From the NCBI GenBank assembly GCA_902779395.1, contig CACZBK010000007.1, forward strand, positions 1-64,000: a stretch of 64,000 nucleotides of DNA. Reading direction: 5' to 3'. Shown here piece after piece: positions 1 through 64,000 of the stretch. Position numbers and translations under genes: made by a program. Each line of letters begins with the position of its first letter. The stretch's first letter is position 1. Source of the stretch: an uncultured Lachnospiraceae bacterium (GTDB lineage Bacteria > Bacillota > Clostridia > Lachnospirales > Lachnospiraceae). The notes beneath the pieces were generated by a model. It was not told where the DNA came from. It saw only the letters and a program-made list of their open reading frames with translations, and made no database searches.

Positions 1-90
1 TTGTTTGATGTATTTGAGTTTGCGGCTCATACTTACATCATTCTGGGAGATTTTATTTATTTGTCAAAGTTCTTATTTCATTCTCTATAG
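1..90 (+). CDS. possible 3' end of a gene cut by the left edge
   Basis: From the first base, one plus-strand frame stays open for 29 codons and closes with TAG at 88-90. The residues are hydrophobic and aromatic, as in the tail of a membrane protein. No start, domain or neighbour can be seen, so this may be chance. Confidence 0.2.
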   Translation: MFDVFEFAAHTYIILGDFIYLSKFLFHSL

Positions 91-106
91 GAATGCTTTA
101 TTTTTG

Positions 107-135
107 CGGCAGATATCGGTTTAAACTATCTGCCG
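107..135. repeat. inverted repeat (hairpin) downstream of the GGDEF gene
   Basis: The arms CGGCAGAT (107-114) and ATCTGCCG (128-135) are perfect complements around a 13-base loop. No T-run follows on either strand, so it is at best an atypical terminator or RNA 3'-end structure. Confidence 0.4.
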
Positions 136-141
136 ATTAGG

Positions 142-2055
142 TTAATATCTGGATCTTCCGTCACGTGCATGAACTTCCTGTTTTATCTTATACATCAGGT
201 TGTCCGCTTCCTTAACGTATTCCTGCAGATTAGACGGTGCTTCGGGGTCTGTGATCACATATCCGCAGCTGGCAGATATCTCATAAGGCTGGGAACCGTC
301 ATGGTTCTTTACCGACAGATAGGACAGTATGTTATGTCTTACCTGTATCGCTGCTTCTTCATCACAGTCTGTTGCTATCAGAAGGAATTCATCACCGCCG
401 AAACGCACCGCGATCCAGTCTTCTTTAAGTACACTCTTTATGGATTCCGCAACTGTCTTTATGGCATTATCACCATGAAGATGTCCGAACTGGTCATTGA
501 TACGCTTCATGTAATTGATATCCACGAACATCACCATCATCCTGCTCTTATCTTTAAGACTCTGTTCGTAAAGAGCCGAAGCCTTATCCTCATAGGCCAG
601 ACGGTTATACAGGCCTGTCATGGGATCACGGTTATAGATACGTGTCAGGTCTTTATTAAGCCCGTCCAGACGAAGGTTTATGCGCAGAAGTTTAAGCGAC
701 TGCTGCAGTTTTTCCAGATACGGATAAAGCATATCCTGCATCATGATGACCGGTTCATCCACAAATACCATATATCCGTAATTATACTGGAAGTAATGTA
801 AAGGACAGAAAGTGTACACATGCTGTTCCCCATCGACTTTTTTATATCCGGGAACAAGCTCATGGCGGCTGGTCATCCTTTCACTCTGGATCTTTTTATC
901 CTTAAAGGCAACAACCGCTTCCATCTGTTCTTTATAACCGTTTACAAACAGTTCTTCTTCTTTTGCGATCACATCCTCAAAGTATTCGGGATCGATCACA
1001 ATATAGAATTCCTTTCCTTCATATGTATTGTTACGCTGATAATGGGTCTGCATTTCCTTTTTCAGCGAGTTATAATCCGCCGTTTCGGAAATACGTGAAC
1101 GCAATATCCGTTCATACATCTCAAGAGAAGTGGAATCCAGATGATGACGATATGAAAACTGACAGTATTCTTTTCTGATCTTTGTAAACTTCGGCAGATC
1201 CCTGCATCCGCAGCTTTCCGCATGTATAAACAGGGATGGGATGGTATACTGTTTCTGTACCTCCCTGCCGTATATCTGATCGTAGATGATACAGCAGCTC
1301 TTATATCCTATCTCTTCAAAATTAGGATCCACTGTTGAAAGAGCGGGATAAAAGTGATTACCGTAGGAGATATTATCAAACCCCGTTATGATGATATCTT
1401 CCGGCACGGAATAGCCACGGGCATATACCGTTGTCAGTGCTGACATCGCCATTATGTCATTGGCGCAGACCATCGCATCGGGAAAGCTATTCTCATCGGC
1501 ATACTTCTCGATCGTAATCTCAGGGATCGTATTTCCCCATTCTCCGTATATGATATCTTCTTCCTTAAGTTCCAGACCATGTTCCTTCAGGACCTGCCTG
1601 GTGACTTCAAGCCGGGCCATACTGTCCACATGATCGGGCGTACCGCCCATAAAGACTATGCGCTTTACGCCATGTTCCTCCACGAGATGCGTTATCTGTT
1701 CCCGCATCCCGTCCTCATTTGAAAAGTTCAGACACGGTATATCATCTACGGGCATACCCACGCTTACCACGGGAATGTTCTTTTCCCTGGCCTCACGGCA
1801 TAATCTCATGGCTGTCGGAATAGAGTTAACATGATTCGAAAGCACTATCACGCCATCAAAATCTTCCATATATCCAAGAGAATATATGTTAAGTTCTCCC
1901 TGATTTATCTGATGCTCAGGGCTGTATGTCGCAAAACTCAAAAATACGAAGACATCAAAATCTTCTTTTTCGGCATATCTGCGCATCCCTTTCAGCGCCT
2001 GCATTAAAGATTCTATACTGAATCCGTTGGCGTATACGGCTATCTTTCGCTTCAT
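142..2055 (-). CDS. LacI-type sugar-binding-sensor diguanylate cyclase (GGDEF)
   Basis: Predicted cytoplasmic diguanylate cyclase of 637 residues that would make c-di-GMP from GTP. The first ~280 residues resemble the periplasmic-binding-protein-like ligand domain of LacI/GalR regulators, but there is no DNA-binding helix-turn-helix in front. A middle linker with several Cys/His residues leads to a C-terminal GGDEF domain (about 470-637) with an intact GGDEF signature near residue 553. The inhibitory-site arginine motif RxxD is replaced by KEDW, so product feedback through the I-site is probably absent. The start at 2055 is chosen because AGAGGAAAG lies just upstream; longer starts would run into the upstream gene. 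It follows the EAL gene by 20 bases, which suggests co-transcription of a synthase and a hydrolase. Confidence 0.85.
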   Translation of the reverse strand: MKRKIAVYANGFSIESLMQALKGMRRYAEKEDFDVFVFLSFATYSPEHQINQGELNIYSLGYMEDFDGVIVLSNHVNSIPTAMRLCREAREKNIPVVSVGMPVDDIPCLNFSNEDGMREQITHLVEEHGVKRIVFMGGTPDHVDSMARLEVTRQVLKEHGLELKEEDIIYGEWGNTIPEITIEKYADENSFPDAMVCANDIMAMSALTTVYARGYSVPEDIIITGFDNISYGNHFYPALSTVDPNFEEIGYKSCCIIYDQIYGREVQKQYTIPSLFIHAESCGCRDLPKFTKIRKEYCQFSYRHHLDSTSLEMYERILRSRISETADYNSLKKEMQTHYQRNNTYEGKEFYIVIDPEYFEDVIAKEEELFVNGYKEQMEAVVAFKDKKIQSERMTSRHELVPGYKKVDGEQHVYTFCPLHYFQYNYGYMVFVDEPVIMMQDMLYPYLEKLQQSLKLLRINLRLDGLNKDLTRIYNRDPMTGLYNRLAYEDKASALYEQSLKDKSRMMVMFVDINYMKRINDQFGHLHGDNAIKTVAESIKSVLKEDWIAVRFGGDEFLLIATDCDEEAAIQVRHNILSYLSVKNHDGSQPYEISASCGYVITDPEAPSNLQEYVKEADNLMYKIKQEVHARDGRSRY

Positions 2056-2075
2056 ACAAACTTTCCTCTTTGGAT

Positions 2076-4025
2076 TTAATATGTGATCATCACATCTTCC
2101 CATTTACCGGATATAAATTCCATATACTGTTCGGGAGGAAGAGGTTTTGAGAAGAGATAGCCCTGCAGATAATCACAGCCGTTCGCTATCAGTATGTCCG
2201 CCATCTCCTTAGTCTCTATTCCTTCCACCACTATCTTCTTACCCACTTCCTTGATCATACGGATGGTATTCTTTAATATCTTCATGGAGGCTTCATCGTT
2301 CATTGCCTGCCAGAGTATTCCCTTATCGATCTTAACTATATCCACCGGCAGCTTGATAAGATAATCTATCGCTGCAAAGCCCGATCCGAAATCATCGAGA
2401 GAGAAGGTGACTCCCTTACTGTGAAGATGGGTTATCAGTTCATTTACACTCTCCATGCCGTAACTTTTCATCTCGGCAGTCTCGGTTATCTCCAGATTGA
2501 TCTGACGGAAGTCCACGCCGAATTCCGTAGCCACACTTATAAGCTGGCTGGCCAGCTCCATACGGTTGCACTGCTCCGGAGAAAGATTGATCTCGATATA
2601 ATTGACACCCTTTGAGAGCACATCTTTTTCCTTGATAAAACGACATACAGTACGGAAAACATAATCTCCTATATCATGGATACGGCCGTTCTTTTCTGCA
2701 ATGGGGATGAATTCCTCCGGTCCCACAAAACCGATCCTGTCATCCTTTAAGCGGATAAGAGCTTCGGAACAGGAGAATGTCCTTGAATGTATATCCAGTA
2801 TGGGCTGGAAATATACCATGAAGCCGTCATTCTTGATAGCATTGTCGATAAGACGCAGAACTTCCTTCTCACGGCGGATAGGCTTGATAAGCTCATCGCT
2901 TTCCTGGATGCTTAAGTCGGAATCACTGAAACGGTCGGCTGTATTCTGTATGAGCGTAGTCATCTCATATCCCTCTACATTCTCACCGTTTACATTTATA
3001 AAGCTGATGACCGGCTCCAGATCCAGTACCACTTCATCATCACCGATCTCCAAAACAAAGCTTACTTTAAAGCATTCCTTTATCTGCTCTCTGAGCTGGT
3101 GTGTATTGGCCACGGTCCTGATCACCGCAAAGCAGTTAAGATCAACATAATATGCACTCTTTCCGAACTCGCGGCAGATACGTTCTGCGATACGTTCAGC
3201 CAGATCATCCACACCCATGCGGCCTAAAGAATGTTTGATATTTTCAAAGTCATCGATCTTTATTATCGCCATCAGGTAATTTTCCTTACGATAACGGAGC
3301 TGATCGATCGTTTTTATGAAAGCTCTCCGGTTATAACAGAGGGTATCGCCGTGAAGATAATAGGCCTGATTCTCAAAAGCGGTATGTATGAAGAACAATA
3401 CCATGGAACAGACAAAATTCGAAATGACGTGCCGGCGGTGATGGAACTGGAATAAGACTGCAAGAAATACACCTATGGCAAAGAACAGGATCGAAAGCAC
3501 CTGATAATGATTGAACATCTTGCGCTTTGCTATAAAGATGGTAATGGCGATGGCTACGCATGTAAAAGCTGTCACATAAAGCGTGTTCATCATGCTGCCA
3601 TGAGTATATTTTCCGTTCTCATCAAAATAAAAGATCAGTTTCGTGACAGGTGTAAACCCTATCATGACGGTATCGTAAATGACTACCGCCGCGCCTATCA
3701 GAGCCATTACCTTTTTAATGGAACCTATCTTTGTTTTACTGTCTACATATAATAAGAACAGGACCGCCATGAAATTATACAATAACATGTAGGAAATACT
3801 GCTTGCATAATTGACCCACATGGGGTAACGTTCCGGAAATGAAATGGTATAGAAAGTCGTGATATTGACTAAAGATGCCAGAAGGTTGTCAATAAGCATC
3901 ACAAAAAAGATCTTGTTCGAACGCAGGGAATAATTGCGCTTCATAAAAAACACGATCAGCAAAATGCATGTCGCGCCTGCCGAAGCTATACAATAATGGG
4001 GATTATATAATAAGCCTTCTGTCAT
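2076..4025 (-). CDS. membrane-anchored degenerate-GGDEF/EAL phosphodiesterase
   Basis: Predicted c-di-GMP phosphodiesterase of 649 residues. The first ~220 residues hold about six to seven hydrophobic helices, a possible membrane sensor. A degenerate GGDEF-like domain (about 225-380) lacks the GGDEF signature. A full EAL domain follows, with the EAL triad at 421-423, the ITE motif, the DDFG motif and the late VEGIET and QGYLFSKP segments, so it is likely active. The ATG at 4025 is preferred over a TTG at 4064; neither has a clear ribosome site, so the start is uncertain. It is divergent from parA and upstream of a diguanylate cyclase, forming a turnover pair. Confidence 0.85.
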   Translation of the reverse strand: MTEGLLYNPHYCIASAGATCILLIVFFMKRNYSLRSNKIFFVMLIDNLLASLVNITTFYTISFPERYPMWVNYASSISYMLLYNFMAVLFLLYVDSKTKIGSIKKVMALIGAAVVIYDTVMIGFTPVTKLIFYFDENGKYTHGSMMNTLYVTAFTCVAIAITIFIAKRKMFNHYQVLSILFFAIGVFLAVLFQFHHRRHVISNFVCSMVLFFIHTAFENQAYYLHGDTLCYNRRAFIKTIDQLRYRKENYLMAIIKIDDFENIKHSLGRMGVDDLAERIAERICREFGKSAYYVDLNCFAVIRTVANTHQLREQIKECFKVSFVLEIGDDEVVLDLEPVISFINVNGENVEGYEMTTLIQNTADRFSDSDLSIQESDELIKPIRREKEVLRLIDNAIKNDGFMVYFQPILDIHSRTFSCSEALIRLKDDRIGFVGPEEFIPIAEKNGRIHDIGDYVFRTVCRFIKEKDVLSKGVNYIEINLSPEQCNRMELASQLISVATEFGVDFRQINLEITETAEMKSYGMESVNELITHLHSKGVTFSLDDFGSGFAAIDYLIKLPVDIVKIDKGILWQAMNDEASMKILKNTIRMIKEVGKKIVVEGIETKEMADILIANGCDYLQGYLFSKPLPPEQYMEFISGKWEDVMITY

Positions 4026-4186
4026 ATTACAGTTTATTTTACCATACCCAAAAAACAGCGTCAATCACTGCGGTCCATACAAGATATAGTACACTGATGC
4101 CTATATCTGGGACTTGATTTTTGATCCGTTACATTGGAAAATATATGCAGTATGTTTTGAAAAATCCGTGAAAAAAAGGGGAGAAA

Positions 4187-4948
4187 ATGGAAAAGATCAT
4201 AGCTATCACCAATCAGAAAGGTGGCGTAGGCAAGACTACAACTGCCGTTAATCTGTCAGCCTGCCTGGCCGAACTGAACAAAAGGGTACTGCTTATCGAT
4301 ACAGACCCCCAGGGAAATGCCACCAGCGGTTTTTCCATTAATAAGGTTGAACAGGAAAATACCATCTATGAGCTGCTCCTTCAGGAAGTTTCCATAGGAG
4401 AATGCATCATCAGGGATGTTATGCCGAACATTTCGGTTATACCGGCCAATGTAAATCTCGCTGCAGCTGAGATAGAACTGATAGGTGTAGAGAATAAAGA
4501 ATTCATATTGAGCAGGGAAATGGAATATATTAAGGATGACTTTGATTATGTCATTATCGACTGTCCTCCCGCGCTCACTACCCTTACGCTCAATGCTCTT
4601 ACAACCGCAAACAGCGTGATAGTTCCGATACAGTGCGAATATCTTGCCCTGGAAGGACTCTCGGATCTGATACAGACCGTAAATCTAGTAAAGGAACGCT
4701 TAAACCCCGCTCTGGATCTTGAGGGAATAGTCTTCACAATGTATGACAGCCGTACGCTCCTTTCTTCGGAGGTCGTAAATAATGTCACATCTCATTTCCC
4801 CGATAAGGTATATGAGACAAAGATCCCCCGCAATGTGCGTCTTTCCGAAGCACCCAGTTTCGGTCAGCCCATAACCGTCTATGACAGCAGATCAACCGGT
4901 GCGGATGCGTACCGCAGACTTGCACAGGAGGTAATCAACAGAAAATAA
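4187..4948 (+). CDS. parA: ParA/Soj-type chromosome-partitioning ATPase
   Basis: ParA-family ATPase of 253 residues, the usual length for chromosomal Soj. The deviant Walker A motif KGGVGKTT sits at residues 11-18, with the signature lysine at its start; the DTDPQGNATSG and IDCPPAL segments are the A' and B motifs. It would bind nucleoid DNA as an ATP dimer and be cycled by ParB at parS. RBS GGGGAG at 4178-4183. No parB follows: the next codon after its stop is the start of a D,D-carboxypeptidase. Two parS sites lie 15 kb away near mnmE, so a ParB is expected elsewhere in the genome. The gene runs toward the origin, against the expected leftward fork. Confidence 0.93.
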   Translation: MEKIIAITNQKGGVGKTTTAVNLSACLAELNKRVLLIDTDPQGNATSGFSINKVEQENTIYELLLQEVSIGECIIRDVMPNISVIPANVNLAAAEIELIGVENKEFILSREMEYIKDDFDYVIIDCPPALTTLTLNALTTANSVIVPIQCEYLALEGLSDLIQTVNLVKERLNPALDLEGIVFTMYDSRTLLSSEVVNNVTSHFPDKVYETKIPRNVRLSEAPSFGQPITVYDSRSTGADAYRRLAQEVINRK

Positions 4949-7027
4949 ATGGCAAGGAATAACAGTTTCAAACGTAAGTTACCTGTTTTTATCATCACCT
5001 TTCTGCTTGCTATCACAGCAGGAGGTGTTTTTTTGGTAATGCTCCTGCTGCGACCGGAACGTAAACTCGCAGGCAGCTGGCTAAGACATACCGCCGTGGA
5101 AAATGACGCCGTAAACATAGCAAAAGGCTGGCTGGGCGAAGCACGGCTCGGAAACAAAGCAGACCTTGGTATGATCGATGATGTATATGCAGACATCACC
5201 CTTACTTTAAATAAAGATGATACCTGGTCCATGAGCCTGGATGAGGCAGGCTATACCGAACAGTATAAAAATGCTTATAAAACCCTGGCAGCTGCACTTC
5301 GCTCCGTACTTATAATGCGCGCCGCAGAGCTGGGTGCAGAAGTGAGCGATGAGCAGGCCGAAGATGCCATATTAAAAGCCTGCGGATATTCTTCATATGA
5401 CTATGTCCTGCAATATGCTCCTTCCCTGCTTCCGGACGCAGCAAGCCTTTCTTCCGGATATAAGCGTCAGGGCAGCTACAGTGCAAAGGGCGGTATACTT
5501 AAGCGCGAAGGAATGGATGATATGCGCTTTCTGGTCAATGATGATGAGCTGGTACTCTCATCCGGTTCAGAAAGCGAAATATATGTAAACAGCGGCAGGA
5601 ATGAGGCTCAGGATATACTGGGCATGTTACAGCCCCTGACAGTTTATGCAGCGGGAAACAACCATAATATACTTGAAAACCTTACCCTGGTCGTGGACGG
5701 AGGCAGCCGTTTCAATATAAAGACCCTTCATTACGATTACAGAAACAACCGTTTTGTTTCCATGAGGGATATGGCTTATGCTCTGAGCGGGACGGATAAA
5801 CAGTTCGAACTTAGCGTGACGGCAGATACTATAAGCATTACCGGAAATAAACCTTACGGTGCCGTAGGCGGCGAAGGCGAGCTCTTCCCCAGGACCCAGA
5901 GAGAACCTGAGGAAGAAGATCCCCTGTACAATACCGGAGTGCTTAAATTCAATACCATGGACCTTAACGGTGCAACTGTTAAATACTATACTTTTATAGG
6001 AAGCAATACCGCCGGCAATAAAGATGCTTATATAAACCTTACCGACCTTGCAATGCTGCTGGATCTTGATGTGCATATAGAAAACGGCGAACTTAAGCTT
6101 AACACACAGGGCGGCTATTCTCTTGATATTGCTGCTCTTAAAACGGAAGGTTTCTTTGATGAAGTAAACTCTGCCCTTGTGGGCGATGCCACTACCGGCG
6201 AGATCTTCGTCTCCTCCATGGAAGATGTTCCCGTTCCCATTGCCAGCACCACCAAGCTTATGACCTATCTGTGTGTCATGGATGCTTTAAGCGCCGGCGA
6301 GATATCTGCGGATGACATGGCGAACGTAAGCAAAAAGGGCGAGATCTTATCACGGAGCATAGATGGTGTGATAAAGCTGAATGAAGGCCAGCAGATACAT
6401 GTGGATCAGCTGATCAAGGGAATGCTGCTGCCGAGCAGTAATGAATGTGCGCTGACTCTTGCCGAATACGTTGCAGGAAGTGAAGCGGCTTTCGTTGAAA
6501 GAATGAATACCAAGGCTGCCCTGCTCGGGATAGCTGACGGAACGCTGTTTATTAACTGCCACGGTCTTCCCGAATATAATGATGACACGGCCACCAGCAA
6601 AAGACAGAACCACATGAGTGCAAGGAGCATGTTCATTCTTGTACAGCATATACTTAAGACCTACCCGCAGATAAAAGAACTTACTTCAAGCAAAAGCTTC
6701 TATCTGGAAGACCTTAGCAGAGAAGTACGCAATACAAACCCGCTCTTATATAACCTTCCCGACTGCTTCGGCTTAAAAACAGGAACTACCATCAAGTCCG
6801 GAGCCTGTCTGGTATCGGGGATGTATGCAACAGATGCTGAAGGAAACCGCCATGAAATAGTAGCCATGGAATTCGGGGCAGAAGACTCTACCGTAAGAGT
6901 GAGCCTGTCACAGGAACTCTTACTGTACGGACGGGATATGTTAAGATCATCTCATATTGAAAATAACCCCCCGGCGACACCCGACACCCCGGAAAAGCTG
7001 ATCACTGAAGCACTGAAATACCTGTAA
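4949..7027 (+). CDS. membrane-anchored D-alanyl-D-alanine carboxypeptidase (peptidase S11)
   Basis: Predicted penicillin-binding D,D-carboxypeptidase that trims the terminal D-Ala of peptidoglycan stem peptides. One N-terminal membrane helix (about 10-35) leads to a ~370-residue extracellular region with stretches that resemble copper-amine-oxidase-N-like stalk domains. The C-terminal S11 domain has the three expected motifs: STTK with nucleophile Ser433 and Lys436, SSN at 496-498, and KTGT at 610-613. At 692 residues it is longer than typical DacA/DacF (about 400) because of the stalk region. The ATG directly abuts the parA stop (TAA-ATG), with AGGAGG inside the end of parA at an unusually long spacing, so translational coupling is likely. 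A terminator follows. Confidence 0.9.
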   Translation: MARNNSFKRKLPVFIITFLLAITAGGVFLVMLLLRPERKLAGSWLRHTAVENDAVNIAKGWLGEARLGNKADLGMIDDVYADITLTLNKDDTWSMSLDEAGYTEQYKNAYKTLAAALRSVLIMRAAELGAEVSDEQAEDAILKACGYSSYDYVLQYAPSLLPDAASLSSGYKRQGSYSAKGGILKREGMDDMRFLVNDDELVLSSGSESEIYVNSGRNEAQDILGMLQPLTVYAAGNNHNILENLTLVVDGGSRFNIKTLHYDYRNNRFVSMRDMAYALSGTDKQFELSVTADTISITGNKPYGAVGGEGELFPRTQREPEEEDPLYNTGVLKFNTMDLNGATVKYYTFIGSNTAGNKDAYINLTDLAMLLDLDVHIENGELKLNTQGGYSLDIAALKTEGFFDEVNSALVGDATTGEIFVSSMEDVPVPIASTTKLMTYLCVMDALSAGEISADDMANVSKKGEILSRSIDGVIKLNEGQQIHVDQLIKGMLLPSSNECALTLAEYVAGSEAAFVERMNTKAALLGIADGTLFINCHGLPEYNDDTATSKRQNHMSARSMFILVQHILKTYPQIKELTSSKSFYLEDLSREVRNTNPLLYNLPDCFGLKTGTTIKSGACLVSGMYATDAEGNRHEIVAMEFGAEDSTVRVSLSQELLLYGRDMLRSSHIENNPPATPDTPEKLITEALKYL

Positions 7028-7039
7028 AACCAGACTAAA

Positions 7040-7068
7040 AAAGGCCGCCGGATCTCTCGACGGCCTTT
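7040..7068. terminator. bidirectional Rho-independent terminator
   Basis: AAAGGCCG (7040-7047) pairs with CGGCCTTT (7061-7068) around a 13-base loop. It separates the convergent carboxypeptidase and GH43 genes. The minus strand has a run of T bases after the stem; the plus strand has a weaker T-rich tail. Confidence 0.85.
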
Positions 7069-7082
7069 CTATCTTATTTCTG

Positions 7083-8048
7083 TTACGGTGTCATGGTTAT
7101 GATCTTTCCGTTCTCATCATACTTAAGTTCCATGTACTTAACGGTACGTCTGTGGTTGACACCCTTCGACAGTTCACAGTCATGATAGAAGAGATACCAC
7201 TTTCCATGATATTCTACTATTGAATGATGGGTAGTCCATCCGATAACAGGCTCAAGTATACGTCCGCCATAAGTGAAAGGTCCCATAGGTGAATCACCTA
7301 CTGCATATACAAGGTAATGAGTGGTTCCGGTGGAATATGAGAAATAATACTTTCCGTTATACTTATGCATCCAGGGGCCTTCAAAATATCTGCGGTCTTC
7401 ATCACCTGCGCGCAGCTCATTTCCGTTTTCATCAAGGATCTTAATATGCTGATAGCCGCCCTTCATCTCTTTCATGTTATCGGCAAGCTCGCATACCAGA
7501 GGACCTACCTCAGGCTCATCCTTTGCATTCTCACCACCGTTGGGATCAAACTTTCCGGTCTTCCACTTCTCAAGCTGTCCTCCCCAGAGACCGCCGTTAT
7601 ACATATATGCCTTGCCGTCATCATCGATAAAAACGGCGGGATCGATGCTGTATGATCCGGGCATATAATCATCTTCCGGCTTAAAAGGTCCTACAGGGCT
7701 GTCGCTTACAGCAACACCGATATGGAATATCCCATCCTTATCACGAGCGGGGAAATACAGATAATACTTGCCATCCTTAAATGCACAGTCGGGAGCCCAC
7801 ATCTGCTTGCTTACCCAGGGCACATCCTTCATATGAAGTGCCTCACCGTTATCAACGCAATCCGCTTCAAGATTATCAAGTGAAAGGATGTGATAATCCT
7901 CCATCTGATACTCATCGCCTTCATCATTATCCTCACCGTCATGAGCAAGGTCATGTGAAGGATAAATGTAGATCTTGTCGTTGAACACATGAGCCGAAGG
8001 GTCTGCAGTGAAAATGTGTGTAACCAGAGGTTTTTTCTGTTCAGCCAT
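7083..8048 (-). CDS. intracellular family GH43 glycoside hydrolase
   Basis: Five-bladed beta-propeller GH43 enzyme of 321 residues, probably a beta-xylosidase or alpha-L-arabinofuranosidase. The expected catalytic acids are visible: Asp16 in TADPS (general base), Asp136 in SIDPAVF (pKa modulator) and Glu223 in YFEGPW (general acid). There is no signal peptide, so it would act on oligosaccharides already imported. RBS AAGGAGA precedes the ATG at 8048. It is a paralogue of the GH43 at 47.8 kb. The exact linkage cannot be read from the sequence. Confidence 0.9.
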   Translation of the reverse strand: MAEQKKPLVTHIFTADPSAHVFNDKIYIYPSHDLAHDGEDNDEGDEYQMEDYHILSLDNLEADCVDNGEALHMKDVPWVSKQMWAPDCAFKDGKYYLYFPARDKDGIFHIGVAVSDSPVGPFKPEDDYMPGSYSIDPAVFIDDDGKAYMYNGGLWGGQLEKWKTGKFDPNGGENAKDEPEVGPLVCELADNMKEMKGGYQHIKILDENGNELRAGDEDRRYFEGPWMHKYNGKYYFSYSTGTTHYLVYAVGDSPMGPFTYGGRILEPVIGWTTHHSIVEYHGKWYLFYHDCELSKGVNHRRTVKYMELKYDENGKIITMTP

Positions 8049-8081
8049 TTTTTAATCTCCTTATATTATAAATATTTTTTA

Positions 8082-8915
8082 TCACCAATCCGAATCCCAA
8101 TCGGAACCGCTGTCCCAGTCCCAGTCGGAACCGCTGTCCCAGGAATCCCAGTCATCATCGTCATCCCAGGATGAGCTTGAACTTGAATCACTGTCATAGC
8201 TGTATTCTTCATAATAATCTGAATCCGAAAAATCATATCCGCCGTAATCGCTGCTGTAATAGGATGAGTCATAATAATCCCCCATGTCCTCATAAGGCAT
8301 GGATGAGGGGATCCAGTCATCATAAGCATCATCATACAGATACCAGCTGCCGCGCTGGTTATAATAATGAGCTCCGTTATATGTATAATATCCTGTGCTG
8401 GGGCCCGAAAGTGCATAGCCGATACAGATTATAACAAATGCGGTAATAAGGATAAATATCAGGTTCCTTATCTTACGTTTGCGTCTGTATTCCTGTTGTC
8501 TTGCCCGCTGGGCTGCATTATTCCGGGGAGCCCGGGACGGAGCCTGCATATTTGCGGCTTTGTGTCCCGCAAATTCGGAACGCAGCTTTTGATATATCTC
8601 ATTTACTGCATATGCTTCATCTTTTCCGTTATAGCGTACGGCACGACTTCCGTCTGCTTTGTTCTTATATACTACGACGTTTTCGCCGTCACGATATATG
8701 CCGAATGCCTTAGCACCTTTATAATCCTCGCCGATATGAAAATGCATCTGTGCGAGAGGCACTTTGTTATCTGCACAGTATTTTTTCAGTTCATCAATTG
8801 TTTTGGGTATCTGGTTGGAAACTCTGCGGATATTTTTATTTGTTGCTCCGCAGTTAGGACAATTCTCCAGCTGATCGTCAAAAAATCCGTCACAATAATC
8901 GCATTTTACGTCCAT
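8082..8915 (-). CDS. zinc-ribbon, single-pass membrane protein with acidic Ser/Asp/Trp tail
   Basis: Unrecognised protein of 277 residues. It opens with a zinc-ribbon of two CxxC pairs (residues 5-8 and 19-22). A central region of about 90 residues follows, then a basic stretch and one membrane helix (about 150-170). The C-terminal ~110 residues are extremely rich in Asp, Ser, Tyr, Gly and Trp and end in DSGSDW-type repeats. This layout suggests a cytosolic zinc-ribbon domain with an extracellular, highly acidic tail, although the polarity is inferred. RBS GAGGGAGGAATCC precedes the ATG. It is the last gene before the divergent promoter of the giant helicase gene. Confidence 0.75.
   Translation of the reverse strand: MDVKCDYCDGFFDDQLENCPNCGATNKNIRRVSNQIPKTIDELKKYCADNKVPLAQMHFHIGEDYKGAKAFGIYRDGENVVVYKNKADGSRAVRYNGKDEAYAVNEIYQKLRSEFAGHKAANMQAPSRAPRNNAAQRARQQEYRRKRKIRNLIFILITAFVIICIGYALSGPSTGYYTYNGAHYYNQRGSWYLYDDAYDDWIPSSMPYEDMGDYYDSSYYSSDYGGYDFSDSDYYEEYSYDSDSSSSSSWDDDDDWDSWDSGSDWDWDSGSDWDSDW
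8101..8142. repeat. tandem repeat, 24-base period, in the acidic tail
   Basis: An 18-base unit, TCGGAACCGCTGTCCCAG, occurs at 8101-8118 and again at 8125-8142. On the coding (minus) strand it encodes the DSGSDW-type repeats that end the zinc-ribbon protein. Copy number could vary between strains. Confidence 0.8.
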
Positions 8916-8994
8916 GGATTCCTCCCTCTCATATATATGAGGATATATTCAACCTCGTGTATAATATCATATATAATGATACTGTGGCAAGTGC

Positions 8995-9023
8995 TTGACA
9001 AGGGGTTCTAAAAATAAGACAAT
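8995..9023 (+). promoter_or_regulatory. sigma-A-type promoter of the giant helicase gene
   Basis: TTGACA (8995-9000), a 17-base spacer and GACAAT (9018-9023, four of six consensus bases) lie 51 bases before the ATG at 9075, which is preceded by AAAAGGGGATC as ribosome site. Confidence 0.6.
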
Positions 9024-9074
9024 CATTATTGAAATCCCGTAACTCACTATATTATAGAAGAAAAGGGGATCGCC

Positions 9075-12000
9075 ATGAACGATAAACTGACCATACATGC
9101 GGAGGTTATGAGTGCCGTTAATTTTGCGATGCAGCAGAATTCCGTCCCTCTTATAAGAAACATCAGCTTAAGAAACGAAACCGATGAAGTTCTCAGAGAC
9201 CTTGAGATAAAGATAAGCTTCGACCCTGCTTTTGCTGCTGAATTCAGCTGCAGGATAGACAGCATCGAAGCACAGAGCTCACTGGAAGTAACTCCCATAA
9301 AGATAAAGCTTTCAACGGATTATTTTTTCGGACTTACGGAACGCATAGACGGTCAGATGATGATCAATGTATACAAAGACGGCGAAGAAGAAGTACTTGC
9401 CGCCGCATGTTACGATACTGCCCTGCTTGCCTGTGACCAGTGGAGCGGACTGCAGATCATGCCCGAACTTATCTGCGCTTTTGTAACTCCCAATCATCCG
9501 AAGGTGGCAGAGATATTGAACAGCGCTGCCGGTTTTCTTAAGAACTGGGGTGAATCACCTTCTTTTACCGCATATCAGACACAGAATGTAAATACCGTAA
9601 AGCGCCAGATGGCAGCAATATATGCAGCTGTCAGGGCGCTTTCCGTTAATTATGTGGTTTCGCCCGCAAATTTTGAAGGCAAAGGACAGAGGATACGTAT
9701 GTCCGCCCAGATCTCCGAACAGAAACAGGGCACCTGTCTCGATCTGACACTTTTGTATGCATCCTGTCTGGAAGCCGCCGGGCTCAGACCCCTGCTGGTC
9801 TTCTTAAAAGGACATGCTTTTGCGGGATGCTGGCTGGAAGAAGAAAGCTTTGCCGACTGTCTTGTGGATGATGTATCCGCTCTTCAAAAACGTACTGCCG
9901 ATGGAGCCGAAGAGATACTGGTTCTGGAAATGACGGACGCTGTCAGCGGCAAAAATGTAGATTTCGATATAGCGCTTGAACATGCAAGATCAAAACTGTC
10001 AAAACCCGAAGAATTTGACTGTGTCATAGACGTACTCCGCTGCAGAAACAGCAGTATACGTCCCATTCCCTCAAAACTTGAGGATGTAAAAGAACAGTAT
10101 GAAAATGCCGACAGCGTGACTCCCGGTGCCGTGGCAGCACCTTCGGAGCTTACTCAGAATCTTAAGGGCAGTTTCAAGGAAGCGTATGAACCTGTCGGCA
10201 AGCTCAGGCTATGGGAAAGAAAGCTTCTGGATTTTTCATTGAGAAACGCCCTGCTCAACTTCCGTGCTACAAAAAATACCATACAGCTTATGGCTGTTGA
10301 TCTTCCCGCACTGGAAGACGGACTTGCGGAAAATAAGGAATATATCATACTGGAGCTTCCCGCTGAATTTAAGAACAGTCTGCGGGATGAAAAAATGTAT
10401 GCCATTGATAATCAGAAAGATATGTTTGAAGCCATGGCAGCTGAAGAGATGCGCAATCACAGGATACGTACTTTCCAAAACGAGGAACAGCTGGCATTAT
10501 CCTTAAAGAATCTGCAGCGTGCCGCAAAAGTCAGCCTCGAAGAAAACGGAGCCAATACTCTCTTTCTTGCACTTGGCTTTCTGCGCTGGTATGAGACCGA
10601 TCTTTCGGAAAAGCCCAGGTATGCACCTTTGGTACTGATACCTGTGGAATTAGTAAAAAGCGTAAGAAAAAAAGGATATGTACTCCGCAGCCGTAATGAA
10701 GAAACCCAGATCAATGTAACACTTTTGGAATATCTGCGTCAGGATCACGGTCTTGCTATCGGCGGACTGGATCCTCTGCCGGAAGATGAAAACGGTATAG
10801 ATCTTCCTCTTGTATTTCATACCATACGGCAGTCTGTCATGGATAAAAAACGCTGGAATGTCGAAAACATGGCTTTCCTTGGTCTTTTCTCTTTCGGACA
10901 GTTCGTTATGTGGAACGATCTCAGAAACCGTACCGAAGATCTTAAACAGAACAGAGTAGTCAGCAGTCTGCTGGAAGGAAGGATGACCTGGGAAGCTGAG
11001 GATACCGGGATCACTGCGGAAAAAATAGATGAACTGTATAAACCCGAAGATATGTCTGTTCCTTTAAGTGCTGATTCCTCACAGATGGTTGCGATAGCTA
11101 CTGCCTCTCTGGGACAGAGCTTTGTACTTCACGGACCTCCCGGAACAGGAAAGTCCCAGACCATTACAAATATGATCGCCAATGCCCTTTATCAGGGAAA
11201 AAGCGTATTGTTCGTGGCAGAAAAGATGGCCGCTCTTTCCGTAGTGCAGAACAGACTCTCGAAGATAGGTCTGGATCCTTTCTGTCTTGAACTGCATTCA
11301 AACAAAGCCAGTAAAACTGCTGTATTATCACAGCTTGAAAAAACCCTTGAGGTAGGAAAGCTCAAACATTCCGAAGAATATGCTGACAGTGCAAAAAAGC
11401 TTCTTGAACACAGAAAGGAAATAAGCCATGTTCTGGAAGCCATGCATAAAAAACGCTCCTTCGGAAAAAGCCTGTATGAGCTGATCGCCGAATATGAAAG
11501 CGTAAATGCATATAAAGGCATGGTTTCTATAAAAGGAAGTTCCGCTGATGAGTTATCGGCAGATGAGATATCTTCCGAAACATATAACGGCTGGCACGAG
11601 ATATTAAAGGAATACGAAACAGCTGCATCCGCTACGGCCGGGCTTGATTCACATCCTTTAAGGGGCATCACATCTTCCGAATATACAATGGAGATGCGTG
11701 AACGTCTTAAAGAAGAATGGAGCACTCTTTCCGAAAACGCCGTTACCGCTGAAGATGATCTAAAAAAAATAAAGAACGCTTTAAGTATTGATACAGCTGA
11801 TGACCGTAACGGCATCGATATCCTGATACGTCTTGCGGATTTTCTGCAGAATGACGGATACTTTTCGGCACAGCTTGCACAGTCTCAGAATTTCGATCCT
11901 CTGTGTTCGCAGATAAATATTTATACAGGAAAGCTTTCACAGCTCAGAAATGATGCTGCCGAATTGTCTGCCATGTTTATACCCCAGACCTTCACAGGCG

Positions 12001-14942
12001 GCAGCGGGTTTGCCGCGGGCGCTGCTCTGCTTAAGTACAGACAGGCCGAAGGTAGCTGGTTTCTTGCAAAGGAAATGGGTATAAGCAAAGCAGTAAAGGA
12101 ATTAAAACCTTATGCTGCTAACGGTACGGTTATTGATAAAAACAATATAGCAGGCCATCTCGAAAAACTTGCTGCCTTAGAACAGCTTCGTTCAGAAGTC
12201 AACTCTGCTCCTTCTGAGATCACATCGGTACTTGGTACTTTATGGATGGGAGAAAACTCCGATGCTGCAGCTATCACCTCAGTCATAAATAAAGCCCGTG
12301 AAGCAAGGTCATTCAGGGAAGTATTAGATCCTTCATCATATACTTCTTTCATGAATGCTGCTGCTGCAGGTATCAAAGCTCCGGCAGCCGAGCTTAACAG
12401 ACTCAGGAAATTCATAAAGGATGCGGATGATGCCATAACAAAAGAAAAAATCGTTATGGAAAATGATACTTCTGACTGGGTCGGTCTCATAAAAGAGCGT
12501 TTTGATACATATTCGAAAAATACGGATCGTCTTCGTGAATGGACAGGTTATCAGAAAGTAAGACAGTCCGCTGCCGCTGCAGGTCTTTCCAATGTATGCA
12601 ATGCGGTTGAAGAAGGCAGGCTCATGCCTGATAAAGCAGAAGATGCATTTTTCTGTGCAATTGATCAGAAACTCATCTCCGGGATCATATCTTCCGATTC
12701 CAAACTTGCTGATTTCCGAGGTGTCCAATTTGAGGGACTCATTGACAGATATACGAAACGACTTGATGAATTCCGCAAACTGACCATAGCGGAAATGGTA
12801 GCAAAGCTTTCCGCAAATATACCCGCCGGCGGAGGTGAGGCAGCCGCATCATCCGAACTGGGAATACTGAAAAAGGCGATCAAATCAAACGGACGCAGAT
12901 TATCGATCCGTAAACTGTTCGACCAGATACCGACACTGCTGCGTAAGCTTTGCCCCTGCATGCTGATGAGTCCTATATCTGTCGCCCAGTATATAGATCC
13001 TTTGTATCCTAAATTCGACCTGGTAGTATTTGATGAAGCCAGCCAGCTTCCTACAAGCGAAGCAGTAGGTACTATTGCAAGAGGTAATAACGTGGTCGTG
13101 GTAGGTGATCCGAAACAGCTGCCTCCCACAAGTTTCTTTAAGTCCAATAAAGAGGACGAGGAAGATTCCCAGCAGGAAGATCTTGAAAGCCTCCTGGATG
13201 ACTGTCTGGCGATATCCATGCCTCAGGAATATCTTAAATGGCATTACCGCTCAAGACATGAAAGCCTTATCACATACAGCAACATAAAGTATTACGATAA
13301 CAGACTCTATACCTTCCCTTCACCAAACGACAGGATATCGCAGGTAAAGCTTATCCATGTGGATGGTGTATATGACCACGGAAAGACACGTGTCAACCGT
13401 GCCGAAGCGGAAGCAGTTGTCGGCGAGATAATAAGAAGACTCGAAGACAGAAAATTAAGAAAAGATTCGATAGGTGTCGTTACCTTCAGTGTAGTCCAGC
13501 AGAATCTGATAGAAGATATGCTGAATGATGAACTTGCAAAAAAACCCGAGCTTGATGAATATCTTCGTTCATGTGCAGAGCCGGTATTTATCAAAAACCT
13601 TGAAAACGTTCAGGGTGATGAACGCGATGTGATCCTCTTCTCCGTCTGCTACGGTCCCGATAAGGATGGTAAAGTCTCCATGAACTTCGGCCCTCTTAAC
13701 AGGGACGGCGGATGGAGACGTCTTAATGTAGCTATCTCCAGGGCACGTAAGGAGATGATGATATTTGCCGTTCTTAAACCCGAACAGATAGATCTTAACA
13801 GAACTGCTTCAGAAGGCGTTGCAGGATTAAAAGGCTTTCTTGAATTTGCTGCCAACGGACAGGGTATGCTCGCACGCAGTGATATAAAACCTCCTGCTGA
13901 AGATGCCCTGCTTAAGGATATTACATCCGCGATCAAAAACGAGGGATACGAAGTCAAGACCAATATCGGCTGCTCCGAATACCGCATGGACATCGGCATA
14001 GTGGATCCCGATGATCCCGAAAACTATCTTCTTGGGATCATACTTGACGGAGAAAACATGAAGGCTTCAAAAACAGTAGCCGATCGTTTTGCCGTACAGC
14101 CTTCGGTGCTTTCCGGTCTTGGATGGAAACTCATGCATATCTGGACTCTCGAATGGCTGGATGATCCTAAACCCGTTATGGCAAAGATAAAAGAAGAGCT
14201 TTCTCTTGCCGCGGAGGAAAAGAAAAAATCACTTGATGAAAGTGACAGCGATGAAAGTGATCTGATCCCGGAAGAACAGGATGAGCAGACATACGATAAA
14301 GAAGCTGTATCGGATGATCATATTCAGATAGCCGGTATTACTTTTGAAAAAGATGAAGACGCATATGCCGCATCAACACATATGCGTAAATATACTTCAG
14401 CCATTCCCTTAAAGGCCGGAGAAGCGGAACAGTTTGATGTACAGAATGCAAGAGCCATTGCAAAGACGATTCTGAGATTTTTAAATCTTGAAGCTCCTAT
14501 CAGTAAAAAACTTTTAATGAAAAAGACGTTTGCCGACTGGGGTGTAAGCCGTACCACAAGCCGTGCCGAGCAGGTATTTGATATGGCAGCGAAATTCGTA
14601 CCCTGCAGTACTACGACCGAACATGATCAGGTATTTTTCTGGGGAGGCGAACAGGATCCCGAAAAATATAATATCTACAGAGTAGAGGATAAAAATAAAC
14701 AGACAAGGAGCATGGATGATATCCCTTCACAGGAAATTAAGGCTGCAATGGGTGATATCATCTCCCAGCAGGTCAGTGTAAGCCGCGACGATCTCATAAA
14801 ACTGTGCGCAAAAGCTTTAGGCTTTAACAGAACAGGACCGGCAATGGATGCAGTGCTTGACAGCGTTCTGGAAGCATGCATTGAAACCGCCTTCTTTAAA
14901 GAAAGTGACGACGGAAAGATCTTTTCCGGCGGTGAAGTATAA
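9075..14942 (+). CDS. giant transglutaminase-like/DUF4011/SF1 helicase/Vsr-like/DUF3320 protein, putative defence gene
   Basis: Multidomain protein of 1,955 residues. The N-terminal part has a transglutaminase-like core (Cys221 in QGTCLDL, His247 in KGHAFAG). A DUF4011 segment starts near 375 (LWERKLLDFSLRN). The SF1 helicase follows: Walker A GPPGTGKS at 687-694, Walker B DEASQ at 1320-1324, the VQGDERD motif and the VAISRAR motif. Next is a Vsr/MTES_1575-like nuclease domain (about 1615-1700) with Asp1639 and Asp1658-Gly-Glu1660; the acidic residue I would expect just before this DG is isoleucine. A DUF3320 domain (about 1775-1825) closes the C-terminal part. Helicases with this domain set are linked to anti-phage defence. 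It is a single-gene unit read against the leftward replication fork. Confidence 0.88.
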   Translation: MNDKLTIHAEVMSAVNFAMQQNSVPLIRNISLRNETDEVLRDLEIKISFDPAFAAEFSCRIDSIEAQSSLEVTPIKIKLSTDYFFGLTERIDGQMMINVYKDGEEEVLAAACYDTALLACDQWSGLQIMPELICAFVTPNHPKVAEILNSAAGFLKNWGESPSFTAYQTQNVNTVKRQMAAIYAAVRALSVNYVVSPANFEGKGQRIRMSAQISEQKQGTCLDLTLLYASCLEAAGLRPLLVFLKGHAFAGCWLEEESFADCLVDDVSALQKRTADGAEEILVLEMTDAVSGKNVDFDIALEHARSKLSKPEEFDCVIDVLRCRNSSIRPIPSKLEDVKEQYENADSVTPGAVAAPSELTQNLKGSFKEAYEPVGKLRLWERKLLDFSLRNALLNFRATKNTIQLMAVDLPALEDGLAENKEYIILELPAEFKNSLRDEKMYAIDNQKDMFEAMAAEEMRNHRIRTFQNEEQLALSLKNLQRAAKVSLEENGANTLFLALGFLRWYETDLSEKPRYAPLVLIPVELVKSVRKKGYVLRSRNEETQINVTLLEYLRQDHGLAIGGLDPLPEDENGIDLPLVFHTIRQSVMDKKRWNVENMAFLGLFSFGQFVMWNDLRNRTEDLKQNRVVSSLLEGRMTWEAEDTGITAEKIDELYKPEDMSVPLSADSSQMVAIATASLGQSFVLHGPPGTGKSQTITNMIANALYQGKSVLFVAEKMAALSVVQNRLSKIGLDPFCLELHSNKASKTAVLSQLEKTLEVGKLKHSEEYADSAKKLLEHRKEISHVLEAMHKKRSFGKSLYELIAEYESVNAYKGMVSIKGSSADELSADEISSETYNGWHEILKEYETAASATAGLDSHPLRGITSSEYTMEMRERLKEEWSTLSENAVTAEDDLKKIKNALSIDTADDRNGIDILIRLADFLQNDGYFSAQLAQSQNFDPLCSQINIYTGKLSQLRNDAAELSAMFIPQTFTGGSGFAAGAALLKYRQAEGSWFLAKEMGISKAVKELKPYAANGTVIDKNNIAGHLEKLAALEQLRSEVNSAPSEITSVLGTLWMGENSDAAAITSVINKAREARSFREVLDPSSYTSFMNAAAAGIKAPAAELNRLRKFIKDADDAITKEKIVMENDTSDWVGLIKERFDTYSKNTDRLREWTGYQKVRQSAAAAGLSNVCNAVEEGRLMPDKAEDAFFCAIDQKLISGIISSDSKLADFRGVQFEGLIDRYTKRLDEFRKLTIAEMVAKLSANIPAGGGEAAASSELGILKKAIKSNGRRLSIRKLFDQIPTLLRKLCPCMLMSPISVAQYIDPLYPKFDLVVFDEASQLPTSEAVGTIARGNNVVVVGDPKQLPPTSFFKSNKEDEEDSQQEDLESLLDDCLAISMPQEYLKWHYRSRHESLITYSNIKYYDNRLYTFPSPNDRISQVKLIHVDGVYDHGKTRVNRAEAEAVVGEIIRRLEDRKLRKDSIGVVTFSVVQQNLIEDMLNDELAKKPELDEYLRSCAEPVFIKNLENVQGDERDVILFSVCYGPDKDGKVSMNFGPLNRDGGWRRLNVAISRARKEMMIFAVLKPEQIDLNRTASEGVAGLKGFLEFAANGQGMLARSDIKPPAEDALLKDITSAIKNEGYEVKTNIGCSEYRMDIGIVDPDDPENYLLGIILDGENMKASKTVADRFAVQPSVLSGLGWKLMHIWTLEWLDDPKPVMAKIKEELSLAAEEKKKSLDESDSDESDLIPEEQDEQTYDKEAVSDDHIQIAGITFEKDEDAYAASTHMRKYTSAIPLKAGEAEQFDVQNARAIAKTILRFLNLEAPISKKLLMKKTFADWGVSRTTSRAEQVFDMAAKFVPCSTTTEHDQVFFWGGEQDPEKYNIYRVEDKNKQTRSMDDIPSQEIKAAMGDIISQQVSVSRDDLIKLCAKALGFNRTGPAMDAVLDSVLEACIETAFFKESDDGKIFSGGEV

Positions 14943-14943
14943 A

Positions 14944-16080
14944 ATGAAACGTCGTTTCTTAAATACACTTATACCTGCATTAACGATACTGTCCCTTTCT
15001 GCATGTGCCGGTGGGAAAGATATCAAAACTTCTGCTGCTGCAAAACCGGCTGCAGAGCTTTTAAGTTATTCCGCAGGTACAGAGATCACGGATGTGATCG
15101 AAGATGATCTGCCGGCTGAGCCCGAAAAAACATCCGTGGCTGTTCCTGTCGTTACCGAAGCGGATATACCAAAAACAGATGATGCAGCTGATGTAACAAC
15201 AGAGACCGAAGCTGCTTACCCGGAAGATACATCTGTACAGGAAGAACTTATACCTACAGCTGCACCCACACCACAGCCCGATCATTCAAAAATGCCTGAT
15301 AAGATAAAGAATGAACTGGCACCGGCTGTTATCACTGCTGCCAGCAAAGGTGAAACAGAAAAAACCGATCTCCTTATGGCCCAGATCTTTGATATCGATC
15401 CATATTGGGCAGATAAACTCCAGCGTATACTTGATTACTGGAAAGAGGTTAATAAAGAAAGCTATATATATCTGTTTCCGGATGTTGACCGTATCCGTGA
15501 GGATGTGATCAAAAACGGAATGGATACAACCGCTTTCTGGGGAAGGGAAATATTCAGTTCCGCTCTTCCGGCAGATGACAGCCTTTGCTTTGTGATCGCA
15601 GGATTTGAACTGAACAATGACGGTACGCCTAAAACAGAAATGATAGACCGCCTTGTTCTTGCTATAGGCTGCGCACAGAAATATCCGAATGCATACATAC
15701 TCTTAACAGGCGGTCCTACAGCTATGGGTAATTCCGAAGCGACCGAAGCGGATGTGATGGCGGACTGGCTGATAAAACACGGAGTTTCTAAAGAAAAACT
15801 GATAATAGAAAACTCATCTACCATGACCTTTGAAAATGCCGTTTTTTCATATCCTGTGATCAGACAGGATCATCCGCAGATAAATAAGCTTGCGATCGTC
15901 AGCAGCGATTACCATATTCCCATGTGCGCAGTCCTGTTTGAGGCGCAGTGCATACTGAGCGAAGATGATGACTTCCATATGGAAGTATGTGCAAATGTAG
16001 GATGTATTACCAGCGGATACTTTTTTCCTATGGATGAACATAAAAGGCAGCTCATCCATATTATCGAAAATCTGCCTTGA
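14944..16080 (+). CDS. lipoprotein with C-terminal DUF218 (YdcF-like) domain
   Basis: Predicted surface lipoprotein of 378 residues. The signal peptide ends in the lipobox LSAC (Cys about residue 20). A ~120-residue linker rich in Thr, Glu, Ala and Pro follows. The C-terminal DUF218 domain (about 215-375) shows the LTGG motif, a TEADVMADWL helix, the ENSSTMTFENA segment and SSDYH, typical of YdcF/SanA-type proteins of envelope metabolism; the substrate is unknown. The ATG at 14944 is chosen because it gives the signal peptide; GGCGGTGAAG before it is the ribosome site. It begins one base after the helicase stop, so it is probably co-transcribed, though nothing ties it to defence. Confidence 0.82.
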   Translation: MKRRFLNTLIPALTILSLSACAGGKDIKTSAAAKPAAELLSYSAGTEITDVIEDDLPAEPEKTSVAVPVVTEADIPKTDDAADVTTETEAAYPEDTSVQEELIPTAAPTPQPDHSKMPDKIKNELAPAVITAASKGETEKTDLLMAQIFDIDPYWADKLQRILDYWKEVNKESYIYLFPDVDRIREDVIKNGMDTTAFWGREIFSSALPADDSLCFVIAGFELNNDGTPKTEMIDRLVLAIGCAQKYPNAYILLTGGPTAMGNSEATEADVMADWLIKHGVSKEKLIIENSSTMTFENAVFSYPVIRQDHPQINKLAIVSSDYHIPMCAVLFEAQCILSEDDDFHMEVCANVGCITSGYFFPMDEHKRQLIHIIENLP

Positions 16081-16164
16081 TAACAGTATTACGGTTCTTA
16101 AATATCCGGAACCAATGCCTGCTTATTCGAAGCATGTATCTGTTCTGAAAAGTGAGGGAAATTT

Positions 16165-16425
16165 ATGGGACTCTTTGATAAACTGACCGGAAAATGTACA
16201 GTATTGGAAGATGTGCTGTTCCGTATGGAATCCAATATCTCCAATAATTATAAGGATGCCGCCCAGGCAAATCTTAAGGAACTGGCTGAAAAATATGAAG
16301 CCCTTTTATCCGAGGGAAAACTGAATGAAAAGCAAAAGGCCCGTTATTCGGACCTTCTGGCTGCATACAGCGAAAGAATGAAAAAATTCACTCATAAAGA
16401 CCAGACTCCTTACTGGACTAAATAA
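16165..16425 (+). CDS. small conserved-looking cytoplasmic protein, unknown
   Basis: Protein of 86 residues I do not recognise. It is charged, has no Cys and no membrane helix, and most of it is predicted alpha-helical, possibly a short helical hairpin. GTGAGGGAAATTT precedes the ATG. The 84-base gap from the DUF218 gene suggests its own promoter or read-through. Codon use looks like its neighbours, so it is probably real. Confidence 0.65.
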   Translation: MGLFDKLTGKCTVLEDVLFRMESNISNNYKDAAQANLKELAEKYEALLSEGKLNEKQKARYSDLLAAYSERMKKFTHKDQTPYWTK

Positions 16426-16441
16426 AGCTGTCCGTAAAGAT

Positions 16442-16457
16442 CCCGGTCCTCACCGGG
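16442..16457 (-). terminator. weak terminator hairpin after cysK
   Basis: CCCGGT (16442-16447) pairs perfectly with ACCGGG (16452-16457) around a 4-base loop. It lies between the convergent small gene and cysK. The T-rich tail is poor on both strands. Confidence 0.4.
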
Positions 16458-16467
16458 GGTTAAATGC

Positions 16468-17394
16468 TTAAGCAAATAGTTCCGTGCTGAAATATCTTTC
16501 ACCGGTATCCGGAAGCACCGTTACTACCGTATGTCCTTTTCCCAGAAGTTTAGCCATTCTGAGTGCTACACATACATTGGTTCCGCTTGATATTCCGCAT
16601 AATATGCCTTCTTTTTTGGTAAGCATTTTTGTGGTCTCTATTGCTTCTTCATCAGTAACTATCTCTATCTGACTTATTATATCACGATTTAATATGGGTG
16701 GTATCAATCCGTCACCTATTCCCATCTGAAGATGTGAGCCGATCGATCCACCGGAAAGTATAGCAGCATTTTCCGGCTCTGCTGCCCATATAAGTATTCC
16801 GGGATTTTTCTCTTTTAATACCGCTCCTATACCGCTGATCGTTCCGCCTGTTCCTATACCAGAACAGAATCCGTCTATCGCTCCGTCAACCTGGGCCAGT
16901 ATTTCCTTTCCTGTATTTAACAGATGTGCGTTTATGTTTTCTATATTTGAAAACTGATCAGGCATATAATAATTATCATTTTCTTCGCAGAGTTTTTTTG
17001 CTGTACTTATACACCTGTCGATACATTCTCCTATATTATCATCATCATGTATCAGCATCAGTTCTGCGCCATACTGTTTTATTAAAAGTCTGCGCTCTTC
17101 GCTTACCGAATCAGGCATGATGATGATCACACGATATCCTTTCACTGCGCCTACCAAAGCAAGTCCTATACCCTGATTTCCGCTGGTTGGCTCTACTATA
17201 ACCGTATCCTTTTTTATCACTCCGGCTTTTTCTGCAGCCTGTATCATCTGATAAGCCGTGCGTGTTTTTATGGATCCGCCGATATTCATTCCTTCATACT
17301 TTACAAGAACTCGTGCATCCTCTTCGCCTGTCATATGGTTAAGTTTGATCATTGGAGTGTTTCCCAATGCATCCAGTATATTTTCACAGATCAT
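16468..17394 (-). CDS. cysK: cysteine synthase (O-acetylserine sulfhydrylase family)
   Basis: PLP-dependent enzyme of 308 residues, the normal length of CysK, which makes L-cysteine from O-acetylserine and sulfide. The PLP lysine lies in GGSIKTRTA near residue 43. The substrate loop reads PTSGNQG rather than the usual PTSGNTG, and the phosphate loop GIGTGGT is intact. The late PDTGERYFST segment is typical of the family. The changes around the PLP lysine (KTR for KDR) and the loop leave room for a related activity. No cysE or sulfur transporter lies beside it; a membrane protein is encoded upstream on the same strand about 50 bases away. Confidence 0.88.
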   Translation of the reverse strand: MICENILDALGNTPMIKLNHMTGEEDARVLVKYEGMNIGGSIKTRTAYQMIQAAEKAGVIKKDTVIVEPTSGNQGIGLALVGAVKGYRVIIIMPDSVSEERRLLIKQYGAELMLIHDDDNIGECIDRCISTAKKLCEENDNYYMPDQFSNIENINAHLLNTGKEILAQVDGAIDGFCSGIGTGGTISGIGAVLKEKNPGILIWAAEPENAAILSGGSIGSHLQMGIGDGLIPPILNRDIISQIEIVTDEEAIETTKMLTKKEGILCGISSGTNVCVALRMAKLLGKGHTVVTVLPDTGERYFSTELFA

Positions 17395-17442
17395 AATTTT
17401 GCTCCTTGAATACTTTTTCCTCTTACTGTTATTACTGATGAT

Positions 17443-18093
17443 CTACATAGCATCATCTTTCTTATCCGATATGATATTTTTATTTCGATATATCAGATTA
17501 TTGATAATTATAAGACCAAGTCCAATAAGATAAACAGCTATGCAGATGATCACAAATATCAGTATCCCTGTCGCATATCCCCAGTTCAGAAAACCGTATA
17601 TGTCATTACCTTTTCTGCCGTTTATCAATGTATTGAACAGATATACCGTTCCGTACAGTAACGGTGCTATTATAACACATGTATTACTCTTTATGCTTAT
17701 TCTTTTATCATTAAATATTATAAATTCTGCCATTGCCATCAAAGGCACCAGCATATGAAGGAAGAAATTTGATCCCACATACATAGTTCCGAAACCATAT
17801 AACGGACCAAGAAATGTAAGTACGACCATAAACGTAAGTCCGACTGCAGAAGCCGACATCAGTTTCCATATCCGGATATTTCCATCCTCCCTTTTTTTAA
17901 GATACCTTATTATCCAGATCACAGAAACGGCCGCGGCAAAAATATTGGACAGAGTTGTAAAATATTTCAGATTTATAAATCCCCTGGCCGTAAGCATGCT
18001 CTCTTTCTTATTAAAAAACATGATCAGCCAGGCATATAAAACACATAATACCATTATTATGTTGTATATAAATCTTATCTTCCTTTTATTCAT
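17443..18093 (-). CDS. Pr6Pr-like six-helix membrane protein
   Basis: Integral membrane protein of 216 residues with about six hydrophobic helices. The FTTLSNIFAA segment near residue 45 and the spacing of helices resemble the Pr6Pr family, whose function is unknown. The gene is noticeably AT-rich compared with cysK and mnmE genes around it. It lies between cysK and an SMI1/KNR4 gene on the same strand, with 22 bases to the latter. Annotation rests on topology and one motif. Confidence 0.65.
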   Translation of the reverse strand: MNKRKIRFIYNIIMVLCVLYAWLIMFFNKKESMLTARGFINLKYFTTLSNIFAAAVSVIWIIRYLKKREDGNIRIWKLMSASAVGLTFMVVLTFLGPLYGFGTMYVGSNFFLHMLVPLMAMAEFIIFNDKRISIKSNTCVIIAPLLYGTVYLFNTLINGRKGNDIYGFLNWGYATGILIFVIICIAVYLIGLGLIIINNLIYRNKNIISDKKDDAM

Positions 18094-18115
18094 ATCTTAT
18101 TTTTTGATGTTGAAC

Positions 18116-18853
18116 TCAATTATTTTTTTGATACTTAAGATATGTCTCTATTTTCTCATCTCCGTTTTGCAGATATCCGTCGTATATAAAATCTATTACC
18201 CAGTCAAGTATAAATCCCACATCTATATAATCTGTCATTTCACCTTCATCATGCCAGAATATGTGCCCCGTTTTCTTTTCCATGCAAAGATATTCACCGT
18301 CACCTATCACAGAGCCTATTAATAGATAGTCATTGGCATCTCCTTCTTTAGCCCAGTCGCAATATCCCTGTCTGTATTCTCTTTCTATTATTTCCAGATT
18401 TTCAAACCTTAATGTACACCGGTCTATATCCATTCCGTTACTGAACATATACAGAGCTTTTAATTCATCTGTAAGTTTAATACCTGTTCTTTCTTCAAAA
18501 AGACTGATCGATAAACTGCTTGCTCCCTCATATAATTCAAGATTCATAAGATCAGGATATTTCTCAGCCATATATAGAATAATATCCAGTTGTTCTTTGA
18601 GAATACTATCCTGTGAGACTTCTGCTGTTTTAATATCTATTTCTTTCGGTGGTATATATGGTTCTTCCTTTTCATCTTTTTCGGATCCGGCTTTTTTAAT
18701 TTCAACTTCTGCATTTTTTTGTTCATTTATTTCGGGTATGCTTTTTATCAGATCCGAAAATAAAGCATTTGTTCTTTCTTTATTTTTTCTTTTTAGTTTT
18801 ATTGTTACTATTCCCAATGCTATGACTGCAGCTATAAATAATAAAAATTTCAT
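18116..18853 (-). CDS. membrane-anchored SMI1/KNR4 (SUKH) family protein
   Basis: Protein of 245 residues with one N-terminal membrane helix (about 2-18), a charged linker to ~100, and an SMI1/KNR4-like domain (about 100-235). Family marks are FEERTGIKLTDELKALY, the FSNG turn and the YLLIGSVIGDGEYLCME strand pair. SUKH proteins often neutralise polymorphic toxins, but no toxin gene is seen nearby, and an anchored form is less common. It is AT-rich, like the Pr6Pr gene after it and the DUF3781 remnant before it, which suggests a small transferred patch. Confidence 0.75.
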   Translation of the reverse strand: MKFLLFIAAVIALGIVTIKLKRKNKERTNALFSDLIKSIPEINEQKNAEVEIKKAGSEKDEKEEPYIPPKEIDIKTAEVSQDSILKEQLDIILYMAEKYPDLMNLELYEGASSLSISLFEERTGIKLTDELKALYMFSNGMDIDRCTLRFENLEIIEREYRQGYCDWAKEGDANDYLLIGSVIGDGEYLCMEKKTGHIFWHDEGEMTDYIDVGFILDWVIDFIYDGYLQNGDEKIETYLKYQKNN

Positions 18854-18876
18854 TTATTTACTCTTTTAATCCCTTT

Positions 18877-19044
18877 TTAATAAAATATTTCTTCCTTGCA
18901 CCAGGCAACTACATCTATTTTTCCAAGACCAATGTTTCTTCTTATTCTGTCTACTCCCATATCAGTGGTATGCACTCTATCCATATTTTTAATTAGTATA
19001 TTATCCAAAATGTTTTCCTTTGAATATTTTTTACTTAGACCCAT
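18877..19044 (-). pseudogene. DUF3781 remnant or very short DUF3781-like protein
   Basis: A 55-codon minus-strand frame contains RVHTTDMGVDRIRRNIGL and DVVAWCKEEI, which match the conserved front half of DUF3781 proteins as I know them. The expected C-terminal half is missing: TAA follows directly after the CKEEI helix, 23 bases before the ATG of the SUKH gene. No ribosome site precedes the ATG at 19044. It is most simply a 3'-truncated relic; a functional micro-protein is possible. Confidence 0.5.
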
Positions 19045-19091
19045 AATTTTGAAAAGGGATTTTTATTTAATTTACCGGACATATTCGGTTT

Positions 19092-19107
19092 CGTTTCACG
19101 TGAAACA
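19092..19107. other. parS-like centromere site, one mismatch
   Basis: CGTTTCACGTGAAACA matches the parS palindrome TGTTTCACGTGAAACA at 15 of 16 positions. It lies between the DUF3781 remnant and mnmE, about 6 kb from the DnaA-box cluster, where ParB-binding sites are expected. Confidence 0.85.
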
Positions 19108-19188
19108 TTTTTTGTTCCTTACTATATTATGACAGGCTCGAAAAATCCTTCTCCAAGATTTTGTGGTTACAAATTTATGTAACCCTAA

Positions 19189-19204
19189 TGTTTCACGTGA
19201 AACA
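19189..19204. other. parS: parS centromere site, perfect match
   Basis: TGTTTCACGTGAAACA is the full 16-base palindrome bound by ParB/Spo0J. It ends four bases before the last base of the mnmE stop codon. The second copy is 97 bases away (start to start), so the two could nucleate one ParB complex. Confidence 0.93.
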
Positions 19205-19208
19205 TTTA

Positions 19209-20588
19209 CTATTTTCCCATGCAGAATTCCGAAAAGATTTTATTAACGAGATCATCTTCAACCTCATCACCAATAATATAACCAAGATGTTTATAAGCAT
19301 CCATAAGATCAACAGCCAGTACATCTTCAGGCATATTATTATCTATTCCATCAAGCACAAATTGCAGACTTTCAGCACTTTTTTTCAATTCATCCTGCTG
19401 TCTGATATTAGTTATAACCAAATCTTCATTAAGCTTAAATGCCTGTAAATTAAAGGATTCTGATAGTTTATCAACAAAATCTGCTAAACCTTTTCCACTT
19501 TTTGTGGAAAACTCAACATAAGGAACCTTTTTACCGAATAATTTCATTATCTCATCTATCTCACACTCAGATACAAGGTCGGTTTTATTAAATAATATAA
19601 TTGTCTTACAATTACGTATGAGCTTAATTATTTGTTTATCATTTTCATCTAATCCTACAGAACTATCTGCCACAAACAATATCAGATCAGCATCCATTGC
19701 TTTTTCTATTGCCTTATCCACCCCGATCTTTTCCACTACATCTTCAGTATCCCTGATACCTGCGGTATCTGTCAGATTAAGCTGGAAGTCTCCAACCCTT
19801 ACACTTTCTTCGATAATATCTCTGGTTGTACCGGCTATATCCGTAACTATAGCTCTGTCATATCCGGAAAGCATATTAAGCACGGATGACTTACCTGCAT
19901 TCGGTTTTCCTAAAATAGCGGTTCTTATACCGTTCTTCATAATACTTCCTCTTTCAGAAGCATTTAAAATATCATTTATATTTTTTATAAAGGATCCTGT
20001 TTTATCAGACAAAACAGATGAATACTCACTTAGATCATAATGCTCGGGATCATCAAGCGCTGCCTCTATGAAAGCCAGCTCATGCAGAACTTTTTCACGC
20101 AGTTCGACTATTTCCTTGTAAACAGATCCTTTTAACTGGGATATGGAATTCTTTGCTGCAAATTCATTTTCTGCATTTATAAGATCCATGACAGCTTCAG
20201 CACGGCTTAGGTCCATACGCCCGTTTAAAAATGCACGTTTGGTAAATTCCCCGGGTTCAGACAGTCTTGCTCCGTTATCAAGCACAAGCTTTAAGATTTT
20301 TTTGCATATATAAATACCGCCATGACAGTTTATCTCAACTGTATCTTCACCTGTATAACTGTGCGGCGCCTTCATTACGGAAAGCAACACTTCATCGTAA
20401 ACTTCATCATCACAAAATATATTACCTAAATAAAGATGATGACTTTCAAGTTCGGATGCTTTTTTACCTTTACAGGATACGTATATCTTATCTATAACAG
20501 ATATAGCATTATCTCCGCTTATCCTTATTATACCTATTCCGGCATTTGTTATACCGGTTGCTATTGCAGCGATCGTATCATTATACAT
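19209..20588 (-). CDS. mnmE: tRNA modification GTPase MnmE
   Basis: MnmE of 459 residues, the usual length. It acts with MnmG to modify the wobble uridine of several tRNAs (cmnm5U). The N-terminal folate-binding domain begins DTIAAIATG; the G domain has GKPNAGKS (G1), DTAG (G3) and NKTD (G4); the protein ends FCMGK, the conserved C(x)GK with the reactive cysteine. The ATG at 20588 is chosen because AAAGAGGAT precedes it and the family start fits; longer starts add unrelated residues. The usual partners mnmG and rsmG do not follow; instead the parS pair and unrelated genes do. Confidence 0.96.
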   Translation of the reverse strand: MYNDTIAAIATGITNAGIGIIRISGDNAISVIDKIYVSCKGKKASELESHHLYLGNIFCDDEVYDEVLLSVMKAPHSYTGEDTVEINCHGGIYICKKILKLVLDNGARLSEPGEFTKRAFLNGRMDLSRAEAVMDLINAENEFAAKNSISQLKGSVYKEIVELREKVLHELAFIEAALDDPEHYDLSEYSSVLSDKTGSFIKNINDILNASERGSIMKNGIRTAILGKPNAGKSSVLNMLSGYDRAIVTDIAGTTRDIIEESVRVGDFQLNLTDTAGIRDTEDVVEKIGVDKAIEKAMDADLILFVADSSVGLDENDKQIIKLIRNCKTIILFNKTDLVSECEIDEIMKLFGKKVPYVEFSTKSGKGLADFVDKLSESFNLQAFKLNEDLVITNIRQQDELKKSAESLQFVLDGIDNNMPEDVLAVDLMDAYKHLGYIIGDEVEDDLVNKIFSEFCMGK

Positions 20589-20607
20589 TTTTATCCTCTT
20601 TATCAGT

Positions 20608-21669
20608 TTATCTGTTTTTTGCAGGACATTTATGCGGCATCCCCGGACCATATTGGCATCTGGGACAATCAAAACATTTTTTGTATTGGGCATTATCAAG
20701 CACTGCTTCGCAAAAAGCCGGATCCGCTAAAACAGCACGGCCAAGATCCACAGTATCCACAAGCTCATTTTCTATCAGATATCTTACCTGTTCCGGTGTA
20801 TTTATACTGTTTACACAGGATATTGGAATACGTCCTTTGAAATGATCATGAAAACGTACTCCGAGTGAACAGAATTTATTATAATGTCCTTCATCTTCTT
20901 TTACGGAAGGATCCTCCCACTCTATTCCCGTTGAAACCTGCAGATAATCACAGCCGGCTTTAAGATATTCTTCGCCTATACGTATCGCGGTCGCAACATC
21001 CGGCTCTATCCCTGCAGTTCTGACGGATATGATAAAATCATCTCCGCACTCTTTACGTATCATGCGTATGATCTCTGCTCCGAAACGCGCACGGTTTTCA
21101 TCGCTGCCGCCATATTCATCATTTCTCAGATTAGTCTTCTTTGATATAAACTGATTGATGAGATATCCATGACATCCATGAAGCTGCACACCGTCATACC
21201 CGGCTTTTTTTGCACGGATTGCTGATCTGAGAAAGTTTTCCTGCATATCGTGTATCTCTTCAATACTCATCGCTTTAGATAATATTTCAGGATTTCTTGT
21301 TTCAACAGCAGAAGGTCCGATGGCAGGACCGCAATCCGGATTGGCAGTTATACCGGTATGATTAAGCTGTATCAGCATTACAGCTTTATATTCATGACAT
21401 GCTTCTGTAATTGATCTATGACCTTCAATCTGCTCATCTTCCCATAATCCAAGATGATTTTTTGCAAATCTTCCGCCGGCTGTTACTGCGGTAGCTTCAA
21501 CACATATAAGCCCGCAGCCGTGTTCTGCTCTTTTACGGTAATGCTCTATATGTTTACCGGTAACTTTTCCGTCCGCACCTGCGTAATCAAACTTGACTGT
21601 CGGCGCCATGGTCAGCCTGTTTTTTACGATAGTTTTATTTATCTTTATGGGATCATTTGCAGATATCAT
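20608..21669 (-). CDS. NADH:flavin oxidoreductase, Old Yellow Enzyme family
   Basis: FMN-binding TIM-barrel oxidoreductase of 353 residues. Typical segments are KNRLTMAPT at the front, the LNHTG strand, HGCHGYLINQF and the DEYGGSDENRARF region, and the late DLGRAVLADP. The tail holds four cysteines (CFDCPRC then a fourth ten residues later) that could bind an Fe-S cluster, as in the larger dienoyl-CoA-reductase-like members, but the second half of those proteins is absent. The ATG at 21669 is chosen for AAGGAG ten bases upstream; an ATG at 21732 has no good site. It is placed between jag and mnmE, 19 bases before mnmE, an unusual insertion in this conserved row. Confidence 0.85.
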   Translation of the reverse strand: MISANDPIKINKTIVKNRLTMAPTVKFDYAGADGKVTGKHIEHYRKRAEHGCGLICVEATAVTAGGRFAKNHLGLWEDEQIEGHRSITEACHEYKAVMLIQLNHTGITANPDCGPAIGPSAVETRNPEILSKAMSIEEIHDMQENFLRSAIRAKKAGYDGVQLHGCHGYLINQFISKKTNLRNDEYGGSDENRARFGAEIIRMIRKECGDDFIISVRTAGIEPDVATAIRIGEEYLKAGCDYLQVSTGIEWEDPSVKEDEGHYNKFCSLGVRFHDHFKGRIPISCVNSINTPEQVRYLIENELVDTVDLGRAVLADPAFCEAVLDNAQYKKCFDCPRCQYGPGMPHKCPAKNR

Positions 21670-21782
21670 AGCGGATACACTCCTTCCTGTCATAAGGCTA
21701 TATTCAAAAACTTCCGTATACGATTTTATCATCTTTTACATATATATAAAATATCATATTAGAGCAGATCCGTAATAAGTAT

Positions 21783-21814
21783 AAAAAAAGGCAGAAGTAA
21801 TCAACTCCTGCCTT
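21783..21814 (-). terminator. Rho-independent terminator after jag
   Basis: On the minus strand AAGGCAGGAG, a 7-base loop and CTTCTGCCTT form a stem with one mismatch, followed by five T bases. It ends the rpmH-rnpA-yidD-yidC-jag unit and separates it from the oxidoreductase-mnmE pair. Confidence 0.88.
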
Positions 21815-21833
21815 AATAAATATCGATCAGATA

Positions 21834-22820
21834 TTATCTGTAATTCTTAAGTGTTACAACTACCTTACGGTAAGGCTCTTCTCCTTCGGAATGTGTAGTC
21901 ACATAACGGTCTGACTGGAGAGCTGAATGGATTATCCTTCTCTCATAAGGATTCATAGGCTCAAGTGCTACAGGCCTTCTGCTCCTCTTAACTTTAAATG
22001 CAATATTCCTTGCAAGTTTCTCAAGGGTTTCTTTTCTTCTGAATCTGTAATTTTCGGTATCTATCTTGATCCTTACATATTCCTCTGTTCCTTTGTTTAT
22101 GACCAGTGAAGTAAGATACTGAAGGGAATCCAGAGTCTGTCCTCTCTTACCGATCAGTATACCCATCTCTTCGCCTGAAAGATCTACATTCAGAGTATTA
22201 TCTGTTCCGAAAGATGATGAAATATTTACTTCAATATGCATGGATGCGAATACATCCTTGAGGAAGCTTTCAGCCTGGCTGATAAGCTGGGCCTTTTCCT
22301 CTTCAGGTATCTCACGGAGAGGTTTAGCGGGCTCTTCAACTACAGGTTTTACTTCTTCATTATCCTGATCAAATCTTCTTCTGTCGTCACGTCTTCCTCT
22401 GCCGCGGTCATTACGTTCTCTTCTTTCCTGACGCTTTTTCTCCCTATAAGCTCTCTCATCTTCTTCAGTTACAGTGGGGATACCCTCTCTCTCACGTATA
22501 GCGGCAGCACGTTCTGCATTTTCTTTTCTTTCAGCTTCACGCTTAGCAGCTTTTTCCGCTGCTTCTTTTTCTTCCTTTTCTTTTCTGGCTGCTTCTTCAG
22601 CAGCGGTAATCTCAGCCTGTGCTGCTTCAAGCTGCTCAAAAGATTCTTCTTTGATACGGGCCTTTATTACCGCAGGCTTAACACCCAGACCCATAAATCC
22701 GGATGAACCTTCACTTACAACTACATAATCAAGACGATCGCTTGTTACCGAAAATGTCATACAAGCATCGGTTATACAGTCACTTACTGTCTTAGCACTA
22801 AACTCCCTATACTCTGCCAT
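21834..22820 (-). CDS. jag: RNA-binding protein Jag/KhpB (Jag-N, KH, R3H)
   Basis: Protein of 328 residues with the Jag N-terminal domain (about 1-52, ending GLGVKPAVIKARI), a long charged region of Glu/Lys/Arg repeats (about 55-180), a KH domain with GILIGKRGQTL, and the C-terminal R3H domain (EPMNPYERRIIHSAL). KhpB partners with KhpA in RNA binding and affects cell elongation and division. The basic/acidic linker is longer than in Bacillus. The start is 17 bases after yidC and preceded by AGAAGGAGATC. Confidence 0.95.
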   Translation of the reverse strand: MAEYREFSAKTVSDCITDACMTFSVTSDRLDYVVVSEGSSGFMGLGVKPAVIKARIKEESFEQLEAAQAEITAAEEAARKEKEEKEAAEKAAKREAERKENAERAAAIREREGIPTVTEEDERAYREKKRQERRERNDRGRGRRDDRRRFDQDNEEVKPVVEEPAKPLREIPEEEKAQLISQAESFLKDVFASMHIEVNISSSFGTDNTLNVDLSGEEMGILIGKRGQTLDSLQYLTSLVINKGTEEYVRIKIDTENYRFRRKETLEKLARNIAFKVKRSRRPVALEPMNPYERRIIHSALQSDRYVTTHSEGEEPYRKVVVTLKNYR

Positions 22821-22837
22821 TTTGATCTCCTTCTAAA

Positions 22838-24142
22838 TTACTTTTTATTATTCTTTTCATTAAAAGCCTTTACCATAGCTGCCTTTGATGCAAGGCTGCC
22901 GGGCTTTTCTGTATTCTTATTATAATAATCGGTAGATTCTTTTATATTCTCAGCAAGCTTTGCCTTATCCTCAGCTGTCTTTTCCTTTTTAACTTCAACA
23001 TTACGTGTATTGATCAAAGCATTGTTACTTATCTGCTGGGGAGGAAGTCCTGCCTTGCGGCGCTTCTCATTATTCTTCTCAACATTAGCCTTGATCATCT
23101 CATCGATATCGATCTTGTCAAGATGCTTATTAACGCAGATCTGGATGATACTTCTTACAACTGCACCGATGATCCAGTAAAGACCCATACCTATGGGAAG
23201 TGAATAACAGAAGAATGCACTCATCAGAGGCATTATGGTATTCATGGTCTTCATGGACTGCATCATGGCATTCTCTTCGCCCTGCTTATTATCATTATTA
23301 GCCTGGGGCATGAGTTTGGTATTTATCCACTGGGTAAGAGCAGCAAGGAAAGGAATAAGCAGCACTCCTATTATCATTATGATATTCTTCTGCTCTGCAG
23401 CCATCTCAGCCTTTACTACAAAAGAAGGTGAATTGGCGATATTAAGACCTAAGAAATTATTAAAATGTTCCAGCGCATTCTGAGCATCTTTTATCTTTGA
23501 TGCAAGTTCCGGGAATGCAGCTGCCAGATCATTCCAGTTCTGTGTACTGGCACCATTTAACAGATCAATCAGCGTATTCTTTGCAGCTTCGCTTCCGGCT
23601 ACAAAAGTATCACCGGTAACCTGCTTTGCATAACGGCTGTAGCTTGCCATCCCCTGAAGTAACTCATTAAATCCTTCTGTTCCTATCTTCTGGGATAAAG
23701 GCTCAACAACGGGAGTAAATACTTCTTTTACTCTGGGCACATATGCGGGAATATTATAAATAACCCTGTACAGAGCAAAAAGTATAGGCATCTGGATGAT
23801 CAGCTGTACACAGCTTCCTGAAGGACTTACACCATACTTGGAATATACAGCCTGGGTCTCAAGCTGCATCTTCTGCATTGATTCCTGATCAGTCTTTCCT
23901 TTATATTTTGCCTGGATAGCCTGGATCTCGGGATTCATCTTATTGGAAAGTTTTGAGAACTTCTGCTGCTTTATGGTAAGAGGCAGCATAAGAACATATA
24001 TTATTATAGTAAAAAGTATAATAGCAAGTCCTATACTGGGATATTCCATGAAGAGATCCAAAAGCCAGAAGATCGCCTGCATTATATATCCCATTACTAT
24101 AGCAAAAGGACGTAATATACCCGTCTGTTGAGTCAATAACAT
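22838..24142 (-). CDS. yidC: membrane protein insertase YidC/OxaA/SpoIIIJ
   Basis: Insertase of 434 residues with the five-helix YidC core: first helix TIIIYVLMLPLTIKQQKF, the helical hairpin with the MNPEIQAIQ segment, and the late MPLMSAFFCYSLPIGMGLYW helix. A ~75-residue periplasmic-side insertion (about 150-225) and a Lys-rich cytoplasmic tail are present. It is not a signal-peptide lipoprotein form. The conserved arginine of the hydrophilic groove (LVRL in well-studied YidC) aligns with Tyr49. The start codon is one base after the yidD stop, so the two are coupled. Confidence 0.95.
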   Translation of the reverse strand: MLLTQQTGILRPFAIVMGYIMQAIFWLLDLFMEYPSIGLAIILFTIIIYVLMLPLTIKQQKFSKLSNKMNPEIQAIQAKYKGKTDQESMQKMQLETQAVYSKYGVSPSGSCVQLIIQMPILFALYRVIYNIPAYVPRVKEVFTPVVEPLSQKIGTEGFNELLQGMASYSRYAKQVTGDTFVAGSEAAKNTLIDLLNGASTQNWNDLAAAFPELASKIKDAQNALEHFNNFLGLNIANSPSFVVKAEMAAEQKNIIMIIGVLLIPFLAALTQWINTKLMPQANNDNKQGEENAMMQSMKTMNTIMPLMSAFFCYSLPIGMGLYWIIGAVVRSIIQICVNKHLDKIDIDEMIKANVEKNNEKRRKAGLPPQQISNNALINTRNVEVKKEKTAEDKAKLAENIKESTDYYNKNTEKPGSLASKAAMVKAFNEKNNKK

Positions 24143-24143
24143 A

Positions 24144-24383
24144 TTATTTCACCTTTGAGTATTTCATTTTCTTTTTGGGAACAGGGTCGAATCCACCCTT
24201 AGAGAAGGGATTACATCTTAAGATCCTCCAAAAGGCCATAAAAAATCCCTTTATCGCACCATGTTCTGATATAGCCTGCTTACCATATTCAGAACATGAC
24301 GGAAAATAGGGACACCTGGTTCCTTTATAAGGAGAAATATATCTCTGATACAAGCTTATTATATATATAAGAAAAGACTTCAT
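24144..24383 (-). CDS. yidD: membrane protein insertion efficiency factor YidD
   Basis: Small protein of 79 residues with the family core CPYFPSCSEYGKQAI and the WRILRCNPFSKGGFDPVP segment that defines YidD (DUF37). It is thought to help YidC-dependent insertion. It sits between rnpA (25 bases) and yidC (one base), the usual place. No clear ribosome site is seen before the ATG. Confidence 0.95.
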   Translation of the reverse strand: MKSFLIYIISLYQRYISPYKGTRCPYFPSCSEYGKQAISEHGAIKGFFMAFWRILRCNPFSKGGFDPVPKKKMKYSKVK

Positions 24384-24408
24384 TATAAAATAAAATCAAT
24401 GCCTGTCA

Positions 24409-24756
24409 TCATGAGGAGCTCTCTACCAGTATTCCATGCAGCTTTGCCAGATGCAAAAGTGCGCTTTCGGCAGCTTTATAATCAATGTCAGCTGCCGTGC
24501 TCCTCGCCACTACCACCAGATCCAAACCACTATTGAACCTTTCCTCATTAAGGCGGTAGCTCTCTCTCACCAATCTCACGACCCTGTGTCTTACAACACT
24601 GTTTCCAACTTTTTTACTTACGGATATTCCAAGGCGGTTATATATACTCTCGTTTTCAAGTATATACATTATAAAATACTTATTGGCAAAGGACCGTCTC
24701 CTGCCGTATACCCTCTGGAAATCCTCGTTTTTTTTCAATGATCCGGAAAATTTCAT
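24409..24756 (-). CDS. rnpA: ribonuclease P protein component
   Basis: RNase P protein of 115 residues that assists the RNA subunit in tRNA 5' maturation. The RNR-type signature reads GNSVVRHRVVRLVRE, with His in place of the central Asn. The FSGSLKKNEDFQRVYGRR front is typical. It lies 31 bases after rpmH and is followed by yidD. Confidence 0.95.
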   Translation of the reverse strand: MKFSGSLKKNEDFQRVYGRRRSFANKYFIMYILENESIYNRLGISVSKKVGNSVVRHRVVRLVRESYRLNEERFNSGLDLVVVARSTAADIDYKAAESALLHLAKLHGILVESSS

Positions 24757-24787
24757 CTCTAATCACTAAAAGGCCGTTTATCGACCT

Positions 24788-24922
24788 TTATGCAGATAAA
24801 ACTTTTCTTCCTTTTCTTCTTCTTGCAGAAAGTACTTTCCTTCCACCGGGAGTACTCATTCTTGCACGGAAGCCATGAACCTTAGATCTTGATCTTTTCT
24901 TAGGCTGGAATGTCATCTTCAT
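24788..24922 (-). CDS. rpmH: 50S ribosomal protein L34
   Basis: Full-length L34 of 44 residues: [18 protein letters not shown], then the arginine-rich [16 protein letters not shown] segment, ending GRKVLSA. GCGAGGTG before the ATG is the ribosome site. First gene of the leftward rpmH-rnpA-yidD-yidC-jag unit. Confidence 0.97.
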
Positions 24923-24989
24923 ATCACTAACACCTCGCTTTCTGTTTTATATTATTATTTATCAAGTATTTTTTGCAAATACAACAGAG

Positions 24990-25018
24990 ATTATATCTAA
25001 AGAAAACAGCGTAGTCAA
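24990..25018 (-). promoter_or_regulatory. sigma-A promoter of the rpmH operon
   Basis: On the minus strand TTGACT (25018-25013), a 17-base spacer and TATAAT (24995-24990) form a near-consensus promoter 68 bases before rpmH. Confidence 0.85.
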
Positions 25019-25105
25019 GACAAAAAAAGGGCTTTAAAGAATTATGACAAAAGTAAAATTTTATATTTATTTTATATTTCAAGATGTGGTGGAATTATAA
25101 AACAT

Positions 25106-25338
25106 TTTTCCACAATATGTGGATACAAACATATATTCGTTTTTTAAAAACATATTTACATAATTTTATCCACTTTTTGTGGAAAAATTGTTTATAAGTT
25201 TAAAACATTATAGTTCTAAATACGAGTTTTTCGCTAAAATACAGCATTTTTCATTGTTTATATTTTATGCACATATATTTACGCATAAAAAAATTATTTT
25301 GAGAATATGTAAACTATTTATCACCATTTTGTGGATTT
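25106..25338. other. oriC: oriC, DnaA-box cluster upstream of dnaA
   Basis: The 502-base gap between rpmH and dnaA is very AT-rich and has no gene. It holds DnaA-box-like 9-mers: TTTTCCACA at 25106 (+), GTATCCACA at 25118-25126 (-), TTATCCACT at 25166 (+), TTTTCCACA at 25178-25186 (-), TTATCACCA at 25318 (+) and AAATCCACA at 25330-25338 (-). Two pairs face each other 12 bases apart, which is a regular geometry. None is the perfect TTATCCACA. This is the expected place of the upstream half of the origin. Confidence 0.88.
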
Positions 25339-25357
25339 AAAAAATAATTTTCAACAT

Positions 25358-25386
25358 TTGTATTTTTTTGGCTTTCGTTGTAATAT
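25358..25386 (+). promoter_or_regulatory. dnaA promoter, next to a DnaA box
   Basis: TTGTAT (25358-25363), a 17-base spacer and TAATAT (25381-25386). The DnaA box at 25330-25338 ends 20 bases before the -35 element, so autoregulation by DnaA is plausible. Confidence 0.6.
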
Positions 25387-25424
25387 ATGCGTTAAATTCA
25401 CATATTTTCAGAAGGGTTTTTTTT

Positions 25425-26780
25425 ATGGAACTTTTAAGACAGCAATGGGACAATATCAAACAGGCTATCAAAGATGAATATGAACTTACCGGCATAGCTT
25501 TCAATATATGGGTCAAGCCCCTCCAGTATCTTAAATGTGAGAATAACACAGTAAGTATCCTTGTACCGGGAGAAAACCCGGAAATGCTCAATTATGTCAA
25601 GGTAAACTATACCAATTACTTCCAGGAGGCTATAAGTCAGGCTCTTTCCGATAATTATACGGTTGAATTTACCCTTGAGGAAGAAAAAAAAGAAAATACA
25701 GATAATATAGAAGAAACAGACAAAGACCGTAATGATAATAATCCTGCTTCAAGTCTTAATCCAAAATATCATTTTGAGAATTTTGTCGTGGGCTCAAATA
25801 ATAAAATGGCACATTCCGTATGTTTAAGAGTTGCCGAAACACCCGGAACCGAACTTAATCCTCTTTTTATACATGGAGGATCCGGTCTTGGAAAAACCCA
25901 TCTTATGACAGCTATAGGTCATTATATTACCGAAAATTCTAAAATGAAGGTTCTGTATGTTACTTCTGAGGATTTTCTAAACGAAGTCATAGAATCTATC
26001 AGAAAGAATGTCAACGGATCTTCTTCCATGAGCAAGCTTCGTGAAAAATACAGAAACATAGATGTGCTGCTCATAGATGATATACAGTTTATAATAGGAA
26101 AGACTGCAACCCAGGAGGAATTTTTCAATACCTTTAATTCACTGGTTCAGAACGAAAAGCAGATTGTTATAACTTCAGATAAACATCCTAAGCATATTAA
26201 AGAGCTTGATGAAAGAATGAGGACCCGTTTCCTTAATGGTATGATAGTTGATATAGCACCACCGGAATACGAAACAAGGGTAGCAATACTTCGAAAATAT
26301 GCGGAAAACTTTGATTTTAAAGTTCCCGACAATATCATTGATTATATAGCAAACCATATAAGATCAAACGTCCGTGAGCTGGAAGGTGCATATAAACAGG
26401 TATATGCTTTAGGCCAGCTTGACGGTGATATGACACTTGAAAAAGCAAAAGACATACTTAAAGACATAATATCACCTGATAATCCTTCGGTAGTTACTCC
26501 TTCACTTATATTAAAGGGAGTTTCCGAATACTATAATATAGATGCTGATGATATAACATCTAAAAAACGTAATGCGGAAATTGTTCTTCCAAGACAGATA
26601 TTTATGTATCTTTGCCGTGAAATGACTGATACCACTCTTCAGGGTGTGGCAGCTCTTCTTGATAAGAAGGATCATTCAACCGTTCTTCACGGATATAATA
26701 AGATAAGTAAAGAGATAAACATCAATACAGAGCTTAAAGAAAGCATAGAGGCTATCAAAAATATAATAAAAACATACTAA
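25425..26780 (+). CDS. dnaA: chromosomal replication initiator DnaA
   Basis: DnaA of 451 residues, normal length. Domain I (about 1-85) binds helicase-loading partners; domain II (about 90-120) is a short acidic linker; domain III is the AAA+ ATPase with GGSGLGKTHL and LLIDDIQF; domain IV ends with the DNA-binding DKKDHSTVLHGYNKI signature that reads DnaA boxes. The ATG at 25425 is chosen because AGAAGGG precedes it and domain I begins MELLRQQWD; an earlier start adds unrelated residues. First gene of the rightward replication gene row. Confidence 0.97.
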   Translation: MELLRQQWDNIKQAIKDEYELTGIAFNIWVKPLQYLKCENNTVSILVPGENPEMLNYVKVNYTNYFQEAISQALSDNYTVEFTLEEEKKENTDNIEETDKDRNDNNPASSLNPKYHFENFVVGSNNKMAHSVCLRVAETPGTELNPLFIHGGSGLGKTHLMTAIGHYITENSKMKVLYVTSEDFLNEVIESIRKNVNGSSSMSKLREKYRNIDVLLIDDIQFIIGKTATQEEFFNTFNSLVQNEKQIVITSDKHPKHIKELDERMRTRFLNGMIVDIAPPEYETRVAILRKYAENFDFKVPDNIIDYIANHIRSNVRELEGAYKQVYALGQLDGDMTLEKAKDILKDIISPDNPSVVTPSLILKGVSEYYNIDADDITSKKRNAEIVLPRQIFMYLCREMTDTTLQGVAALLDKKDHSTVLHGYNKISKEININTELKESIEAIKNIIKTY

Positions 26781-26926
26781 TTATAGAACAGATGCTCAAT
26801 GTTTCATAACTATGTTCATATTATATGGAAAGGATGTGCAAATATGGTGATAAGCAATACGCTCATTCCTTATATGCACCCTGTCTGCCCCGTAGACGAA
26901 ATTTAAACCCTCAATAAATCTCCCCT

Positions 26927-27036
26927 ACATCCACAAGTTTTTCTTCCCATTTTGACTTAAATTTAGTATAATACAATAGGTTGTGCACATATAAACGTGC
27001 CCTACTACTTTAACTACTATCTATTAATATAGTATT
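26927..27036. other. second origin element between dnaA and dnaN: DnaA-like boxes and DnaA-trio/unwinding region
   Basis: The 291-base gap holds ACATCCACA (26927-26935) and TTGTGCACA (26981-26989), each seven of nine DnaA-box bases. After them comes CCCTACTACTTTAACTACTA (27000-27019), in triplets CTA CTA CTT TAA CTA CTA, then an AT-only-rich stretch to about 27039. This order (box, GC-rich step, CTA triplets, AT-rich) is that of the B. subtilis basal unwinding system downstream of dnaA. Confidence 0.7.
26944..26972 (+). promoter_or_regulatory. candidate dnaN promoter
   Basis: TTCCCA (26944-26949), 17 bases and a perfect TATAAT (26967-26972), 100 bases before the dnaN ATG and inside the second origin element, so initiation complexes there could affect dnaN transcription. 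Confidence 0.5.
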
Positions 27037-27071
27037 ATACCCTTTTTGCGAAATGGAGGAGATCACACAAA

Positions 27072-28172
27072 ATGAAAGTGGTTTGTTCAAAACAGGATCT
27101 TTTAAATGCTGTTAATATTGTTTCTAAGGCAGTACCTGCAAATACTACAATGTCATTACTTGAATGTATACTGATGCAGGCAGGTAACGGTGAGATCAAG
27201 CTTACTGCAAATGATATGGAACTTGGAATAGAAACCGTTATAGGAGGCATGATAGAGATAGCCGGTATGATAGCTATCGATGCAAAAATGCTTCAGGAAT
27301 CGGTAAGAAAGCTGCCGGATGGAGATATAACCATAGAAAGTGATGATAATGATCATGTAATGATCACCTGCGGTACCCTTCAGTTTGGTATAAACGGTAA
27401 AAACGGCGATGAATTTACATTTCTTCCTAAGGTCGAAAGAAAGGATTCTATCCAGATATCTACTTTTACATTAAGGGATATAATACGTCAGACTATTTTT
27501 TCAATAGGAAACAATGATACAAACAAAGTAATGGGCGGTGTTGACATAATTATTAAAAATGATCAGCTCCGTGTTACTACTCTTGACGGACACAGAGTTT
27601 CAATAAGAAAGGTTCAGTTAAAGAGTATATATTCCGAACAGGAGATAATTATCCCCGGTAAGGCTCTTAATGAGATAAGCAAGATCCTTCCTTCAGAAAG
27701 TGAAAAAGATGTAGATATTTATTTTTCGGATGCTCATGTTATCTTTGAATATGATAAGACAACCGTGGTTTCCCGTCTTATAGAGGGAAATTACATAAGT
27801 GTTGACCGTATGATGAGTTCGGATTACGAAACAAAGATAAGGGTAAATAAGAAGAGAATGTTTGAATGTATAGACAGATCCATGCTCTTCTCAAAAGAAG
27901 GAAATAAGAAACCTATAGTTCTTGATGTAAAAGACGGAAAACTTAAACTTCATGTGGCATCTTCACTTGGAAGTTATGATGAAGAAGTTGATATAGAAAA
28001 ACAGGGTAAGGATATAGTTATAGGTTTTAATCCCAGATTTGTACTCGATGCCCTGAAAGTAATAGATGAGGAAGAGATAGATATGTATTTTGTAAATCCC
28101 CGTTCTCCTCTTTATATGAAAGATGAAAACGAAAGATATGTATATATGATACTTCCTATTAATTTAAGCTGA
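27072..28172 (+). CDS. dnaN: DNA polymerase III sliding clamp (beta subunit)
   Basis: Clamp of 366 residues with three repeated folds and the C-terminal MILPINL-type end that forms part of the peptide-binding pocket. It dimerises around DNA and tethers the replicase and other partners. RBS GGAGGAGATC nine bases before ATG. The stop TGA overlaps the ATG of the next gene by one base. Confidence 0.97.
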   Translation: MKVVCSKQDLLNAVNIVSKAVPANTTMSLLECILMQAGNGEIKLTANDMELGIETVIGGMIEIAGMIAIDAKMLQESVRKLPDGDITIESDDNDHVMITCGTLQFGINGKNGDEFTFLPKVERKDSIQISTFTLRDIIRQTIFSIGNNDTNKVMGGVDIIIKNDQLRVTTLDGHRVSIRKVQLKSIYSEQEIIIPGKALNEISKILPSESEKDVDIYFSDAHVIFEYDKTTVVSRLIEGNYISVDRMMSSDYETKIRVNKKRMFECIDRSMLFSKEGNKKPIVLDVKDGKLKLHVASSLGSYDEEVDIEKQGKDIVIGFNPRFVLDALKVIDEEEIDMYFVNPRSPLYMKDENERYVYMILPINLS

Positions 28173-28381
28173 TGGAAACTATAAAGATAAAAGATGAATT
28201 TATAAAGCTTGGTCAGGCTATGAAGCTTGCTGATACTGTAAGTGACGGAGCAGAGGCTAAGATTGCCATACAAAACGAAGAAGTAAAAGTAAACGGTGAA
28301 GTATGTACTCAAAGAGGTAAAAAGCTTTATAAGGGTGATGAGTTTACATACAGGGATAAAACGGTCAAGATCGAAGTATGA
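28172..28381 (+). CDS. yaaA: S4-domain RNA-binding protein YaaA
   Basis: Small S4-like RNA-binding protein of 69 residues with the family segments FIKLGQAMKLA, KVNGEVCTQRGKKL and a closing beta strand. Always found between dnaN and recF in Firmicutes, with a suggested link to ribosome assembly. It overlaps dnaN by one base and recF by four (ATGA), so the three are translationally coupled. Confidence 0.93.
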   Translation: METIKIKDEFIKLGQAMKLADTVSDGAEAKIAIQNEEVKVNGEVCTQRGKKLYKGDEFTYRDKTVKIEV

Positions 28382-29463
28382 TAATAGAAAGCCTTGAATT
28401 AAAAGATTTCAGAAATTATGAAGAGCTTAAGATCGATTTTGATGAAGGAGTAAATATACTCTACGGAGAAAATGCCCAGGGTAAAACAAACATACTTGAA
28501 GCTGTTTATTATACTGCTACTACCAGGTCACATAAAGGCAGCAAGGATAAAGATGTAATAAGGTTTGATGCATCGGAAGCACATATAAAGACCATCATCA
28601 ATAAAGAAGGTCTTGAAAGAAGAATAGATATGCATCTTCGCCGTGCCAAGTCAAAGGGGATTGCTGTTGATAAGGTAAGGCTTAAAAAAGCTGTTGAACT
28701 TCTTGGGATACTCAACATAGTATTATTTTCTCCGGAAGATCTTTCAATAATAAAAAATGCTCCGTCGGAACGAAGGCGTTTTGTTGATATGGAGCTTTGC
28801 CAGCTTGATAGTATATACCTTTATGATCTAAATAATTATAATAAGATCGTAAATCAGAGAAACAGGCTTCTTAAAGAAGCTGCTTATAATCCCGAATATA
28901 AAGATATGATAAAGATATGGGATAATCAGCTTCTTACTTACGGAAGAAAGATAATTGAAAGACGAGAGAAATTTATAGGACAGTTAAATGAGATTATAGA
29001 AGGTATTCATTCAAAACTGTCCGGAAACAGGGAAAAGCTTAAGATCAAATATGCTCCTCATGTAAATGCTGATGAGTATGAGGATAAATTAAAAAGTTCA
29101 TTGGAAAAAGATATAAAGCTTAAGATGACTACTACCGGTCCTCACAGGGATGATTTTATATTCTATTCCAATGATATAGATATAAGAGTATTCGGATCAC
29201 AGGGACAGCAGCGTACTGCGGCATTATCCCTTAAGCTTTCGGAAATAGAGCTTGTTAAAAAAATGACAAAAGATAATCCTGTACTGCTTCTTGATGATGT
29301 TTTGTCAGAGCTTGATTCCAACAGACAGACTTATCTTTTAAACTCGATAGGCGGTATACAGACTATAATAACCTGTACGGGACTTGATGATTTTGTTAAT
29401 AACCGTTTTGAATATGATAAAGTTTTCAGGGTAAATAACGGTATCGTAATAAATGAAAATTAA
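28378..29463 (+). CDS. recF: DNA replication and repair protein RecF
   Basis: SMC-like ATPase of 361 residues that loads RecA at gaps with RecO and RecR. Walker A is YGENAQGKTNILEAV near residue 30; the ABC signature lies in FGSQGQQRTAALSLKL, and Walker B in PVLLLDDVLSELD. The four-base ATGA overlap with yaaA fixes the start. Confidence 0.96.
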   Translation: MIIESLELKDFRNYEELKIDFDEGVNILYGENAQGKTNILEAVYYTATTRSHKGSKDKDVIRFDASEAHIKTIINKEGLERRIDMHLRRAKSKGIAVDKVRLKKAVELLGILNIVLFSPEDLSIIKNAPSERRRFVDMELCQLDSIYLYDLNNYNKIVNQRNRLLKEAAYNPEYKDMIKIWDNQLLTYGRKIIERREKFIGQLNEIIEGIHSKLSGNREKLKIKYAPHVNADEYEDKLKSSLEKDIKLKMTTTGPHRDDFIFYSNDIDIRVFGSQGQQRTAALSLKLSEIELVKKMTKDNPVLLLDDVLSELDSNRQTYLLNSIGGIQTIITCTGLDDFVNNRFEYDKVFRVNNGIVINEN

Positions 29464-29508
29464 AATGACCCTTAGGCTTAAGCCTTTTGTGTCATCAGTA
29501 AACAGTGA

Positions 29509-31545
<2,037 letters not shown>

Positions 31546-31596
31546 TGAAGCATCTGTAAAAGATCCTTATTAAGGAAACTAAGGGGGGATGTGCTT

Positions 31597-32130
31597 ATGG
31601 ATAAAGATAAAAAAAAGATCAGCATGTTGATGAGCGTTTATATGGGCTTTGTAATGAGCATCTTTATGACGGTGACCGGTGTATGTGTCGGTATGCTGCC
31701 TAATGTTTTAGCACACAGGATACCTCCACAGGCTATGATAATAAGTTTTATATCCGGTTTTTTCATAAGCTTTGCCATAAGCATGATGATAGGCTTTATA
31801 GTACCCATGCATAAGATTACAGATTCCGCTACAAAAAAATTTAAGCCGGGATTAGGAAAAAAATGCATGGAGACACTTATATCGGATGTGATATATACTC
31901 CTGTTATTTCAATTGTGATGGTTGCATTCGCATATATGTCAAACAGTAAAAACGGTGAAGGCGGTCCTTCATATATCATGATGCTCATACCTTCATTGAT
32001 AGCATGTTTTATTGTAGGCTATATAATCATTTTTCTGATACAGCCTGTTATATTCAAACATCTGATGAACAGATTCGGACCACGTAAGGATGGTGCACCA
32101 AATGCCCGTCCCGGTAATAAGAAAAAATGA
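31597..32130 (+). CDS. four-helix membrane protein between gyrB and gyrA, unknown
   Basis: Membrane protein of 177 residues with about four hydrophobic helices, many Met residues and a basic Lys/Arg-rich tail. It has some resemblance to DUF2798-like proteins, too weak to name. The ATG at 31597 is preferred to a GTG at 31591 because AAGGGGGGAT sits at normal distance. It overlaps the next gene by ATGA, and lies in the gyrB-gyrA operon. Confidence 0.7.
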   Translation: MDKDKKKISMLMSVYMGFVMSIFMTVTGVCVGMLPNVLAHRIPPQAMIISFISGFFISFAISMMIGFIVPMHKITDSATKKFKPGLGKKCMETLISDVIYTPVISIVMVAFAYMSNSKNGEGGPSYIMMLIPSLIACFIVGYIIIFLIQPVIFKHLMNRFGPRKDGAPNARPGNKKK

Positions 32131-32531
32131 AAGTAAAGAAATTTCTTCTTATATCTTTTTTGCTCACGCTGGCTATGATCGCTTTAGTAGCTTTAGGCAT
32201 GGTGCTTAAAAAAGATTATGATCTTCTGATCATGTACTGTTTCGGTGCATTTGAGTTTGCGGCAGCAAGCTGGCTGTTAACATTTATTGACTTTATACTT
32301 TATCTGTTCAGCAAGCCTTATATACCCGGGCTTTTAAGTTATAAAGTCATGACAGTTGTTTTATTTATTGCAAATACTGTTTTCGGTATAGTTACGATAT
32401 TTACGGAAAAAGGCTTTAAAGGATCATCTGCGGAAATGATGCTCTTTTATCTACAGCCTGTGATAATAGTTGTATTTATTATTTTATACATGATAGGAAA
32501 GAAATCTGAAGAAGAGAGGTCAGATAAATGA
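32127..32531 (+). CDS. small membrane protein between gyrB and gyrA, unknown
   Basis: Membrane protein of 134 residues with four hydrophobic helices, a short charged tail and no recognised motif. Its start overlaps the upstream membrane gene by four bases, and its stop overlaps the gyrA start by four bases, so gyrA translation may depend on it. Confidence 0.7.
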   Translation: MKVKKFLLISFLLTLAMIALVALGMVLKKDYDLLIMYCFGAFEFAAASWLLTFIDFILYLFSKPYIPGLLSYKVMTVVLFIANTVFGIVTIFTEKGFKGSSAEMMLFYLQPVIIVVFIILYMIGKKSEEERSDK

Positions 32532-35137
32532 GTGAGCAGTTGGACGACAAGGTATTTGACAAGATACACGAAGTTGATCTGAAACACACCATGGAAAAAT
32601 CTTATATAGATTATGCCATGAGCGTTATAGCATCAAGAGCTTTGCCTGATGTACGTGACGGCTTAAAGCCCGTACAGCGAAGGATATTGTTCTCGATGAT
32701 AGAGCTGCATAATGAGCCCGATAAACCTCACCGTAAGTGTGCACGTATCGTAGGTGATACGATGGGTAAATACCATCCTCACGGTGATTCATCAATATAC
32801 GGATCTTTGGTAAATATGGCACAGGACTGGAACCTGCGCTACCCTCTGGTTGACGGTCACGGAAACTTCGGTTCGGTGGACGGTGACGGTGCAGCCGCAA
32901 TGCGATATACAGAGGCCAGATTATCAAAGATATCCATGGAGCTGCTCGAAGATATCAATAAAGATACCGTAGACTTTATTCCCAACTTTGATGAGACCGA
33001 ACAGGAACCCACTGTCCTGCCCAGCCGTTTTCCGAATCTTCTGGTAAACGGTACTACGGGTATCGCAGTCGGTATGGCTACCAACATCCCTCCCCATAAC
33101 TTAAGGGAAGTTACGGATGCGGTGATAAAGATTATCGATAACCGTGTTGAAGAAGACAGGGATACCGAGATAGATGAGCTTCTTGATATAGTCAAAGGTC
33201 CGGATTTTCCTACCGGTGCACAGATACTCGGTACAAGGGGTATTCAGGAAAGCTACCGTACCGGCCGCGGAAAGATAAGGATGCGCGGCGTTACGAATAT
33301 TGAAACTCTGCCAAACGGAAAATCACAGATCATAATAACCGAGCTTCCATATATGGTGAACAAGGCCAACATGATACTTAAGATGGCTGATCTGGTAAAG
33401 AATAAAAAGATCGACGGCATAACAGATATAAGGGATGAATCCAACCGCGAAGGTATGCGTGTTGTGATCGAAGTACGCAAGGATGCCAATCCAAATATAA
33501 TCTTAAATCAGTTGTATAAACATACACAGCTTCAGGATACTTTTGGTGTGATAATGCTGGCGCTGGTAAATAATCAGCCTAAGGTCCTTAATCTTCTTGA
33601 TATGCTCAAGGAATATTTAAAACATCAGGAAGATGTGGTAACACGCCGTACAAAATATGATCTGAATAAGGCCGAAGAACGTGATCATATAATCCAGGGA
33701 TTGCTGATCGCTCTTGATAATATCGATGAAGTGATAAGCATAATAAGAAGCAGCCAGACGACACAGGAAGCAAAGGAAAGACTGCAGGAACGCTTCGGAC
33801 TTACAGAGCTGCAGTCTTCTGCTATCGTTGAAATGCGTCTTCGTGCTCTTACAGGTCTGGAAAGACAGAAACTCTTAGATGAGCACAATGACCTCTTAAA
33901 GAAGATAGCTGAATGGAAAGCAATACTTGCAGATGAGAAACTGCTCCTTGGCGTGATACGTACAGAGCTTAAAGAAACGGCAGACCGTTTCGGTGATGAC
34001 CGTCGTACTATGATAAGCTTTGATACTTCCGAGATTTCCGTAGAGGATATGGTGCCTCTTGAGAATACGGTCGTTGCCATGACCAGTTTAGGTTATATCA
34101 AGCGTATGACCGTTGATAATTTCAAGGCCCAGGGCCGCGGAGGCAAGGGTATAAAGGGTATGACCACCATAGAAGACGATTATATAGAAGATCTTCTTAT
34201 GACCACTACCCATCATTATATAATGTTCTTTACAAGCAGAGGACGTGTATACCGTCTTAAGGCTTATGAGATACCCGAAGCCGGACGTACCGCAAGGGGA
34301 ACGGCTATAGTAAACCTTTTGCAGCTTCAGCCCGATGAAAAGATATCGGCTGTTATACCTGTTAATGATTACCTTGAAGGCAAGAATCTCTTTATGGTTA
34401 CAAAGAAAGGTATCATAAAGAAGACCAGCATAATGGAATTTGCCAATATAAAAAAGAACGGATTGAATGCGATCAATCTCCGTGATGAAGATGAACTTAT
34501 CGAGGTAAAGCAGACAGATAAAGATACACATATATTCCTTGTAACCAAGTACGGTATGTGTATCAGATTTAAAGAGACCGATGTTCGTGCTATGGGCCGT
34601 GGTGCCATGGGCGTTATCGGAATGAACTTGAATTATGATGATGAGATCATAGGAATGCAGCTTGACCATCAGGGTGATTCACTCCTGGTAGTTTCCGAAA
34701 ACGGTATCGGTAAACGTTCCGCCCTTGAGGAATTCCGTCTGCAGAACCGTGGCGGTAAGGGTCTTAAGTGTTATAAGATAACGGAACGTACCGGAGACCT
34801 TGTAGGTGTAAAGGCAGTTACAGATGAGCATGAGATCATGATGATCACCACTGCAGGCATTATAATCCAGGTACGTATGAGTGAGATACCTGTACACGGA
34901 CGTATCACCAGCGGTGTTAAGATGATGAATCTTGACGAAGGTGTAAAAATCGCACGTATAGCAAAAGTACGTGAAAAGATCAGTGACGGCGAAAAGGAAT
35001 TTGATGATATCGACAGTGCTGAACAGAAGATGGAGGAAGAAAAGGCCAATATGCCTCATCATATCGAAAATGCTGAAGATTTCGATGATGAAGATGATGA
35101 TAAGCTGATCATGCCTAAGGAAGAAGATGAAGATTAA
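32528..35137 (+). CDS. gyrA: DNA gyrase subunit A
   Basis: GyrA of 869 residues with the winged-helix/tower core, catalytic Tyr in [12 protein letters not shown], and the C-terminal six-blade DNA-wrapping domain with the GyrA-box GRGGKGI. An acidic tail of about 50 residues follows. In the quinolone-determining region [11 protein letters not shown], the residue equal to E. coli Asp87 is Gly92, while the Ser83 equivalent (Ser88) is kept. The ATG overlaps the upstream membrane gene by four bases. Confidence 0.97.
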
Positions 35138-35145
35138 AAAATAAT

Positions 35146-35167
35146 ACGGTATGTAAGTGCATGCCGT
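35146..35167 (+). terminator. weak hairpin after gyrA
   Basis: ACGGTATG and CATGCCGT form an eight-pair stem with one G-U pair around TAAGTG; the tail is TTATAT, so termination would be partial at best. Confidence 0.4.
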
Positions 35168-35200
35168 TTATATCCCTAAGGGGGATGGAAAGGGGTTTAT

Positions 35201-36532
35201 ATGAAACATATCTTAATAGTTGATGACGATTCCATCAACGTACAATGCGCAAAGATCGTATTGGCAAACCAGTACAAGCTGTCTACCTGTGCTTCGGGTT
35301 TACAGTGTATGAAGTTTCTTGAGACCAGTGTTCCGGATCTGATCCTTCTGGATCTGAACATGCCTTTTATGGATGGCTTCGAGGTTATCAGCCGAATACG
35401 TTCCGATGCCCGTACGGCTAAAATACCTATCGTGATAATGACAGGTGACAGAAGCCCCGAGATCGAGCGCAGATGTAAAGAGGTTGGGGCGCTTGATTAT
35501 ATTATTAAACCCTTTATCCCCAGCGACCTGCAGGTACGTATGGAACAGGTTTTCTTAAATCTTGAAAGAGCAGGATTCTATGCACAGGATGAGAATCCCG
35601 CAGCTGATGCGGCTAGCCGTGATCCTTTGACAGGTGTCATCGACGGAAACAGCGGATGGCAGATAATCGATAAGTGTGTTAATCCGAATACCAACGGAGC
35701 TCTTTTGCTTGTAGGTGTGGATAATTTAAAGATCGTTAATGCATACTATGGAATAACGGCAGGTGATAATCTGCTGAAAGCCCTGGCAGAGATAATGCGC
35801 CACTATACCGATTCGGATGATGTATTATGCAGGATCGGCGGTGACTGTTTCCTGGCATATATAGCCGGAGTGACCGATAAGGAAGTAGTCGGCAGAAAAG
35901 GAAAAGGCATAATCGCTGATTTCCAGCAGAAGCTTTTTGAGTTCCATATGGAAGGAAATTCATCAGTATCTGTCGGTGTCGCAATGGCTCCGGATGACGG
36001 GGATAATCTCCCGCTGCTTTACAGTGCTGCAGATAAAGCTCTTTATCATGTAAAGCAGAATGGTAAGAATTCCCTTCATTTCTACAGTCAGAACAGTTCC
36101 CAGGGACGCGGCGGTATCGAAAGCCTTGATGATCTTTATGATAAGATACGCCGTTCGGATGTTGAAAAGGGATCTTATGTTCTTGATTATTATGCATTCC
36201 AGTATGTATTTAATTATCTGTGCCGCCAGGCAGAGCGCGGAGAGGTGCGTCTGGTAGCGGTACTTTTAAATCTTCTTCCCGAAGAAGGATATCTGCCTTC
36301 AACCGAAGATACTGAAGGTGCTATGGCAATACTTGACCAGGCGCTTTTCAGCTGTCTGAGAAGAAGTGACGTCGTAGCACGTTATTCCAACAGGCAGATG
36401 CTCCTGGCTCTTCCCAACACATCCGGTGCTGAGCTTCAGCCTGTAGTAGACAGGATAAACAAGAGCTATACCGAAAAGATGTCAAACGGAAAGATCCATT
36501 TGCAGATATATGTAAAGGATATCATGGGATGA
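35201..36532 (+). CDS. response regulator with two degenerate GGDEF domains
   Basis: Protein of 443 residues. The receiver domain (about 1-120) has the acidic pair at 8-10, the phospho-acceptor Asp51 in LLDLNMP, and the late Lys in IIKPF. A first GGDEF-like domain (about 135-285) keeps RDPLTGV, but its signature reads GGDCF, losing the second acidic residue. A second, weaker GGDEF-like domain (about 305-443) has LRRSDVVARYSNRQML, so YSNRQM replaces RYGGDEF. Catalysis is unlikely; a c-di-GMP or GTP sensor or a scaffold is more plausible. RBS AAAGGGG. No kinase gene is adjacent. Confidence 0.85.
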   Translation: MKHILIVDDDSINVQCAKIVLANQYKLSTCASGLQCMKFLETSVPDLILLDLNMPFMDGFEVISRIRSDARTAKIPIVIMTGDRSPEIERRCKEVGALDYIIKPFIPSDLQVRMEQVFLNLERAGFYAQDENPAADAASRDPLTGVIDGNSGWQIIDKCVNPNTNGALLLVGVDNLKIVNAYYGITAGDNLLKALAEIMRHYTDSDDVLCRIGGDCFLAYIAGVTDKEVVGRKGKGIIADFQQKLFEFHMEGNSSVSVGVAMAPDDGDNLPLLYSAADKALYHVKQNGKNSLHFYSQNSSQGRGGIESLDDLYDKIRRSDVEKGSYVLDYYAFQYVFNYLCRQAERGEVRLVAVLLNLLPEEGYLPSTEDTEGAMAILDQALFSCLRRSDVVARYSNRQMLLALPNTSGAELQPVVDRINKSYTEKMSNGKIHLQIYVKDIMG

Positions 36533-36590
36533 TATAAAAAACCCGCACACACATACACACACAATTTAATACACACACAAAGGAGGCTTT

Positions 36591-38021
36591 ATGGCAAAGA
36601 ATCTATCAGACATTCAGAAGCTGATCAGGGATGAAGGGATCCGTATGGTCGACTTCAAGCTTACCGACATTGACGGCCGCTGGAGACATTTAAGTATTCC
36701 TGCGGAACGTCTTACCGAGAGCACTATGGAACACGGCATAGGCTTTGACGGAAGTAATTACGGCTACGCACCTGTCGAGAACAGTGATATGGTTTTTATT
36801 CCTGTGCTTGATTCTGCGGTGATCGACCGTTATTGTGAGATACCTACTCTTTCCATGATAGGTGATGTAAGGGTCATAGATCTTCCGAATAACAGACCCT
36901 TTGACCAGTATCCCCGTAACGTGTCCATCCGTGCACTGGAGTACATGAAGGAGACCGGAGTTGCGGATCAGATGGTGATCGGTCCGGAATACGAATTCTA
37001 TATATTTGACGAAGTCAAATATAATACCGATTATTATAATATGTTCACTGAGATATTTACATCCCAGGCACATTATGCTTCTGGTGAAGAAGATAATAAT
37101 AACGGTTATCAGGTACTGCCGGGTGCAGGATATCACAATTCCCTGCCTACCGATATAAGAAACGACCTCAGAAGCCGTATGTGCTTAGCCATGAATGACT
37201 GGGGTATCAATGTTAAGTATCATCACCCCGAAGTGGGCGGCAGCGGTCAGATGGAAATAGAGGTAGAACTTGGTGACATGCTTAAGCTTGCCGATGATAC
37301 CATGTCCGCTAAATATGTTATCAAGAATGAAGCCGTGCTTGACGGTGTGACTGCAACATTTATGCCGAAACCTCTTGCGAATGAGGCAGGCAACGGTATG
37401 CATGTACATATGCTGTTATTCAAGGAGGGAAAGCCTGTATTCTACGGAGAAGACGGTTACGCCCAGCTTTCAAAGGAAGCTCATTACTTTATGGGAGGTC
37501 TGCTGAGCCATGCGCGTTCACTTTGCGCCATCACCAATCCTTCCACCAATTCCTATAAGAGATTGGTGCCCGGCTTCGAAGCGCCCGTAACAATAGGTTA
37601 TGCCATGAGTAACAGGAGCGCAGTTATCCGTATCCCCGCATATGCGAAGACTCCGGAGACCAAGCGTTTTGAGCTGCGTAATCCCGATGCTACCTGCAAT
37701 CCTTATTATGCATATGCCGCAATACTGATGGCAGGTCTTGACGGAATAAAGAATAAGATAGATCCTCATGAGAAGGGCTGGGGTCCTTACGACTTTAATC
37801 TCTATAAGCTTTCCGATGAGGAAAAAGCAAAGCTTACAGGCCTTCCCGCATCTCTGGATGAAGCCATAGCAGAGCTTGAAAAAGATCATGATTATCTTAC
37901 GGCCGGCGGAGTATTCCCCCAGAGGCTTATCGATCAGATAATCGCACGCAATAAAAAAGCAGCTTCCGCTGTTTCGAAGCTGCCTCATCCGATGGAATTT
38001 GCAATGTATTACGATCTGTAA
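36591..38021 (+). CDS. glnA: type I glutamine synthetase
   Basis: Glutamine synthetase of 476 residues that makes glutamine from glutamate, ammonia and ATP. Motifs: FDGSN near residue 50, PEYEFYIFD, the GSGQMEIEVE metal segment, the NGMHVHMLL strand and the late RFELRNPDATCNPYYAYAA. The NLYKLSDEE segment keeps a tyrosine at the place of the adenylylation site of E. coli. The arginine used for feedback inhibition in B. subtilis (EGFVRIEESD) is not present in the aligned GYAPVENSD. The mRNA leader is a CA-rich repeat (36544-36582) that ends in AAGGAGG. No glnR gene precedes it. Confidence 0.95.
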   Translation: MAKNLSDIQKLIRDEGIRMVDFKLTDIDGRWRHLSIPAERLTESTMEHGIGFDGSNYGYAPVENSDMVFIPVLDSAVIDRYCEIPTLSMIGDVRVIDLPNNRPFDQYPRNVSIRALEYMKETGVADQMVIGPEYEFYIFDEVKYNTDYYNMFTEIFTSQAHYASGEEDNNNGYQVLPGAGYHNSLPTDIRNDLRSRMCLAMNDWGINVKYHHPEVGGSGQMEIEVELGDMLKLADDTMSAKYVIKNEAVLDGVTATFMPKPLANEAGNGMHVHMLLFKEGKPVFYGEDGYAQLSKEAHYFMGGLLSHARSLCAITNPSTNSYKRLVPGFEAPVTIGYAMSNRSAVIRIPAYAKTPETKRFELRNPDATCNPYYAYAAILMAGLDGIKNKIDPHEKGWGPYDFNLYKLSDEEKAKLTGLPASLDEAIAELEKDHDYLTAGGVFPQRLIDQIIARNKKAASAVSKLPHPMEFAMYYDL

Positions 38022-38040
38022 AACCGGAGGAAAAAAAATC

Positions 38041-38086
38041 GGGGGACGGATCTCGTGGTACTGAATTACCACGAGGTCCGTCCCCC
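38041..38086. terminator. long, almost perfect palindrome; bidirectional terminator or dispersed element
   Basis: A 20-base arm at 38041-38060 (GGGGGACGGATCTCGTGGTA) pairs with 38067-38086 around CTGAAT; the only non-Watson-Crick pair is one G-U. It is flanked by A8 on the left and T5 on the right, so both the glnA transcript and the converging one meet a T-tract. The stem is far longer and more GC-rich than the other terminators here. Confidence 0.85.
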
Positions 38087-38095
38087 CGGTTTTTC

Positions 38096-38902
38096 TTAGT
38101 TATTGTATTTGTTACCTTTATTATCACCGTTTATTTTGATATTGCCCATGTCGCAGTCCATATCATATTTTGCATCTTTATTTGTATTATCTGCTCTGAT
38201 GGAACCCATATCGCAATCAGCGGTAAGAGAATCATAAGTTCCGCTCACTTCTATGCTTCCCATATCAGCATCACATTCAGCAGCCCGGAAAGAGCAACCG
38301 GTTAATGTGATACCGCCCATGTTTGCATCGAAATCTCCATCATCAAACCTGCAGTCGGTAAAAGTGATGCCACCCATATCTGCCTGAATGCTTATATTTT
38401 TCATTTCACAGTTCTTAAGGGTTATCGATCCCATATCAGCATCTACGCTCAAGTTTCCCAGAATGATATCAGTCAGATTAAAGGATCCCATGTTAAGAGC
38501 TATGTCCATATCTATTATTTCATCCTTCGGGATAGTCACAGTTATGGTACCGTCAACAGCTTTATCTTTAAAAAGGTTAAAATTGATATTGTTCTTCTGG
38601 CTTATGACCAGTTTATCGTTTTTGATCTTGAATTCAGGTTCTGTTTCTGCGGTAAATCCCTTATAGCTGTAAGCATATTCATCACCGTATACTACCTTAA
38701 TGGTTCCGAAAGAAAGCTTTGCTTCTATCGAATCGAAATCACCTATCTCACCACCGCCCTCTTCTATTTTCGTAGATCCGCTGCTGTGCATGAAACTGAA
38801 GATCCCGGCTGCGGTAAACTTAAGTACATTGATCATAAGTCCGACTACTATGCATATAACAGTTACTGTATTTAATAATCTTAAATATCTTTGTCTCCAC
38901 AT
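38096..38902 (-). CDS. membrane-anchored DUF4097-like beta-helix protein
   Basis: Protein of 268 residues with one N-terminal membrane helix (about 12-34). The rest is a repeat-rich extracellular beta-helix in the style of DUF4097 proteins: the tetrad DMGS/DMGG returns about every 20 residues (ADMGSITL, ADMGGITF, ANMGGITL, ADMGSIEV, CDMGSIRA, CDMGNIKI). Such proteins often belong to PadR- or sigma-controlled envelope operons. It is the last gene after padR and a membrane gene; 14 bases separate it from the latter. Confidence 0.82.
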   Translation of the reverse strand: MWRQRYLRLLNTVTVICIVVGLMINVLKFTAAGIFSFMHSSGSTKIEEGGGEIGDFDSIEAKLSFGTIKVVYGDEYAYSYKGFTAETEPEFKIKNDKLVISQKNNINFNLFKDKAVDGTITVTIPKDEIIDMDIALNMGSFNLTDIILGNLSVDADMGSITLKNCEMKNISIQADMGGITFTDCRFDDGDFDANMGGITLTGCSFRAAECDADMGSIEVSGTYDSLTADCDMGSIRADNTNKDAKYDMDCDMGNIKINGDNKGNKYNN

Positions 38903-38916
38903 TGTTTTTCCCTCCC

Positions 38917-39930
38917 TTATACCTGATTGTTATTGTTTTCGGATGATCCGGGATAATCTGATCTGAACAGGCTCTTTATGATCGCATAAGTGATACCTGC
39001 CAAAGGCCAGATGATCCATGTTTTCCACCACTGGAAGGTCAGAAAGCTCCAGATCAGGTAAATGCTGCGTACAGTAGGCCAGTATATGCTCATCATGCCT
39101 TCTGCCCTGGCACCTTTATAATGAGGTACTTCTGTTTCGGTATATTTGCTGCTCATTGTCTTTCCGTCGTTTATCTTGAGCAGATCGTTTAAGCTTCCCA
39201 TTATCATTGCGCTGTGTATTATCAGGAAAACACCGCAGGCAACCATTCCGAAGAGTACCGTTATCATGAACAGTTCGCCAAGTCCGGCAAGTGATCCCAT
39301 GGCTTCTGCAAGTACAAGGGGCAGCCAGCAGATCGAGCAGAGGATGATGCCCAGTGTAAGTCTTGATGCGAAGGACCTGCGGAAGCGGCTCTTCTCTTCC
39401 ATCGTATAATTGGAACCTGCGTAATCCAGGAAGCATCCGCCCTTAGTTATATATGACCACTTGTGTGAAGTGATGCCGGAGAATACGAAGAGCAATACTC
39501 CGCCGGCGATCAGAAGGAACATTATCAGAACGCCTACTCCTTCAAGATGGATACCGCTTAATAATATCGGGCCGGTCACGCTCATGATGCAGAGCGCTAC
39601 ACCAAGGGCTATGCAAAGCGCGCGTACCGATGAATACTGCAGGTAATCCCTTATCTCATCCAGATTCAGTGCCCTGCGGGGATTGGTCTCACTTTCTTCC
39701 TTCTCCTGCTTTACTTCTTCCTCAAGACCAAGAGCTTCTGCCAGTTCATCAAGATTGCCGAATTCGGAGATCACGGTACCTACCGCTTCGTTTTCAGTTT
39801 TACCCTCACTGATAAGCTCATTGTATTTATCTTCCATCATCTGAAGAAGTTCGGATTTTGCCTTTTCTACAACAGCCGTACGCGGCATATTTGCAAACAT
39901 GGCTTCAAGATAATTTCTAATTGTTTCCAT
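38917..39930 (-). CDS. permease-prefix/HAAS-type membrane protein
   Basis: Protein of 337 residues. The first ~70 residues form the helical domain often called permease prefix domain 1 or HAAS (METIRNYLEAMF, EAVGTVISEFGNLDELAEAL). Six or so membrane helices follow from about residue 105 to 325. HAAS domains mostly occur next to PadR regulators and are thought to pass a membrane signal to them. Its start lies 14 bases inside the end of padR, which strongly suggests coupled expression and function. Confidence 0.82.
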   Translation of the reverse strand: METIRNYLEAMFANMPRTAVVEKAKSELLQMMEDKYNELISEGKTENEAVGTVISEFGNLDELAEALGLEEEVKQEKEESETNPRRALNLDEIRDYLQYSSVRALCIALGVALCIMSVTGPILLSGIHLEGVGVLIMFLLIAGGVLLFVFSGITSHKWSYITKGGCFLDYAGSNYTMEEKSRFRRSFASRLTLGIILCSICWLPLVLAEAMGSLAGLGELFMITVLFGMVACGVFLIIHSAMIMGSLNDLLKINDGKTMSSKYTETEVPHYKGARAEGMMSIYWPTVRSIYLIWSFLTFQWWKTWIIWPLAGITYAIIKSLFRSDYPGSSENNNNQV

Positions 39931-40303
39931 TTTCTTCTCCCTTCATTGTCAAATAAGAACTTCCGTCAATAAATCTCTGGATAACGTCTTTGGTCAGTTC
40001 CCATTCGTTGCATTTCTCCCTGTAATATTTAAGGCCCGTTTCGCTTATGCGGTAGTAGGTCCTCTTCTTTCCGCTTCCGTCACCGGCTGCTTCGTAGGAT
40101 TCGATGTAGCCGTTCTTTTCCATACGTGAGAAAGCAGAATACAGGGTGGTTTCTTTGATGATGTACTTATCCTCCGAAATACTGCGTATCCTTTTGGATA
40201 TCTCGTAGCCGTAGGATGGTTCCTGTTTTAAGATGTACAGGATCATCGTGTCGTTATATCCCCGGATCACATCACTGCTGATGCCGGCATTTAACTCGTT
40301 CAT
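39917..40303 (-). CDS. PadR-family transcriptional regulator
   Basis: Regulator of 128 residues with the PadR winged helix (DTMILYILKQEPSYGYEISKR, TTLYSAFSRMEKNGYI, KRTYYRISETGLKYY) and a short C-terminal helix for dimerisation. CGAAGGGAGTGATAGG before the ATG holds the ribosome site. It leads the operon with the HAAS membrane protein and the DUF4097 protein. Three dyads overlap its promoter, so self-repression is likely. Confidence 0.92.
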   Translation of the reverse strand: MNELNAGISSDVIRGYNDTMILYILKQEPSYGYEISKRIRSISEDKYIIKETTLYSAFSRMEKNGYIESYEAAGDGSGKKRTYYRISETGLKYYREKCNEWELTKDVIQRFIDGSSYLTMKGEENGNN

Positions 40304-40354
40304 CCTATCACTCCCTTCGTTTATCAGGTTTTCAAGTTACTCCGACAGCCGTTC

Positions 40355-40435
40355 CTACGATAGTCGTTACTATGTTAGACGATGCTACGTCTGTCGTGGT
40401 ATGTGTATCGTACTACGTCTGTCGTAGGTTGTCAA
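40355..40435 (-). promoter_or_regulatory. padR promoter with three operator dyads
   Basis: On the minus strand TTGACA (40435-40430), a 17-base spacer and TACGAT (40412-40407) form the promoter. A dyad CTACGnnnnnCGTAG fills the spacer exactly (40413-40427). Related copies occur at 40385-40399 and 40355-40369, so starts are 28 and 30 bases apart, close to three helical turns each. The first copy is perfect; the other two have one or two changes in the right half. The pattern fits PadR autorepression. Confidence 0.8.
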
Positions 40436-40467
40436 TACTTTTTATAAAAAATTTCCACATAAAAAAA

Positions 40468-40486
40468 CACCGGCTTACTGCCGGTG
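40468..40486 (-). terminator. Rho-independent terminator of the lipoprotein gene
   Basis: CACCGGC (40468-40474) and GCCGGTG (40480-40486) pair around TTACT; on the minus strand seven T bases follow. The stem contains the last codons of the lipoprotein gene. Confidence 0.9.
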
Positions 40487-41431
40487 CATTTTATTTGCTA
40501 TTTCTATCAGATCTGTATCATCCGGATTACCGTCATCATCATAATAATACAAAGAATATTGGGTAACTGTGGCCGGGTCATGCCATATCAACAGAGCTGC
40601 GGAAGACTCCGCTTCCACCGTATTGTAGTATTTGGCTTTTATATCCTTACCCCATTCTTTGAGCTTAACATCTTTTTCTACTGCCCAGAAATAATAAGTA
40701 CCGGATATATCCCAGTCTGTGTCGCTTCCCTGCTGCATACGGGCGGTATATTCCCTGCCATCCAGAGTAAAGCTCATTTCTGCAAGAACCGAAATATCTT
40801 CATTAGGCTGTCTGTTGTCAAGTTTGGAATAATGCAATGCTACCGATCCTGCGGGATTTTTAAACAGACCCTTCGGAAACAGCTTAAGAAGTTCAGCTTC
40901 GTCAGTATCTGTCCACATGGAGACGGCATTGTCGGAGGTCTTTTGAAACCTGAGTCCGGATGCTGTATCTTCATTAAAGTTTTTCCAGTTTAAAAAACCC
41001 TTTTTATCAATGGTAAACCGGCAGCCTTCTTTATCTGAAACGATGCTGCTGGATACCAGTTCCCCGTCATCATCATATACGTAGACGGTCTTGATCCCGT
41101 ATCCCGGATCGGTGAAAGAAGAAGTTTCCTCTTCATAGAGACAGGAAAAGATCCAGGTGGTGTAGTTATTTACATCCTGTTTATACTCCACTTCTGCCTT
41201 TATTCCCATATCTTCGGCTCCTATCCGGATATTATAGTCTCCGCATGACCATAAACCCTCATACGAAAAAGCATGGGGATCTGTAATATCCGTATAGTTA
41301 TCTTCCTCTGTTACATCCGTATCTGCGGGTATGGAAGGGACTGTTGCGGTGTTATCCCCGTTTTTGTCCGTACAGGAAACAAGTGACAGGGCCAATATGC
41401 AGCTTGTAAAAAAAAGAATGTGTTTTTTCAT
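40475..41431 (-). CDS. lipoprotein, unknown
   Basis: Predicted surface lipoprotein of 318 residues: signal peptide with lipobox LVSC (Cys near residue 20), then a Thr/Asp-rich linker and a folded region rich in Tyr, Trp and Asp. I recognise no family. It stands alone between the padR operon and the divergent antiporter gene. Confidence 0.75.
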   Translation of the reverse strand: MKKHILFFTSCILALSLVSCTDKNGDNTATVPSIPADTDVTEEDNYTDITDPHAFSYEGLWSCGDYNIRIGAEDMGIKAEVEYKQDVNNYTTWIFSCLYEEETSSFTDPGYGIKTVYVYDDDGELVSSSIVSDKEGCRFTIDKKGFLNWKNFNEDTASGLRFQKTSDNAVSMWTDTDEAELLKLFPKGLFKNPAGSVALHYSKLDNRQPNEDISVLAEMSFTLDGREYTARMQQGSDTDWDISGTYYFWAVEKDVKLKEWGKDIKAKYYNTVEAESSAALLIWHDPATVTQYSLYYYDDDGNPDDTDLIEIANKMHRQ

Positions 41432-41542
41432 ACTTTATAGATTATATATTAGTAAATAACATATCGCAACGTAAAAATCTGTGGTAAGGCGGTCAGTATT
41501 ATGATAAAATATTCCTCAAATTGATGATATGGAGGGATGATC

Positions 41543-43057
41543 ATGTTTGTGGATTCCATCTGGGCGCTTTTGCCGCCTCTCATTGCCATTATCCTCGCGC
41601 TTATCACAAAAGAGGTGTATTCCTCATTAATGGTAGGTATCATCGCCGGCGGACTTTTATACGCCCGGTTTAATCCTGTGATCGCAATGGAACATGTATT
41701 TTCCGACGGGATGATAGGACAGCTGTCCGATCCCTGGAATGTGGGGATACTTATATTCCTTGTGGTGCTCGGGAGCATAGTGATGCTGATGAACCGTGCA
41801 GGCGGTTCTGCCGCATTCGGCCGCTGGGCCTCCATGCATGTTAAAACACGTCTTGGCGCGCAGCTTGCGACCATCGCACTTGGAGTGCTTATATTCATTG
41901 ATGATTATTTCAACTGTCTTACAGTCGGTTCGGTCATGAAGCCGGTTACCGATAAGAATAAGATCTCCCGTGAAAAACTTTCATATCTTATAGATGCAAC
42001 GGCTGCTCCTGTCTGTATCATAGCGCCCATATCTTCCTGGGCAGCCGCAGTGACGGGCTTTGTGGAAGGAACCAACGGACTTGCACTGTTCATCCGTGCT
42101 ATCCCCTATAATCTGTATGCTTTTCTTACTATAGCCATGATGCTCGTATTGAGCATAGGCAGGTTTGATTATGGTCCCATGAAGAAAGCGGAAAAGCTGA
42201 TCGGAAACAGTAAAGATACTGATGAAAAAGCTAAAGGAGAAGAAGAAAAACAGGAATTCAAAATATCGGATAAAGGAAAAGTGATACATCTGATACTTCC
42301 CATAGTTACGCTTATAATCTGCTGTGTGATAGGAATGATATATACGGGAGGTTTTTTTGAAGGCGAGAGTTTTGTAAATGCCTTTGCCAATTCGGATGCT
42401 TCGGTAGGTCTGGTATACGGATCGATGGTCGCACTTTTCATAACGGTCATATTCTACACTATCAGCAGAGTACTCAGCTTCCGTGAATGCATGGAGGCTA
42501 TCCCCGAAGGTTTTAAGAGCATGGTTCCGCCGATACTGATATTAACACTTGCATGGACTTTAAAGAGCATGACGGATTCTCTTGGAGCAGGTGATTATGT
42601 GGCCGGGTTGGTGGAAAGCCTTGCAGAAAACGGTATGGTGATGTCCTTCCTTCCCGCTTTTGTATTTGTTGTGGGAACTTTCCTGTCTTTTGCCACCGGT
42701 ACATCCTGGGGAACCTTCGGACTCCTGATACCCATAGTCGTTTCAGCGTTCGGAAGCGATCCGAAAAACGAACTTATGATAATAGCCATTTCTGCATGTA
42801 TGGCAGGCTCCGTATGCGGCGATCACTGCTCTCCTATTTCGGATACCACGATAATGGCATCGGCCGGTGCCGGATGCAAGCATATAAAACATGTATCCAC
42901 TCAGCTGCCTTATGCACTTACTGTTGCTGCAGTTTCTTTTATAGGATATATCTTTGCGGGTTTTGTACGTAACTGGATCCTGGCCCTGCCTGTATCCATT
43001 GTAATGATGGTTTCGGTGCTTCTTGTGATCAAATACATTGAAGATAAAAAAGAATGA
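41543..43057 (+). CDS. NhaC-family Na+/H+ antiporter-like transporter
   Basis: Membrane protein of 504 residues with about 11-12 helices. The family marks are IDDYFNCLTVGSVM, FATGTSWGTFGLLIP and DHCSPISDTTIMASAGAGC. NhaC-family proteins exchange sodium, protons or small organic ions such as malate and amino acids. A charged loop with EEEKQEF sits near residue 235. The ATG at 41543 is preferred: GGAGGG lies six bases upstream, and an earlier ATG would touch it. It leads the mannoside cluster, where its job is not clear; it could drive ion-coupled processes or be an unrelated neighbour. Confidence 0.88.
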   Translation: MFVDSIWALLPPLIAIILALITKEVYSSLMVGIIAGGLLYARFNPVIAMEHVFSDGMIGQLSDPWNVGILIFLVVLGSIVMLMNRAGGSAAFGRWASMHVKTRLGAQLATIALGVLIFIDDYFNCLTVGSVMKPVTDKNKISREKLSYLIDATAAPVCIIAPISSWAAAVTGFVEGTNGLALFIRAIPYNLYAFLTIAMMLVLSIGRFDYGPMKKAEKLIGNSKDTDEKAKGEEEKQEFKISDKGKVIHLILPIVTLIICCVIGMIYTGGFFEGESFVNAFANSDASVGLVYGSMVALFITVIFYTISRVLSFRECMEAIPEGFKSMVPPILILTLAWTLKSMTDSLGAGDYVAGLVESLAENGMVMSFLPAFVFVVGTFLSFATGTSWGTFGLLIPIVVSAFGSDPKNELMIIAISACMAGSVCGDHCSPISDTTIMASAGAGCKHIKHVSTQLPYALTVAAVSFIGYIFAGFVRNWILALPVSIVMMVSVLLVIKYIEDKKE

Positions 43058-43090
43058 TAAGACAGCCTGTTTTTCCGGAGGATCATTGAA

Positions 43091-44026
43091 ATGAAGATAT
43101 TATGCATAGGCGAGATGCTTATAGATTTTACTCCTGTAAGCGGTATGAGCAATACCTATACGGCCAATCCCGGGGGAGCCCCGGCAAATGTGGCGGTAAG
43201 TGTGGCGCGGAACGGTATAAAAGCGGGGTTTCTGGGAAAGCTCGGAAATGATGATTTCGGAAAACTGCTTGTAAATACATTAAGGAAGGACGGTGTGGAG
43301 ATACTGCTTCCCGACCTTACGGATAAAGCCACCACTACATTAGCATTTGTTACACTGGATGAAACAGGCGACCGTTCTTTTACTTTTGCAAGAAAGCCAG
43401 GGGCGGATATGCTGCTTGATAAAACGGATGTGGAAAAGATCGATCTTGATGAGTGGGATATGGTACATGCAGGATCTGTAAGCCAGTCCGGAGAATCGGC
43501 TGAAAGAGATGCGGTCCTTCTGGCACTGAAAAAAGCAAAAGAAAAAAACAAGCTTGTGAGTTTTGATCTTAATTACAGAGATAAGATATGGAGTGTTACA
43601 GAGTGTCAAAGGGAATGTGAGAAGATATTTCCCTTAACGGATCTTTTAAAGATATCCGAAGAAGAACTGGTATTTGCAGGCGGGGAGGAAAACATACCCG
43701 CATTTATGAAGAAATATGATATCACAGTGCTTGTTCTGACACTTGGCGGTGACGGCGCAAGGATATACTATAAGGACCGGACAAAGGATATCGCAGCCAT
43801 GAAGGCAAAGGTGGTCGATACTACAGGTGCCGGTGATGCATACTGGGGAGGCTTCTTATCATGCCTCTTAAAGCAGGGAGTAAAGAGTATTGCCGATATA
43901 AGTATGGACAAGCTGGAAAAAGCAGGAAATTACGGAGCCGTGAGCGGAGGGCTGTGCATACAGAAGCCCGGCGGGATACCCGCGCTGCCCACAGAGGAAG
44001 AGATATTAAAGGCGATAAACGGATAA
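43091..44026 (+). CDS. PfkB-family carbohydrate kinase, probable fructokinase
   Basis: Sugar kinase of 311 residues with the PfkB signature NPGGAPANVAVS at about residue 27, KLGNDDFG and the catalytic DTTGAGDAYWGGF with its Asp near residue 252. Position in a cluster with a beta-mannosidase and a mannose-isomerase-like gene suggests fructose as the substrate, giving fructose-6-phosphate. PfkB substrate cannot be read safely from sequence. RBS CGGAGG; 33 bases from the transporter gene. Confidence 0.87.
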   Translation: MKILCIGEMLIDFTPVSGMSNTYTANPGGAPANVAVSVARNGIKAGFLGKLGNDDFGKLLVNTLRKDGVEILLPDLTDKATTTLAFVTLDETGDRSFTFARKPGADMLLDKTDVEKIDLDEWDMVHAGSVSQSGESAERDAVLLALKKAKEKNKLVSFDLNYRDKIWSVTECQRECEKIFPLTDLLKISEEELVFAGGEENIPAFMKKYDITVLVLTLGGDGARIYYKDRTKDIAAMKAKVVDTTGAGDAYWGGFLSCLLKQGVKSIADISMDKLEKAGNYGAVSGGLCIQKPGGIPALPTEEEILKAING

Positions 44027-44058
44027 ATGTTATCACATAAAACATCTGAGGAGTCGGG

Positions 44059-46557
44059 ATGAAAAGAACAGATAAAAACCAGACATGGAAAATGTGTATC
44101 ATAAACGGTACAAAAAAGAAGGAATATATTCCGGCAGCCGTACCCGGATCTGTATATAACGATCTGTTAAAGGCCGGTAAGATGCAGGATCCCTATTGGC
44201 GGGATAATGAAAAAGACGCTCTTGAACTTATGAAAAATGATTTTGAGTACAGGGGCGTTTTTGATATTGATAAAAAAGAATACGATGCTTCCGATGAAGT
44301 GATACTTAAGTTTGAAGGTCTTGATACCATTGCGGATATCACGCTTAACGGCAACAGACTGGGAAGTGCGGATAACATGCACCGTATCTGGGAATATTCC
44401 GTAAAGGATATCTTAAAGCCAAAAGCCAATGAGCTTGTGATCATCTTTCATTCACCGGTAAAATATATCGCCGGGCGTTTTAAGGAAGATCCCGAGATCC
44501 TCGGAACGGAAGATGCCATGAGGGGTTTTCCAAATATAAGAAAAGGACATTACATGTTCGGCTGGGACTGGGGTCCCAGACTGCCGGATGCCGGTATATG
44601 GAAAGACGTAAAACTGCTTGGTGTAAAAAAGGCGAGATTTGAAAAAGTATATATACGCCAGGGTTTTAATGATGATCTTACAAGAACCGAATTATCTTTT
44701 GATATATTGATAAAAGAAGCCGGAAACGATACAGAAAAAAGCCCGTATGATAATGGGAAATTTATGGGACTCAGTACGGCAGTCACACTTACCGGCCCCA
44801 ACGGAAAAGTGCTGTACGATAAAACGGACATATCGGAAGGTGATACGCTAAGGATAGATAAGCCTTTATTGTGGTGGCCTAACGGTCTGGGAGCTCAGCC
44901 GCTTTATACCGTCACAGTCGAGCTGTATGATGAGAACGGGGATGTATGTGACAGTGTTACAAAGCGTATAGGTCTTCGCAGGATGGAGGTGAGCACGCAA
45001 AAGGATGAATACGGATCCGAATTTGCCCATGTGATAAATAATGTAAAATTTTTTGCCATGGGCGCGGATTATATTCCCGAAGATAATATCCTTTCAAGGA
45101 CAGACAGGAAACGTACCTTTGATCTGATACGCCAGTGTGCAGCGGCAAACTTTAACTGCATACGTGTCTGGGGCGGAGGGCTTTATCCTTCCGATGATTT
45201 CTATGATGCTTGTGATGAGATGGGGCTTGTGGTATGGCAGGACTTTATGTTTGCCTGTGCCAATTACAGGCTGAGCAGAGCCTTTGAAGAAAACATACTT
45301 GCGGAGCTTAAAGACAATGTACGCAGGCTTTCGCATCATGCATCACTTGGACTGTGGTGCGGTAATAACGAGATGGAGATGTTCGTGGCCCAGGGCGGAT
45401 GGGGTGCGAAGAACAGGATAAAGAGTGATTACGTTAAGATGTATGAATATCTTTTTCCCAGACTCGTTGAAGAGGAGGATCCTGACAGATTCTACTGGCC
45501 CGCTTCCCCTTCCTGCGGAGGCGGTTTTGACGATCCCAATTCTCCGGACAGGGGAGATGTACATTACTGGGATGTATGGCACGGTAACAAGCCGTTTACC
45601 GAATACAGGAAATTCTATTTCCGTTATCTATCGGAATTCGGCTTTCAGTCATTTCCTTCGATAAAGACTGTAGAAACATTTACGCTTCCCGGGGACAGGA
45701 ATGTTTTCTCATATGTAATGGAAAAGCATCAGAGGAATGCATCCGCAAACGGAAAGATAATGAATTATATGGAGCAGACATTCCTTTATCCTAACGATCT
45801 GGATACGCTCATATATGCTTCGCAGCTGCTTCAGGCCGAAGCCATAAGATACGGCGTGGAGCATTTCAGGAGAAACAGGGGTCGCTGCATGGGTACCGTT
45901 TACTGGCAGCTTAATGACTGCTGGCCCGTGGCATCATGGTCTTCCATTGATTATTACGGACGCTGGAAAGCACTCCATTATTATGCAAAAAGATTTTTTG
46001 CACCGCTGATGATCTCATGCGAAGAAGAGAGCCTGCTGACACAGGATATGAATGTTAATGCCGAGCCTTATGATGTAAAGAGATCGATCCGCCTGTCTGT
46101 TTCCAACGAATCACTTAAGGAAAGAAAAGTTACGGTGAAATGGCAGCTCAGATCCAATGATGCTTCTGTCATAAAAGAAAAGAGCAAAAAACTGAGTGTA
46201 GCTGCGATGTCCTCCGTATGGCTTGAAAAAACGGAATTCCCGGAGGCCTGGCTTTATAAGAACTATGTGAGCTATCAGCTTATCGAGAAAGGAACGGTAA
46301 TATCACAGGGAAGCGTGCTTTTCTGCCCGCCCAAGCATTTCGCCTTTCTTGATCCCGAGCTTACGGTACGTGCGGAAGGTGATGAGATAGTGGTCACTGC
46401 AAAATATTTTGCAAAGAGCGTGGAGATAAGAAACAAAAATGACGATCTTATCTTATCCGACAACTTCTTTGATATGGACGCCGGGGAAAAGAGAGTTAAG
46501 ATAATAAAGGGAAAAGCAAATGCTCTTAAAGTACGCAGTGTATATTCCATAAGGTAG
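44059..46557 (+). CDS. intracellular family GH2 beta-mannosidase
   Basis: GH2 enzyme of 832 residues without a signal peptide. The WDWGPRLPDAGIW, RIGLRRMEV and CIRVWGGGLYPSDDFYDACDEMG segments are typical of beta-mannosidases. The acid/base Glu438 lies in CGNNEMEMF and the nucleophile Glu526 in SEFGFQSFPS. It would release mannose from the non-reducing ends of imported manno-oligosaccharides. RBS GAGGAGTCGGG. It lies between the PfkB kinase (32 bases) and the isomerase (nine bases), so these are one unit. Confidence 0.94.
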   Translation: MKRTDKNQTWKMCIINGTKKKEYIPAAVPGSVYNDLLKAGKMQDPYWRDNEKDALELMKNDFEYRGVFDIDKKEYDASDEVILKFEGLDTIADITLNGNRLGSADNMHRIWEYSVKDILKPKANELVIIFHSPVKYIAGRFKEDPEILGTEDAMRGFPNIRKGHYMFGWDWGPRLPDAGIWKDVKLLGVKKARFEKVYIRQGFNDDLTRTELSFDILIKEAGNDTEKSPYDNGKFMGLSTAVTLTGPNGKVLYDKTDISEGDTLRIDKPLLWWPNGLGAQPLYTVTVELYDENGDVCDSVTKRIGLRRMEVSTQKDEYGSEFAHVINNVKFFAMGADYIPEDNILSRTDRKRTFDLIRQCAAANFNCIRVWGGGLYPSDDFYDACDEMGLVVWQDFMFACANYRLSRAFEENILAELKDNVRRLSHHASLGLWCGNNEMEMFVAQGGWGAKNRIKSDYVKMYEYLFPRLVEEEDPDRFYWPASPSCGGGFDDPNSPDRGDVHYWDVWHGNKPFTEYRKFYFRYLSEFGFQSFPSIKTVETFTLPGDRNVFSYVMEKHQRNASANGKIMNYMEQTFLYPNDLDTLIYASQLLQAEAIRYGVEHFRRNRGRCMGTVYWQLNDCWPVASWSSIDYYGRWKALHYYAKRFFAPLMISCEEESLLTQDMNVNAEPYDVKRSIRLSVSNESLKERKVTVKWQLRSNDASVIKEKSKKLSVAAMSSVWLEKTEFPEAWLYKNYVSYQLIEKGTVISQGSVLFCPPKHFAFLDPELTVRAEGDEIVVTAKYFAKSVEIRNKNDDLILSDNFFDMDAGEKRVKIIKGKANALKVRSVYSIR

Positions 46558-46566
46558 GAGCAGGGC

Positions 46567-47811
46567 ATGGATAAAAAATACATCATAGATACAAATGAAA
46601 ACAGGGAGTTTTTAAAAAGAAACGCACAGGCGCTTCTGGATTTCGGAAGAGAGTTTCCCTCACCCGGCGGCGGAAGCTGGTATCTTGGTGATGACGGAAA
46701 ACCCATTAAGGAAAGAAGCCGTGAAACCTGGATAACCTGCCGTATGGCGCATGTGTACAGCATAGGTGCCATGATGGGAGATAAAGGCAGCAAAGAACTT
46801 GCTGCCCGTGCGATAAAAGGTCTTCAGGGTGAGCTTAAGGATAAGAAGAACGGAGGCTGGTATGCGGGGCTTACCGCAGACAATGAGATACTGCCGGATA
46901 AGCAGTGCTACGCCCATGCCTTTGTGATACTTGCATCATCAAGTGCTTATCTGGCAGGAATAGACGGAGCGAAGGAGCTGCTTAAAGAAGCTCTTGAGAT
47001 ATATGACAGATATTTCTGGAATGAGGAGGAAGGCTTATCCGTTGATACCTGGAATACGGAATTCACCGTGCTCGATGATTACCGGGGCATCAATGCGAAC
47101 ATGCATACCGTGGAAGCTTTTCTTGCGGCAGCAGATGCACTTTCGGAAGAAAAATACCGCATAAGAGCCGGCAGGATAGCAGATCATGTTATATCCTGGG
47201 CTTCGGAAAATGAGTACAGGATACCGGAGCATTTTACAAAAGAGTGGAAAGCGGATCTTGATAAAAATAAAGAAAAACCGGATGATCCCTTCAAGCCTTA
47301 CGGGGCAACACCCGGACACGGTATAGAATGGGCCCGTCTGATAGAGCAGTGGTGTACTTCATCGGATCCGGAAAATAAAGCTCATTATATCAATGCTGCC
47401 TGCCGTCTGTATGAGCGTGCGATAGCCGATGCCTGGAATGCTGACGGCGCGGAGGGCATCGTATATACGACGGACTGGGAAGGAAAGCCTGTGGTACACG
47501 ACCGTATGCACTGGACCCTGGCAGAGGCCATAAATACTTCTGCGGTGCTTTACCGTGTCAGCGGAAACGAAAAATATGCAAATGATTACAGCATGTTCCT
47601 TAAATATCTTGATACAACGGTGCTCGATCATTCCTGTGGATCGTGGTTCCATCAGCTTGATGAGAACAACAGATTAAAGACTACGGTGTGGCCTGGCAAA
47701 TCCGATCTGTATCATGCATTTCAGGCTATGCTTATCCCGTATATGAGGACGGATCTGTCAATAGCAAGTGCTGTGGCAATATACGGCAAGGATCATCAGA
47801 TCAGCGAATAA
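46567..47811 (+). CDS. AGE-family sugar isomerase, YihS/mannose isomerase-like
   Basis: N-acylglucosamine-2-epimerase-fold protein of 414 residues, an (alpha/alpha) barrel. It matches the YihS family closely: WITCRMAHVYSIG, KKNGGWYAGL, DYRGINANMHTVEAFL, PGHGIEWARL and SDLYHAFQAM carry the conserved catalytic His residues. Members isomerise mannose to fructose, or sulfoquinovose in some. Between a beta-mannosidase and a kinase, mannose to fructose is the sensible reaction. RBS TAGGAGCAGGGC; nine bases after GH2. Confidence 0.92.
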   Translation: MDKKYIIDTNENREFLKRNAQALLDFGREFPSPGGGSWYLGDDGKPIKERSRETWITCRMAHVYSIGAMMGDKGSKELAARAIKGLQGELKDKKNGGWYAGLTADNEILPDKQCYAHAFVILASSSAYLAGIDGAKELLKEALEIYDRYFWNEEEGLSVDTWNTEFTVLDDYRGINANMHTVEAFLAAADALSEEKYRIRAGRIADHVISWASENEYRIPEHFTKEWKADLDKNKEKPDDPFKPYGATPGHGIEWARLIEQWCTSSDPENKAHYINAACRLYERAIADAWNADGAEGIVYTTDWEGKPVVHDRMHWTLAEAINTSAVLYRVSGNEKYANDYSMFLKYLDTTVLDHSCGSWFHQLDENNRLKTTVWPGKSDLYHAFQAMLIPYMRTDLSIASAVAIYGKDHQISE

Positions 47812-47829
47812 TCAAAAGGAGAGAAAAAA

Positions 47830-48747
47830 ATGAACCCTGAGAAATTTCACACAAATCCGATAATGAAAGATATCTACACTGCGGATCCCGCACCCATGGT
47901 CTATAAAGACAGATTGTATCTGTATACCACCCATGACGAAGATGAGCTGGTAAATGATTTTTATACCATGTATGACTGGCGTTGTTTTTCCACCGACGAT
48001 ATGGTCAACTGGACTGATCACGGTAAGATCTTTTCTCTTGATGATATAGAGTGGGCTGATGACAGGGCATGGGCGCCCCAGTGTATAGAGCGCAACGGGA
48101 AATTCTATCTGTATTGCCCCGTACATAAAAAGGACGGCGGCATGGCCATCGCCGTAGGTGTCTCCGATAAGCCGGAAGGACCGTTTAAGGATCTGGGCCA
48201 TCCCCTGGTGGATGAGGGCGACTGGAATGATATAGATCCCACGGTCTATATCGATGACGACGGACAGGCATATCTGTACTTTGGAAATCCCGAACTGCGC
48301 TATGTAAGGCTTAATGAAGATATGATCTCGTATTCCGGTGAGGTTGAAAAGATCCCTATGACCGTTGAAGCCTTTGCAAAAGGCGGGCATGATTCGGGGA
48401 CCACATACGGTGAAGGACCCTGGTTCTATAAGAGAAACGGTATCTATTATATGGTATTTGCGGCTTTTGCCGAAGGTGTACATCAGGAACATCTTGCATA
48501 CTCTACAGCTCCCACTGCCACCGGCCCCTGGAAATACGGCGGTGTGCTCATGAGTGAGGAAGGCGGGGTGTTTACCAATCATCCGGGTATCGCGGATTTT
48601 AAAGGGCATTCCTATCTGTTTTATCACACGGGAGAGCTTCCCGGGGGAAGTCTTTTCCACCGCAGCGTATGTGTGGCGGAGTTTAAGTATAATGAGGATG
48701 GCAGTATAGATACCATCCCCATGTGCAAAGGTGTCGAAGCCGTATAA
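47830..48747 (+). CDS. intracellular family GH43 glycoside hydrolase
   Basis: GH43 five-bladed propeller of 305 residues without a signal peptide. Catalytic residues: Asp19 in TADPAP, Asp136 in DIDPTVYI and Glu195 in YGEGPWF. It shares the same plan as the GH43 at 7.1-8.0 kb but is clearly different. As the last gene after the mannosidase and isomerase (18 bases), it may remove arabinose or xylose side groups from mixed hemicellulose oligomers. RBS AAAAGGAGAG. Confidence 0.92.
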   Translation: MNPEKFHTNPIMKDIYTADPAPMVYKDRLYLYTTHDEDELVNDFYTMYDWRCFSTDDMVNWTDHGKIFSLDDIEWADDRAWAPQCIERNGKFYLYCPVHKKDGGMAIAVGVSDKPEGPFKDLGHPLVDEGDWNDIDPTVYIDDDGQAYLYFGNPELRYVRLNEDMISYSGEVEKIPMTVEAFAKGGHDSGTTYGEGPWFYKRNGIYYMVFAAFAEGVHQEHLAYSTAPTATGPWKYGGVLMSEEGGVFTNHPGIADFKGHSYLFYHTGELPGGSLFHRSVCVAEFKYNEDGSIDTIPMCKGVEAV

Positions 48748-48762
48748 AAATGGGCATACTGC

Positions 48763-48791
48763 TTGCGGCATGCCGTTTTGCATGGTATAAT
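48763..48791 (+). promoter_or_regulatory. sigma-A promoter of the CheX-CheY fusion gene
   Basis: TTGCGG (48763-48768), 17 bases, and a perfect TATAAT (48786-48791), 33 bases before the ATG, which has TTGGAGGG before it. Confidence 0.75.
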
Positions 48792-48824
48792 CAATCGGAA
48801 AAATGATCTTTTGGAGGGTAAGCC

Positions 48825-50129
48825 ATGTTTTGTCAGATGTTCGGAAAATTCCTTATGGAAAAGGAAGTTATCAATGATGAAGATTATGCTACTCTTATAA
48901 AGGAGCAGATGTCTGTCCGTGTAAGGCTGGGCACCATTGCTATAGCCGAGGGGCTTCTTAACGAGGAACAGGTCGAGCAGATAAATCAGGCCCAGATGTC
49001 AAAGGATAAACGCTTTGGTGACATAGCCGTGGAAGAAGGGCTGCTTACCGATGAACAGGTAGGGGCATTGCTGAAAAAACAGGGAGATTCGTATCTTCAG
49101 TTTGTACAGCTCCTTACTGATCTTACGGATATAAGCAAAGCGGCATTAGATGCTTTTCTGGAAGAATTCCGCGTAAAGAGCGGTTTTACGCCTCAGGAGA
49201 TGGATGCGCTCAAAAAAGATGATCCCGATGCTATGCTTCCGATCTTTATATATTCTTCAAAGCCCTATGTAAGCGATATCGCGGGATTGTTTTTGAGGAA
49301 TCTGACCCGTTTTGTTTCAAGGGATTTCTATTTTGAAAGGGCACGCAAAGCAAAGGAGTATCCGTATAAGTATCTGGCTGTACAGGAGCTTTCCGGTGAT
49401 GCTTCCATATTCCTGGCAATAGCCGAAGCGGAAGATAACGGCGCATTTCTGGATGTTGCTTCCTCATTCTCCCATCAGAAACTTGAAGGATCCGATGAAG
49501 ATATTTACGATTCCGTGGGTGAGTTCATAAACGTAACGAGCGGTCTGTTTGCATCGGCTTCCAGCCAGAATAATGTGAATGTAGATATGCTCCCGCCTCT
49601 GGGATTCCCCGGTCAGAAAGCTGTGGGTGAATTTTATATCATACCCATCATATTAAAGGATAAGAAGCTGGATCTTCTGATCGCAGTCAATTCCGAATTT
49701 AAAGCCGGCGATACTCCCGTTAAGACAGGTTCGGTAAATCGTGACAGTATTAACGCTGCGGCTGCCATAGAAGGAAAGAAAGTGCTGATAGTCGATGACT
49801 CCAGGATGTCGCGGAGAATGCTACGTACAATACTCGAAAATGCGGGCTACAGTGTGGTAGGTGAGGCTGAGAACGGACGTATAGGTGTAGAAGAGTATAA
49901 AAAACTCCGTCCCGATGTTACGACTCTTGATATCACGATGCCCGAAATGGACGGTCTTGAGGCACTAGAAGCCATTCTCGGCTTTGATAAGGATGCAAAT
50001 TGTGTGATGATCACGGCAGCAGGCCAGCAGGATAAGCTGATCCGTGCACTTAAAGCCGGTGCAAAGCGTTTTATCAGCAAGCCTTTTAATGAAGAAGAGA
50101 TCGTCCGCAATATCAGGGAGCTTGCTTGA
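48825..50129 (+). CDS. MshEN-like/CheX-like/CheY receiver fusion
   Basis: Protein of 434 residues. Residues 1-90 hold two repeats (RLGTIAIAEGLLNEEQVEQI and RFGDIAVEEGLLTDEQVGAL) like the MshEN/GspE-N motif that in some proteins binds c-di-GMP. A middle part (about 180-300) looks like the CheC/CheX/FliY phosphatase fold, with the ExxN pair at Glu233 and Asn236 (GEFINVTSG). The C-terminal receiver (about 315-434) has the acidic DDS pair, phospho-acceptor Asp369 and the late Lys in SKPF. So a CheY-type domain and its likely phosphatase are in one chain, with a possible c-di-GMP sensor in front. No chemotaxis operon is near. Confidence 0.8.
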   Translation: MFCQMFGKFLMEKEVINDEDYATLIKEQMSVRVRLGTIAIAEGLLNEEQVEQINQAQMSKDKRFGDIAVEEGLLTDEQVGALLKKQGDSYLQFVQLLTDLTDISKAALDAFLEEFRVKSGFTPQEMDALKKDDPDAMLPIFIYSSKPYVSDIAGLFLRNLTRFVSRDFYFERARKAKEYPYKYLAVQELSGDASIFLAIAEAEDNGAFLDVASSFSHQKLEGSDEDIYDSVGEFINVTSGLFASASSQNNVNVDMLPPLGFPGQKAVGEFYIIPIILKDKKLDLLIAVNSEFKAGDTPVKTGSVNRDSINAAAAIEGKKVLIVDDSRMSRRMLRTILENAGYSVVGEAENGRIGVEEYKKLRPDVTTLDITMPEMDGLEALEAILGFDKDANCVMITAAGQQDKLIRALKAGAKRFISKPFNEEEIVRNIRELA

Positions 50130-50156
50130 AAATTACTGAAAATATATAAGATCATT

Positions 50157-50187
50157 AAAAAGGCAGGGGGCTGACCTCTGCCTTTTT
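50157..50187 (+). terminator. Rho-independent terminator
   Basis: AAAAAGGCAG (50157-50166) and CTGCCTTTTT (50178-50187) pair around an 11-base loop, with the T-run as part of the stem, 27 bases after the receiver gene. Confidence 0.92.
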
Positions 50188-50268
50188 ATAAGAAAAGAGT
50201 ATACCGGGATATATCGTTATGTTATAATAAATATTTACACGGTATTATCCATATAAGGAGCATTAATA

Positions 50269-51909
50269 TTGAAAAAGAAAACTTTGATCAGAACACTGGC
50301 TGCTATCACCATGTCGGTATCATTGCTCGCAGGATGTACAGACAGCGGTAATGGCAGCAGCCGCGGAAGTATAGGTGACAGGGAAGAAGAGGAGGTAACT
50401 CCCACTGAGGCTCCCAAACCGACAGAAGCAGAAGCTACTCCAACGGAGGCTCCTACTCCGACTCCTGTGCCGGAGCCGGAAGAATTGGAATACAGGCAGC
50501 TGGAACTCAGTTCATATCAGATGTCCAACAGCTATTATGATAAAGATCTTGATGCTACTATTGCTTCGGTAAGTGTGACCCATGTAGAACTTCAAAACGA
50601 TGACCTTCCGAAGCTTAAGAAGTCGATAGATGATTACATTGCGGATAATGAAAGATCCTTAAAAGGCGAAGATTTTGACAGTTTTGTGGAAGAGGCTAAG
50701 GGCTGTGCGGAAGTCTGGGGCGGACCGATGGAACTGTATGAAAACTATTATACACATGTGGTAAGAGCCGATACAGCAGTCACCGGCTTGATCACTTATT
50801 ATGATGATTTCCATGGTGGTGCACATGGTGTATATTACACCCTTCCCGTTAATTTTGATTCTGTTACGGGTAAGGAGCTCAATATCAATGATGTGATAAA
50901 TGCGGACCGGATCGATGAGCTTCCGCAGATACTGGAAGAGAGGCTCCTTGAGGAATATGACCCGGGCCAGTTTTTTAATCCCGATTCCCTTGCAGCGGAC
51001 ATTGAAGAGACTTATCAAATGACCGGAGATTATTATTTCTCCATAGGTTATGAGGGTATAACAGTATATTTTCAGATATATGCACTTGCTCCTTATGCTT
51101 CGGGGTCTCAGGCGATATTATTAAAATATGAAGATTATCCGGGACTTGTTAACGAAAAATACACAGATTGCAGTTATAATTACTTTATTGATCAGGAGGC
51201 TATGGGAGGCAGTATGCCTCATAACGCCGATCAGGCGGATATTTACGGATATCTGACTGATAAGGGTGAGGACTGGATGTATAAAAATCTGGTTATTAAT
51301 TATGACGGGGAACAGTATAAGGAAGAAGTATATGCTTACGATGCGGAATTCTTTTTTGCGGGGATAGGCAGCGAAACATATATGTTTGTAAATCTTCATC
51401 ACGAAAATGATTACCAGAATATCAATGTATATCATATCAATACTTATGACGGCAAAATAGAGAAGAAATGTGAATTTGACGGAGGCTTTTATAACAGTAT
51501 CCCTTCCGATCCGCTTAACTTCCGTATATATCAGAGAACCGATATGTTCTCTACCTACAGTATATATAAATACTATTATATCAGCAGGGACGGTGAGCCT
51601 GTCAGTACGGATGAATACTTCCTGGCAGATGTGGATCCCGAAAATCTCTATCTGACTGCCAAAGAAGATATTTCCGTTGATATAAGGGAAAAGCAGGACA
51701 ATACCGCATGGGAATACATTGAGTATCATGATACCGTGAAGAAAGGCCAGAAGCTGTATTTCTACGCTACGGATAATGAGCAGTGGGCGGATTTTATCCT
51801 TGAAGACGGAAGGATAGCGCGTATCACCTTAGATAAACCCGGGTGGCCCATGACCATAAACGGTGTGGATATCGAAGAACTTTTTGACGGCATATTGTTT
51901 GCAGGATGA
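50269..51909 (+). CDS. lipoprotein with DUF4163/DUF3298 (RsiV-like) domain
   Basis: Predicted surface lipoprotein of 546 residues: signal peptide with lipobox LAGC (Cys about 23), then a Thr/Glu/Pro repeat linker (PTEAPKPTEAEATPTEAPT) to about residue 70. A DUF4163/DUF3298-like domain (about 75-285) shows GGAHGVYYTLPVNFD and the late YEGITVYFQIYALAPYASG strands, as in RsiV and PdaC. The last ~250 residues are Tyr/Asp-rich and unrecognised. Starts at TTG with AAGGAG at 50255-50260; no nearer ATG keeps the signal peptide. Confidence 0.82.
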   Translation: MKKKTLIRTLAAITMSVSLLAGCTDSGNGSSRGSIGDREEEEVTPTEAPKPTEAEATPTEAPTPTPVPEPEELEYRQLELSSYQMSNSYYDKDLDATIASVSVTHVELQNDDLPKLKKSIDDYIADNERSLKGEDFDSFVEEAKGCAEVWGGPMELYENYYTHVVRADTAVTGLITYYDDFHGGAHGVYYTLPVNFDSVTGKELNINDVINADRIDELPQILEERLLEEYDPGQFFNPDSLAADIEETYQMTGDYYFSIGYEGITVYFQIYALAPYASGSQAILLKYEDYPGLVNEKYTDCSYNYFIDQEAMGGSMPHNADQADIYGYLTDKGEDWMYKNLVINYDGEQYKEEVYAYDAEFFFAGIGSETYMFVNLHHENDYQNINVYHINTYDGKIEKKCEFDGGFYNSIPSDPLNFRIYQRTDMFSTYSIYKYYYISRDGEPVSTDEYFLADVDPENLYLTAKEDISVDIREKQDNTAWEYIEYHDTVKKGQKLYFYATDNEQWADFILEDGRIARITLDKPGWPMTINGVDIEELFDGILFAG

Positions 51910-51939
51910 TCAGTTGTTTTAACGGAGGTAGGCATAAAA

Positions 51940-52638
51940 ATGCCTTTAATGGATGAATTTAAAGAGGAGCGGGAAAAGATAAAGAAAGCTCCCCTTAAGG
52001 CAAAATGGAAATATTTCGTAGATTATTATCTTAAATGGGTCATAGGCGTGGCTATAACTGCAGGCATACTGATCGCCGTGATCGTAACTACCGTAACACA
52101 TAAAAAAGAAATGCTGTATGTCAGCCTTCTTAACTTCAGGACTACCGGGTTTGTTATAGAGGATATTGAGATCCCTTTTTCGGAAACATATCTTGAAAAT
52201 CCGAAAAAGGAAGAGATAACTCTTGATTCATCGCTGTTCATACTGGGAAAGAAAGCTGAGGCAGCAGCTGTTTCAGGCGATCAGACTTACAGTGCACTTT
52301 ATAATTTTGAGGATGAACAGAAGATCTCCATGATCTTAGTGGTAGGTCAGGTGGATCTGATGATAAGCGGAGAGGATGTTATCGACAGATATACGGAAAG
52401 TGATTTCATAAAACCGCTTACGGAGGTATACAGTCCTGATGAGCTTAAAAGCTTTGAGGAAAAGGGGATGATCAAATATCTGGGTGAGATCCCTGTGGCT
52501 CTGAGCATGGAAGGTTCGAAAATGCTTAAGGACAATTATGAGTATACCGCAGATAAGAACGATAAGATCTATGCAGCTTATACTTACGGAAAGCATACCG
52601 ATCTTGCGAAAGAATTTGTGGAATTCTTAGGTTACTGA
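51940..52638 (+). CDS. single-pass membrane protein, unknown
   Basis: Protein of 232 residues with a Lys-rich cytoplasmic N-terminus and one membrane helix (about 35-55). The rest, about 175 residues outside the cell, is soluble and acidic with no recognised family. CGGAGGTAGGC before the ATG is the ribosome site. It follows the DUF3298 lipoprotein by 30 bases, so the two may form an envelope unit. Confidence 0.72.
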   Translation: MPLMDEFKEEREKIKKAPLKAKWKYFVDYYLKWVIGVAITAGILIAVIVTTVTHKKEMLYVSLLNFRTTGFVIEDIEIPFSETYLENPKKEEITLDSSLFILGKKAEAAAVSGDQTYSALYNFEDEQKISMILVVGQVDLMISGEDVIDRYTESDFIKPLTEVYSPDELKSFEEKGMIKYLGEIPVALSMEGSKMLKDNYEYTADKNDKIYAAYTYGKHTDLAKEFVEFLGY

Positions 52639-52693
52639 AGATAACGGGATTTGCCCGGATTGCTTGTAAAATACTTAAAGAAAGGATAGAATA

Positions 52694-53245
52694 ATGAGCA
52701 TTACGGAGGAAGTTAACGCGCTTGTAAAAGAAGTGGCTGAAAAAGCCCGGCTGAAAGAGGGCGATCTTCTGGTGATAGGCTGTTCTACAAGTGCCGTACA
52801 GGGAGAACTTATAGGGACTCATTCCAGCATAGATCTGGGAGCGCAGCTGTGGCAGGGAGTTGAAAGTGCCGTAAAGGAACTTAAGCTGGATCTGGCTGTA
52901 CAGTGCTGTGAGCATTTAAACCGTGCGCTGGTGACCGAGAAGCGTGTAATGGAGAGATATGGCTTTGAGAGAGTCAACGCCATTCCCCAGCCGAAGGCGG
53001 GCGGATCTTTTGCGACCCAGGCTTATCAGCATTTTGAGGAGCCTGTATTGGTTGAAGATATAAAACACAGTGCGCTTGCGGGTATAGACATAGGTGGCGT
53101 ACTGATAGGCATGCATGTAAAACCCGTGGTAGTGCCTCTTAAATTACAGCAGAGCAGTGTCGGAGAGGCGCGGATAATCGCAGCCCGGTACCGTCCCCGT
53201 TTCGTGGGCGGCAGTCGTGCTGTATATGATGAAGCGATAGAATAA
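52694..53245 (+). CDS. UPF0340/TIGR01440 family protein (YwlG-like)
   Basis: Protein of 183 residues matching the YwlG/UPF0340 family across its length: IGCSTSAVQGELIGTHSS, QCCEHLNRALV, NAIPQPKAGGSFAT and the late RPRFVGGSRAVYDEA. Function is unknown. In B. subtilis relatives lie near rpiB/glyA; here it precedes a GH9 gene by 12 bases. RBS AAAGGATAG. Confidence 0.92.
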   Translation: MSITEEVNALVKEVAEKARLKEGDLLVIGCSTSAVQGELIGTHSSIDLGAQLWQGVESAVKELKLDLAVQCCEHLNRALVTEKRVMERYGFERVNAIPQPKAGGSFATQAYQHFEEPVLVEDIKHSALAGIDIGGVLIGMHVKPVVVPLKLQQSSVGEARIIAARYRPRFVGGSRAVYDEAIE

Positions 53246-53257
53246 AGGAGGAGACCA

Positions 53258-54856
53258 ATGATAGCTGTAAACCAGAAAGGCTATGAAACAGGTTCGGTAA
53301 AGCATGCTACCATAAGCGGAGGAACACACTATAAGCTATACAACAGCAAGGGCGAACGTATCCTTGAAGGAGATGTGGTCCTTAAAGAAGACGAGAACAG
53401 CGGGGAAAAGGCCGGATGTATCGATTTTTCCGAAGCAGATGCTCCCGGGAAATACTATTTTACGGATGAAAAGGGCAACAGGAGTGCCGGTTTTACGATC
53501 GGAAAGAAAGTATATTCCTCACTCTTTAAAGACGCCCTGCGCATGTTTTATTTTCAGCGCTGCGGAATGAAGCTGGAGGAAAAATACGCCGGGAAATATG
53601 CCCACAAGGCATGCCACTGCGTTCCCTGCAGGGTGCTTAACAGCGAGCCCGCAAGGTATATCAAAATGAAGGGCGGCTGGCATGATGCGGGAGATTACGG
53701 AAGATATGTTACTGCCGGAGCCGTGGCACTGGCGCATCTTCTTTATGCATATGAGCTGAAACCAAAGGCTTTTAAGCTGTCTTTAGATATACCCGAGAGC
53801 GGAAACGGTATCCCTGATATACTGAATGAATGTGCATATGAGCTTGACTGGATGCTTAAGATGCAGGAAAAAGACGGCGGAGTTCATCATAAAGTCACTT
53901 CCGAGAACTTTGTGGGATTTGTTATGCCTGAAGAGGATAAGCTTGAGCCGGTCATCACGCCTGTATCGTCACTGGCTACGGCGGATTTTGCGGCTGTAAT
54001 GGCGCTTTCCGCAAGGATCTACGAAGCATTTGACGAAAAGAGGGCAAAAGCTTATAAGAAAGCTGCCCTGCTGGCGGGAAAATGGTTGGTAAATAATAAG
54101 GCTTTTGAATTTAAGAATCCTTCGGAAGTTCATACAGGAACCTATGAGGATCTTTGTGATGCGGACGAGCGCATGTGGGCTGCAGCCGAGCTTTATCAGC
54201 TTACGCTGGATGATAAGTGGATATGGAGCATACGCATGATCCTTGAACTGCGTATAAGCACGGTAGCCCTTGGCTGGGCCGATGTGGGGGGCCTGGCATC
54301 CATGAGCATACTTATGGCGAAGAAGGGCGTATTCCCTGCGGATCTTTGCGAAAGGCTCAAGGGCAACTGGCTTGATGAAGCCGACAGGTTAAAGAATCTG
54401 GCAGCTTCCAATCCTTATGAACTTGCATTCCATCCTTATAATTTCTGCTGGGGCAGCAATATGCAGGTGCTCTGCAATGCGATGGTACTCTGCTTTGCCG
54501 ATAAAATGAAGGCAAAAGAAGGATACAGGGAAACAGCGCAGTATCAGCTGGATTACATACTGGGGCGCAATGCCATGGATACGAGCTATGTGACGGGGCA
54601 TGGTGAAAAAGCCTTCAGGAATCCCCATAACAGACCCACCGTGGCTGATGGTATCGAAGATCCTATCCCCGGCTTTGTATCCGGCGGACCGAATTACAGG
54701 GCTATGGACACTATGGCCAACGCAGAGATACTTAAGGGACGCGGGCCTATGAAATGGTATGTAGACGACTGGCGTTCTTACAGCACAAATGAGATAACGA
54801 TATACTGGAATTCACCCCTGATCTATGTTCTGGCATATCTGACCGGAGGTAAATGA
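53258..54856 (+). CDS. intracellular family GH9 glycoside hydrolase
   Basis: GH9 enzyme of 532 residues. An N-terminal Ig-like domain of CelD type (about 1-82) precedes the (alpha/alpha)6 catalytic barrel. Catalytic residues: Asp143 and Asp146 in GGWHDAGDYGRY, the HNRPTVAD histidine, and Glu512 in TNEITIYWNSP. There is no signal peptide and no carbohydrate-binding or dockerin domain, which points to an enzyme acting on imported cello-oligosaccharides (exo-glucosidase or processive) rather than a secreted cellulase. RBS AAAGGAGGAGACC. The stop overlaps the next ATG region. Confidence 0.93.
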   Translation: MIAVNQKGYETGSVKHATISGGTHYKLYNSKGERILEGDVVLKEDENSGEKAGCIDFSEADAPGKYYFTDEKGNRSAGFTIGKKVYSSLFKDALRMFYFQRCGMKLEEKYAGKYAHKACHCVPCRVLNSEPARYIKMKGGWHDAGDYGRYVTAGAVALAHLLYAYELKPKAFKLSLDIPESGNGIPDILNECAYELDWMLKMQEKDGGVHHKVTSENFVGFVMPEEDKLEPVITPVSSLATADFAAVMALSARIYEAFDEKRAKAYKKAALLAGKWLVNNKAFEFKNPSEVHTGTYEDLCDADERMWAAAELYQLTLDDKWIWSIRMILELRISTVALGWADVGGLASMSILMAKKGVFPADLCERLKGNWLDEADRLKNLAASNPYELAFHPYNFCWGSNMQVLCNAMVLCFADKMKAKEGYRETAQYQLDYILGRNAMDTSYVTGHGEKAFRNPHNRPTVADGIEDPIPGFVSGGPNYRAMDTMANAEILKGRGPMKWYVDDWRSYSTNEITIYWNSPLIYVLAYLTGGK

Positions 54857-55464
54857 TGAGCGGTGTAGACAGTTTTGATCTTTCGATACTTGAATATGTC
54901 CAGGCTAATATACGTAAAGAGTGGCTGGACCCTATAGTGATATTCATCACGCATCTGGGGAAAGCCGGTATAGCATGGATCATCCTTATACTTGCCCTGC
55001 TGGCATTTAAGAAAACAAGACGTGCGGGCATAGCCTGTGCGGTCGCGCTGGTACTTAATGTCATACTTTGTAATTTCCTTATAAAGCCTATAGTAGCCAG
55101 ACCAAGACCGTATGATTTGTATCAGCACATCATATGCATAGTCAAGCCCCAGTGGGATTATTCCTTCCCTTCGGGCCATACGGCAGCCTCCTTTTCGGTA
55201 TCCTCGGTATTGCCCTTTATGAAGGTGAAGAAAAGGATAAGCATCCCGGCCATAGCACTGGCCACGCTGATAGCACTTTCACGTATCTATGTATGTGTGC
55301 ATTATCCTACGGATGTGATCTGCGGAGCGATACTGGGAACGATAGCTGGATTTACGGGATTTATGCTCTATACCAGAGTGATAGAGAAAAAATTACCAAA
55401 GAAATTCATGAACAGGATATTGAATTTCTCGATAAAAGACCTGACAGAAAAAAAAGCGGTGTGA
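54856..55464 (+). CDS. PAP2-family membrane phosphatase
   Basis: Membrane phosphatase of 202 residues, likely acting on undecaprenyl pyrophosphate or phosphatidic acid. Five or six helices surround the three motifs: KPIVARPRP, PSGHTAASF, and SRIYVCVHYPTD. The ATG at 54856 is preferred to 54853 because GGAGG is at better spacing; both are within the GH9 stop overlap. Translational coupling with GH9 seems accidental for function. The terminator stem includes its stop codon. Confidence 0.9.
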   Translation: MSGVDSFDLSILEYVQANIRKEWLDPIVIFITHLGKAGIAWIILILALLAFKKTRRAGIACAVALVLNVILCNFLIKPIVARPRPYDLYQHIICIVKPQWDYSFPSGHTAASFSVSSVLPFMKVKKRISIPAIALATLIALSRIYVCVHYPTDVICGAILGTIAGFTGFMLYTRVIEKKLPKKFMNRILNFSIKDLTEKKAV

Positions 55465-55473
55465 ACACCGCTT
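55454..55473. terminator. bidirectional terminator
   Basis: AAGCGGTG and CACCGCTT form an eight-pair stem with TGAA as loop; the loop holds the PAP2 stop codon. A-runs lie left and T-runs right, so it serves both converging genes. Confidence 0.92.
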
Positions 55474-55476
55474 TTT

Positions 55477-56121
55477 TCATGTTGTTTTTTCATATTCTTC
55501 CTGAAGGGTTTTCTTTTCCTGATCGGATAATTGTGAGTAGATCGGTTCGACCATTTCGTAGGTCTGTGCCAGCCCTTTGATCGCATACAGCCACAGCTCG
55601 AAAGGCATGTTATGATTTTTGGCGGGCTGCTTCTGCGTATTGGAGGGCATCTTTCCGGTGACAGACGAAAAATCGGCAGAGCGTTCGATCAGTCCTACCA
55701 GTCTCCTTAAACTGTCGCGGTCGCTTACCGAAAAGCGGTTTAATATGGGACTGCAGACCACCAGAGTACCTATCACCATATTATCCGCATGAAGCGGAAA
55801 TATCAGTTCACTGTCGGTGGCGGGATCTCCCTCTATATAATCGGGATAACCATGAACATCGGGTACATAGATCATGTCGTTTTTTTTCATGGCAAGCGAA
55901 CAAAGGCCCTTGCCTTCGGCTATTCTGGTGATAAAAACCGGTTTTCCCTGAAAGGGTCCCAGATAAAGACCGTTCGTATCCTTAAGGAAGAAACCGGTCC
56001 AGTTTACCCCGGGAACCAGAGCCATTATGGCAGACACAGTGTTTGCGAGCACCGGAAGATACTGCTTTTCATCCCGTGTACTTTCTTTGATATATTTTTC
56101 GAGTATTTTATAATCAGTCAT
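55477..56121 (-). CDS. GAF protein related to free-methionine-R-sulfoxide reductase but lacking its cysteines
   Basis: Protein of 214 residues. The GAF domain (about 15-150) follows the fRMsr family closely: VNWTGFFL, LGPFQGKP, GKGLC, VPDVHGYPDYI, DSELIFPL. Of the three redox cysteines known in fRMsr, only the GKGLC one (Cys74) remains. The position in HIACD that is catalytic reads YIEGD (Gly98), and the KPAC position has no Cys. Reductase activity is thus unlikely. A ~65-residue helical tail is extra. The ATG at 56121 has no good ribosome site; a TTG at 56136 is possible. Confidence 0.8.
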   Translation of the reverse strand: MTDYKILEKYIKESTRDEKQYLPVLANTVSAIMALVPGVNWTGFFLKDTNGLYLGPFQGKPVFITRIAEGKGLCSLAMKKNDMIYVPDVHGYPDYIEGDPATDSELIFPLHADNMVIGTLVVCSPILNRFSVSDRDSLRRLVGLIERSADFSSVTGKMPSNTQKQPAKNHNMPFELWLYAIKGLAQTYEMVEPIYSQLSDQEKKTLQEEYEKTT

Positions 56122-56176
56122 ATGATAATAATACAATAAATCCGGTCAAATTGAAAGGGGGAAAAGCTCATTTTCC

Positions 56177-56205
56177 TTGCATTAAGCCTGTATTTGTTGT
56201 AAATT
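56177..56205 (+). promoter_or_regulatory. candidate promoter of the arabinose cluster
   Basis: TTGCAT (56177-56182), 17 bases and TAAATT (56200-56205, four of six), 49 bases before the GH51 ATG. No catabolite or AraR-type palindrome is clear around it. Confidence 0.5.
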
Positions 56206-56254
56206 ATGATTGTTGAATTTCATCAGAAATCTATTTTATGATCGGAGGTTACAT

Positions 56255-57754
56255 ATGAAACTTTTCATCAATCCCGGGCATCTGTGCGGACACCTGAACC
56301 CCGAACTTCAGGGGCATTTTTCGGAACATTTGGGACGTTGTATTTACGAAGGATTATATGTTGGGGAGGATAACAAAGATATCCCCAATGTGAACGGAAT
56401 GCGCAGCGATGTAGTAGAAGCGCTCAGGAACATTAAAATACCCGTGCTACGCTGGCCGGGCGGCTGTTTTGCCGATGAATACCACTGGAAAGACGGTATA
56501 GGCCCTAAGGATAAGCGTAAGAAGATGATCAATACCCACTGGGGCGGGGTGGTCGAGGACAACAGCTTCGGTACCCACGAATTCATGGAATTGTGCCGTC
56601 AGCTGGGCTGCAAAGCATACGTTAACGGAAACGTGGGCAGCGGTACCGTTCAGGAGATGAGCGAGTGGGTTGAATATATGACTATGGAAGGCGTATCTCC
56701 CATGGCAGATATGCGTAAGGCAAACGGACATGAGGAGCCCTGGCGCGTAGATTATTTCGGTGTGGGAAACGAAAACTGGGGCTGTGGCGGAAACATGACG
56801 CCGGAGTATTACGGAAATCTTTACAGACGTTACCAGACCTATGTGCGTAATTATGATCCCAAGAAGCCTATATTCAAGATCGCCTGCGGATCAAATGCGG
56901 ACGATTATGAGTGGACTGATGTGGTATTAAAGACCTGCTTCAAGTCACCCGAGCAGTTCCATGGTTTTATGGACGGTATATCGCTTCATTATTATACTGT
57001 TCCCGATACCTGGGAGACCAAGGGCGGAGCAGTGGAATTTGACGAAAAGTTCTGGTACAAGACTTTAAAGAAGACTCTCTTTATGGATGAACTGATAAGC
57101 CGTCAGAAAGCCATAATGGAAAAATATGATAAGAAAAACAAGGTTGCTCTTATCGTTGATGAATGGGGAACCTGGTATGATGTTGAAAAGGGTACGAATC
57201 CCGGATTCCTTTATCAGCAGAACACCATACGTGATGCGCTGGTAGCCGGAATAAACTTAAACATCTTCAACAAGCACTGCGACAGAGTGAAGATGGCAAA
57301 CATCGCTCAGCTGGTAAATGTGCTCCAGTCGGTTATCCTGACCGAGGGTGAAAAGATGATAAAGACTCCTACCTACCATGTATTTGATATGTACAAGCAT
57401 CATCAGGATGCCGAGCTGGTAGAGAGCTATGTTGAGAACGAGACCATAGGAACGGAAGATGACAAAGTGCCTGCCCTTCATGAGAGTGTTTCGCTCGGTA
57501 AGGATGGAAAGCTTCACATCACACTCTGCAACCTTTCCGCTGAAAAGGACTATGAGATCGAATCGATCATTACCGACAAGCAGGTCAGGAGCGTGAGCGC
57601 CGAGATAGTGGGAGGCGACATGCATGATCACAATACTTTCGATGATCCCGAAAAGGTCACAAAGAAGGTGTTTGAAGGTGCAAAGGCCGATGGCTCCAAA
57701 GTAAGCTTCACGATCCCCAAATGCAGCGTGATGCATCTTGCCGTGGAGATCTGA
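56255..57754 (+). CDS. intracellular family GH51 alpha-L-arabinofuranosidase
   Basis: GH51 enzyme of 499 residues without a signal peptide. It has the [14 protein letters not shown] segment, the acid/base Glu173 in GVGNENWG and the nucleophile Glu303 in VDEWGTW. It releases L-arabinose from arabinoxylan or arabinan oligomers inside the cell. The C-terminal ~110 residues are the usual beta sandwich. RBS CGGAGGTT; the ATG at 56255 is the one with this site. First gene of a cluster with a kinase and an epimerase for L-arabinose use. Confidence 0.95.
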
Positions 57755-57768
57755 TAAGCTTTTGATAT

Positions 57769-58020
57769 ATGGAAGAAAACAGATACTGCAGGAAGTGCCT
57801 GCTTAAGGACTTTGATGAAGAGAAATATCAGAGCCTGATAAAAAAGGAGCTGGACTGGATGGACGAAGAGATGAAGGCTCCTGAAACCGAGTACGATAAA
57901 AGACTCTCGATCTGCAGCGGGTGCGATAAGCTGAGTGCAGGTACCTGCTTAGCATGCGGATGTTTTGTGGAGCTTCGGGCTGCGGCGAAGATCGCAGCAT
58001 GTCCGAAGAAGAAGTGGTAA
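57769..58020 (+). CDS. small Cys-rich protein, DUF6171-like
   Basis: Protein of 83 residues with nine cysteines, including CRKC at the start and CSGCDKLSAGTCLACGCF in the second half, which suits two small metal sites. It resembles DUF6171, common in Lachnospiraceae and of unknown role. It is 14 bases after GH51 and 40 before the kinase. Confidence 0.8.
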   Translation: MEENRYCRKCLLKDFDEEKYQSLIKKELDWMDEEMKAPETEYDKRLSICSGCDKLSAGTCLACGCFVELRAAAKIAACPKKKW

Positions 58021-58060
58021 GGTTATTTGGACTGATCCAATAATACAAGGAGGCTATAAC

Positions 58061-59659
58061 ATGGATAAAGAAGCAGTAAAGAGCGTAATAGAAAGCGGAA
58101 AGACTGCCCTGGGTATAGAGCTTGGCAGCACCCGCATAAAAGCATGCCTTATCGATGATAAGCATATGCCCATAGCTGCAGGTGAATTCACCTGGGAAAA
58201 CAGACTGGAGAACGGCATATGGACTTATCATATGGATGACGATATCATAAAGGGTATACAGAGCTGCTATGCCGATCTGGCAGCGAACGTAAAGAAGGAA
58301 TACGGTATCGGACTGACTACGGTAGGCGCTATCGGTGTATCAGCGATGATGCACGGGTATCTGCCTTTTGATAAGGACTGGAACCAGCTGGCCGAGTTCC
58401 GTACCTGGAGAAATACCATCACCGGTGAGGCAGCAGAAAAGCTTACCGGACTTTTCGGATTTAACATTCCCCAGCGCTGGAGTATAGCGCATCTCTATCA
58501 GGCTGTTATCAATAAAGAAGAGCATCTGCCCGGGCTGGCACATCTTACCACTCTTGCGGGCTATATCCATTACCGCCTGACAGGTGAGAATGTGATGGGA
58601 ATAGGCGAAGCATCCGGTATGTTCCCCATTGATTCCTGCATAAAGGATTATGATGCGGACATGGTGAAGAAGTTTGATGCGCTTATCGATGACTATTATG
58701 ACTGGAGATTAAAAGATATACTGCCCAAGGTACTGCAGGCCGGAGAAGACGCCGGAAAGCTTACCGAAGAAGGTGCAGCTTTCCTTGATCCTTCAGGTAC
58801 CCTTAAGAGCGGCATACCCTGCGCACCCTGTGAGGGTGATGCGGGAACCGGTATGGTGGCGACCAATGCGGTACGCGTAAAGACAGGTAATGTTTCCGCC
58901 GGTACTTCCGATTTTGCCATGGTAGTTCTTGAGAAGGCCATAGGGCTTCATGAGGAACTGGATATGGTGACCACACCCGCGGGGCTTCCCGTGGCAATGG
59001 TACACTGCAATAACTGCACCTCGGATATCAATGCATGGGCAGGACTGTTTAAGGATTTTGCTAAGGCAGCAGGTATGGAGATATCCACTAACGATCTGTA
59101 TACCACACTCTTTAAGTCGGCGCTTGAGGGTGATAAGGATGCAGGCGGGCTTATCCCGTTTAACTATATTTCCGGTGAGGGAGTGACTAAGCTCGACAGC
59201 GGCCGTCCCATCTTTATCAGAAAGCAGGACGCAAAGCTCTCACTGGCTAATTTCATGCGTGCAAATCTTATGAGCGCAATGGCTACACTGGCTATAGGCA
59301 TGGAGATACTTACCAAAAAGGAGAAGGTTGAGATCGCATCCCTTATGGGACACGGCGGATACTTTAAGACTCCGAAGGTAGGCCAGAGCATACTTTCCGC
59401 AGCTACCGGTACTGCTGTATCCGTAATGGAAAGTGCAGGCGAAGGCGGCCCTTACGGAATGGCTCTTCTGGCTGCTTTCCTTATCAATAAGAAAGACGGG
59501 GAAAGCCTGGAGGATTATCTTGATAAGCATGTATTTGCGAGCGCAAAGATCGAAACACTTATGGCTGATGAGGCAGATGTAGAAGGCTTTGCCGCATTCC
59601 TTGAAGATTATAAGAAAGCACTGGCTGTTGAGAAAGCAGCAGTAGAAAACGTGGGGTGA
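58061..59659 (+). CDS. FGGY-family sugar kinase, probable L-ribulokinase (AraK-like)
   Basis: Carbohydrate kinase of 532 residues with the actin-like fold: LGIELGSTRIKACLI (phosphate 1), the GDAGTGM segment, GNVSAGTSDFAM and the late MGHGGYFKTPKVGQ. It is closer to xylulokinase-type FGGY proteins than to AraB. Its place right before araD suggests L-ribulose as substrate, as with the non-orthologous ribulokinase AraK known from clostridia. AAGGAGG precedes the ATG at 58061; an earlier in-frame start would overlap the DUF6171 gene. The tail is rich in Ala and Glu. Confidence 0.87.
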   Translation: MDKEAVKSVIESGKTALGIELGSTRIKACLIDDKHMPIAAGEFTWENRLENGIWTYHMDDDIIKGIQSCYADLAANVKKEYGIGLTTVGAIGVSAMMHGYLPFDKDWNQLAEFRTWRNTITGEAAEKLTGLFGFNIPQRWSIAHLYQAVINKEEHLPGLAHLTTLAGYIHYRLTGENVMGIGEASGMFPIDSCIKDYDADMVKKFDALIDDYYDWRLKDILPKVLQAGEDAGKLTEEGAAFLDPSGTLKSGIPCAPCEGDAGTGMVATNAVRVKTGNVSAGTSDFAMVVLEKAIGLHEELDMVTTPAGLPVAMVHCNNCTSDINAWAGLFKDFAKAAGMEISTNDLYTTLFKSALEGDKDAGGLIPFNYISGEGVTKLDSGRPIFIRKQDAKLSLANFMRANLMSAMATLAIGMEILTKKEKVEIASLMGHGGYFKTPKVGQSILSAATGTAVSVMESAGEGGPYGMALLAAFLINKKDGESLEDYLDKHVFASAKIETLMADEADVEGFAAFLEDYKKALAVEKAAVENVG

Positions 59660-59665
59660 ATATAA

Positions 59666-60364
59666 ATGCTTGAAGAATTAAAGAAAGAAGTTTATGAAGC
59701 AAATATGCTGCTTCCCAAATATAAGCTGGTAACTTTTACCTGGGGTAACGTGAGCGGTATCGACAGGGAAAAGGGGCTTGTGGTCATCAAACCCTCCGGG
59801 GTGGATTACGAGATCATGAAGCCTGAGGATATGGTTGTCCTGGATCTTAAGAGCGGTGAAAAGGTTGAAGGTAATATGAATCCTTCGTCCGATACACCCA
59901 CACATCTGGAACTGTATCGTGCGTTTCCGAATATAGGCGGCGTGGTACATACACATTCGCCCTATGCTACCAGCTGGGCGCAGGCAGGAAGGGATATCCC
60001 CTGCTACGGTACCACTCATGCGGATTATTTCTATGGCTCGATACCCTGCTTAAGAGTACTTACGAAGGATGAGATAGAAGAAGCATACGAAGAAAATACC
60101 GGACACCTTATAGTGAACGAGTTCAAAGCAAAAGGTCTGGACTATACTGCGGTTCCCGCATGCCTTTGTAAAAATCACGGACCTTTTGCATGGGGAAAGA
60201 GTACCCATGAGGCCGTACACAATGCAGTGGTGCTTGAAGAGGTCGCAAAGATGGCTCTTCGTACCGAGGTGATCAACTCCGAAGTAAAGCCTGCACCGCA
60301 GGAGCTTCAGGATAAGCATTATTACCGTAAGCACGGAGCAAATGCTTATTACGGACAGAACTGA
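59666..60364 (+). CDS. araD: L-ribulose-5-phosphate 4-epimerase
   Basis: Epimerase of 232 residues, class II aldolase fold, that converts L-ribulose-5-phosphate to D-xylulose-5-phosphate. Zn ligands lie in VVHTHSPYA and KNHGPFAWG; the phosphate-binding GNVSG and SSDTPTH segments are kept. RBS CGTGGGGTGAA. It follows the kinase by six bases. The isomerase araA is not in the window. Confidence 0.95.
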
Positions 60365-60381
60365 TAAGGGTTTTAAGTATC

Positions 60382-61197
60382 ATGAGCATCATGCACATTG
60401 CAGCTGAAGATCTGGAAAAAGAAGAGCTTAAGATGTATTCCGAGAGTTCGGAAGTACAGCTTCGCCGCTGCAATGAGCCCGCCCCGGGCTGCTTCATAGC
60501 AGAGAGCCTGCGGGTGATAGGACGTGCGCTGGATGCCGGGTACGAACCCATATCGCTTTTGATCGAAGACAGACATCTTGAGGATACGCTCGTAAAACGT
60601 ATATCCGGAGTTCCGACTTATGTGGGAGACTGCGAGACACTCAGCAGTCTTGCCGGATATAAGCTTACGGGCGGTGCCCTCTGCCTGATGAAACGAAGGG
60701 AATATCCGGATATTTCGGAGGTGATATGTTCTGCGGAGCGTATAGTGGTGCTTGAAGGTATCAATAATCCCACGAATGTGGGTGCGATATTCAGATGTGC
60801 GGCAGCCCTTGGTGCACAGGCTGTGCTTCTCACGCCCGACTGCAGTGATCCTCTTTACCGCAGGGCTGCGAGAGTATCCATGGGAACGGTATTTGCCCTG
60901 CCATGGACATATTTCGGGAGTGACAGAAAAGCAGATGTCAGTGTTTTGAAAGAAGCGGGATATACTGCAATTGCCATGGCCCTTAAGGAGGATTCCCACA
61001 CTCTTGGAGAGAGCTTTGCAGGTATTGATAAAGGGCGCCTGGCAGTATTTTTAGGCAATGAAAATGACGGGCTTTCACCCGCCACTATTGCTTCCTGTGA
61101 TATCACTATGATGATCCCCATGATGAACGGGGTCGATTCCCTGAATGTGGCAGCAGCTTCCGCCGTGGCCTTCTGGGAGCTGTTTAAGAACAGATGA
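60382..61197 (+). CDS. SpoU/TrmH-family RNA 2'-O-methyltransferase
   Basis: RNA ribose methyltransferase of 271 residues of the knotted SPOUT class. An N-terminal substrate-binding domain (about 20-100) precedes motifs 1 (INNPTNVGAIFR), 2 (AVFLGNENDGLS) and 3 (MMNGVDSLNVAAASAVAFWE), the last forming the SAM-binding knot. Target tRNA or rRNA is unknown. It lies 17 bases after araD, likely by chance of operon. Its stop codon abuts the stop of the converging gene with no base between. Confidence 0.92.
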   Translation: MSIMHIAAEDLEKEELKMYSESSEVQLRRCNEPAPGCFIAESLRVIGRALDAGYEPISLLIEDRHLEDTLVKRISGVPTYVGDCETLSSLAGYKLTGGALCLMKRREYPDISEVICSAERIVVLEGINNPTNVGAIFRCAAALGAQAVLLTPDCSDPLYRRAARVSMGTVFALPWTYFGSDRKADVSVLKEAGYTAIAMALKEDSHTLGESFAGIDKGRLAVFLGNENDGLSPATIASCDITMMIPMMNGVDSLNVAAASAVAFWELFKNR

Positions 61198-61599
61198 TCA
61201 TGACATCAGCCTGATAACGAGCTCCTGGGCAAAGTGGGATAAGACTATCATCCCGGCTATGGTGATGATGCTTATGAGCCAGAATGGAGCGGCCTTGTAT
61301 TTAAAACCCTTCCAGCATTTAAATATCCTGAATAATGCTATGATATAGAAAACCAGGAAGGGTACCATTACCAGTGCAAATACCTGGTAAGAAAGAAGCA
61401 GGAAGATAAAGATCCCCACCATGGTACCTGCCCATAGTTTGATAAGAGAATCTTTCGGATGCTTTTCGTTTACTTCTAAAGTCTTTTCATTTATCTCATC
61501 CACATCCATATATATTTTTTTGAAATTGATGGTAAAGCGGGCCTTATAATCTTTAAGCTGTTTTACTTCGAAATCTGTATCATCGCCCCAGTTAGACAT
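61198..61599 (-). CDS. small membrane protein, unknown
   Basis: Protein of 133 residues. A charged N-terminal cytosolic part of about 50 residues is followed by about three hydrophobic helices (55-130). No family is recognised. GGGAGGTTGAA precedes the ATG. It runs head-to-head into the SpoU gene with stops adjacent and no terminator between, and lies 26 bases after the Rrf2 regulator, so it may be its target. Confidence 0.7.
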   Translation of the reverse strand: MSNWGDDTDFEVKQLKDYKARFTINFKKIYMDVDEINEKTLEVNEKHPKDSLIKLWAGTMVGIFIFLLLSYQVFALVMVPFLVFYIIALFRIFKCWKGFKYKAAPFWLISIITIAGMIVLSHFAQELVIRLMS

Positions 61600-61625
61600 T
61601 TCAACCTCCCTGAAAAACTGATTTT

Positions 61626-62030
61626 TTAATCCTTCTTAAGAAGATCGCTCAGTTTCTTTTTATAAAAAAAATCATGTACCAGTTCGTCATATTCCTGCCA
61701 CATGGAAAGGGTCTGACAGATCTTCTTTCTGGGACATTTATATTTTTTATCTGCAAGACAGGCAACAGAGGAAAGAGAGCCTTCCATAAGATCAAGGATC
61801 TCGCCGATCGTATAATCATCCGCTTTTCTTACAAGCCTGTATCCGCCGCCTTTGCCGCTGGCTCCTGTAAGAAGACCGCCGCTTACCAGCTCCTTTGCGA
61901 TGATCTCCAGATATTTTTTGGAGATCTCCTGTCTGGCAGAAATGTCTTTCAAAGGGATGTAAGTCCCGTTGTCATTTTCTGCAAGGTCGAGCATTACCCT
62001 TATGGCATATCTTCCGCGTGTAGAGATCAT
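61626..62030 (-). CDS. Rrf2-family transcriptional regulator
   Basis: Regulator of 134 residues with the Rrf2 winged helix (TRGRYAIRVMLDLA, ISKKYLEIIAKEL, GKGGGYRLVR). Three cysteines (VACLADKKYKCPRKKICQTL) are placed as in Fe-S-binding IscR/CymR relatives, so cluster or redox sensing is likely. RBS AAAGGAGGC. It precedes the small membrane protein on the same strand; targets are unknown, and cysK is at 16.5-17.4 kb. Confidence 0.93.
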   Translation of the reverse strand: MISTRGRYAIRVMLDLAENDNGTYIPLKDISARQEISKKYLEIIAKELVSGGLLTGASGKGGGYRLVRKADDYTIGEILDLMEGSLSSVACLADKKYKCPRKKICQTLSMWQEYDELVHDFFYKKKLSDLLKKD

Positions 62031-62059
62031 GGCAGTGCCTCCTTTGGATCTTTTTGTAA

Positions 62060-62088
62060 ATTATACAGCGGGTAAATAGGCAAATCAA
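62060..62088 (-). promoter_or_regulatory. sigma-A promoter of the Rrf2 gene
   Basis: On the minus strand TTGATT (62088-62083), 17 bases and a perfect TATAAT (62065-62060), 30 bases before the ATG. Confidence 0.8.
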
Positions 62089-62148
62089 GATAATTAATAA
62101 AACCGTATACGGACAATCTTGCTCCGGCCCCCATCCGGCCTTATTTTG

Positions 62149-62177
62149 TTGGCATATAGTACCGGATATGCTATAAT
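62149..62177 (+). promoter_or_regulatory. promoter that would start at or beside the ATG of the next gene
   Basis: TTGGCA (62149-62154), a 17-base spacer and TATAAT (62172-62177). The first transcribed base is expected about seven bases after the -10 element, at 62184-62185, which is the A of the ATG at 62185. No ribosome site lies before that ATG. Confidence 0.7.
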
Positions 62178-62184
62178 ATCCTTT

Positions 62185-63060
62185 ATGGAATATAGAATGG
62201 TCATTATAGAATCAGAAGAATACAGCAGTTATCCGGAAATACCTGAGAGGTATATTGATAATACCGATGAGGACAGTATTATCATGGGGGCCGTAACAGA
62301 AGAACCGGAGGAGATGCTTGAGGGTCTGATCATCTGTACACGTTCGCTTTTTATTCAGGATGCTGCAAAAATAACTTATTTATGGGGCAGGAGACGGAAA
62401 AAATTTACTGATGTTTTTTCGGAGATGCTTCCGGCTTTTATAAATTCGGTTACGGGAAAAAATATCAGAAGCCTGTATTTCAGTCTCGTCGATCCGGATG
62501 GGCCCGGATATGATCCGGCTGTGTCGAAACTGCTTGAGGCTAACGGCTTTAAAAAGATCAAAGAATATGATAAATGCAGCGCTTACTATGTTTCTGATTT
62601 TTATGATACCGGATTTATGCGTTCCAATGTGGTAAAAGCTTCCCAGGATGAACATCTTTACAGTTTTTCGGTATTTTCGGATGAAGAATGCCGGAAAAAT
62701 ATCCTGAATATCGGCGCGGGAAATGACGATCTGTATGTTATCGAAAAAAATGCCGGATGTTTTTTTTACATTGATAAGGATGAGCCTGTAGGTGCGGTCA
62801 CGGTTTCCGCAGTCGGTCGCAATGCATTTGCCATAGACAGGATCTATATAAAAAACACAGCGGGCAGAAAAAAGATACTCAAAGCTCTGCTTGCCGGGGT
62901 CATGGCTGTCAATCTGGAAGGACTCGGAATGGATGCGCTTATGTATACCTGTGATAAGGCAGGAGAAGATCTGCGCGTGTTCGAAGAATGTCTTGGAGAA
63001 AGTGGTATGGAGCTTAAGATCATGGATTTTCTGTATGTTGCGGATCAGTTGCAGGATTGA
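62185..63060 (+). CDS. GNAT-like protein, function unknown
   Basis: Protein of 291 residues, possibly with a C-terminal acetyltransferase-like fold: EPVGAVTVSAVGRNAFAID then IDRIYIKNTAGRKKILKALL has the strand-and-helix order of GNAT proteins, but the acetyl-CoA loop is not clear. The N-terminal half is similar in length and may be a second, degenerate copy. The ATG at 62185 is preferred; an ATG at 62197 is possible. Either lacks a ribosome site, see the promoter entry. Confidence 0.6.
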   Translation: MEYRMVIIESEEYSSYPEIPERYIDNTDEDSIIMGAVTEEPEEMLEGLIICTRSLFIQDAAKITYLWGRRRKKFTDVFSEMLPAFINSVTGKNIRSLYFSLVDPDGPGYDPAVSKLLEANGFKKIKEYDKCSAYYVSDFYDTGFMRSNVVKASQDEHLYSFSVFSDEECRKNILNIGAGNDDLYVIEKNAGCFFYIDKDEPVGAVTVSAVGRNAFAIDRIYIKNTAGRKKILKALLAGVMAVNLEGLGMDALMYTCDKAGEDLRVFEECLGESGMELKIMDFLYVADQLQD

Positions 63061-63126
63061 AGGTATAATATATAAATATGATTTAAAATGTTAAATATAT
63101 AAAATGTAATACGGAGGTTTTCAGTA

Positions 63127-64000
63127 ATGGGTGATTCAGCAGATCAGGTATTGAAACAAAAAAAGCAGCAGACTATCATCACAGGACAGGAAAAATATGA
63201 CCGGCAGCAGCAGAGAGCCTGGCAGATGGTAGATAACTACAAACAGGGGTCAGGTGCTGTTTTGTCAAAACAAGGCAGAAAGCACATGGACCTTGACGAA
63301 AAGAGCCTTTTTGATCTGAAAGAGGACCTTTATCTGGATTCTTATTCAAAATCCGAATCATTCACTCGGATGTATGATGCTGTAAATAATCTGCTTACCC
63401 TGTCTGCTTCAGGGGGCAGATTTTTTGATGAAGACGGGAATGGTGCCAGTGCCGATTTCTTTGCTGTTTTCTTTGAGGCAAAACAGGCTGTGGCACATTA
63501 TCTGGATACTCATGACGGTTTTAAGTTCCGTGGTAATTCCAAACGCAGATATCAGATAGCCCTGAGGGTTGACAGGCTTCTTAACAATCTGGGGAAAGAG
63601 ATCGTAAAGATGAAGAAGCAGCTTTCGGAGGAAAATCTCCGTAAAGTGGATGGTGCTATGCAGGATCTTTCACCTGAAGAGATAGAGATAAGAGAAAAAG
63701 AGGAGCAAAAAGAAAAAGCCGCAAAAGAGATGAAGATGGTGCTCGAGACCGGGCAGTACGGCCCTGAGATGGATGCGAAAAAGGAAAAGAAAGCCAGGGA
63801 CAAGTGGCTGGAGGGTGGATATTCCGAGCATCTTAAAACGATGATCGAGGGCAGAGATTTTACAAACAAAGAAGAAAAGAATGATTTTTATGCATATCTG
63901 GAGGATGCAAACAATAAGCTCTGGGCTAATAAGATGACCATATCCCTCCTTGTAGAAAATAACAGTAAGGAATTGCTTGGGATCAAAGAGCTTAAGGATG
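63127..64000 (+). CDS. large Lys/Glu-rich protein, 3' part outside the window
   Basis: An open frame from ATG at 63127 runs to the right edge without a stop (at least 291 codons). CGGAGGT at 63112-63118 is the ribosome site. The protein is highly charged and mostly helical, with a likely coiled coil in the EEIEIREKEEQKEKAA region (about 200-215) and no signal peptide, membrane helix or known domain. I cannot name it. Confidence 0.75.
   Translation, partial: MGDSADQVLKQKKQQTIITGQEKYDRQQQRAWQMVDNYKQGSGAVLSKQGRKHMDLDEKSLFDLKEDLYLDSYSKSESFTRMYDAVNNLLTLSASGGRFFDEDGNGASADFFAVFFEAKQAVAHYLDTHDGFKFRGNSKRRYQIALRVDRLLNNLGKEIVKMKKQLSEENLRKVDGAMQDLSPEEIEIREKEEQKEKAAKEMKMVLETGQYGPEMDAKKEKKARDKWLEGGYSEHLKTMIEGRDFTNKEEKNDFYAYLEDANNKLWANKMTISLLVENNSKELLGIKELKD

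What the first reader, a model, noticed from the sequence alone, without database searches (positions are those of the whole stretch)
8995..14942. Giant DUF4011 helicase with N-terminal transglutaminase-like and C-terminal Vsr-like domains: candidate single-gene defence system near the origin
Seen: one 1,955-residue protein with own promoter, C221/H247 transglutaminase-like pair, Walker A 687-694, DEASQ 1320-1324, a Vsr/MTES_1575-like segment and a DUF3320 end. Known: DUF4011-helicase-Vsr proteins have been reported as anti-phage genes (I recall the name Hhe). Odd: the acidic residue expected just before DG in the nuclease is Ile, so the active site may use Asp1639, Asp1658 and Glu1660 in another way. 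The transglutaminase-like pair at the front adds a possible protein-modifying activity.
Basis: partly seen in the sequence, partly recalled or inferred. Interest (0 to 1): 0.72.

Follow-up and report, generated by a model that had tools for sequence, protein, structure and literature searches.

The report
A known-type anti-phage helicase, ProA
A gut bacterium carries a very large gene of an already named anti-phage family (a DNA-motor protein with a protease-like front and a nuclease-like back), ordinary in kind but with a nuclease site that has lost its usual catalytic residues, as in its close relatives.

Summary
The gene is real: 9075-14942 (+), 1,955 aa, one uninterrupted frame. It belongs to a named family, NCBIfam NF058533 "anti-phage protein ProA" (2,063 bits, cut-off 1,500, residues 16-1919). 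It is not Hhe (808 bits, cut-off 2,000). The transglutaminase-like front rests on an invariant C221-H247-D266 triad, weak Pfam matches in relatives and weak fold matches. The nuclease resembles the Vsr fold. Its "odd" Ile is not peculiar to this protein: the Glu of E-x-D-G is hydrophobic and the following His absent in 29 of 29 close relatives aligned (window included), while 6 of 8 plasmid-borne relatives, all proteobacterial, keep both. D1639, D1658, D1670 and R1671 never vary there; E1660 does. The gene is patchy: 21 of 35 genomes of the genus, 8 of 196 of the order over cut-off, own included. Three relatives lack the front in the same gene context. The architecture, and proteolysis as a further line of defence, were proposed in 2013 (PMC3710099). 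Verdict: new member of a known kind; open: which domain is the effector here.

The parts
8995..9023 (+). promoter-like site TTGACA-17-GACAAT
   Evidence: consensus scan, 10 of 12 matches; site count in the region not above shuffles
9075..14942 (+). proA-like CDS, 1,955 aa
   Evidence: NF058533 2,062.6 bits over cut-off 1,500
9075..9434 (+). residues 1-120: beta-sandwich
   Evidence: AlphaFold2 model of 1-560, Foldseek hits to beta-sandwich proteins
9435..10064 (+). residues 121-330: transglutaminase-like (cysteine peptidase-like) domain, C221 (9735-9737), H247 (9813-9815), D266 (9870-9872)
   Evidence: invariance, model, weak fold matches, weak Pfam Transglut_core/DUF553 in relatives
10221..10736 (+). 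residues 383-554: DUF4011
   Evidence: Pfam
11073..11510 (+). residues 667-812: helicase domain, Walker A 687-694
   Evidence: Pfam AAA_11; K693 29 of 29
11520..12944 (+). residues 816-1290: fast-changing insert between helicase motifs
   Evidence: mean identity to the window protein 0.33 against 0.69 and 0.79 in the flanking helicase blocks
12972..13772 (+). residues 1300-1566: second helicase part, DEASQ 1320-1324
   Evidence: Pfam AAA_12 1373-1564; D1320/E1321 29 of 29
13914..14201 (+). residues 1614-1709: Vsr-like (MTES_1575) nuclease domain, D1639, D1658, D1670, R1671 kept; Glu at 1656 and His at 1663 of the canonical site missing
   Evidence: Pfam, Foldseek 3hrl and 3r3p
14385..14939 (+). 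residues 1771-1955: winged-helix tail (DUF3320 at 1789-1830)
   Evidence: Pfam; model and weak Foldseek matches to winged-helix proteins
14944..16080 (+). DUF218 protein with lipoprotein-type signal, starting 1 base after the stop codon; probably co-transcribed (inference), not part of the family's definition

Best explanation
A chromosomal member of the ProA family of single-gene anti-phage proteins. Shown: a fusion of a beta-sandwich plus transglutaminase-like domain with an intact C-H-D triad, a DUF4011 plus SF1 (UPF1/SMUBP2-like) helicase with intact motifs, a Vsr-like nuclease domain with an active site altered across its close relatives, and a winged-helix tail. Inferred: the winged helices and helicase engage invading DNA or its replication intermediates; ATP-driven movement is the sensing step; the output is either cutting by a weak or reconfigured nuclease built on D1639/D1658/D1670, or proteolysis by the transglutaminase-like peptidase as a second line. 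Because some relatives in the same gene context lack the peptidase module entirely, I hold the helicase-nuclease core to be the essential machine and the peptidase an accessory effector or regulator. Likelihoods: family membership about 0.95, anti-phage role about 0.75, this division of labour about 0.4.
For: NF058533 at 2,062.6 bits (cut-off 1,500) across residues 16-1919. PADLOC PDC-S37 1,233 bits. Patchy presence: 21 of 35 genomes of the genus (19 over cut-off, 2 in pieces just below), 8 of 196 in the order, 6 of 299 in the phylum, own genome counted in each. At least 6 changes of presence on a gyrB tree of 28 genomes. Relatives on plasmids: 432 of 72,556 records match, 30 with at least 80% of the query in one place. 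Of 9 plasmid neighbourhoods fetched, 8 annotated, 3 hold conflict-type genes nearby: multiubiquitin/ThiF/DUF6527 on two rhizobial plasmids, WYL and ThiF genes on an Acinetobacter plasmid. Triad and helicase motifs invariant. dN/dS of the second helicase part 0.010-0.049 in five pairs; of the nuclease 0.020-0.085 in the three of five pairs where dS could be computed (many dS values are above 1, so rough). Front absent in 3 relatives, 2 changes on the tree, no trace of it in their loci beyond one faint match, same neighbouring genes by sequence.
Against: No known defence gene among 10 further window genes scanned with PADLOC (only weak hits, on MnmE and ParA). 10 upstream genes from 4 chromosomal relatives are metabolic or housekeeping in type. 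Inside the genus the ProA tree shows the same main groups as gyrB (by eye, with small differences), so descent looks mostly vertical with losses, not a freshly moving island. G+C of the gene (45.1%) is close to the window's 42.8%. A DUF4011 gene of P. aeruginosa is core in every isolate (PMC10250203, passages), so DUF4011 proteins need not be defence cargo. The paper behind the NCBIfam name was not found. No experiment.
Confidence: 0.6

Rival explanations
1. The nuclease of this branch is catalytically dead and serves as a DNA-binding or structural part; killing or blocking is done by the transglutaminase-like cysteine peptidase, switched on by the helicase.
For: Three canonical positions are changed in the window protein: helix-1 Glu (Leu1613), Glu of ExDG (Ile1656) and His (Lys1663); all three are kept in 6 of 8 plasmid relatives. 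C221, H247 and D266 are invariant in 20 of 20 of the same set that have the domain.
Against: Relatives L046, L052 and L053 have the same altered nuclease motif and no peptidase module. D1639, D1658, D1670 and R1671 never vary (22 of 22) and the domain looks constrained.
Confidence: 0.25
2. The Vsr-like nuclease is active with a reconfigured metal site (D1639, D1658, D1670) and the front module is only a regulator, for example self-cleaving.
For: Invariance of these residues; three stand-alone Vsr-like proteins of the same genus also have a hydrophobic residue at the Glu position (I-F-C-D). Modular absence of the front.
Against: Those Vsr-like proteins keep a following His, which is missing here. 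A published Vsr-fold protein with Asn at the His position (FASTKD4) was inferred by its authors to have no nuclease activity (PMC11879112, passages).
Confidence: 0.3
3. A host DNA- or RNA-maintenance helicase, kept for genome upkeep and not for defence.
For: Mostly vertical descent in the genus, housekeeping-type neighbours, position near dnaA, SMUBP-2/UPF1/DNA2-type matches, a core DUF4011 gene in P. aeruginosa.
Against: Absent from 14 of 35 genomes of the genus including near-complete ones such as G002, G007 and G028; rare over cut-off in the order and phylum; found on plasmids; curated as anti-phage.
Confidence: 0.12

Closest known systems
ProA anti-phage protein (NCBIfam NF058533)
   Same: Full-length match, all domains, score far over the curated cut-off; five relatives tested, among them Bacteroides finegoldii, Acinetobacter and Raoultella plasmid proteins, are members too
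   Different: The window protein and its close relatives lack the canonical Glu and His of the nuclease, which 6 of 8 plasmid-borne relatives (all proteobacterial) keep
Hhe (NCBIfam NF042953, PADLOC PDLC02194)
   Same: Strong partial match over the helicase and nuclease part
   Different: Score 808 against cut-off 2,000; no HEPN family found here; a transglutaminase-like front here. That Hhe carries a HEPN domain is recalled, not from a call
PADLOC candidate PDC-S37
   Same: 1,233 bits over residues 376-1940
   Different: Its profile of 1,550 positions starts at DUF4011 and so seems to describe the form without the front module, like L046, L052 and L053 (inference)
MTES_1575-type giant proteins (Biol Direct 2013, PMC3710099)
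   Same: Transglutaminase-like peptidase, SF1 helicase, Vsr REase and winged helices; proteolysis proposed there as a further line of defence (passages)
   Different: Those carry a HEPN domain; none found here

Membership tests
ProA (NF058533) | whole-protein score over the curated cut-off of 1,500 bits, full-length coverage | tested here: met
   2,062.6 bits, residues 16-1919, profile 1-1903 of 1903
ProA (NF058533) | anti-phage activity | not testable with these tools
   rests on the family name; source paper not found
Hhe (NF042953) | score over the curated cut-off of 2,000 bits | tested here: not met
   808 bits
Hhe (NF042953) | HEPN domain (recalled as a defining part) | tested here: not met
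   no HEPN family at E <= 0.01; residues 1-120 modelled as beta-sandwich
Transglutaminase-like superfamily | C-H-D triad | tested here: met
   C221, H247, D266 in 20 of 20 rows with the domain and in 26 of 26; which Asp completes the triad is inferred
Transglutaminase-like superfamily | sequence profile match over cut-off | tested here: not met
   window protein Transglut_core E 0.11, 13.2 bits against 23; weak matches in 14 of 19 aligned members, best E 1.9e-4; 0 of 8 plasmid relatives over a cut-off
Transglutaminase-like superfamily | fold | tested here: inconclusive
   Model has C221 at a helix start and H247 at a strand start (mean pLDDT 71, 257-266 below 50). Foldseek lists transglutaminase 2 (9bc4 E 1.3e-4 prob 0.96; 9bc3 E 2.1e-4 prob 0.91) and fish transglutaminase 1g0d (E 9.9e-4, prob 0.87), but with TM 0.15-0.16 of query and rmsd 16-17 A, and most hits are to the beta-sandwich alone
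Vsr/MTES_1575 nuclease | domain profile and fold | tested here: met
   PF18741 76.3 bits against 38.2; 3hrl TMt 0.72, 3r3p TMt 0.72-0.78, prob 1.00, but E only 8e-3 to 2e-2 and no hit at E <= 0.001
Vsr/MTES_1575 nuclease | set of acidic and His residues kept in canonical relatives (Glu in helix 1, Asp, Glu-x-Asp-Gly, His) | tested here: not met
   only the two Asp are kept; Leu1613, Ile1656, Lys1663 instead
SF1 helicase | Walker A, Walker B and both ATPase-type domains | tested here: met

The most novel reading that the evidence does not exclude
In the Bacillota and Bacteroidota branch of ProA the nuclease has become a DNA-reading pseudo-enzyme and defence is carried out by a helicase-triggered transglutaminase-like protease, so that a DNA motor detects the invader and destroys or modifies proteins instead of nucleic acid.
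Probability: 0.2. Interest if true: 0.65.

Novelty: new member of a known kind. Interest (0 to 1): 0.35.

Why it matters
The family is already named as anti-phage, so the gene itself is one more member. What is useful is the natural variation around it: members with a canonical nuclease, members with three canonical nuclease residues replaced, members without the protease-like front in the same gene context, and members without the winged-helix tail. That set lets the question raised in 2013, which enzyme of these giant proteins does the work, be tested directly by comparing natural forms.

Tried and rejected
Empty site: I first read L092 (genome G031) as the ancestral site without the gene. 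The closer comparison shows the flanking genes in swapped order, so it shows only that the region is plastic; rejected. Defence island in the window: PADLOC on 10 further genes gave only weak matches of MnmE and ParA. A second conserved partner gene: upstream genes are shared inside close groups and differ between groups; rejected. Linking the DUF218 gene to ProA: it lies 1 base downstream here, but in G031 the two are about 28 kb apart on one contig; lineage-specific. Foreign composition: G+C 45.1% against 42.8%; not foreign. Viral contigs: no relative found with the peptide patterns used. E. coli: no near match of the Raoultella gene in the collection of 5,426 genomes; distant relatives were not sought there. 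Solved structures: no sequence match for the front, one poor match, 3hrl at E 0.41, for the last part. Literature for the name ProA: nothing relevant seen in a library of open-licence PubMed Central papers. D1610, an acidic candidate in helix 1, is Asp in 14 of 14 close relatives but in none of 8 plasmid relatives, so it is at most a branch feature. The direction 'front lost' is an inference from nesting on the tree; front-less relatives below the ProA cut-off exist elsewhere in the order and phylum (matches starting near profile position 345-358), so the front may also have been gained early in this family.
Full report
Observation. The window holds one uninterrupted frame, 9075-14942 (+), 1,955 aa, in a 3.58 Mb genome of 56 contigs in which it is the only DUF4011 match and the only MTES_1575 match at E <= 0.001. 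The nearest named relatives are Lachnospiraceae metagenome assemblies from goat and sheep. The gene ends about 10 kb from dnaA (25368-26780), so 'near the origin' is right. A promoter-like site lies at 8995-9023, but such sites are no more frequent in the region than in shuffled sequence.

Family. NCBIfam places the protein in NF058533, 'anti-phage protein ProA', an equivalog model: 2,062.6 bits against a cut-off of 1,500, residues 16-1919. The Hhe model gives 808 bits against a cut-off of 2,000. PADLOC gives PDC-S37 1,233 bits and Hhe 561 bits. Pfam gives DUF4011, AAA_11, AAA_12, MTES_1575 and DUF3320 over cut-off, and no HEPN. Relatives from Bacteroides finegoldii, Acinetobacter sp. M131, Raoultella sp. 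DY2415, a front-less Ruminococcus protein (L053) and a tail-less protein (L019) all pass the ProA cut-off: 5 of 5 tested. I could not find the paper behind the name (the library holds open-licence papers only), so the anti-phage role rests on the curated family name.

Front domain. Residues 1-120 are modelled as a beta-sandwich, followed by a domain in which C221 starts a helix and H247 starts a strand (19 sequences, mean pLDDT 71.3; the stretch 257-266, which holds D265 and D266, is below 50, so the place of the Asp is not settled by the model). Foldseek lists mostly beta-sandwich proteins, but also transglutaminase 2 twice (E 1.3e-4 and 2.1e-4, 363 and 379 columns) and a fish transglutaminase (E 9.9e-4, 397 columns); these superpose poorly as wholes (TM 0.15-0.16 of the query, rmsd 16-17 A). 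Pfam Transglut_core matches 14 of 19 aligned members weakly (best E 1.9e-4) and DUF553 13 of 19; the window protein itself has E 0.11, below cut-off; of 8 plasmid relatives none passes a cut-off. C221, H247 and D266 are invariant in 20 of 20 rows with the domain in the broad set. Taken together I read the domain as transglutaminase-like, peptidase or transferase undecided; no single line is decisive.

Nuclease. The Pfam domain is clear (76.3 bits against 38.2). The model of residues 1595-1955 matches 3hrl (TMt 0.72) and the I-Bth0305I catalytic domain 3r3p (TMt 0.72-0.78) with probability 1.00, though E-values are only 8e-3 to 2e-2 and nothing reaches 0.001. In 29 aligned proteins, window included, D1639, D1658, G1659, D1670 and R1671 never vary, residue 1656 is Ile, Leu, Met or Val in all 29, residue 1663 is never His, and residue 1660 is Glu in 12. 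Among 22 proteins that include 8 plasmid-borne relatives, 6 (Thioclava, Raoultella, Rhizobium, Gluconobacter, Salinivibrio, Sinorhizobium) have Glu at 1613, Glu at 1656 and His at 1663; B. finegoldii keeps only Glu1613, Acinetobacter none; of the other 14 rows (the window and close relatives) one (L041) has Glu at 1613 and none has Glu1656 or His1663. Other nuclease-bearing proteins of the genus keep E-x-D-G and a His or, in three stand-alone Vsr-like proteins, I-F-C-D and a His. On a tree of the DUF4011-helicase part the state of 1656 changes once at the least; Acinetobacter sits on a long branch beside the Glu-bearing group, and the program warns of that branch. Nuclease dN/dS is 0.084, 0.085 and 0.020 in the three pairs where dS was computable; two pairs were saturated. 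The domain looks constrained, not drifting. FASTKD4, a Vsr-fold protein with Asn at the His position, was inferred by its authors to lack nuclease activity (PMC11879112, passages read).

Modules. L046, L052 and L053 begin at DUF4011 (1,558-1,567 aa), and no trace of the front is found in their loci beyond chance-level matches and a faint match of the first 18 residues in L052 (E 0.027). They lie in the same gene context as front-bearing relatives: L052 shares with L042 the upstream gene (81%) and two downstream genes (86%, 85%); L046 and L053 share with L048 four upstream genes (95-96%, 46-48%, 83-85%, 72-73%). On the ProA tree the state changes twice. The simplest reading is two losses; front-less relatives below the ProA cut-off also occur elsewhere in the order and phylum. 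L018, L019 and L020 end after the nuclease. Front and tail are therefore optional; the helicase motifs and the nuclease Asp pair are present in 29 of 29 rows.

Distribution. In the genus 19 of 35 genomes, own included, have a match over cut-off and 2 more have long matches in pieces just under it (G012, G021); 14 have none of that kind, of which G013 and G025 hold partial matches. In the order 8 of 196 and in the phylum 6 of 299 are over cut-off, own included in each. On a gyrB tree of 28 genomes (16 with, 12 without; G023 dropped for a broken gyrB, and G003, G008, G009, G021, G029 and G033 without a usable gyrB locus) presence changes at least 6 times; no shuffle control was made. The ProA tree shows the same main groups as gyrB by eye, with small differences such as the order of G006 and G022, so descent inside the genus looks mostly vertical with losses. 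Position differs: neighbours are alike only within close groups; the closest relatives L032 and L033 are followed by a hybrid histidine kinase gene, the window gene by a DUF218 lipoprotein gene starting one base after its stop.

Mobile elements and neighbours. 432 of 72,556 plasmid records match the protein, 30 with 80% or more of the query in one place; the front alone matches 76 records. Two of 50,697 phage records match, one over 99% of the query (MT836269, 40% identical, unannotated). No viral-contig relative was found with the patterns used. I fetched nine plasmid neighbourhoods, one of them unannotated. Two rhizobial plasmids carry multiubiquitin/ThiF/DUF6527 genes nearby and an Acinetobacter plasmid WYL and ThiF genes. 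A Gluconobacter plasmid has a short restriction endonuclease gene and toxin-antitoxin genes, a Salinivibrio plasmid a JAB-domain gene directly downstream and a HipA-domain gene, a Bacteroides plasmid a reverse transcriptase family gene directly downstream, a Thioclava plasmid type VI secretion genes; around the Raoultella gene lie metabolic genes and an IS110 transposase. In the window and in the chromosomal relatives examined neighbours are ordinary.

Prior art. PMC3710099 (2013; passages read) describes giant proteins that join HEPN, transglutaminase-like peptidase, SF1 helicase, a Vsr-family REase (MTES_1575) and winged helices overlapping DUF3320, proposes that they recognise invading DNA through the winged helices, and suggests protein cleavage as a further line of defence. 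PMC10250203 (passages read) reports a DUF4011 gene in every P. aeruginosa isolate as a flank of a defence hotspot, a caution that not every DUF4011 gene is cargo.

Mechanism. Shown: domain make-up, intact helicase and C-H-D motifs, altered nuclease site, optional front and tail. Inferred: DNA engagement by the winged-helix tail and helicase, ATP-driven sensing, and an output by a reconfigured nuclease or by the peptidase-like front. The front-less natural forms, which have the same altered nuclease, speak against the peptidase being the only effector; the loss of three canonical residues speaks against an ordinary nuclease. I favour a helicase-nuclease core with an accessory peptidase, at about 0.4.

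Noticed in passing
window 14944-16080 (+): DUF218 protein with a lipoprotein-type signal (LSAC) begins one base after the ProA stop; the longer ORF from 14848 overlapping ProA is probably not the real start.
   Followed up: partly
window 18116-18853 (-): SUKH-1 (SMI1/KNR4) family gene beside mnmE near the origin; such genes are often immunity proteins against toxins (recalled).
   Followed up: no
window 20608-21732 (-): An FMN oxidoreductase gene sits between jag and mnmE, and the mnmE ORF (TTG start) overlaps it by about 90 bases.
   Followed up: no
L046, L052, L053: Relatives that lack the transglutaminase-like front while close relatives (L048; L042) in the same gene context have it.
   Followed up: yes
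L032 13850-18325, L033 13851-18314: A giant hybrid histidine kinase gene (Cache sensor, HisKA, response regulator, Hpt) directly follows ProA in the two closest relatives.
   Followed up: partly
G025:C53 (L028), G013:C42 (L026): Frames beside a GH43 gene match ProA only in parts: in G025 in the insert and the tail, skipping the second helicase part and the nuclease; in G013 in the tail.
   Followed up: no
L136 and L170 (rhizobial plasmids): ProA relatives lie within about 8 kb of multiubiquitin, ThiF and DUF6527 genes and near DNA repair exonuclease genes.
   Followed up: no
phage record MT836269.1: A short record named Bacteriophage sp. from human faeces carries a near full-length ProA relative, 40% identical; whether it is truly phage is unknown.
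   Followed up: no
G031:C10: In this relative gyrB, a DUF218 gene and ProA lie on one contig at about 5, 42 and 71 kb, so ProA is within about 65 kb of gyrB there too but in another place.
   Followed up: no
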